From positions 1 through 22,404 of the IMG/VR virus record IMGVR_UViG_3300046313_000220: 22,404 bases of DNA; one strand, given 5' to 3'. Origin of the DNA: a virus. The position numbers and the translations under genes are program-made. The notes below the pieces were generated by a model. It saw only the letters and a list, made by a program, of their open reading frames with translations. It searched no databases and was not told the origin of the DNA. Shown here piece after piece: positions 1 through 22,404 of the stretch. Numbering within the stretch: position 1 is the first letter of the stretch; every line of letters starts with the position of its first letter.

Positions 1-1
1 T

Positions 2-313
2 ACTCGTGAAGATAACGCCAATACATTCACCAAAGGGGTGCGCAACAGAATCAAAAATCCTAGTATCAAGGATAGAGATGCAAGAATAGATGCGTCTACT
101 AGAGAATATTACAAAAAATCTTTAAATAATCCAGATAGCATGGATTATGGAGTGAAATTGGGTGATAGACATGATAGTTTGAGAAATAGAATTACCCTAA
201 ATCCTTCAGAAAAAGAAGAATTAAATACCTTAGACAAAGAACAACAATCGAGTAGTAAACATGCGAAATATCTAACAAAACGTTATCCAGATCATTTACC
301 AAAGTACAAATAA
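2..313 (+). CDS. C-terminal part of an unknown hydrophilic late protein (5' end outside window)
   Basis: The reading frame is open from the first complete codon in the window (position 2) to the stop at 311-313, so the GTG at 38 is probably internal and the gene starts upstream. The visible part is very hydrophilic, rich in Lys, Arg, Asp and Asn, with no hydrophobic core or recognisable motif. It ends one base before the ATG of the prohead protease gene, so it is probably co-transcribed with the head genes. In T4 the gene before 21 is 20 (portal) or a small core protein. I do not recognise this tail as portal. It could be the end of a core/internal head protein; function unknown. Confidence 0.6.
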   Translation, partial: TREDNANTFTKGVRNRIKNPSIKDRDARIDASTREYYKKSLNNPDSMDYGVKLGDRHDSLRNRITLNPSEKEELNTLDKEQQSSSKHAKYLTKRYPDHLPKYK

Positions 314-314
314 T

Positions 315-953
315 ATGAAATTACTAATAGAATCAGCAGAACAAATAGAATACCTCACCGAAGAAGTAAATGGCACGAAACAATACTTTATTGAGGGGAT
401 TTTTCTTCAATCGGAGTTAGAAAACAAAAATGGAAGAATTTATCCAAAACACATTCTAGATAAAGAAGTAAAACGGTATATCAAAGAATCCATAGAACAA
501 AATAAAGCAGTAGGAGAACTAAGTCACAGCAGCAGTATTTTACCAGATCCAAAATTAATATCTCATAAAATTATTTCTTTGAAGGAATCTGGCAATAATT
601 ATATTGGTAAGGCATTAGTATTGGATACACCTAATGGGAAAATTGTAAAAGCTTTGATGGAAGGTGGAGTCAAATTCGGTGTATCTAGTAAAGGACTAGG
701 CACACTTCAAGAGCGTAATGGTAAAAAATATGTATCAGAAGATTATAAATTATCTACTGCTGGAGATTGCGTAATGGATCCTAGTGCGCCAGATGCTTAT
801 GTTAATGCAATTATGGAATCCACCGAGTATGATATTGATAAAAATGGACTAATATACGAAATCAAATATAATATTCAAAGTGCTAACACTAAATCACAAT
901 TAGAAGAAGCGCGGTTAGGTGCATTCAAAAAATTATTAAATTTAATAAAATGA
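315..953 (+). CDS. 21: Prohead core protease (T4 gp21-like, peptidase U9)
   Basis: Serine protease that sits in the prohead core and cleaves scaffold and capsid proteins after (I/L)xE during head maturation. The 212-residue length matches T4 gp21. Conserved blocks are visible: NGRIYP (residues 39-44), GELSH (67-71) holding the probable catalytic His71, NNYIGKALVLDTPNGKIVKA (94-113), and the serine block KFGVSSKGLGT (120-130) with Ser124/125. The usual Pro after GELNH is replaced by Ser here. The N-terminus contains LIES (4-7), a possible self-cleavage site. The ATG follows the previous stop by one base, and the stop overlaps the next ATG (ATGA at 950-953). There is no clear Shine-Dalgarno. 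Identity is confident from these blocks and from the 21-22-23 order. Confidence 0.95.
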   Translation: MKLLIESAEQIEYLTEEVNGTKQYFIEGIFLQSELENKNGRIYPKHILDKEVKRYIKESIEQNKAVGELSHSSSILPDPKLISHKIISLKESGNNYIGKALVLDTPNGKIVKALMEGGVKFGVSSKGLGTLQERNGKKYVSEDYKLSTAGDCVMDPSAPDAYVNAIMESTEYDIDKNGLIYEIKYNIQSANTKSQLEEARLGAFKKLLNLIK

Positions 954-1354
954 ATGATAAAAATGTATTACCAATTCCTCAATTAAGTACTAATGATGGA
1001 AACATTTATATTTTAAAGGACAGATACGTAATTAATTTCAGTAAATATTTTAATTTTGATATAGTGGTGCCAAAAAATTATAAATCCGATCTAGCATCTG
1101 TACCAAAATTATTAAGGTGGATTATAGATAGAGCATCACTAGGTTTAGTGGCACCATTATTGCATGACTATATATGTTTTAAAAAGGGGAGAATTATAAG
1201 CATAGATGGAGCAATGTATGAACTAACTTGGTTTGAATGTCATTTATTATTTTTATTGGTGATGAATATAACAGGGATTCATTGGTTTCGTGCTACTTTA
1301 TGTTTTTTAGCAGTATTGATCGGTGTTAAGTATTGGGAAAATAATAAATACTAA
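950..1354 (+). CDS. DUF1353-family phage protein
   Basis: 134 residues. The block SDLASVPKLLRWI (about residues 45-57) followed by APLLHDYICFKKG (68-80) is the signature of DUF1353, a small family common in phages; its biochemical role is not established. A hydrophobic stretch near the C-terminus (about residues 100-126, FLLVMNITGIHWFRATLCFL and onward) could be one or two membrane segments, as often seen in these proteins next to lysis or structural genes. Its ATG overlaps the stop of gene 21 (ATGA), which implies translational coupling. The palindrome ATTAAATTTAAT lies three bases upstream of the ATG, inside the end of gene 21. Family call is fairly sure; function is unknown. Confidence 0.8.
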   Translation: MNDKNVLPIPQLSTNDGNIYILKDRYVINFSKYFNFDIVVPKNYKSDLASVPKLLRWIIDRASLGLVAPLLHDYICFKKGRIISIDGAMYELTWFECHLLFLLVMNITGIHWFRATLCFLAVLIGVKYWENNKY

Positions 1355-1364
1355 ATTTAATAAA

Positions 1365-2156
1365 ATGAGAGACTTATATCAAGAAATTCAAGAATTTTAT
1401 TTGTTAGGTGAGGGGTTATCCAAAGAACCATCTTCACCAATAGAAACTCGAAAAGTTAAAACTACAGGAAATCTATATCATTCACTTAATAGCACCGTTC
1501 ATACCCAATATAACGCTGCACAATCCCACGAAACTGATAAAATAGCACCTGGTCAATCTGATATTTCACACCATGTGTCCTGGAACAATTTAATTGATCG
1601 TAATAATATGAATAATACACAAAAAAAACATACATTACATGACGCTTTACATTTACATAATGATTATGTTAAAAACCATACAAATATTGGAGATTTAGTA
1701 ACTAATCATCCAGCTACAAAAGCAGATAAGACTGAAAGAAATAGAAGAGAGGAAATATATAGAAAAGTAGCAGGATTTGGTGCTTTAGCTAAAGATGGAC
1801 GAACCCAGTATGGTATAGTCAAACAACATCCAGACGTTCATCCAGAAGAACATTTACGAGGACAAAAATACTTACATCCACTAGAAGATCATGAAATTAA
1901 ATCTTATCAAGAAAAAAATAGATTAATTAATGACATGAAAAGGAATAATACTCCAGAAAAACGAGAAGAAGGGATAGCTAAAATAAAAAAAGGACAAGAA
2001 AAATGGGAAGAAAAAAGAATGCTGAGTGGAAGATTATCTTTAGCATCTTTGCAACGTAAACCAGGAAGTGATAAAAATCATCTAGAAAGAGGACAACGTT
2101 TAATAAATACTAAAAGGTCAATTTTAGGGGGGTATTTGCACCAAGAAAATTTTTAA
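1365..2156 (+). CDS. Basic hydrophilic protein with capsid-targeting-like N-terminus; candidate internal head protein
   Basis: 263 residues from the ATG at 1365; the frame extends further upstream but only inside the preceding gene. AAATTTAATAAAATG precedes this ATG exactly as it does the gene before it, which supports this start. The protein is strongly basic and His/Asn/Lys-rich with no recognised domain. The N-terminus MRDLYQEIQEFYLLGEG resembles the capsid-targeting sequences of T4 internal proteins (MKTYQEF-type), and LGE|G (residues 14-17) fits the gp21 cleavage rule (I/L)xE|(A/G/S). With its position between protease and scaffold, this suggests a core or internal protein packaged with the DNA. 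That role is inferred; no homologue is recognised. Confidence 0.7.
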   Translation: MRDLYQEIQEFYLLGEGLSKEPSSPIETRKVKTTGNLYHSLNSTVHTQYNAAQSHETDKIAPGQSDISHHVSWNNLIDRNNMNNTQKKHTLHDALHLHNDYVKNHTNIGDLVTNHPATKADKTERNRREEIYRKVAGFGALAKDGRTQYGIVKQHPDVHPEEHLRGQKYLHPLEDHEIKSYQEKNRLINDMKRNNTPEKREEGIAKIKKGQEKWEEKRMLSGRLSLASLQRKPGSDKNHLERGQRLINTKRSILGGYLHQENF

Positions 2157-2185
2157 TACACCAAGTAAAACAAAAAATAATGAAA

Positions 2186-2205
2186 TATAAATATAAATAT
2201 AAATA
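2186..2205 (+). promoter_or_regulatory. Three overlapping TATAAATA late-promoter boxes upstream of gene 22
   Basis: TATAAATA occurs at 2186-2193, 2192-2199 and 2198-2205, overlapping with a 6-bp period, 25 bp before the gene 22 ATG (2230). TATAAATA is the T4 late promoter element recognised by gp55-RNA polymerase, and a gp55 gene is present in this window. A weaker TATAAATT follows at 2210-2217. Whether all three boxes are used is unknown. Confidence 0.75.
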
Positions 2206-2229
2206 GTAGTATAAATTAAAATAATTACA

Positions 2230-3156
2230 ATGGGAAGAAATCAGGTAACAAAAAACGCAGTAGCAGGAGATCCTATGGATACTTCTTTATCAGATGGTAA
2301 CGTAGAAGAATTACCTAATTCTGAACCTATTGCTACTGAACAACCAAACACTGCTGCAAAATATGTGGCTGGTGTCAAAAAAATCAAGAATATCGTAAAT
2401 AAAGATGCTGTACCCCCAGTACCTATGAATGGATTACAGAAAAGTGACATGGATGAATCCATTAGTGTAACAGATTCAATCAATACTTTATTTGAAGGTT
2501 CTGATTTATCAGAAGAATTTAAAGAAAAACTGATTGTTATTTTTGAAGCAGCAGTAAAAGAAAAAACATTTGAATTGATGACCAATCTTGAGGAACACTA
2601 TAATCAAACTCTAGAAGAAGAAATTAACTCACTAGCAGAAGTATTGATTGAATCTATTGACACCAAACTAGATTATATTTCTGGAATGTGGTTAGAAGAA
2701 AATGAAATTGCTATTGAAAATGGTATCAAATTAGAACTATTTGAAAACTTTATTGGAGGGATGAAAAATCTATTCCAAGAAAATTATGTAGATATTCCCG
2801 AAGAACGATATGATGTATTGAGTAATATGAATGATACTATCGAGATGCTAGAAAACAAATTGAATGAGCAAATTGATATCAACACCGAACTATATGGTGT
2901 TCTTCAGGAATCTACCCTAGAACAAACTATAGAAGAAGTGGGTAGAGATTTAAGTCAAAATCAAAAAGCAAAATTGCGATTTTTAGCAGAAGGATTAAAT
3001 ATAGACTCCGTTGACGATTTGGCAAATAAAGTACAAATCTTAAAAGAAAGTTCTTTCCCCACTGTAACAAAAAAATATACTATCTTGGATGATGATGTGT
3101 CTGGAAATTATGAAGTTATTAGTGATAGTATGTCTAAATATGTAAGTGCTTTGTAA
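2230..3156 (+). CDS. 22: Prohead core scaffolding protein (T4 gp22-like)
   Basis: Main scaffold of the prohead core, degraded by gp21 during maturation. The 308-residue protein is acidic and almost wholly helical from about residue 85 on, with Glu-rich coiled-coil segments (for example ENKLNEQIDINTELYGVLQE), as in gp22. Possible protease sites include LFE|G (near residue 90), LQE|S (about 227) and LAE|G (about 255). The sequence is divergent and the call rests on composition, cleavage motifs and the invariant position between 21 and 23. The N-terminal ~75 residues are Pro/Asn-rich and look disordered. The ATG has no Shine-Dalgarno and lies just downstream of stacked late-promoter boxes. Confidence 0.88.
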   Translation: MGRNQVTKNAVAGDPMDTSLSDGNVEELPNSEPIATEQPNTAAKYVAGVKKIKNIVNKDAVPPVPMNGLQKSDMDESISVTDSINTLFEGSDLSEEFKEKLIVIFEAAVKEKTFELMTNLEEHYNQTLEEEINSLAEVLIESIDTKLDYISGMWLEENEIAIENGIKLELFENFIGGMKNLFQENYVDIPEERYDVLSNMNDTIEMLENKLNEQIDINTELYGVLQESTLEQTIEEVGRDLSQNQKAKLRFLAEGLNIDSVDDLANKVQILKESSFPTVTKKYTILDDDVSGNYEVISDSMSKYVSAL

Positions 3157-3161
3157 TTTTC

Positions 3162-3169
3162 TATAAATA
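3162..3169 (+). promoter_or_regulatory. TATAAATA late promoter upstream of gene 23
   Basis: TATAAATA lies 26 bp before the gene 23 ATG, in the short gap after gene 22. It is followed by an AAT microsatellite (about 3166-3180) and a second weaker box TATAAATT at about 3187. It fits the T4 late promoter consensus and would give the major capsid gene its own transcript. Confidence 0.75.
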
Positions 3170-3195
3170 ATAATAATAATAAAAAATATAAATTT

Positions 3196-4581
3196 ATGTC
3201 TTACGGAAATCAAATGTTAGGAATTGAGCAATTGTTGGAAAAATGGGCACCAGTACTAAATGCCCAGAGTCAAGTAGAAATCAAAGACGAATATAAACGA
3301 AAATGTACAGCAATCTTACTGGAGAACCAAGAACGAGATAATCGTTCACAAAAAGAAATGTTGTTTGAGTCTCCTACCAACTCTGCTGGTAACGGTGGTT
3401 TTACTGGCGGTGCTGCATCTACTCCAGTAGCAGGTTACGATCCTGTGCTAATTTCGATGGTACGTCGTTCTATGCCCAAAATGATGGCATATGATGTTTG
3501 TGGGGTACAACCACTAACTGCACCATCTGGACTAATATTTTCTCTGCGTTCTCATTTCGGTACAGATCGAGATGGTAATGGTGCTACCCCCAATGTTTAC
3601 ACCAATGAACTATTTTATAATGAAACTGATACTGCACGTTCTGCTAATGGTGGGGTATACACACCAGTGGCAGGAAATCTAGAAGACAACCCAGCAGTAC
3701 TAAATCCTGGTGCTAGTGGTATTCCTGGTGCATACACTTATTCTCAAGGTATGCCAACAGCTATTCAAGAATCTTTGGGGGAAAGTGGTAATGCTTTCCG
3801 CGAAGTCAGTTTCTCCATCGAAAAATTCTTAGTAGAAGCAAAAGGTCGTGCGCTAAAAGCAAGCTACTCTCTTGAACTACAACAAGATTTGAAAGCAGTA
3901 CATGGTCTAGATGCAGAATCCGAACTAGCAAACATCTTGTCTAGTGAGATTATATCTGAGATCAACCGCGAAATCATTCGTACCATTTATGTTACTGCTA
4001 GACCAGGGGCACAAAATAACGTAGTTATCCCAGGTCAATTTGACCTCAACTTGGATTCAAATGGACGTTGGGCAGTAGAACGTTTCAAAGGGTTGTGTTT
4101 CCAATTAGAACGTGAAGCAAACGCTGTAGGTCATCTCACTCGTCGGGGTAAAGCGAATTTCATGATTGTTTCTGCTGATACTGCATCTGCTTTACACGCA
4201 GCTAAACAACTTGATTATACTCCAGCAATGGCGGTAAATGATGTCCCTGATGACACCACCAGTACATATGCTGGTCTGTTCAACAGTCGCATCAAAGTTT
4301 ATGTAGATCCTTATGCAGCTAATATTTCTGATACCCACTTTGCAGTACTAGGGTATAAAGGTGCGTCTGCTTGGGATGCAGGTATTTACTACTCCCCATA
4401 TGTTGCACTACAAATGGTACGAGCAACCGATCCTGAAACATTCCAACCCAAGATAGGGTATAAATCTCGATATGCAGTAAGTGCTAACCCATTCTCCCAA
4501 GGTTCTACTCAGTCTAATGGATCTTTGACTCCCAACGCCAACGTTTATTTCCGTAGAATTTCCATCGTGAACTTGAACTGA
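3196..4581 (+). CDS. 23: Major capsid protein (T4 gp23-like)
   Basis: Main hexameric shell protein of the head. The 461-residue length is typical of the shorter cyanophage-type gp23 (T4 is 521). The N-terminal helical region is followed by the gp21 cleavage site LFE|S (residues 56-59), after which comes the Ala/Gly-rich start of the mature protein. Familiar blocks include PVLISMVRRSMPKMMAYDVC, GVQPLTAPSGLIFSLRSHF, then late in the protein GYKGASAWDAGIYYSPYVAL and the C-terminal ATDPETFQPKIGYKSRYA. It is preceded by its own late promoter and followed by a strong terminator. Codon use is richer in G/C-ending codons than in neighbours, as expected for a highly expressed gene. No vertex protein (24) follows in the visible part. 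Confidence 0.97.
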   Translation: MSYGNQMLGIEQLLEKWAPVLNAQSQVEIKDEYKRKCTAILLENQERDNRSQKEMLFESPTNSAGNGGFTGGAASTPVAGYDPVLISMVRRSMPKMMAYDVCGVQPLTAPSGLIFSLRSHFGTDRDGNGATPNVYTNELFYNETDTARSANGGVYTPVAGNLEDNPAVLNPGASGIPGAYTYSQGMPTAIQESLGESGNAFREVSFSIEKFLVEAKGRALKASYSLELQQDLKAVHGLDAESELANILSSEIISEINREIIRTIYVTARPGAQNNVVIPGQFDLNLDSNGRWAVERFKGLCFQLEREANAVGHLTRRGKANFMIVSADTASALHAAKQLDYTPAMAVNDVPDDTTSTYAGLFNSRIKVYVDPYAANISDTHFAVLGYKGASAWDAGIYYSPYVALQMVRATDPETFQPKIGYKSRYAVSANPFSQGSTQSNGSLTPNANVYFRRISIVNLN

Positions 4582-4624
4582 CCCACGTTATTAAACCTAT
4601 TGTAAAATAAGTAAAATCTGTTGT

Positions 4625-4664
4625 AATAGAACTAAGGAAGTAAAAAACCTTAGTTCTATTTTTT
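4625..4664 (+). terminator. Rho-independent terminator after gene 23
   Basis: Perfect 13-bp stem: AATAGAACTAAGG (4625-4637) and CCTTAGTTCTATT (4648-4660) with a 10-base loop, followed by a T run to 4664. It lies 43 bp downstream of the capsid stop. Confidence 0.9.
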
Positions 4665-4673
4665 CATTAAATT

Positions 4674-4961
4674 ATGCCTTGGACAAGAACAAAATCATAT
4701 TATCACAAAATGAACGATATATGTTTTGATACAAACCATAAACAGTATCATATGTATGATGCTGTGGGTATATCAGTAGAACTGCGATGGAAGTCAAATT
4801 TTGACTCATTTTACGAGGACATGGGAAAATGCCCAGAAAATTTAAGATTGTGTCGTAAAGACCGAACAAAAAACTTCAACAAAGATAATTGCCACCAGAA
4901 AAGCAAACGCAAAACCACAAAGCGAACACCAGAAAAAAGTAGTATCAGAGTTAATGGCTAA
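4674..4961 (+). CDS. HNH-like free-standing endonuclease family protein, probably degenerate
   Basis: 95 residues. The core resembles a common phage HNH-associated family whose consensus runs Y..Y...GI.V..RW..FE.FY.DMG..P.G..LDRID..GNY...NCRW. Visible here: YHMYDAVGISVELRW (about 25-39), FDSFYEDMGKCPENL (43-57) and NFNKDNC (67-73). The expected LDRID box reads LCRKD, and the following Arg-Trp after NC is missing, so nuclease activity is doubtful. It sits alone between the gene 23 terminator and the convergent terminator, a typical place for a homing gene. It overlaps the next small ORF by 8 bp (AATGGCTAA). The pair could be one homing protein split by a frameshift. Confidence 0.6.
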   Translation: MPWTRTKSYYHKMNDICFDTNHKQYHMYDAVGISVELRWKSNFDSFYEDMGKCPENLRLCRKDRTKNFNKDNCHQKSKRKTTKRTPEKSSIRVNG

Positions 4962-5130
4962 AAAATATATACTTACCGTTCCTAATGGAGTAGAACACCA
5001 TATCACTAATTTATTGCAATTTTGTTTATTAACACCAGAATTGGGTAAGAATGCAAGTGCAAATTTAACAAATGTAGCAAATGGAAAATTAAATCATTAC
5101 AAGAAGTGGAGAGCAAGAAGAGTTGAATAG
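4954..5130 (+). CDS. 58-residue protein resembling the DNA-binding tail of phage homing endonucleases
   Basis: Starts at the ATG overlapping the end of the HNH-like gene and ends 3 bases before a terminator. The residues YILTVPNGVEHHITNLLQFC (5-24) followed by NLTNVANGKLNHYKKWRARR (about 37-56) match the pattern 'P.G...I.NL..FC.....N...V..GK..H.KGW..RR' seen at the C-termini of many phage HNH and GIY-YIG proteins, where it is a helix-turn-helix-like DNA-binding repeat. The overlap with the upstream HNH-like frame suggests either translational coupling or a former single protein with a frameshift near 4950. Family recognition is from memory. Confidence 0.6.
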   Translation: MAKKYILTVPNGVEHHITNLLQFCLLTPELGKNASANLTNVANGKLNHYKKWRARRVE

Positions 5131-5133
5131 ATC

Positions 5134-5169
5134 AAAAAGACCTCCTAATTGAGTTTAGGAGGTCTTTTT
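5134..5169. terminator. Bidirectional terminator at the convergence of plus and minus transcription
   Basis: Perfect 15-bp stem AAAAAGACCTCCTAA (5134-5148) / TTAGGAGGTCTTTTT (5155-5169) with a 6-base loop. A-tract on one side and T-tract on the other let it end transcripts from both directions. It separates the plus-strand cassette (stop 5130) from the last minus-strand gene (stop 5184). Confidence 0.93.
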
Positions 5170-5183
5170 ATTAAATTTAATAA

Positions 5184-5357
5184 TTAATCAAAATGTTCAT
5201 CATACCACCAGAATTGCATAGTAGTATAAAAAAAAAATTTATCGGTAGTGATAATATTATATGGAGTGAACATCAAGTTTTTCCAAATAATTAGAGAATA
5301 TTTAAAGTCGCTCCAACCAAACATAATTTGTCTAAACGACCATTTATATGGAGTCAT
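5184..5357 (-). CDS. 57-residue aromatic-rich small protein, paralogue of the gene at 6113-6301
   Basis: Begins MTPYKWSFRQIMFGWSDFKY and ends in FWWYDEHFD. Its ATG (5357) lies inside the end of the HNH gene, overlapping by 14 bp. It aligns with the small protein on the other side of the HNH gene: GWSDFKYSLIIWKNLMFTP here against GYTDIKDSYDHWKLLMFNP there, then FW-W-[YH] near both C-termini. The conserved Trp, Phe and WKxLMFxP residues argue that both are real genes and that they are duplicates. No known function or domain. It is the last gene before the bidirectional terminator. Confidence 0.65.
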   Translation of the reverse strand: MTPYKWSFRQIMFGWSDFKYSLIIWKNLMFTPYNIITTDKFFFYTTMQFWWYDEHFD

Positions 5358-6090
5358 TTTTTAAGCCTTGTAATTTAATATTATTAACATAAGCTTCAAT
5401 AGGTATATCCCAAGTTGATTGATTTTCTAGATGCGCTTGAATTAATTGGTCTAGTTTTATCTGATGGTCTGGTGAGAATTGGATAGTATGATCTGGCAAC
5501 CAATTAGGAGTTTCTTTGAGGTATCTTTTTGGTGTAACTAAACCTGATTTAGTGCCGAACTGATAGTGAATATTTTGAAGGTAATTAAGTTCTTTGGCAC
5601 CAAAATTTATACATTTGCCATGTATTCTTGGCATGGCAATTTTTGTTAGATAGCTAGTACCACTATTATTATATCTTATACCAATAGATAGTCCAGATTT
5701 TTTCTTCATTAACACTGTATTAAACCAATGAGTACATAATTCCAAATTAGACAATATATTGTTACTAGGATCTCCGTCGATATGATTGATTACATAATTG
5801 CGATTAGTTTTTACTTCATATACTAATTCATGAATATATACAATTTGACCATTTTTACCTGTATTAAATCTACCTTCATTATCAGCACAAAAATTATATT
5901 GTTTTAATAGATTTATTTTATCTAGTTCTACAGTATTGGTATAAATTTTGCCAGTCTTTGTATTGAGTACATAAAGTTTATCATCTACAAATAATTGATT
6001 ATATGTTAATGCACCAGTATGGGATTTATATATATTATGATGAGGTTGATCAAATTGATAAAGATTGAGTGTTATGTCAAAGTGAATCAT
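5344..6090 (-). CDS. HNH homing endonuclease with AP2-like DNA-binding region
   Basis: 248 residues. The HNH block is LVYEVKTNRNYVINHIDGDP followed by SNNILSNLELCTHWFN (about residues 89-125), the HNH_3-type 'N/HHIDGDxxNN.L.NLE..T...N' signature. It is followed by GIRYNNSGTSYLTKIAMPR and an INFGAKEL segment (about 139-170) that resemble the AP2 fold joined to many phage HNH enzymes. The C-terminal ~80 residues (WLPDHTIQFSPDHQIKLDQL and on) may bind DNA. It sits between two paralogous small genes, as expected of an invading homing gene. A shortened, stop-containing copy of the same gene lies at 15886-16179, showing past spread within this genome. The gene appears intact. Confidence 0.85.
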   Translation of the reverse strand: MIHFDITLNLYQFDQPHHNIYKSHTGALTYNQLFVDDKLYVLNTKTGKIYTNTVELDKINLLKQYNFCADNEGRFNTGKNGQIVYIHELVYEVKTNRNYVINHIDGDPSNNILSNLELCTHWFNTVLMKKKSGLSIGIRYNNSGTSYLTKIAMPRIHGKCINFGAKELNYLQNIHYQFGTKSGLVTPKRYLKETPNWLPDHTIQFSPDHQIKLDQLIQAHLENQSTWDIPIEAYVNNIKLQGLKNDSI

Positions 6091-6112
6091 AATCTATATA
6101 AATCCATAACCA

Positions 6113-6301
6113 TTATCTTAAAAATTGTTCATTGTGATGCCACCAGCCTAAAGAAGCATAAAATGCTCTAGTAGATCTAGCATATGCAGGATTAAACATT
6201 AATAGTTTCCAGTGATCGTAGGAATCCTTAATATCTGTATATCCATCTCGAATATATCCTCTTTTATCCTCTTTTTGTTTCCTGAACATTATAGATCTCA
6301 T
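6113..6301 (-). CDS. 62-residue small protein, paralogue of the gene at 5184-5357
   Basis: The first ATG in frame is at 6301 (MRSIMFRKQKEDKRGYIRDG). The frame extends five codons further to a TTG at 6316, which is less likely. The C-terminal part has GYTDIKDSYDHWKLLMFNP and LGWWHHNEQF, which match the aromatic protein downstream of the HNH gene. The N-terminal 20 residues are basic and have no counterpart in that paralogue. A perfect 16-bp inverted repeat lies just upstream (6323-6370). No Shine-Dalgarno is evident. Function unknown; reality is supported mainly by the paralogy. Confidence 0.6.
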   Translation of the reverse strand: MRSIMFRKQKEDKRGYIRDGYTDIKDSYDHWKLLMFNPAYARSTRAFYASLGWWHHNEQFLR

Positions 6302-6322
6302 TGTAGTGATACCCAACCATCG

Positions 6323-6370
6323 ATTATACCAGACAAAACAGCAATAATGAAATATTTTGTCTGGTATAAT
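6323..6370. repeat. Perfect 16-bp inverted repeat (stem-loop)
   Basis: ATTATACCAGACAAAA (6323-6338) and TTTTGTCTGGTATAAT (6355-6370) are perfect reverse complements around a 16-base loop. It lies between the acidic-tail gene (stop at 6379) and the next minus-strand gene. There is no strong T run for either direction, so it may be a partial terminator, an RNA processing site or a translational control hairpin. Confidence 0.75.
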
Positions 6371-6378
6371 TTATTCAT

Positions 6379-6516
6379 TTATTCTTCGTCGTCATCGTCA
6401 TCGGCATCATCATCGTCAAAGTCATCCCAATCATTATCATCAAAATCTGGAACTGAATCTGGGTCAATTGAATTAATCTTAGCTGATTTTAGTTTTTCTG
6501 GAGTAATTGGTAGCAT
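6379..6516 (-). CDS. 45-residue protein with acidic Asp/Glu tail
   Basis: Translation begins MLPITPEKLKSAKINSIDPD and ends in a run of Asp/Glu (about 17 acidic residues in the last 24). The composition cannot arise by chance antisense coding: the opposite strand is only a Ser-rich shadow. Acidic tails of this kind are seen in DNA-mimic or single-strand-binding-like tail peptides, but nothing specific is recognised. It sits 7 bp downstream of the preceding gene in a tight run of small minus-strand genes. Confidence 0.65.
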   Translation of the reverse strand: MLPITPEKLKSAKINSIDPDSVPDFDDNDWDDFDDDDADDDDDEE

Positions 6517-6523
6517 AATTTTA

Positions 6524-6688
6524 TTATCTTAGTTCTGAGACTATTGTAGTGATTAAGTTTTTGAAAACAGAAATTTCGCTATTCAATGATTGTTCGCTAT
6601 TTTTAATCATCTCAAGAAATACATTATAGTATTCTTCAGATAATTGTTCAATATCTTCTTCTTCTTGAGTTGAATAACGACTAGACAT
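6524..6688 (-). CDS. 54-residue small helical protein, unknown
   Basis: Begins MSSRYSTQEEEDIEQLSEEY and ends with ISVFKNLITTIVSELR. Predicted to be mostly helical with an acidic first half. It lies 2 bp after the stop of the upstream paralogue pair and 7 bp before the next gene, so it is part of the same operon. The sequence CTATAAATATG spans its start; the TATAAATA there overlaps the start codon and is not a usable promoter for this gene. No family recognised. Confidence 0.6.
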   Translation of the reverse strand: MSSRYSTQEEEDIEQLSEEYYNVFLEMIKNSEQSLNSEISVFKNLITTIVSELR

Positions 6689-6690
6689 AT

Positions 6691-6903
6691 TTATAGATGG
6701 GTAGGATAAATAACGCCAGATTTTAGTAATTGATAAAATACCCCAAAAACATTACCAGAAGAAAATGCCGCTGTTACAAATTCAAATTTGTCTGCGTCTA
6801 CAGTAAATGGAAATAGTATTTTTGGGGTAGATTCAAAATAAAAAAATACTTGGTTAGTATCAGGAGAAAAGGTAATAGTAGGCATGAATTTAGGTGTTGA
6901 CAT
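6691..6903 (-). CDS. Small beta-rich protein, KTSC-like, second of a tandem pair
   Basis: 70 residues. The block ITFSPDTNQVFFYFESTP then FPFTVDADKFEFVTAAFSSGNVFGVFYQLLKSGVIYP aligns with the upstream neighbour along its whole length (SPDTNQV / SESDNQV, PFTV / PYTV, F-G-V-FYQLL / S-VGAIYHEL, IYP / IFP). The layout of strands, then 'Y/F-TV', then a helix with a final I.P resembles the small KTSC domain often found in phages, though the KTSC letters are not clear. The two genes are separated by 2 bp and probably arose by duplication. Function unknown. Confidence 0.65.
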   Translation of the reverse strand: MSTPKFMPTITFSPDTNQVFFYFESTPKILFPFTVDADKFEFVTAAFSSGNVFGVFYQLLKSGVIYPTHL

Positions 6904-6905
6904 AC

Positions 6906-7148
6906 TTATTTTAAGGGAAAAATGATGGAATTATTGACTAATTCGTGATAAATTGCACCAACAGATTCAGTCAAAGAAAATGCTTCTACTACATAATGAA
7001 ATCGACCTTCAGCTACAGTATAGGGGTATTGTTTATCTGGATTAGAAGTGAAAGTTAAAATTACTTGATTATCACTTTCACTAAAAGATACCTGAGAAAT
7101 AGCACTAGACTTTTTATTAATATTTGAAGCAATTTCGGTTGATGGCAT
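6906..7148 (-). CDS. Small beta-rich protein, KTSC-like, first of a tandem pair
   Basis: 80 residues: a polar N-terminal extension (MPSTEIASNINKKSSAIS) followed by VSFSESDNQVILTFTSNP, YPYTVAEGRFHYVVEAFS and VGAIYHELVNNSIIFPL. It is the longer paralogue of the protein encoded immediately downstream. The ATG is preceded by TTGATTTATTTTGATTTA-like repeats with no Shine-Dalgarno. KTSC-like fold is a guess from the strand/helix pattern. No partner or reaction can be named. Confidence 0.65.
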   Translation of the reverse strand: MPSTEIASNINKKSSAISQVSFSESDNQVILTFTSNPDKQYPYTVAEGRFHYVVEAFSLTESVGAIYHELVNNSIIFPLK

Positions 7149-7233
7149 ATATTTTGATTTATTTTGATTTACTCTTATATTCTAGCACATTAATTTTGAT
7201 TTGGCAAGGACAAACTCGATATTAGAAATTTAA

Positions 7234-7430
7234 TTATTTAATTTGTCCAATTGTTTTTGTCTTAACCAAAATGATAGTGTTACCTTTAGCCACTACTTTT
7301 GCAAGATGATCTCTTTGTTTTTTTTACATTTTAGTGTCCATCTGATATGGTCATCCGCACAATTATTGCAGCTACACCCTTCCATAACCGACCCATCACA
7401 TTGAGGGCAAACACCAATAGAATGACCCAT
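7234..7430 (-). CDS. Zinc-ribbon-like small protein with a -1 frameshift site (45 aa unshifted, 65 aa shifted)
   Basis: Begins MGHSIGVCPQCDGSVMEGCS then CNNCADDH: the CPQC and CSCNNC pairs suggest a zinc ribbon. The zero frame stops at 7293-7295 after IILQK. The coding strand carries an A8 tract (complement of 7318-7325) containing the heptamer A AAA AAC in exact zero-frame phase (7323-7317), a classical -1 slippery site. In the -1 frame the protein continues with QRDHLAKVVAKGNTIILVKT to a stop at 7234-7236, which looks more like a real C-terminus than the unshifted tail. This may be programmed frameshifting, a natural indel or a homopolymer sequencing error. Confidence 0.55.
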
Positions 7431-7456
7431 ATTTTTATAGTTTTTATTTAATAAAA

Positions 7457-8009
7457 TTATTGATGTTGCCAAGATTTTCCATTTATTATTCTATAAATGG
7501 TTTTTCTATTGACATTAAACGTTGTTGCTATTTGTTTTTGAGAAACATTTTTTTTATATAGTATCTTAATTTCTTCGATATCCTTTTCAGTTAATTTTGC
7601 ACATCCATTTTGTATACCAATATTTTTTCCCTTCACTGATTTAGATATATTATCTTTATGTTCTTTTGTTAGAGATTTGCCCTTTTTCGCATCAGATAAT
7701 TTCTTTTTAATTTCATTAGACATAATATGTCCAGGTTTAAACCCACTGGAAGAATATCATGTTCATACAATTCACGTCACTATAATGTTTTTCTATCCAC
7801 AACTCTTCTGCTATATACAAATCTTCTATCGAACTGTATATGCCTAAAATTATTTTGGATAATTTATTTTTATCTTTAATTTTTCTAATCCAAACACCCG
7901 AACCAAAATACCCGTCATTTAATATATCTTTTTTTGTTGTTGAGTGTCTGCCGATATAATACTTATCATTCCCTTCCAATAATGTTTTATAAACGTAATG
8001 AGTAACCAC
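7457..8009 (-). pseudogene. GIY-YIG homing endonuclease (Seg-like), broken by one frameshift
   Basis: The N-terminal half (8009-7737, probable GTG start at 8009) has HYVYKT (about residues 4-9), YYIGRHS and DGYFGSG, typical of GIY-YIG nucleases of the T4 Seg type, and a later conserved Glu in AEELWIEKHY. It runs into a stop just after CMNM. The C-terminal half resumes in another frame near 7755: SSGFKPGHIMSNEIKKKLSD, then NUMOD3-type repeats (AKKGKSLTKEHKDNISKSVKG) and a helix-turn-helix (VSQKQIATTFNVNRKTIYRI). One indel between about 7740 and 7770 would restore a ~185-residue enzyme. The frame also extends upstream of 8009 into the preceding gene, which I regard as spurious. Either a decayed homing gene or a sequencing error. 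Confidence 0.75.
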
Positions 8010-8077
8010 AAATTTTTTAATAAAATATACATATATATTTATTAAAAAAATGTAGTTACCTGATGCCCCATATAGGT

Positions 8078-8311
8078 TTACTCCCCAATAGATTTTAATC
8101 GTTTTTCCCAACTATCTCCTTCCGCCGGATCCCCAGTTTTATTAATACACTGGAGTTTTAATGCTACCCCATTTGGATTTTTACTAAGATTAGAACACAC
8201 CAGTCCAGCCACATCATTAGCTGAAATTGGCTGAGTAGGTTTATAGGAAAACCTGAATGTACCATCAATGAAATAAACACCACATACAGGACAAATGATA
8301 GGATTTTCCAT
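8078..8311 (-). CDS. 77-residue small protein with CPVC motif, unknown
   Basis: Begins MENPIICPVCGVYFIDGTFR and contains further Cys at about residues 39 and 55, so a zinc-binding ribbon is possible. The middle region (KPTQPISANDVAGLVCSN) is followed by GVALKLQCINKTGDP and a charged C-terminus. It looks like one of the short conserved proteins that T4-like cyanophages carry near the clamp gene, but no specific family is recognised. It starts 4 bp after the stop of the upstream small ORF. The frameshifted homing endonuclease gene follows. Confidence 0.65.
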   Translation of the reverse strand: MENPIICPVCGVYFIDGTFRFSYKPTQPISANDVAGLVCSNLSKNPNGVALKLQCINKTGDPAEGDSWEKRLKSIGE

Positions 8312-8315
8312 AAAA

Positions 8316-8441
8316 TTAAATAAAAATTACTATTTTTTCATTTTCTAATGTGTTTTCATTAATATTACCGCATGGAAACCCAACAGGTTTAGAAGTAGCA
8401 TGATAACTATAAGTTTCGATATGACAACTTAAAGTTATCAT
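8316..8441 (-). CDS. 41-residue small protein, unknown
   Basis: Translation MITLSCHIETYSYHATSKPV then GFPCGNINENTLENEKIVIF and a final Ile. Spacing to the next gene is only 4 bp, consistent with an operon. Its start codon lies inside the right arm of an 11-bp inverted repeat (8398-8408 / 8433-8443), so the mRNA could fold and hide the start. Two Cys residues and mixed composition are compatible with a real small protein, but there is no homology evidence. Confidence 0.45.
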   Translation of the reverse strand: MITLSCHIETYSYHATSKPVGFPCGNINENTLENEKIVIFI

Positions 8442-8443
8442 GC
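8398..8443. repeat. 11-bp inverted repeat over the start of a small gene
   Basis: GCATGATAACT (8398-8408) and AGTTATCATGC (8433-8443) are perfect reverse complements with a 24-base loop. The right arm contains the ATG of the 41-residue gene read on the minus strand. It also lies about 50 bp after the clamp gene stop, so it may act as a weak 3' structure for the clamp mRNA. Confidence 0.6.
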
Positions 8444-8495
8444 TGTGCTTTAGTTTTCTATAATTCAGCGATGATTTGTGAAATTTTCATAATTT

Positions 8496-9179
8496 TTAAG
8501 TGATAGAGTCGCTTTCACAAGCGATCCAGTAAATGAGATCCATATTTTCATTACAAAATTTAGAGATTTTCTTTTTACTGATAGAAATCCAGTAGTCGCC
8601 AGACAATAGTTTTAAATTGGCTATTTTGAAATTGAATTCTATATCTGTATCACCAATCACTTCTGGATAATAATTAGATTGTTCCAATTTTATTGTATGA
8701 TTATTAGTGGCACTATTTGATTTATCACATACTACTCCCACCAATACATCATCTACTATCTTAACCACTAGGTCTGGTAAAGATAATTTGGTGGAAAATT
8801 GATTAATAGTGGTGATATCGTTATTACGAAGCATAAATTCTGCTTCAATATCAGTCATAATAATATCCTTTTCTGGCAGTTTTACTGTTAATACAGTGAT
8901 ATCTGAAAAAAGATATCTTGTAGATTGTCTTTCGTTTGAAATAGTCAGATGTGTGTCATAAAATATAATATCTGGATCGTCAACGATCTCAACAACAGAC
9001 AATAATTTATTAAGATCGTAAATAGCAAAATCTGGAAATGTTTCTTCTACATGGGCAATCGCATATACGTTCTTAGCGTCCGACAAAGTTTTGATAGTAT
9101 TCCCAGATTTTATAATCAAAGAAGGATTAATTTTTTGATAATTCTTGAGAATTTTTAGTGTGTCTTTAGAAATTTTCAT
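8496..9179 (-). CDS. 45: DNA polymerase sliding clamp (T4 gp45-like)
   Basis: Trimeric processivity clamp of the T4-type replisome; in T4 it also activates gp55-dependent late transcription, so it links replication to the late promoters seen upstream of 22 and 23. Its 227 residues match T4 gp45 (228). The start MKISKDTLKILKNYQKINPS is close to the T4 start (MKLSKDTTALLKNFATINSG), followed by FAIYDLNKLL (about 51-60), matching VAIYDLNGFL, and near the C-terminus FNFKIANLKLLSGDYWISIS and WIACESDS matching the T4 end. The ATG overlaps the previous gene by 14 bp. Clamp loader genes (44/62) are not in the visible neighbourhood. Confidence 0.95.
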   Translation of the reverse strand: MKISKDTLKILKNYQKINPSLIIKSGNTIKTLSDAKNVYAIAHVEETFPDFAIYDLNKLLSVVEIVDDPDIIFYDTHLTISNERQSTRYLFSDITVLTVKLPEKDIIMTDIEAEFMLRNNDITTINQFSTKLSLPDLVVKIVDDVLVGVVCDKSNSATNNHTIKLEQSNYYPEVIGDTDIEFNFKIANLKLLSGDYWISISKKKISKFCNENMDLIYWIACESDSIT

Positions 9180-9486
9180 TTTGATTATTCTCCAATAATA
9201 ATTCGGGACTAGTAAATGGTTTTCGTGTAAAGTGTATTAATAAGATGATACAGTGGATCGCCTTAAATAAATCTTTTACGTTGTATGGATTTTTGTTTTC
9301 GTCTGCTTTTTTACCATACCTTAACACGTATCGCATAATAGATGTTTTAAGGTAATCTATAATCATATCCTCACTAGCAAACAAGTCTATTAATTGGACA
9401 GATTTAGATTTATAATGTTGTCTGTATGTGCTACAAACATATTTTTTAACATCACTTAAAATTTCTTCTTCAGAATAATTAAACAT
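9166..9486 (-). CDS. DUF3310-like small protein upstream of the clamp gene
   Basis: 106 residues. The central block (about residues 22-85) QHYKSKSVQLIDLF, then YLKTSIMRYVLRYGKKADEN, then VKDLFKAIHCIILL follows the pattern HY.....QPIDLI......LGN.IKY..R.GKK....EDL.KA..YL of DUF3310, a small phage domain of unknown reaction often annotated as nucleotide-kinase-related. The gene overlaps the start of 45 by 14 bp and is probably translated with it. In the same frame the sequence stays open upstream of its ATG toward the previous gene (see the suspected frameshift at about 9600). Confidence 0.6.
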   Translation of the reverse strand: MFNYSEEEILSDVKKYVCSTYRQHYKSKSVQLIDLFASEDMIIDYLKTSIMRYVLRYGKKADENKNPYNVKDLFKAIHCIILLIHFTRKPFTSPELLLENNQNENF

Positions 9487-9560
9487 TAGTTTTTTTTTGA
9501 TAATGTATGGTTTAATTAATTTTATCCCAGAATAGTATTGACGAGAACAGGCATCTTCTA

Positions 9561-9788
9561 CTATAGAAACAGGGGTATTAACACATATACAAACACTGTT
9601 TGTATATTTTTGTCAGATAAATATGAATACAATACCCAGATATTTGTGCCTCTAATAGTTTTAGCCTCTCTCAAAGTTTTTAAAATAGTTTCAGTGATAG
9701 TTGTGGAGTTGGTTAATTGGAATAAAAATGATAAAGCACCTGGATTGCCTTTAGCGTATTTTATAATTTGTTCGGCGGTTAGTGTCAT
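9561..9788 (-). CDS. Small conserved phage protein (GNPGALSFL type), possibly frameshifted at its 3' end
   Basis: 75 residues. AEQIIKYAKGNPGALSFLFQ (5-24) and RGTNIWVLYSYLSDKNIQTV (about 46-65) match a recurrent phage small-protein family with the signature GNPGAL..L followed by [LI]RG..I..L[YW].D.C..[DN]; its role is unknown. After 'NIQTV' the frame reads FVYVLIPLFL and stops. In the -1 frame the sequence continues CICVNTPVSIVEDACSRQYY and on toward the next gene, which looks more protein-like, so an indel near 9600 is possible. The ATG lies 4 bp after the previous stop. Confidence 0.65.
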   Translation of the reverse strand: MTLTAEQIIKYAKGNPGALSFLFQLTNSTTITETILKTLREAKTIRGTNIWVLYSYLSDKNIQTVFVYVLIPLFL

Positions 9789-9792
9789 TTTT

Positions 9793-9969
9793 TTATCTGT
9801 TACTTTTTAAAATTATTCTTTGTAACTGTAGTGAGATCCAAGAACAGTTTAAATAAACCCATCCTGCATGTTTAATTACTGCCAATGGTCTAAAGCCAAA
9901 AAGATCTATATAAATCCATTTTGAATCAAACTCTCCCTTGTGAAAATATATCCTATTGTGCTTAATCAT
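9793..9969 (-). CDS. 58-residue small protein, unknown
   Basis: Translation begins MIKHNRIYFHKGEFDSKWIY, continues IDLFGFRPLAVIKHAGWVYL and ends with LQRIILKSNR. The regular mix of aromatic and basic residues, a proper stop, and 4-bp spacing to the next ATG argue for a real gene. The start codon sits on the palindrome ATTAAATTTAAT (9968-9979), so translation begins directly at that motif. It lies 12 bp after the stop of the Ala-repeat gene. No family is recognised. Confidence 0.6.
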   Translation of the reverse strand: MIKHNRIYFHKGEFDSKWIYIDLFGFRPLAVIKHAGWVYLNCSWISLQLQRIILKSNR

Positions 9970-9981
9970 TAAATTTAATAA

Positions 9982-10803
9982 TTAAGCAGAGTGTAATAAT
10001 GATATTAATTGAATAGATTCATTTTGATAATGCTGTTTTCGAGCAGCAGAATAAGCAGCAGCAGTAGCAGAATCAGCAGCAGCAGAATAAGCAGCAGCAG
10101 TAGCAGTAGCAGAATAAGCAGCAGTAGCAGAATAAGCAGCAGTAGCAGAATAAGCAGCAGCAGAAGCAGAATAAGCAGCAGTAGCAGAATCAGCAGCAGC
10201 AGTAGCAGTAGCAGAATCAGCAGCAGCAGTAGCAGAATAAGCAGCACAAGCAGCAGAATAAGCAGCAGCAGTAGCAGAATAAGCAGCAGCAGCAGTAGCA
10301 TAATCAACAGAATAAGCAGCAGAACGAGCAGCATACCATTCGTTTTTACTCACTTCCTGTATTAATGCCTTTTTATGTAATTCTGCTACATCTACTATAC
10401 ACTCATCATTACTAAATCTGATTACTCCTCGTTCTGGATCTAATAATCTCCATATAGCTAATTTGTGTAATACTGGTTGTAAACACACTCCTACTGGTAT
10501 AGCTTGTATAGATTCTAAAGGAAATCTCATAGCATCATCATTAGGCAATCCTTCAAATATATTATCAAATAAATAGCATATCCATTCTGGTAATCCAAAA
10601 AAATTACTCATATCTTTATGAGAATTAGAATGAATGCAACAACCTACATGACACCCCTTACCATTTTGCCAATAGTGACCTTTAATTATTTGATCGTGGG
10701 CATAGTGGGATTGTAGTTGATATAGGAGATCTTGTTTGAGTTGGTCATTACCATAGAAAGATAAATTATTGTAACGAGTGTAGGAGTGGGTATAGTCGAT
10801 CAT
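9982..10803 (-). CDS. Protein with conserved N-terminal domain and long Ala/Ser/Tyr repeat
   Basis: 273 residues in three parts. Residues 1-155 form a conserved domain known only as a family of unknown function in bacteria and phages: YGNDQLKQDLLYQLQSHYAHDQIIKGHYW, then GKGCHVGCCIHS (about 49-60), then FGLPEWICYLFDNIFEGLPND, then IPVGVCLQPVLHKLAIWRLLDP. Residues about 160-252 are a low-complexity repeat of A-A-Y-S-A-T units, probably one long helix. The C-terminus RKQHYQNESIQLISLLHSA is a short cap found after such repeats. A consensus early promoter (10828-10856) lies upstream. The repeat is a DNA microsatellite, so copy number may vary. Function unknown; early promoter and context suggest a host-takeover gene. 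Confidence 0.8.
   Translation of the reverse strand: MIDYTHSYTRYNNLSFYGNDQLKQDLLYQLQSHYAHDQIIKGHYWQNGKGCHVGCCIHSNSHKDMSNFFGLPEWICYLFDNIFEGLPNDDAMRFPLESIQAIPVGVCLQPVLHKLAIWRLLDPERGVIRFSNDECIVDVAELHKKALIQEVSKNEWYAARSAAYSVDYATAAAAYSATAAAYSAACAAYSATAAADSATATAAADSATAAYSASAAAYSATAAYSATAAYSATATAAAYSAAADSATAAAYSAARKQHYQNESIQLISLLHSA
10043..10335. repeat. AGC/AGT/AGA-type microsatellite encoding the Ala-rich repeat
   Basis: Plus-strand runs of AGCAGCAGT, AGCAGAATA and AGCAGAATC units cover about 290 bp in phase with the minus-strand codons (GCT GCT TAT TCT GCT ACT). All three frames on the plus strand and another on the minus strand stay open here as shadows. Such tracts expand and contract by slippage or recombination in multiples of 3, 6, 9 or 12 bases without breaking the frame. 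Confidence 0.9.
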
Positions 10804-10827
10804 GATGATTAATGTGATGATATAGTT

Positions 10828-10856
10828 ATCATATCATCACTGATTTAGATTGTCAA
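10828..10856 (-). promoter_or_regulatory. Consensus sigma-70 promoter for the Ala-repeat gene
   Basis: On the minus strand: TTGACA (10856-10851), a 17-bp spacer, TATGAT (10833-10828). The start site would fall about 7 bp further, leaving a short leader before the ATG at 10803. The -35 box is the end of a 51-bp module repeated at 17904-17954. Confidence 0.85.
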
Positions 10857-10901
10857 CTATTAATTTTGTGGTATGAGAGGGGTCTAGAATGCCCTGTAAG
10901 G
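10851..10901. repeat. 51-bp promoter-upstream module, copy A
   Basis: Matches copy B (17904-17954) at 47 of 51 positions by eye, in the same orientation. It contains the -35 TTGACA, an AT stretch (CACAAAATTAATAG) and a small hairpin AGGG-(10-base loop)-CCCT. The hairpin's outer A-T pair is G-C in copy B, a compensatory change. It begins directly after the stop of the truncated iscB. Confidence 0.85.
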
Positions 10902-10905
10902 GGGG

Positions 10906-11118
10906 TTAAATGGATTTAATGTATTTGTTATGGTCAACGCCGTGGGCGATATCTTGAGTAATATTATCTGAAGGTTCTGCGATTAATCGAATATAATAAA
11001 TACCCAAATCACTCCAATGTGGAGTAGCAAGATGCTGATTGACCATACGTCTAGCACGAGATGCTTTAGTAGGCATGAGCGGTAGACCGCTAGGAGATAA
11101 GACGGGTACTCTTTGCAT
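10906..11118 (-). pseudogene. iscB: Truncated IscB (PLMP/RRXRR domain only)
   Basis: 70 residues: MQRVPVLSPSGLPLMPTKAS, then RARRMV, then WSDLGIYYIRLIAEPSDNITQ, ending GVDHNKYIKSI. The start V-PVLS..G.PLMP....RAR is the PLMP (RRXRR) N-terminal domain of IscB, the OMEGA RNA-guided nuclease of IS200/IS605-type elements common in cyanobacteria. GVD near the end is where the RuvC-I motif GIDPG should begin, but Pro-Gly is replaced and the frame stops. Full IscB is about 400-500 residues, so bridge helix, RuvC and HNH parts are absent and there is no nuclease. The stop is followed within a few bases by the repeated promoter module, suggesting truncation by recombination there. It could persist as a small guide-RNA-binding peptide, but decay is simpler. 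Confidence 0.8.
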
Positions 11119-11345
11119 AGAGATAATCCTAAGAGTAATAAAGTTAACGGTTCCTTAGACCAACATATCCAAGATGTCCTATTTAATAGAATCTAAACAA
11201 TTAGATTTATAGAGGTACAGACTAGGAAAATATCTGAACGTATATACCAGGATATGTATTGTAGATGTGGTCTAACCACAAATGATCTAGACAAGACTTG
11301 AGTTAGATATATTGTTATATCCAAGCCACGGGGTTAACCCCGTGG
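11119..11345 (-). ncRNA. Candidate IscB omega-RNA-like structured leader
   Basis: This 227-bp gap upstream of the iscB fragment is where IscB omega RNAs are encoded. It holds several pairings: a hairpin TGTGGT/ACCACA with 3-base loop (11266-11280), AATCTAA/TTAGATT (11190-11207), a long-range pair ACATATCC (11163-11170) with GGATATGT (11250-11257), and the palindrome at 11326-11345. Position, size and density of stems fit an omega RNA; no sequence signature proves it. If so, the guide would lie at its 5' end, next to the end of gene 46. Confidence 0.5.
11326..11345. repeat. Perfect 20-bp palindrome after gene 46
   Basis: CCACGGGGTTAACCCCGTGG, a very GC-rich hairpin in AT-rich surroundings, starting 9 bp after the gene 46 stop. 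No T run follows on either strand, so it is not a standard terminator. It may mark the end of the IscB-type element or be the 5' hairpin of its RNA. Confidence 0.85.
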
Positions 11346-11354
11346 TTCTTGACC

Positions 11355-14084
11355 TTAGTTAGTGGGGTAGGCTATTTTGGTGAATCCATCGACTTTAGAA
11401 AATTGCATCACTCGATCAAAATCATCGATAGCAACATCTTCTCGATGAGTAATAATCATAATATTATGATCGACCATCTGGTTAATAATACTCATCAAAT
11501 TATTGTTAGAATCATAATCTAAAGAACTATCAAACACTTCATCCATTATCAATATATTAGTACTATTAGCACTATTTAAAGACGCAAGATCTCTAAATGA
11601 GAGCATAATTGCTAGAGATATTTTCATCTTTTCTCCCTCACTAAATGATTCATAAGAAAAATTCTGTTTATCCCTAGCACATATAATTTCTTTAAATAAT
11701 GAATTAAATGTGAAATTTATGTTTAATCCAAATATGTTGAGATAATTATTGATATAGCTATTGAAATATGGTAAATATTTTTCTAGAATTTTTGATTTAA
11801 TCCCAGAATCAGACAACAACTTAACCACTATATCATAATTATTTTTATCTACTTTCAATAAATCCAATTTATTATATAATGACTCTAAATTAGCTTTAGT
11901 GTTAGTCAATTTATCATTATATTCAGTTATATCAGAATTATTTGATTTTGGAATTACGATAGATAATCGGCTAATTCGATTATCTATAGATGTTAGTTCA
12001 CTATTCAAATTTTTCATTTTTTGAGCATGTTCTGTTTTTCTACTAGTCAACTTTTGAATATCTGACAAGATAGCTTGTCCAGAATTAAGTTTTTTAGTGG
12101 CTATATCTAATTTAGTTTCAAAGGATTGTATATCACTCTTAAATTTTAATATAGAATCCCTTTTTAATGTAGGATCTATAGATTGAGTACAAGTAGGGCA
12201 AGTATTGTTACTCTCGTAAAATTTAATTTGTTTGTTGTCCAATTTGATTGCAGCATTACAATCACTTACATAAGTTTTAAGCTTAGTGATATGTGGCTGC
12301 GGATCGCTGAAACCAGATAACTCTAACTCTAGTTTATCCTTTTCTAGCATCAATAAATTGATATTTTTATTGATAGAGTCTTTCTCTAAATTTAATCTAT
12401 TAATTTCTTCACTATTATCCACCACAGTGGTATTGGTGATAGTATTGATGAATGATTGTATTAATACTACTTGCTCATTATTTGATTTGATGTCATTTGA
12501 TATAGATTTAATCTCATCATATAACTCTTTATTTCGCTCTTTAGCCACCACTAACATTTCTGCAAAGATTTTTATATCTAGCAGTTCTTCAATTAGTGTA
12601 CGCCGCACCAATACTGGCTGCTCCATAAAAGGAATATAATTACAACTACCCAATATAGCGATATTAGAAAATGTTAGATAGTTGATTTTAATGATATGAT
12701 CTTCAAGATATTTCTGTTGTTCCTTTACTGAAGACAATTCGTTAAGTTTTTCACCATTAATGTATATATCAAATACATTTGGCTGCTGTCCTCTGACAAT
12801 TTTGTATTCATTATTAGATGAAGAAAATTCTAATTCTACCAGTAATTGTGCTTTATTGGTAGAATTGATTAGTTGACTTTTATTTATATTTCTGTATGCT
12901 ACACCGTATAGTGCATACACAATAGAATCTAGCAATGTCGAACTATTATGGGTCAATTTAAACCCAGTAGTCACATATAATTGATCTTCTGCATCAACGG
13001 TGATACATACTTGTTCTTCCTGATAACCATTCTGTACGATCTCACTAATCGTTGATTGCATAGAACGTCTGGATGGTCGCCATCTGTCATCATGTAATTT
13101 GAATGGGCATACTGGCAATCTGAATGACAAATTCCAGCAATTACCAGACTTATAATGGGTACGATTATCTGCAATTGGTTCACATGCTCGTCCACCCAAC
13201 GATCTTACCAAATCTCTTACTAAAACAATTAAATTGATAGAAGTAGAACTAAAACTAGATCGTGGTCTACCATCTGCTTTTGATAATCCTACACAACCAT
13301 TGCTATCTAATAATCCCTGTAGTAATTCTAGTCTCGATTGATAATCCCATAGCAACCAATCACTATGATCTTTGTGTAAATTTTTATCATGTGATAAACC
13401 ACTATCACGATACTTTGCTATTTCTGGATGAATAGCAGACCAACTATATCCAGATTGTGCAGAATGACCACCATTATTTCTTGAATTAGTAGGAATCCCC
13501 AGAGAAGATTCTAATAGTGGCAGTAGTTTAGATTCAATTCTGTCATCATATGAAACCTTTAGTTGTCCTTGACTAAAACAACCATTACCAAGACAATAAC
13601 CTAGTGCATATCCAAAACTAACAGAGATACCTTCTTGGAGTCCGTCAAATTTAGGTAACGTATATCTTGCAGTATTATCTGATGATTTTCTCACACCATT
13701 GTCAATTAATTCTTGAGTAGTTTTGGTAATTAATACATTTTTACCATGTCTTTTTACCCATACAGACCATAGATGGTCTTTACCACATCGTATATCCACC
13801 CCATCCATAGTCTTTACCGTGTATACATCTTTCACTCCTTGAGGATGGATAGACAATACTTTGATGGGTGTGCCAGCAGAACCAATCACATAGTCACCAG
13901 GACGAATAGCACCCATAGTAGACCAACCTAAAGGAGTTAGAACTGGTTCTGATATTGGTGCTTCTTTACCCGTCCCATTAGACCCTACAACAATAGTTTT
14001 ATTGTGGTTACACAAATCTATTTCTATTGGCACATTACCAACAGAAATGAAATTTTTTATTTTGAGTTTTTTTAGTAAGATCAT
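11355..14084 (-). CDS. 46: Recombination nuclease ATPase subunit gp46 (Rad50-like/SbcC), interrupted by an intein
   Basis: Gp46 is the SMC-like ATPase that, with gp47 nuclease, resects DNA ends for T4-type recombination-dependent replication. The 909-residue precursor contains a 340-residue intein (41-380); the spliced protein of 569 residues matches T4 gp46 (560). Visible in the precursor: Walker A GSNGTGK (34-40) rejoining with SS (381-382) after splicing, zinc hook CPTC (629-632) between coiled coils, ABC signature SEGEK (815-819), Walker B ILIMDE (844-849) and D-loop SSLD. The ATG follows the previous stop directly (TAGATG). Without splicing the ATPase would be dead, so the intein must be removed for function. 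Confidence 0.96.
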   Translation of the reverse strand: MILLKKLKIKNFISVGNVPIEIDLCNHNKTIVVGSNGTGKEAPISEPVLTPLGWSTMGAIRPGDYVIGSAGTPIKVLSIHPQGVKDVYTVKTMDGVDIRCGKDHLWSVWVKRHGKNVLITKTTQELIDNGVRKSSDNTARYTLPKFDGLQEGISVSFGYALGYCLGNGCFSQGQLKVSYDDRIESKLLPLLESSLGIPTNSRNNGGHSAQSGYSWSAIHPEIAKYRDSGLSHDKNLHKDHSDWLLWDYQSRLELLQGLLDSNGCVGLSKADGRPRSSFSSTSINLIVLVRDLVRSLGGRACEPIADNRTHYKSGNCWNLSFRLPVCPFKLHDDRWRPSRRSMQSTISEIVQNGYQEEQVCITVDAEDQLYVTTGFKLTHNSSTLLDSIVYALYGVAYRNINKSQLINSTNKAQLLVELEFSSSNNEYKIVRGQQPNVFDIYINGEKLNELSSVKEQQKYLEDHIIKINYLTFSNIAILGSCNYIPFMEQPVLVRRTLIEELLDIKIFAEMLVVAKERNKELYDEIKSISNDIKSNNEQVVLIQSFINTITNTTVVDNSEEINRLNLEKDSINKNINLLMLEKDKLELELSGFSDPQPHITKLKTYVSDCNAAIKLDNKQIKFYESNNTCPTCTQSIDPTLKRDSILKFKSDIQSFETKLDIATKKLNSGQAILSDIQKLTSRKTEHAQKMKNLNSELTSIDNRISRLSIVIPKSNNSDITEYNDKLTNTKANLESLYNKLDLLKVDKNNYDIVVKLLSDSGIKSKILEKYLPYFNSYINNYLNIFGLNINFTFNSLFKEIICARDKQNFSYESFSEGEKMKISLAIMLSFRDLASLNSANSTNILIMDEVFDSSLDYDSNNNLMSIINQMVDHNIMIITHREDVAIDDFDRVMQFSKVDGFTKIAYPTN
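12945..13964 (-). mobile_element. Class 3-type intein in the Walker A loop of gp46, with degenerate LAGLIDADG endonuclease
   Basis: 340 residues, Glu41 to Asn380 of the precursor, placed between Lys40 and Ser381 of the P-loop. The first residue is Glu, not Cys/Ser. Block B reads DHLW (His104, Trp106), block F QVCITVD (Cys360) and block G LTHN|S (Thr378, His379, Asn380, Ser381). Trp, Cys and Thr at these places are the WCT signature of class 3 inteins, which use the block-F Cys as first nucleophile and are known for P-loop ATPase sites. The central domain has two LAGLIDADG helices, ALGYCLGNG (160-168) and LQGLLDSNG (255-263). In both, the catalytic Asp is Asn, so the nuclease is probably inactive. 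Confidence 0.88.
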
Positions 14085-14828
14085 CTAATAACTTCTACCA
14101 TTAGCAGCAAGATTAAGGGAACCGTTGTATAGATCAGAATGATTTCTATACATGCTTATTGCTACCCAATTCTTAAAATTGGCATATTTGATAGAAAAAC
14201 TCCAATAATTATTTTCAGAAGTATTTCTCAGCACATCTATTAATTTTAATAATTTGCGATCTTCTTCTATCACAGAGGCTTTGTTTTTATTAAAAGCATA
14301 TAAGAAAGATACCCCTCCTTGTAATAATTCTTCTTTATCAAAAAACTCTATATATCTTTTTTCTAATGTAATGTAATTATGCAAATCGTCATATGCACTT
14401 ACCAGTTTCTTATTTTCCTCCCAATGATAATTAACAATATATAAAGGACTACGCTCAAAAATTTGTGGAACAATATTGTCTTTCAAATTATATTCAGGAG
14501 CAGAGTTTAAATAATAATGATTAATAGGTCTACCAATAATACGACAACAAAGATTTTCCAGATGACATTTGTATCTATGTTGTCTAATCTTATCTCTAAA
14601 TTCTTTCTGGCTGCTTATATTAATAATATCGCGAGAAACATACATCTTTAATGTGTGTCCAGACAACAAATAATGTAGTTTATCATCAATATTCAGTAGA
14701 TGCAAGAAAGCATTAATAGTGGCTAATGTTTTTAGCCTAATCGGATAATACTTATATTGATCGGAATCATCACTAGTCGTAGAAATTTGTAATACTGTTG
14801 GTTTAACAAACTTTATAAAATATGCCAT
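14085..14828 (-). CDS. 247-residue unknown protein between genes 47 and 46
   Basis: Begins MAYFIKFVKPTVLQISTTSD; ends LNLAANGRSY. It is rich in Tyr, Lys and Asn with no recognised motif, membrane segment or signal peptide. Position: 15 bp after the gene 47 stop region and directly abutting gene 46 (its TAG touches the ATG of 46), so it must be co-translated with the recombination nuclease subunits. T4 also carries small genes between 47 and 46, but I see no similarity. One possibility is an inhibitor or accessory of the 46/47 complex, based on position only. The N-terminal ~90 residues read as alpha/beta (YYPIRLKTLATINAFLHLLN). Confidence 0.75.
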   Translation of the reverse strand: MAYFIKFVKPTVLQISTTSDDSDQYKYYPIRLKTLATINAFLHLLNIDDKLHYLLSGHTLKMYVSRDIINISSQKEFRDKIRQHRYKCHLENLCCRIIGRPINHYYLNSAPEYNLKDNIVPQIFERSPLYIVNYHWEENKKLVSAYDDLHNYITLEKRYIEFFDKEELLQGGVSFLYAFNKNKASVIEEDRKLLKLIDVLRNTSENNYWSFSIKYANFKNWVAISMYRNHSDLYNGSLNLAANGRSY

Positions 14829-14843
14829 ATTACTTTCCTAAAT

Positions 14844-15869
14844 TCATACTATTTTCTGGTATATATTCTTTATAATCGACATCACCGTATCTATATCGTC
14901 TATGTCTATACTTTGCACATATTCTTCAAACAATTCTAGAGTAGAATTGTTTGAAATTGCTTCATCAGTAAATTCTACATCACTGATATTTTTAACCAAT
15001 TGTTCTACTATTTTAACACTGTATGCAACAGAAGTCAATCTTTCCACATAACTATCAAAATCTTGAATTCCATCTAATCCCTTCACTATTAACTTTACCA
15101 CACAATCCCTATAGGATTCTAGATCAATAGGTGTTAAATATGGTTCATAATAGACAGTTTGATAAAGTTTATAAGGATTTCGTATAAACTTTGTTTTTAG
15201 GGTGGTAGTATCGAGTACAGTTAATCCTCTAACCGCATTCTCATCACCAGCATTCATTTCTCCAAATATACCAATATAGTGAATATTTTGGTAAATAGAT
15301 CTGAAATGAATATGACCAGATAACACCTTAGTATATTTGGAGAAAATATTGGGATCTGTGCCATGAGTGAGGTGGTGTCCTGGTAACAACATGGCACCAT
15401 TGACCTCTAAGTGGGCAAATGCAATTTTTGATTTAGTATCGTCAATAAATTTGACAGTATTATCATAATTACTAGTATTGATCCAAGGAATCAAATCGAT
15501 ACTAGTTCCACCAATATTAATAGTCGCACATTCTGAATAAGTATTGATATTTGTATACTCACCTAATACTAAATCAATAGAATTAATATGGTTCGAGTCT
15601 TTATAATACAGATCGTGATTACCAGTAATGATATGTATCTTTTTATCTTTTAGTTTATCTAGTACATATGTTTTAGTTTGATATATGGTATGTAGTTCAA
15701 GTGATTTGCGGTTATCAAAAAAGTCACCTAATTGGATGATGGTATTGATATTATTTTCTTCTATGTATGGAAGAAAAATATTGTCAAACCACTTTAAGAA
15801 ATAATTCCAGTGCATTGGATCGGATTTTCTTACACCCAGATGGAGATCTGCTAAAATTGCTACTAACAT
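14844..15869 (-). CDS. 47: Recombination nuclease subunit gp47 (Mre11/SbcD-like)
   Basis: Metal-dependent exonuclease partner of gp46 in DNA-end resection. The 341 residues match T4 gp47 (339). Calcineurin-like phosphoesterase motifs are all present: ADLHLG (7-12, Asp8/His10), LGDFFDNR (47-54, Asp49), GNHD (83-86), FAHLEVNG (151-158, His153) and GHIHFR (185-190). The usual 'YxGxPxxMNxGD' block reads YIGIFGEMNAGD (198-209). The C-terminal part is an acidic helical region that should dock onto gp46. A weak AGGA lies about 15 bp before the ATG. The broken HNH copy ends 17 bp upstream. Confidence 0.96.
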   Translation of the reverse strand: MLVAILADLHLGVRKSDPMHWNYFLKWFDNIFLPYIEENNINTIIQLGDFFDNRKSLELHTIYQTKTYVLDKLKDKKIHIITGNHDLYYKDSNHINSIDLVLGEYTNINTYSECATINIGGTSIDLIPWINTSNYDNTVKFIDDTKSKIAFAHLEVNGAMLLPGHHLTHGTDPNIFSKYTKVLSGHIHFRSIYQNIHYIGIFGEMNAGDENAVRGLTVLDTTTLKTKFIRNPYKLYQTVYYEPYLTPIDLESYRDCVVKLIVKGLDGIQDFDSYVERLTSVAYSVKIVEQLVKNISDVEFTDEAISNNSTLELFEEYVQSIDIDDIDTVMSIIKNIYQKIV

Positions 15870-15885
15870 TATTCTTTCTCATCCT

Positions 15886-16179
15886 CTAGTGGTGGTTCCA
15901 TGTTGTCTGGTTAGCTATATGTGTCCCAATTAATTGGTCTAATTTGATCTGATATTCTGGTGAGAATTGGATAGTACTATCAGGCAACCAACTAGGAACT
16001 TATTTGAGATATCTTTCTGGCGATACTAATCCTGATTTTACTCCAAACTGATAATGTAAATATAATTTGTCACCACCAAACCATTGATTATAAATTAATT
16101 GCTTAGTAGATCCATTATTTACATTATGATTGGGTTGATCGAATTGCCACAAATTGAGTATAGGATCGAAATGAATCAT
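15886..16179 (-). pseudogene. Internally deleted, stop-containing copy of the HNH endonuclease
   Basis: From the ATG at 16179 the translation MIHFDPILNLWQFDQPNHNV, then QLIYNQWFGGDKLYL is clearly related to the start of the HNH gene at 5344-6090 (MIHFDITLNLYQFDQPHHNI, LTYNQLFVDDKLYV). It then jumps to HYQFGVKSGLVSPERYLK, matching the far side of the HNH domain, so about 95 residues including the whole HNH motif are deleted in frame. A TAA (16000-16002) replaces the Glu codon after RYLK. In-frame similarity continues through WLPDSTIQFSPEYQIKLDQL to QTTWN and a TAG at 15886. It lies between 55 and 47, a former homing site. Confidence 0.85.
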
Positions 16180-16181
16180 AA

Positions 16182-16766
16182 TTATACTATCTCCAGATTT
16201 CTATATTTTAACTCGATAGAATCTTTTAAAGCTTGCTTCTCATGTTCCTCCAAACCACCTCCATTAAAGAAATAACTAAACTCTGAAAAATCTATAATTT
16301 TATTTTTTATCTCTTGCTGCTTCTTCTCAATCGCGATAGTGCGAATGAACGCAAAATAACAAATTTGAGTAAAGTAGGAGAATGGGTTAGTACTTATAGC
16401 AGGATCGAAATTGGTGATAGACTTTAGACAATTTTCTACTGCATTATTAATCATGTCCTGTTTATAGGTATAATTAACAAATCCACCACCTTGAGAAAAT
16501 CGATATGCAATCTTTTCTATCTGAATTAATAAGTAATTACTTACCATTGGTTTATCTAGTATATTAGCAATTAAATACTCGTAAGTGCATCTAAGATAAT
16601 ACAATTTTAATATATTAGTAGTAGAGGGTAACTGTTCTTTAAAGAGAATTATTAAATTTAATACTTTGGATTTCCAGTCGAGTATCTTGGTCTTGTGTTC
16701 AATCAAGGCATCTGCAAATGCTACATTGTCAACATAGTGTTTTGGTTCTTTGGTGGTTCTTGGCAT
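16182..16766 (-). CDS. 55: Late-transcription sigma factor (T4 gp55-like)
   Basis: Divergent sigma-70-family protein that directs host RNA polymerase to TATAAATA late promoters, helped in T4 by clamp gp45. 194 residues against 185 in T4. Conserved parts: HYVDNVAFADALIEHK near the N-terminus (T4 YVNNKELLQAIIDWK), then FVNYTYKQDMINNAVENCLK and FDPAISTNPFSYFTQICYFA (about 97-140), matching T4 [20 protein letters not shown] and NPHAYITQACFNAFV, followed by a basic IAIEKKQQEIKNK helix. The insertion at about 44-75 makes it longer. A perfect consensus early promoter lies 54 bp upstream, so this gene is read by unmodified host polymerase early. Confidence 0.93.
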   Translation of the reverse strand: MPRTTKEPKHYVDNVAFADALIEHKTKILDWKSKVLNLIILFKEQLPSTTNILKLYYLRCTYEYLIANILDKPMVSNYLLIQIEKIAYRFSQGGGFVNYTYKQDMINNAVENCLKSITNFDPAISTNPFSYFTQICYFAFIRTIAIEKKQQEIKNKIIDFSEFSYFFNGGGLEEHEKQALKDSIELKYRNLEIV

Positions 16767-16819
16767 AAAATTATTAGATTATCATAGTAGTATATTAATT
16801 TTTCAATTATATATATACC

Positions 16820-16848
16820 ATTATAAACAATATATCACAAATTGTCAA
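16820..16848 (-). promoter_or_regulatory. Perfect consensus sigma-70 promoter for gene 55
   Basis: On the minus strand: TTGACA (16848-16843), exactly 17 bp, TATAAT (16825-16820). All 12 box positions match consensus. The predicted start is about 16812, giving a leader near 45 bases before the ATG at 16766. Confidence 0.9.
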
Positions 16849-16854
16849 TGACAT

Positions 16855-16885
16855 AAATCCCTCCTATTGTTAATAGGAGGGATTT
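16855..16885. terminator. 14-bp perfect stem-loop between the two-frame locus and gene 55
   Basis: AAATCCCTCCTATT (16855-16868) and AATAGGAGGGATTT (16872-16885) with a 3-base loop. It stands 6 bp upstream of the gene 55 promoter -35 box and downstream of the gene ending at 16949, so it would insulate gene 55. The T tract is short (ATTT), making termination likely but not certain. Confidence 0.6.
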
Positions 16886-16948
16886 AACATCACTTCAGCT
16901 TTACTGGACTACCACAACCATTTCTGGTACTGCATATATTAAATACAC

Positions 16949-17878
16949 CTAATCAAACATTACATCTGCTGTAATGTTTCGTTGAGGAAACGGGAAGCTA
17001 GAGTTTGATTTTCTGGTGCCACTAGATCCATCAATTTCTTCAGGAGTTCCTCCAAGAGCGTAAAATAACTTTGTGAACGGTTTAATAATAACTTCGTCGA
17101 GGACTGTGAAGTGTTCGTCGAGGACTGTACTGATTTTAACGTTGCTGTCATAAATTTTTTCAAATATTCCAGTAATGGTTGATCGATCTGCCAATAAAGT
17201 AGTTTTATCTTGTTGTACATTTTCTGATTGCATATTTTCAATCGCTTGACTTGTTCGGAGTCTGATGGATGAATTGTTGTCATCAACAACTGCATTTGAT
17301 TCATCGAGTATTGCATACGCCCCCCCCACGCTTCTATTTGTGCTATCACTTCCAACACTGGTTCTGGAATCATAAACTTCTCCAACATTTCCCACAAAAC
17401 TTTGATGTGAAATTTCTGGTTGCATGGATTCCATTTTATTAGATTGCGAATCTCGCTGTAGGTCTTTTTCGTTTGTGTCTGACCAGTTGTATTTTCGTAC
17501 TTGATTATATCTGATCGTAATTTTGAATTTATGTTTTTTAAATGACCGTTTTCCATATCCAAGCCAGTCATTTTGTCCTGACATTGGGTAGCAAAATCTT
17601 TTTCTTTCTTGGATGTTTTCTCCAGTTGACTGACTTTTTCCTTCAGTCTGGCTATCTCCAATTCTGCCAATCTCAGCTTTTCTGCTATCTTCATAATCCT
17701 GTCCTTCGCTCTTAGCAAATTTGGCAATCAATCGTTTAGCACAACCCAAACTAGCCACTTTAAATGATTCTAATCCATCAATTACAACCAACCAAAATGG
17801 TGATTGTTTACCAGATTTAGTAGTGTGTCTAATTAATTCGATCATCTCAGTTAAAGTGGTTTGTTTGGCTGTCTTCAT
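16949..17878 (-). CDS. Unknown early protein, locus open in two frames (309-aa frame)
   Basis: Starts MKTAKQTTLTEMIELIRHTT. Residues 20-55 (SPFWLVVIDGLESFKVASLG, CAKRLIAKFAK) look like a folded domain. The rest of this frame is Ser/Asn/Gln-rich. A second frame, +1 to this one, is open from about 17727 to 16960 and encodes a coiled-coil-like protein (LRLAELEIARLKEKVSQLEK), so the true product may be the N-terminus of this frame joined to the other by a frameshift near 17700. A G8 tract on the coding strand (complement of 17320-17327) is a second place where slippage would switch frames. The promoter -10 box ends only 2 bp before this ATG, so translation may be leaderless or start at Met12 (17845). 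Confidence 0.5.
   Translation of the reverse strand: MKTAKQTTLTEMIELIRHTTKSGKQSPFWLVVIDGLESFKVASLGCAKRLIAKFAKSEGQDYEDSRKAEIGRIGDSQTEGKSQSTGENIQERKRFCYPMSGQNDWLGYGKRSFKKHKFKITIRYNQVRKYNWSDTNEKDLQRDSQSNKMESMQPEISHQSFVGNVGEVYDSRTSVGSDSTNRSVGGAYAILDESNAVVDDNNSSIRLRTSQAIENMQSENVQQDKTTLLADRSTITGIFEKIYDSNVKISTVLDEHFTVLDEVIIKPFTKLFYALGGTPEEIDGSSGTRKSNSSFPFPQRNITADVMFD
16960..17727 (-). CDS. Alternative overlapping frame: coiled-coil protein (255 codons)
   Basis: Open on the same strand as, and entirely inside, the 309-aa frame. It contains a regular heptad pattern (KIAEKLRLAELEIARLKEKV, then LKNINSKLRSDIIKYEN) and a helical C-terminus (YFTLLEELLKKLMDLVAPEN). No ATG is placed where it would be expected: the leftmost start is a TTG at 17727, with an ATG at 17694. 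By rough hand count the first third has the GC1>GC3>GC2 order of a normal gene in this frame, whereas further on the other frame looks more typical. Either this is the real body of the gene reached by frameshift, or it is a shadow caused by codon bias. Confidence 0.35.
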   Translation of the reverse strand: MPNLLRAKDRIMKIAEKLRLAELEIARLKEKVSQLEKTSKKEKDFATQCQDKMTGLDMENGHLKNINSKLRSDIIKYENTTGQTQTKKTYSEIRNLIKWNPCNQKFHIKVLWEMLEKFMIPEPVLEVIAQIEAWGGRMQYSMNQMQLLMTTIHPSDSEQVKRLKICNQKMYNKIKLLYWQIDQPLLEYLKKFMTATLKSVQSSTNTSQSSTKLLLNRSQSYFTLLEELLKKLMDLVAPENQTLASRFLNETLQQM

Positions 17879-17880
17879 TA

Positions 17881-17909
17881 ACTATATCAGTGAAGGTATA
17901 GTTTGTCAA
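17881..17909 (-). promoter_or_regulatory. Consensus-like sigma-70 promoter of the two-frame locus
   Basis: On the minus strand: TTGACA (17909-17904), 17-bp spacer, TATAGT (17886-17881). The -10 box ends 2 bp before the ATG at 17878, so the transcript would start at or inside the first codons. The -35 side is copy B of the repeated 51-bp module. Confidence 0.8.
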
Positions 17910-17954
17910 CTATTAATTTTGTGGTCTGAGGGGGGTCTAGGATGCCCCGTAAGG
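17904..17954. repeat. 51-bp promoter-upstream module, copy B
   Basis: Same orientation as copy A (10851-10901), 4 differences by eye. Includes the -35 TTGACA and the hairpin GGGG-(loop)-CCCC. It begins directly next to the TnpB-type omega RNA remnant (17955 onward). Confidence 0.85.
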
Positions 17955-18185
17955 TGTCTCGATCTGGGAGTTTGACACTCCCCTGCCTAAAGGCGAGGAG
18001 ATTCTTCTCTCAATGACGCACCTTGCCCACGCAGGTTTGCCCCAGCGAAAGTAGAGGTTATGGGTGAGATAACTAAAGTGACGGGGGTTTCCGATAACCC
18101 AATTCTGACAATTCTGGGTCTTTGTATTCCGCAAAAGTAGTCGCAATTCTGCAAAAATAGGAATAAGGCTTTGTACGATATGTCC
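17955..18185 (-). ncRNA. Right-end/omega-RNA remnant of an IS200/IS605 (TnpB) element
   Basis: This gene-free stretch (the gap runs 17879-18200) is a GC-rich island. Read on the minus strand it ends with CTCCTCGCCTTTAGGCAGGG and GAGTGTCAA (around 18000-17972), the form of the conserved right-end hairpin of IS200/IS605 elements, which is also the 3' scaffold of TnpB-associated omega (re)RNA. Further upstream are GGTTAT...ATAACC and GGGTT...AACCC pairings and an imperfect ~20-bp direct repeat (TTTTGCAGAAT / TTTTGCGGAAT, about 18125-18165). No tnpB or tnpA reading frame is present. A guide, if used, would begin right after GTGTCAA (ACTCCCAGATCGAGAC). Similar ends are common in cyanobacterial genomes. 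A short frame through this island (17937-18146) has no protein-like features. Confidence 0.65.
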
Positions 18186-18200
18186 TAGACATTTTATTAA

Positions 18201-18638
18201 TTATAAATTTTTATAAATATTCTCCAAAGAATTTTTGATCGAAATCATCTCAGGAGAATTTTGATTATTATCCACCCCAACTTCTTGTAACACTCCAGTA
18301 TATTCAACAGAATTGAGATACATATTGTAATATTCAAACATAGTAGGACTCATATCTCCCCAGACTACTACATCTTTTTGATTCATATGAAACGTATTAT
18401 CAGAACTATTACTCATCCACGGTGATAACTGGTAGTTCATAATCATCCGACCACCAGAAATAATTGTTATTGGTCTAACCACCAGTGGATCGGTAATATA
18501 AAAAGACCCGTCTTCTTGTTCTTCAAGATCGTCTGGGATATTGACAAATCCAATAATTTCCTCATTTGTAACTAATTTAATAGCAGCAAAGAATTCTAAA
18601 TCTTGATTTTCAGCTTTTGAGTCTGGAGTTAACATCAT
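18201..18638 (-). CDS. LSm/Hfq-like conserved small protein downstream of uvsW
   Basis: 145 residues; its ATG overlaps the uvsW stop (ATGATG over TGA). The start LEFFAAIKLVTNEEIIGFVN (about 14-33), then FYITDPLVVRPI (46-57) and YQLSPWM (70-76) follow the pattern of an Sm-like fold ('KL.nGEeIIg.v.....i.dPl.i.......l.PWm') found in small proteins encoded beside uvsW in T4-like cyanophages. The role is not established; RNA binding is only suggested by the fold. The C-terminal 50 residues (Asn/Gln-rich) look flexible. Codon use resembles neighbours. Confidence 0.7.
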   Translation of the reverse strand: MMLTPDSKAENQDLEFFAAIKLVTNEEIIGFVNIPDDLEEQEDGSFYITDPLVVRPITIISGGRMIMNYQLSPWMSNSSDNTFHMNQKDVVVWGDMSPTMFEYYNMYLNSVEYTGVLQEVGVDNNQNSPEMISIKNSLENIYKNL

Positions 18639-21073
18639 TTTTTCTTTATTAAATCTATTTCTGTTATGTTAAATTCTAATTCTTCTTCGGAATAATATTT
18701 GATTCTGTCCATCAAATGATCGATAGTATAATTTTTTATATTACCTACACTAATGTTATCCGCGATATCATATATAGTAGCACGTTGTTTAGAATCATGC
18801 AAACGTAAACCTCTCCCTATACTCTGTAAATTGCGTATTCTAGATTTATTTGGTGATGCGAATATGATATTATGTAGGTTTTTAATATTTATACCTTGTT
18901 GGTATGTCTGGTAGGATGCTATTATCACACCATTTTGTTCGGTTTCTACTAATTGTCTAATTCTTTCTCTCTCGTCACTACTAATTTTTCCATATACTAA
19001 ATGTATACTTTTTTCTGGTAGTTCTTTAGTGAACTGTTCATATAGTGGCAGACCTTGTTGTTCTACTCTACTGAATAATACCAAAGTATTGCCTTTTAGT
19101 CTAGAAACTAAATTTTTGATAAAGTTATTTCTAATTTGGTGAGTGACTAGATATTCTAATTCTTCTGTGTACGTTGCAAACATTCGATATGGGTGCTTCA
19201 GAATAAGAATTTTAATAAAAACATCACTAATTTGTTTATTTTTAATTAGTTCGGTAGTAGTGACTACTTGTTTACAGTCACCAAATAAACCCATTAATTG
19301 TAATTTATTAGCTTTAGCACCATCTAGAGTACCAGTAAATCCAAATCTATATTTACATTGATCTAGATGTTGTAGGATGATAGTCAATGATTTGGCAACA
19401 GCAGTGTGGCAATTGCCTGTTATAACAACTTTACCATTGTGGCGAACAACAATATTTCCTGTTGGCACTTTCACACAATAAACTTTGCCATTATAATCGA
19501 TTTCAGATTTAGTTATACCTCGACAACCTATTCTATTAATATGTTTACTAATAAATAATCTATAAACATCATTAAACGTATCAGATCTATTATCAACTTG
19601 AACGGTTTGATTAGTGTGGTAATTACATAGCACCGCCATCGCCTGATAAAAATCAACATTGGCTTTAATAGTTGAACTATAGTAGTATAAACCATTTTTT
19701 GTAATACTTCCATCCCAACAAACCATTTCTTCAATAATTTGTCTACATACATCTAGTGACAATTCCGCAATATTAAAATAATCTGATATATTTTTATAAG
19801 CGTATGAAATGCCACTCACCAAAAATCTTCTTTTATCCTTTACGTTGCCATTACGTTCAGTTCCCTTGACTTCTCTAAAATTAAAGTCACCTTTAGACAT
19901 AATATCTAAAAATTTATTTATTTTACGTTGTTTTGAAAACGTAAAATCTAAAGTTAAAGTTCCATTTATATCAGTGTGCCACAAACTACCATCCGCTTGG
20001 AAAGCAATTAATAACTTATCTAATTCAGTCAATTCTGTTTTAATATTTGATGTTGTCAAACCACAAGTTTTAATAGTCCAATTACCATTATTATAACTAA
20101 CATCTTTATGAGACTTTTTAACATGATTTATTTTATTAAAAAGTAAAATTTCGTGATTTGGTGTGGTAGTTAAGCTTATTCTTCTGTCAGAACTAGCATT
20201 AATCAATTTTCCACTATAGTCATTTTCAATATAACAAATTGGTTTTACAAAAGATATTTCATTTGTGTCTGAATCATATTGGGCAACTAATTCAGTTTTA
20301 TCTAAACAATCAAATCTAACAAATCCTTTATTGGTGAGTATTTCTGTATCTGGGGTAAAGCATTCGTCCACTTGAACGCATCCATACTGTTTGAAATATG
20401 ATTTAGGCTGAGTATATATACCTTGCCACGTAGACATCACTATTGGTTTATCTGATTGTTTTTCACGATCTTCAAATATTTCATGAATTAATCTAACATC
20501 CATACCATAACTAACAAATTCTTTTTTAGTTTGTATTACTAAACTAGTATTTGGAAAAATTATCAAGACTTTAGTAAAATCTTTATAATAATTAGCCAAA
20601 ATATAAAGAGACATGCTCTTGCCGCTACTTGTTGGAGACAGTATTAATTTTCTATTATTAAATATACACTCCTTAACAGTATCTATCTGATAATCTCTAA
20701 GAGAAAATGGCAATTTTAGAGATTTTATATATGTATCTACATCGTAATTACATTTTTCATTTACATCTGGTGAGATTTCATATGTATAATTATTATCCTT
20801 CAGAAAATTGGTGAGATGATCTAGTAGTCCATAATATAATTGCCCACCAGTAACAGAGAATAATCTGATTTTTCCGTCCCACGCACCATTCTTATATGCT
20901 GGCATATATTTGTAGCCAGATACTTCAAATGAGTAATAATCATTCAATATATATCTCAGTTCAGCATCACACTCTACAATAATGTAGAGTTCATTCTTTT
21001 TTTTAATCCTAACGTCAGTCATGAATGCCCCAAAACCTTTAATAAATTTATAGAATGGCACAAAGTATCTCAT
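18635..21073 (-). CDS. uvsW: Recombination helicase UvsW, interrupted by an intein
   Basis: SF2 DNA/RNA helicase that dissociates R-loops and drives branch migration and fork regression, helping the switch from origin to recombination-dependent replication. The precursor has 812 residues; removing the 317-residue intein (238-554) leaves 495, close to T4 UvsW (503). Motifs: N-terminal DNA-binding region (about 20-95), Q-like SLRDYQ, Walker A SPTSSGKS (146-153), DEAH-type box VDE-CH (235-237 + 555-556) split by the intein, motif III FTGTLDG (579-585) and motif VI SIGRGLRLHDSKQR. The likelier start is Met18 (21022), where MTDVRIKKKNELYI matches other UvsW starts. The extra 17 codons overlap a leader with inverted repeats. 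Confidence 0.95.
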   Translation of the reverse strand: MRYFVPFYKFIKGFGAFMTDVRIKKKNELYIIVECDAELRYILNDYYSFEVSGYKYMPAYKNGAWDGKIRLFSVTGGQLYYGLLDHLTNFLKDNNYTYEISPDVNEKCNYDVDTYIKSLKLPFSLRDYQIDTVKECIFNNRKLILSPTSSGKSMSLYILANYYKDFTKVLIIFPNTSLVIQTKKEFVSYGMDVRLIHEIFEDREKQSDKPIVMSTWQGIYTQPKSYFKQYGCVQVDECFTPDTEILTNKGFVRFDCLDKTELVAQYDSDTNEISFVKPICYIENDYSGKLINASSDRRISLTTTPNHEILLFNKINHVKKSHKDVSYNNGNWTIKTCGLTTSNIKTELTELDKLLIAFQADGSLWHTDINGTLTLDFTFSKQRKINKFLDIMSKGDFNFREVKGTERNGNVKDKRRFLVSGISYAYKNISDYFNIAELSLDVCRQIIEEMVCWDGSITKNGLYYYSSTIKANVDFYQAMAVLCNYHTNQTVQVDNRSDTFNDVYRLFISKHINRIGCRGITKSEIDYNGKVYCVKVPTGNIVVRHNGKVVITGNCHTAVAKSLTIILQHLDQCKYRFGFTGTLDGAKANKLQLMGLFGDCKQVVTTTELIKNKQISDVFIKILILKHPYRMFATYTEELEYLVTHQIRNNFIKNLVSRLKGNTLVLFSRVEQQGLPLYEQFTKELPEKSIHLVYGKISSDERERIRQLVETEQNGVIIASYQTYQQGINIKNLHNIIFASPNKSRIRNLQSIGRGLRLHDSKQRATIYDIADNISVGNIKNYTIDHLMDRIKYYSEEELEFNITEIDLIKKK
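19412..20362 (-). mobile_element. Intein with LAGLIDADG homing endonuclease in the DECH box of UvsW
   Basis: 317 residues, Cys238 to Asn554, inserted between Glu and Cys of VDE|CH. Splicing motifs: block A CFTPDTEILT (238-247), block B with TPNHEIL (His307), block F YCVKVPTGNIVVRH and block G VVITGN followed by Cys555. The penultimate residue is Gly, not the usual His, which in other inteins is tolerated or slows C-terminal cleavage. The two LAGLIDADG helices, LLIAFQADGSL (about 354-364) and EEMVCWDGSI (448-457), keep the catalytic aspartates, so the nuclease may be active and the element still mobile. It is a class 1 intein, unlike the one in gp46. Confidence 0.93.
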
Positions 21074-21081
21074 TACTATTT

Positions 21082-21116
21082 AGAGGGGGTCACAGGGCAT
21101 TCTATACCCCTCTCAG
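21082..21116. repeat. Inverted copy C of the module core plus stem-loop upstream of uvsW
   Basis: Plus strand 21092-21116 (ACAGGGCATTCTATACCCCT, then CTCAG) matches the minus-strand core of copies A and B but is inverted relative to the downstream gene. With AGAGGGGG at 21082-21089 it forms a stem AGAGGGG/CCCCTCT. It lies in the gap between uvsY and uvsW and lacks a TTGACA box, so it may serve as a terminator or leader structure. Confidence 0.65.
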
Positions 21117-21122
21117 AGCATA

Positions 21123-21608
21123 TTATCTAAATGCTCCATCAGCAAACCTGATCTGATCGGCACAAGTTTTAAGATGATTGCCTTGAAACTTTACAAAATC
21201 TAATATTCTAGTGATATAAACTTTGAGATCTTCCAATTTAGAAATTTCGTTCAGATAAGATATATATTCTGAATCTAATTCTATTGCTCTATTAAGTTCA
21301 GTATTAGTTTTACCTTTAACTATTAGATCTGGATTTATCTTTTTTTCGTGTTCATATGATGTACCATTGTAATATCTAGCCAATCTAGATCTCAATATTT
21401 CCTTTTCATAACTCTTAATTCTATAAGCATCATGAATAGATTGGTATATACTATGGTATTTACTATACAGTAGAGGATAGTCACTTAACCTCTGAGTAAT
21501 ATTTGCAGCATTTATAGGTTGACAATCTTCTTGAAATATATTATATAGTTTTTCGGAATTTGGGTATTGTTGTAAATAATCCAAAAATGAGACTGATTTG
21601 TCAGACAT
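21123..21608 (-). CDS. uvsY: Recombination mediator UvsY
   Basis: Hexameric mediator that loads the UvsX recombinase onto gp32-coated single-stranded DNA. 161 residues against 137 in T4, with ~24 extra at the N-terminus (MSDKSVSFLDYLQQYPNSEK). Similarity covers the rest: LYSKYHSIYQSI (about 48-59; T4 LYSKWLNKHSSI), SRLARYYNGTS (T4 ARLDYYSGRGD) and the C-terminal ELNRAIELDSEYISYLNEIS, ILDFVKFQGNHLKTCADQIR, FADGAF (T4 ends IKHIQDMRAFEAG). It sits next to uvsW as in T4. The palindrome ATTAAATTTAAT precedes it at 21626-21637. Confidence 0.9.
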   Translation of the reverse strand: MSDKSVSFLDYLQQYPNSEKLYNIFQEDCQPINAANITQRLSDYPLLYSKYHSIYQSIHDAYRIKSYEKEILRSRLARYYNGTSYEHEKKINPDLIVKGKTNTELNRAIELDSEYISYLNEISKLEDLKVYITRILDFVKFQGNHLKTCADQIRFADGAFR

Positions 21609-21642
21609 ATATTTTTTAGTGAGGTATTAAATTTAATAGATT

Positions 21643-22197
21643 TTAGATAACATGTGGTTTTACATCAAAATACACATATTTGAATGAGGCAGTGACTTCT
21701 AATGGTGAAGATTGACGATTTTGAGTAGAAAAGTTAATAGAAGACAATCTTACTGGAAAGATTTTATAGAAATATACATCGAATTTTGGATTTAGTGAGT
21801 TATCTAATACCGTCAATACAGCATCACTAAAAATGCCGCCATTACTAGCTTCTCCACCTTTTGATGGATTATTCCTTACATAATTTTGTTGTTCATACAA
21901 ATCGGTGAGATTAGTTGGATGTCCAGAATTGATCAACCAGTTATAAATTTCTAAATAATCTGCTAAATTTTCTTGTAATTTGAAACTAACGACTAAATCC
22001 GTGTACTGGATCTCATCTCCAGGCATAGGAATTGCATTATACAAAGTACTCTGTGTGGTAGTTTCTACAGAGATCTCCGGTACTGCAACTTTAGTAACAA
22101 AAAACGTTACATTCGGTGAGTTAAGTATTTTAAACTTAAAACTGGTGTCATTGAGAAAGTTTATATTATTTGTGTTTTCGCAAGAAACATTACTCAT
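21643..22197 (-). CDS. 3: Tail-tube-fold protein, probably tail completion protein gp3
   Basis: 184 residues. FKFKILNSPNVTFFVTKVAVPEIS (about 21-44) followed by NAIPMPGDEIQYTDLVVSFKLQENLADYLEIYNWL (54-88) is the gp19-like tail-tube fold: strand, 'P.....P', 'GD...F/YTDL.VSF...E.L..Y..I..W'. The C-terminal part (YFYKIFPVRLSSINFSTQNR, then EVTASFKYVYFDV) is also typical. In T4-like cyanophages the protein in this position, beside uvsY, is annotated gp3 (tail completion/sheath stabiliser), so I favour that over the main tube protein gp19, which usually sits beside sheath gp18. A structural gene read with recombination genes is typical of that cyanophage order. Confidence 0.65.
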   Translation of the reverse strand: MSNVSCENTNNINFLNDTSFKFKILNSPNVTFFVTKVAVPEISVETTTQSTLYNAIPMPGDEIQYTDLVVSFKLQENLADYLEIYNWLINSGHPTNLTDLYEQQNYVRNNPSKGGEASNGGIFSDAVLTVLDNSLNPKFDVYFYKIFPVRLSSINFSTQNRQSSPLEVTASFKYVYFDVKPHVI

Positions 22198-22234
22198 GAG
22201 GTTTAGATTATTAAATTTAATAATGTACTCTTAC

Positions 22235-22263
22235 AGTATAACATACTATTAATATTAATGCAA
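22235..22263 (-). promoter_or_regulatory. Probable sigma-70-like promoter upstream of the tail gene
   Basis: On the minus strand: TTGCAT (22263-22258), 17-bp spacer, TATACT (22240-22235). Two -35 and one -10 mismatches to consensus. It is about 38 bp before the ATG at 22197, and the palindrome ATTAAATTTAAT (22210-22221) lies between. Confidence 0.5.
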
Positions 22264-22310
22264 ATGTCTGAAAGCTATACTAAGCACTGGTGAGAGAGTT
22301 GATAGTATAT

Positions 22311-22392
22311 AATTAGTAATAGTAGGTAGTACTATTACTAATTGTAATAATAGATCATACTTGTAATAATAGATCATACAAATATGATCTAT
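22311..22392. repeat. Hairpin plus tandem 19-bp repeats at the right edge
   Basis: A perfect 13-bp inverted repeat AATTAGTAATAGT/ACTATTACTAATT (22311-22343) is followed by two perfect tandem copies of TTGTAATAATAGATCATAC (22342-22360, 22361-22379) and then TATGATCTA (22384-22392), which pairs with TAGATCATA of the second repeat. No coding potential. This could be an operator region, an origin-like iteron patch or the terminator of genes outside the window. The 206 bp from 22198 to the edge contain nothing else but the promoter. Confidence 0.8.
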
Positions 22393-22404
22393 ATTGTATT
22401 ATAT

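What the first reader, a model, noticed from the sequence alone, without database searches (positions are those of the whole stretch)
10906..11345. Phage-borne truncated IscB with an omega-RNA-like leader directly after gene 46
The 70-residue product is an almost textbook PLMP domain ending where RuvC-I begins. The 227 bp upstream is rich in stems and includes an 8-bp long-range pairing and a perfect GC palindrome. The pair looks like an OMEGA locus reduced to guide RNA plus RNA-binding N-terminus. It could be plain decay, or it could still make an RNA that acts with a host IscB in trans.
Basis: partly seen in the sequence, partly recalled or inferred. Interest (0 to 1): 0.72.

Follow-up and report, generated by a model that had tools for sequence, protein, structure and literature searches.

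The report
Cyanophage guide-RNA element missing its nuclease
A virus of cyanobacteria carries, right behind a DNA-repair gene, a well-preserved guide RNA of the IsrB (Cas9-ancestor) kind next to only the first fifth of the IsrB protein; it is most likely a decaying mobile element, though its RNA could still work with an IsrB from elsewhere.

Summary
The bases upstream of the 70-aa ORF are an OMEGA guide RNA (HEARO family). A covariance model built only from 22 leaders of intact relatives finds it at full length, 11353-11119(-), 111 bits, E 2e-28, ending exactly at the ATG. The window keeps 44 of 47 family base pairs, including a 5-bp pseudoknot, 17 of them through changes on both sides. The ORF is a complete PLMP domain (fold matches solved IsrB, 0.7 A over 48 columns) that stops just after the first RuvC aspartate. 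Relatives are IsrB (about 330-410 aa), common in cyanobacteria and cyanophages, so 'truncated IscB' is better read as 'truncated IsrB'. Two sister contigs carry the identical truncated locus, so an assembly error is unlikely.

Intact relatives sit just before an ATGA, the known IsrB target motif. Here the right end could not be found. The guide would be the last bases of gene 46; its last 18 bases occur in no other phage among 2.9 million viral contigs. Related copies are broken in many other ways. Best reading: a 3'-deleted, nuclease-less relic whose RNA is structurally intact. Activity in trans with another IsrB is untested but not excluded.

The parts
11119..11353 (-). omega RNA scaffold (HEARO / IsrB type), full length
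   Evidence: R1 model from 22 intact relatives: 111.4 bits, E 1.7e-28, 1-218/218; RF02033 52.8 bits; 44 of 47 family pairs kept
11326..11345 (-). perfect 20-nt palindrome = first stem loop of the omega RNA / left-end hairpin of the element
   Evidence: read directly; aligns with the helix 2 hairpin of the family
11250..11257 (-). 5' strand of the 8-bp long-range stem (ACAUAUCC)
11163..11170 (-). 3' strand of the 8-bp long-range stem (GGAUAUGU)
11224..11228 (-). hairpin loop UUCCU, 5' half of the pseudoknot
   Evidence: pairs with 11151-11155; one C-G to U-A double change unseen in 22 intact relatives
11151..11155 (-). AGGAA, 3' half of the pseudoknot
10906..11118 (-). 70-aa ORF: complete PLMP domain, ends just after the RuvC-I aspartate (D62); rest of IsrB absent
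   Evidence: PF14239 E 1.5e-9; predicted fold matches DtIsrB 8dmb, rmsd 0.7 over 48 columns; relatives about 330-410 aa
11354..11373 (-). predicted guide (20 nt): the last bases of gene 46 plus 1 base
   Evidence: inferred from its position next to the scaffold and from the published 20-nt IsrB guide (PMC9581776); no transcript tested
11355..14084 (-). gene 46 (SbcC-like recombination endonuclease subunit) with a long insert, upstream neighbour
10804..10905 (.). region where the lost RuvC/C-terminal part and right end would have been; no right end recognised; contains a promoter-like TTGACA-17-TATGAT on the - strand
   Evidence: no significant match to 14 right ends, p 0.2; promoter read by eye

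Best explanation
It is the left half of an IsrB-type OMEGA (HEARO) element that inserted directly behind gene 46 of a T4-like cyanophage and later lost everything after the start of RuvC-I by deletion. What remains is a structurally intact omega RNA whose guide would be the 3' end of gene 46, and a complete but isolated PLMP domain. The PLMP piece is not expected to nick DNA by itself, since RuvC and the target-motif-binding domain are gone, so the locus is most likely a relic with no nuclease function of its own. Shown: the RNA, its pairing, the domain, the truncation. Partly shown: the family's ATGA insertion rule. Inferred: deletion as the cause, guide use, loss of function.
For: Independent covariance model E 1.7e-28; pairs kept with compensation; PLMP by Pfam, PDB profile and fold; intact relatives of about 330-410 aa with the same RNA in Microcystis phages, other viral contigs and cyanobacteria; identical truncated locus in two sister contigs; related copies broken in many ways: frameshift, nested insertion, intron-like insertion, miniature with only the two ends, foreign ORF behind the RNA; no other IsrB in the 31.7-kb sister contig; published work shows that IsrB without PLMP loses nicking and that PLMP packs on RuvC and TI (PMC9581776).
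Against: The RNA is not visibly decaying: 44 of 47 pairs kept, one pseudoknot pair changed on both sides at a position that is C-G in 21 of 22 relatives. The PLMP piece is open and is predicted to fold with high confidence to residue 45. The element's right end was not found, so the extent of the deletion is unknown.
Confidence: 0.72

Rival explanations
1. The locus is a non-autonomous but working OMEGA element: the omega RNA, guided by the gene 46 3' end, loads into an IsrB made by the host or by a co-infecting phage, nicks gene 46 in phages that lack the insert, and so promotes spread of the insert.
For: RNA structure kept with lineage-specific compensatory pairs; PLMP-domain matches occur in 31 of 292 sampled cyanobacterial genomes and intact IsrB in other cyanophages; another cyanophage contig has a 196-bit omega RNA followed by an unrelated ORF while an intact IsrB lies about 2.4 kb away.
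Against: No target for the guide found: its last 18 bases occur only in this phage among viral contigs; no right end found; the compensations may predate the truncation; no IsrB in the sister contig, and the host is unknown.
Confidence: 0.15
2. The leader has been kept as a structured 3' UTR of gene 46 (stability or translation control), with the PLMP peptide binding its own ribosome-binding-site hairpin; the guide function is lost.
For: PLMP of DtIsrB contacts the terminal hairpin that holds the Shine-Dalgarno sequence, and a role in regulating expression was proposed (PMC9581776); the RNA follows the gene 46 stop codon by 1 base; AGGATTATCTC before the ATG is conserved.
Against: No phage with the same arrangement of independent origin; the fragment has lost W25 and G29 and shows the highest ratio of codon-position-2 to position-3 divergence of 27 sequences, though not as an outlier.
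Confidence: 0.08
3. Assembly artefact that joined a fragment of an intact element to the phage.
For: The locus is known from metagenome contigs only.
Against: Two other contigs agree with the window without a mismatch over 10.6 and 12.7 kb; the only differences are 18 bp of gaps, apparently in the repeat-rich gene.
Confidence: 0.02

Closest known systems
IsrB OMEGA nickase and its omega RNA (DtIsrB; cyanobacterial CwIsrB and DsIsrB; K2IsrB from a viral metagenome)
   Same: PLMP domain with matching fold (8dmb), omega RNA directly upstream of the ATG, stems and loop pseudoknot in line with the published group B layout, NTGA-type site at the right end of intact relatives
   Different: RuvC (except the first Asp) and the C-terminal WED and TI domains absent; right end not found
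HEARO RNA, Rfam RF02033
   Same: full-length match 1-211, 52.8 bits
   Different: below the gathering score of 83; the RNA of a Microcystis phage with intact IsrB also scores below it, 35 bits
Intact IsrB elements of Microcystis phages LMM01, MaMV-DC, CH01, DH01
   Same: cyanophage-borne, homologous RNA and PLMP, 50-54% identity over the 70 aa
   Different: complete 365-aa protein; different genomic place; right end and ATGA present
Miniature (left-end plus right-end) copy in Microcystis phage LMM01
   Same: non-autonomous derivative between two genes, starts next to a stop codon
   Different: it lacks the RNA core and PLMP; the window lacks the right end

Membership tests
IsrB OMEGA element | PLMP domain at the N-terminus | tested here: met
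   PF14239 E 1.5e-9; 8dmb fold match
IsrB OMEGA element | split RuvC nuclease, about 350 aa in all | tested here: not met
   ORF ends 8 residues after the first RuvC Asp; full-length IsrB queries match only residues 1-70
IsrB OMEGA element | C-terminal WED/TI domain reading the TAM | tested here: not met
   no match in the window or the 31.7-kb sister contig
IsrB OMEGA element | omega RNA directly upstream with S1, stem loops and pseudoknot | tested here: met
   R1 E 1.7e-28; 44/47 pairs
IsrB OMEGA element | guide taken from flanking DNA, site followed by NTGA | tested here: inconclusive
   gene 46 3' end lies where the guide should be; right-end/TAM junction not found; the downstream gene starts ATGA at 10803, 102 bases after the ORF
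IsrB OMEGA element | RNA-guided nicking of DNA | not testable with these tools
   needs a biochemical assay
IscB (with HNH) | HNH domain inserted in RuvC | tested here: not met
   that region is missing here, and the nearest intact relatives are too short for HNH and show none; NCBIfam IscB model only 14.9 bits against a cut-off of 175, expected in part from the truncation
HEARO RNA RF02033 | score at or above the curated gathering score 83 | tested here: not met
   52.8 bits; significant by E-value and by the lineage model
Miniature (MITE-like) element | both element ends present | tested here: inconclusive
   left end present; right end p 0.2

The most novel reading that the evidence does not exclude
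The phage keeps a nuclease-less omega RNA under selection because it works in trans with an IsrB from the host or a co-infecting phage, making the gene 46 3' end a homing target: a guide RNA that lives off someone else's nuclease.
Probability: 0.13. Interest if true: 0.72.

Novelty: new member of a known kind. Interest (0 to 1): 0.38.

Why it matters
It shows that IsrB elements, relatives of the ancestors of Cas9, move through cyanophages, sit at gene junctions and break down into RNA-only, PLMP-only and end-only remnants. If the RNA still acts in trans, it would be a natural nuclease-less guide RNA borne by a phage, and this is directly testable with known IsrB proteins.

Tried and rejected
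Recurrent PLMP-only class: ORFs of about 80-100 aa in host genomes, where inspected, turned out to be frameshifts, contig ends or an intron-like insertion, and in phages nested insertions, not a shared design. Right-end remnant CCCCCCTTACAGGGCATTCTAGACCCC after the ORF: looked good by eye, not significant (p 0.2). Empty-site or target search with the last 18 bases of the guide: only the same phage. Relatives of the downstream gene, for synteny: only the same phage. DNA-level relatives in annotated phages: none. Selection on the fragment by codon position: highest ratio of 27 sequences but not an outlier. The default HEARO search of whole records misses this RNA in the sister contigs, although it is identical there, so negative HEARO scans mean little. 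Altae-Tran 2021 and Weinberg 2009 could not be read.

Full report
WHAT IS THERE. On the minus strand, gene 46 (11355-14084) ends with TAA; one base later a structured RNA begins (11353) and runs to 11119, followed at once by the ATG of a 70-aa ORF (11118-10906). The Rfam gathering scan finds nothing in the window, but a targeted scan gives a full-length HEARO match, 52.8 bits, E 6.7e-10. The ORF matches Pfam RRXRR.

RELATIVES. The 70 aa match 365-aa RRXRR proteins of Microcystis phages LMM01, MaMV-DC, CH01, CH02 and DH01 at 50-54%, 56 loci in viral contigs (two of them are the same phage as the window) and proteins in cyanobacteria such as Microseira, Plectonema, Iningainema and Cyanomargarita. 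Most of the viral copies that do not run off their contig have open frames of about 330-390 aa. In the family alignment these proteins continue into RuvC-type sequence and show no HNH domain, which fits IsrB as described in PMC9581776. That paper also used an IsrB from a viral metagenome (K2IsrB), so virus-borne IsrB is known.

THE RNA. Leaders of 22 intact relatives were aligned without the window and made into a model. It finds the window at 111.4 bits, E 1.7e-28, over the whole model; most leaders of other copies in the cyanobacterial clade score 82-212 bits. On an alignment with the window added, the named structure (47 pairs, with S1 and a pseudoknot) has 91.6% of cells paired, against 69% in shuffles and 28-48% when slid. 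The window keeps 33 of 35 main pairs, 5 of 5 pseudoknot pairs and 6 of 7 S1 pairs; 17 pairs differ from the commonest pair on both sides, and three of these pair types are not seen in any of the 22 relatives, one of them in the pseudoknot. So the RNA structure has been held by selection along much of this lineage. Whether any of these changes came after the truncation cannot be told from one allele.

THE PROTEIN. A profile search of the PDB finds IsrB and IscB PLMP domains. The predicted fold (mean pLDDT 82; about 86-95 per block over residues 1-50) is strand-strand-helix-strand-strand and matches DtIsrB at 0.7 A over 48 columns. Losses at positions conserved in at least 90% of relatives are W25M, G29H, G64N and G69S; the last two lie at the break. 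Codon-position differences are slightly relaxed, not decisively. RuvC beyond the first Asp and the C-terminal part are absent from the window and from the longer sister contig. In the paper, removing PLMP abolishes nicking and PLMP packs on RuvC and TI; from this I infer that an isolated PLMP is not a nickase.

THE SITE. Right ends ending in ATGA (30) or GTGA (1) were recognised for 31 of 43 intact relatives; since the search pattern demands [AG]TGA this is not an independent test, but 23 of the 31 open an ORF of at least 40 aa at that place. One nested case shows the rule directly: an element split a PLMP gene exactly before ATGA. The published IsrB target motif is NTGA. In the window the left end is in the expected place, but no right end is recognised; the next gene starts ATGA at 10803, 102 bases after the ORF stop. 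The predicted guide is the gene 46 3' end; its last 18 bases occur in viral contigs only in the two sister contigs.

DECAY IN THE FAMILY. Related loci are broken in many ways: nested insertion, an omega RNA followed by an unrelated 118-aa ORF, frameshifts, an interruption right after DPGK by sequence that begins like a group II intron (by eye), and a miniature with only the two ends, inspected in LMM01, with equal weak hits in three related phages. This makes decay the simplest reading for the window. The identical locus in two sister contigs (no mismatch, 18 bp of gaps elsewhere) argues against an artefact and for a common state in this phage.

VERDICT. A nuclease-less relic of an IsrB element with a well-kept guide RNA: a new member of a known kind. 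A role in trans remains possible and testable.

Noticed in passing
NC_008562.1 about 91078-91207 (L189; equal weak hits in L190-L192): About 125-bp miniature of the IsrB element, left-end hairpin plus right-end hairpin and ATGA, between gp098 stop and gp099 start in Microcystis phage LMM01; R1 hits of equal score in three related phages.
   Followed up: partly
L044 422-1118: Omega RNA (196 bits) directly followed by an unrelated 118-aa ORF with no Pfam match, then an IsrB C-terminal remnant, right end and ATGA.
   Followed up: partly
L044 2431-3000: Omega RNA plus about 45 aa of PLMP, split by a second complete element inserted exactly before ATGA.
   Followed up: partly
L002 and L041, upstream of the omega RNA: Tandem partial copies of the omega RNA 5' end (GTCACTAACCC...) with short spacers, perhaps left by repeated insertions.
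   Followed up: no
L119 and L123: IsrB interrupted right after the DPGK motif by sequence beginning like a group II intron; read by eye only.
   Followed up: no
window 10042-10333: Repeat-rich downstream gene (Ala-Ala-Tyr-Ser); apparent length differences here (18 bp in all) are the only differences seen from the sister contigs over the compared 10.6-12.7 kb.
   Followed up: no
window 5344-6090, 7457-7723, 18635-21073, 11355-14084: HNH_3 endonuclease, NUMOD3/HTH protein, a helicase with intein signals, and a long insert in the gene 46 P-loop region: a phage rich in homing-type elements.
   Followed up: partly

Follow-up and report, generated by a model that had tools for sequence, protein, structure and literature searches.

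The gp46 gene of an uncultivated T4-like phage, which encodes a Rad50/SbcC-like recombination ATPase, is interrupted in its Walker A loop by an in-frame insert that we assign with high confidence to the class 3 inteins. The element is predicted to splice by the class 3 mechanism; it likely originated from gp41 of related phages, and its endonuclease is probably dead, which would leave the intein immobile. The window analyzed here is the whole 22,404-base IMG/VR virus record IMGVR_UViG_3300046313_000220, and the coordinates of the relevant features are collected in Table 1.

The 909-codon gp46 frame runs from its start (MILLKKLKIKNFISVG...GSNGTGK) into the intein (EAPISEPVLTPLGWSTMG......VTTGFKLTHN) and then into the C-extein (SSTLLDSIVYALYG). 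The intein lies between the Lys and Ser of Walker A (GSNGTGK|E41...THN380|SSTLLDS). The N-extein match to phrog_77 ends with K40 at column 333 and the C-extein match resumes with S382 at column 334; thus, measured against the family profile, the insert is exactly placed. A first-pass annotation of this DNA had described an insert at 12945-13964 in the P-loop of a T4-like gp46, and this description held in full. The interval corresponds exactly to codons E41-N380; H104 and W106 (in DHLW), C360 (in VCITVD), T378, H379 and N380 are all where it had put them; both exteins match phrog_77, and gp47 lies upstream. That annotation had not picked up the gp41 relatives, the extra Ser381 or the substitution of Asn in the two endonuclease motifs. 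The resemblance reflects homology rather than chance, as tblastn matched 536 phage records and the top solved-structure matches include class 3 DnaB inteins.

The host protein shows the features of a T4 gp46, namely the phrog_77 match, Walker A, zinc hook, ABC signature and Walker B, with gp47 adjoining. In the window, gp45, gp55, UvsW, gp21 and gp23 are found near gp46, which is separated from gp47 by a 247-aa gene of no recognized family (14085-14828, minus strand). Two more contigs, of 17 and 31.7 kb, carry the same sequence with the same 909-aa frame; over the 22.4 kb, two indels are all that sets the 31.7-kb contig apart from the window. The phage's own gp41 is absent from its contigs. 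Our searches found no gp46 relatives closer than 38% identity, and there were no Rfam matches within the window.

Table 1. Features of the interrupted gp46 gene and its partner gene in the window (intein numbering + 40 = precursor numbering).
Feature	Position	Strand	Evidence
gp47 (Mre11/SbcD-like nuclease), gp46 partner, upstream in the same direction	14844..15869	-	phrog_100, E 3e-86
gp46 (Rad50/SbcC-like recombination ATPase), 909-aa precursor with the intein	11355..14084	-	phrog_77, E 7e-126; SMC_N, 7e-10
N-extein, 40 aa, terminating in Walker A GSNGTGK	13965..14084	-	phrog_77 columns 295-333, E 6.7e-13
Class 3 intein, 340 aa, in-frame, E41-N380 of the precursor	12945..13964	-	Alignment of 95 class 3 inteins; AlphaFold2 pLDDT 92; PDB fold matches
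Block-B His, intein H64 (precursor H104)	13773..13775	-	His in 95/95
WCT Trp, B:12, two residues past the block-B His, intein W66 (precursor W106)	13767..13769	-	Trp in 94/95
Catalytic position of LAGLIDADG motif 1, Asn in place of Asp (LGNG), intein N127	13584..13586	-	Asp in 87/95, Asn in 6
Catalytic position of LAGLIDADG motif 2, Asn in place of Asp (DSNG), intein N222	13299..13301	-	Asp in 93/95, Asn in 2 (counts limited to these two, as the IMG/VR fetch pattern permitted D or N alone here)
Block-F Cys, F:4, predicted to act as first nucleophile, intein C320 (precursor C360)	13005..13007	-	Cys in 95/95
Block G Thr-His-Asn, intein T338-H339-N340 (Thr = G:5; precursor T378-H379-N380)	12945..12953	-	Thr in 94/95; His and Asn in 95/95
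+1 nucleophile Ser381, codon AGT	12942..12944	-	Sequence
Ser-Ser pair, AGT TCG, one residue over the GKST of 78/78 intein-free IMG/VR relatives	12939..12944	-	Alignment
C-extein, starting SSTLLDS, with zinc-hook CPTC, ABC signature FSEGEK and Walker B ILIMDE	11355..12944	-	phrog_77 from column 334 at S382; motif positions

In the literature, class 3 inteins are recognized by the Trp of B:12, the Cys of F:4 and the Thr of G:5, together with the lack of a nucleophile at position 1 (PMC5050341, PMC7664689). Our alignment comprised 95 class 3 inteins in total, for which 92 further members were gathered from cultured phages and IMG/VR. The class proposed by the first-pass annotation was borne out, with the WCT residues aligning with those of 94-95 of the 95 inteins and Cys360 falling at F:4. 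Position 1 is Glu41 and hence not Cys, Ser or Thr. Glu at this position had been regarded as atypical for the class, but the counts ruled this out. The first residues of 63 IMG/VR class 3 inteins at GK| were led by Ala (30), followed by Glu (10), Ser (6), Gly (5) and Phe (4), which makes Glu the second commonest. In phmmer searches, the top solved structure was a class 3 DnaB intein, and the engineered WCT version of gp41-1 ranked above natural gp41-1; no NCBIfam model matched the gp46 intein.

AlphaFold2 modeling of the intein (54 sequences) gave a confident HINT plus LAGLIDADG fold (pLDDT 92, pTM 0.91). With Foldseek, the whole intein model matched PI-SceI (E 3e-16), and the splicing domain matched the class 3 inteins MchDnaB-1 (6rix, 6riy) and M. 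smegmatis DnaB (6bs8), as expected of a HINT fold. By analogy with the WCT splicing chemistry already described (PMC7664689, PMC5050341), Cys360 would attack the peptide bond after Lys40, with His104 activating this Cys as part of a Cys-His-Thr arrangement. The N-extein would be held on Cys360 as an internal thioester and then transferred to Ser381; cyclization of Asn380 would free the intein and the exteins would join, restoring Walker A and hence ATP binding by gp46. In unspliced gp46, the ATP site presumably could not form. The dN/dS ratio was ~0.2 for the N-part of the splicing domain (window versus G003, introduced below) and ~0.36 for the endonuclease domain; at the sequence level, the splicing domain is conserved.

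The nearest IMG/VR inteins, 66% and 53% identical, were found in the Walker A loop of gp41, a DnaB-type helicase, in the uncultivated T4-like phages G003 (L004) and G004 (L005), respectively. This host was identified as gp41 by phrog_19 (E 5e-100), and gp45 of the window is 63% identical to that of G003. Like the window intein, the two gp41 inteins have the block residues and the GK|S position; position 1 is Glu in G003, as in the window, and Met in G004. They differ in their host, in having no extra residue at the site and, in G003, in keeping the second LAGLIDADG Asp. The three inteins form one clade (support 0.996-1.0), with splicing-domain distances of 0.19-0.29 within it and 0.81 to the next sequence, a mycobacteriophage helicase intein. 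In both trees the gp46 intein is nested among the gp41 inteins, a pattern suggestive of gp41 as donor and gp46 as recipient; the gp41 inteins are paraphyletic in both, and gp41 is therefore favored as the older host. This direction is suggested by three sequences, and the trees differ on the sister of the gp46 intein, which is G004 in the splicing-domain tree (0.87) and G003 in the full-length tree (0.91).

The gp46 intein was 81-85% identical to the gp41 pair in the N-part and 83-87% in the C-part, and its endonuclease domain was 58% and 36% identical. The greater likeness of the splicing domain may be due to constraint, exchange or both. The junction DNA (GGGACGGGTAAA|AGTTCG in gp46 versus TCGACTGGTAAA|AGTATA in G003 gp41) matched at 11 of 12 bases from ACG/ACT to AGT and little further out, a match partly attributable to the common coding of Gly-Lys-Ser. 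A more distant gp41 (L018) has an empty site. These features point to movement of the intein from the gp41 Walker A loop of a related phage into gp46, either by the endonuclease or by recombination at the short common sequence AC[G/T]GGTAAA|AGT, and we regard such a transfer within this phage group as likely.

The endonuclease domain retains a predicted LAGLIDADG fold, with helices 118-127 and 208-222 in a beta-rich domain of the AlphaFold2 model and matches to PI-SceI, I-DmoI and I-OnuI. An active LAGLIDADG enzyme has two acidic catalytic residues, one per motif, and the window intein has N127 and N222 in their place. It is well established for LAGLIDADG enzymes that Asn in these places abolishes cleavage. 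Of the 95 inteins, just those of the window and G004 lack both acids. As both catalytic Asp residues are now Asn, the endonuclease is probably dead, homing lost and the intein immobile. An immobile intein would persist, since nothing short of a precise deletion could restore gp46.

Inteins in gp46 are rare. Among the 2711 cultured-phage records that match gp46, the joined Walker A region is spanned by a single unbroken match in 2659; about 52 have less than 80% coverage, part of which we inspected. In one of low coverage, from Salmonella phage rabagast, an intein was not demonstrated. In a junction-spanning tblastn search of cultured phages, the matches listed were only plain gp46 genes or a terminase. 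The first-pass annotation had called gp46 an unusual host; rarity stands, but the claim was overstated, as two other gp46 P-loops, in L096 and L022, also hold inteins. L096 (IMGVR_UViG_3300022719_000071, a 360 kb contig) has a class 3 intein in gp46 (NGCGK|A...THN|SAIIDAL), with the host identified by phrog_77 (E 5e-56) and an upstream gp47 (phrog_100, E 5e-36). L022, a 75 kb contig of a T4-like phage, has a class-1-like intein end at the same Walker A site (DLTVAEQPEFYANGIVSHN|SSGVIDS); this contig begins inside the intein, so that only its C-terminal end is present (L022:1-75). The gp46 Walker A loop has thus been entered at least three times.

In IMG/VR, the pattern HN|S before the gp46 helix occurred in the window population and L022 only, and its THN version in the window population only; both patterns miss L096, in which the spacing is one residue shorter. 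The sole match of the same pattern in 84,980 genomes, L025, was a chance hit. The open-access papers that we searched described no class 3 intein in gp46 or Rad50. Public databases already contain A0A8S5MMH7, a metagenomic phage protein that is named SMC and has a matching intein fold.

The closest intein in cultured phages (34.8% identity over 99% of the intein) was the class 3 helicase intein of mycobacteriophage Bixzunavirus (C1; Pinkcreek, Stubby, Alice), which forms the next branch in the splicing-domain tree (0.92) and occupies a GSGK|A P-loop. It differs in its helicase host, its intact LAGLIDADG Asp and its Ala at position 1. The mycobacterial DnaB class 3 mini-inteins (M. smegmatis DnaBi1, 6bs8; M. 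chimaera DnaB1, 6rix and 6riy) have the same WCT residues and HINT fold but lack an endonuclease domain and reside in a bacterial DnaB. The L096 intein shares its host gene, Walker A position and upstream gp47 with the window intein, whereas it is only 32% identical, lies on a distant branch, keeps both endonuclease Asp residues and has no extra residue at its junction.

The junction of the window intein differs from an intein-free gp46. All 78 intein-free IMG/VR relatives and six other aligned intein-free gp46 sequences read GxNGxGK-ST-x-x-D/E, which puts the acidic residue five positions past Lys. The predicted canonical splice product, GSNGTGK-S-STLLDS, would have one Ser added and Asp at +6 instead of +5 (junction peptide GSNGTGKSSTLLDS). 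The placement of phrog_77 column 334 on S382, not S381, is consistent with one added residue. L022 likewise has SS before GVIDS, and the L096 and gp41 sites have no added residue. The added codon could be either AGT, which is also the +1 codon of the gp41 inteins, or the rare TCG (7/286). The extra Ser could be an insertion scar, native to this gp46 lineage or selected for splicing.

Other readings of the intein's class and origin were weighed against these data. That it belongs to class 1 or 2, with an incidental block-F Cys, is barely conceivable: nothing beyond the common HINT fold favors this, and position 1 lacks Cys, Ser or Thr while Cys320 and Trp66 are shared with 95 and 94 of the 95 aligned inteins. 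Independent entry of gp46 and gp41 from an outside class 3 intein pool has more to commend it, as many phage P-loops have been hit by such inteins and L096 gp46 separately gained a distant one; nevertheless, the tight clade of the window, G003 and G004 inteins, far from the next sequence, makes this improbable. Movement from gp46 to gp41 would be compatible with a set of just three sequences in which the two trees favor different gp41 inteins as the sister. We judge it quite unlikely, because with paraphyletic gp41 inteins an ancestral gp46 host requires two moves, and because a residue has been added at the gp46 site, while the gp41 sites of G003 and G004 are no longer than the empty site of L018. 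The gp41-to-gp46 direction remains our preferred reading. Inteins are thought to switch host genes occasionally, and such switching becomes testable when a close pair of donor and recipient is available from related genomes; here, one intein family occupies the Walker A loops of two T4-like genes with short common junction DNA.

The extra Ser also bears on the fate of the gene. A working gp46 is not assured, since the predicted product would be one residue too long in Walker A. The element might no longer splice, or might yield inactive gp46 through the extra Ser, with the gene heading to loss. The absence of this Ser from all 78 relatives and the missing endonuclease catalytic residues agree with such decay, but every splicing residue is intact, the splicing blocks evolve slowly, and three contigs carry a full-length gp46 frame with intact zinc hook, signature and Walker B, so that we consider this reading quite unlikely. 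More speculative, and in our view doubtful in its entirety, is a combined scenario in which a gp41-to-gp46 transposition in one T4-like group brought or created a Ser-codon scar and was followed by the loss of endonuclease activity, with gp46 working with a lengthened Walker A and depending on an immobile intein that could serve as a redox-sensitive switch through its Cys nucleophile. The extra Ser in the predicted product offers a stringent way of asking if a working ATPase is compatible with a scar left by an intein jump.

The phage group of the window looks intein-rich. The UvsW helicase gene (18635-21073, minus strand) holds a second intein of 317 aa (19412-20362), which is class-1-like, with Cys1, a +1 Cys and a penultimate Gly instead of His; it lies inside the DExH box (VDE|C...GN|CHTA) and matches TIGR01445 and RNR-intein-like models. 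An intein-like insertion (Intein_splicing, Hint_2) is present in nrdA of G004 and missing from the G003 homologue (L045:685-3822, L046:16478-18544, L045:5130-7226). An HNH_3 endonuclease-like protein (5344-6090, minus strand) has six diverged copies, 54-59% identical, in G003, and is a multicopy free-standing family. Another endonuclease-like gene, of GIY-YIG type by eye (7457-8111, minus strand), is split by a 2-base deletion at 7753 and forms a single 218-aa frame in the otherwise identical contig G002. A protein encoded at 9982-10803 (minus strand) has an Ala/Ser/Tyr-rich tail with an 18-21-base tandem repeat (10045-10310), which differs by one 18-base unit between the window and G002. At 16949-17878 (minus strand), long same-strand frames of 309 and 255 aa overlap, the longer being without a Pfam match.
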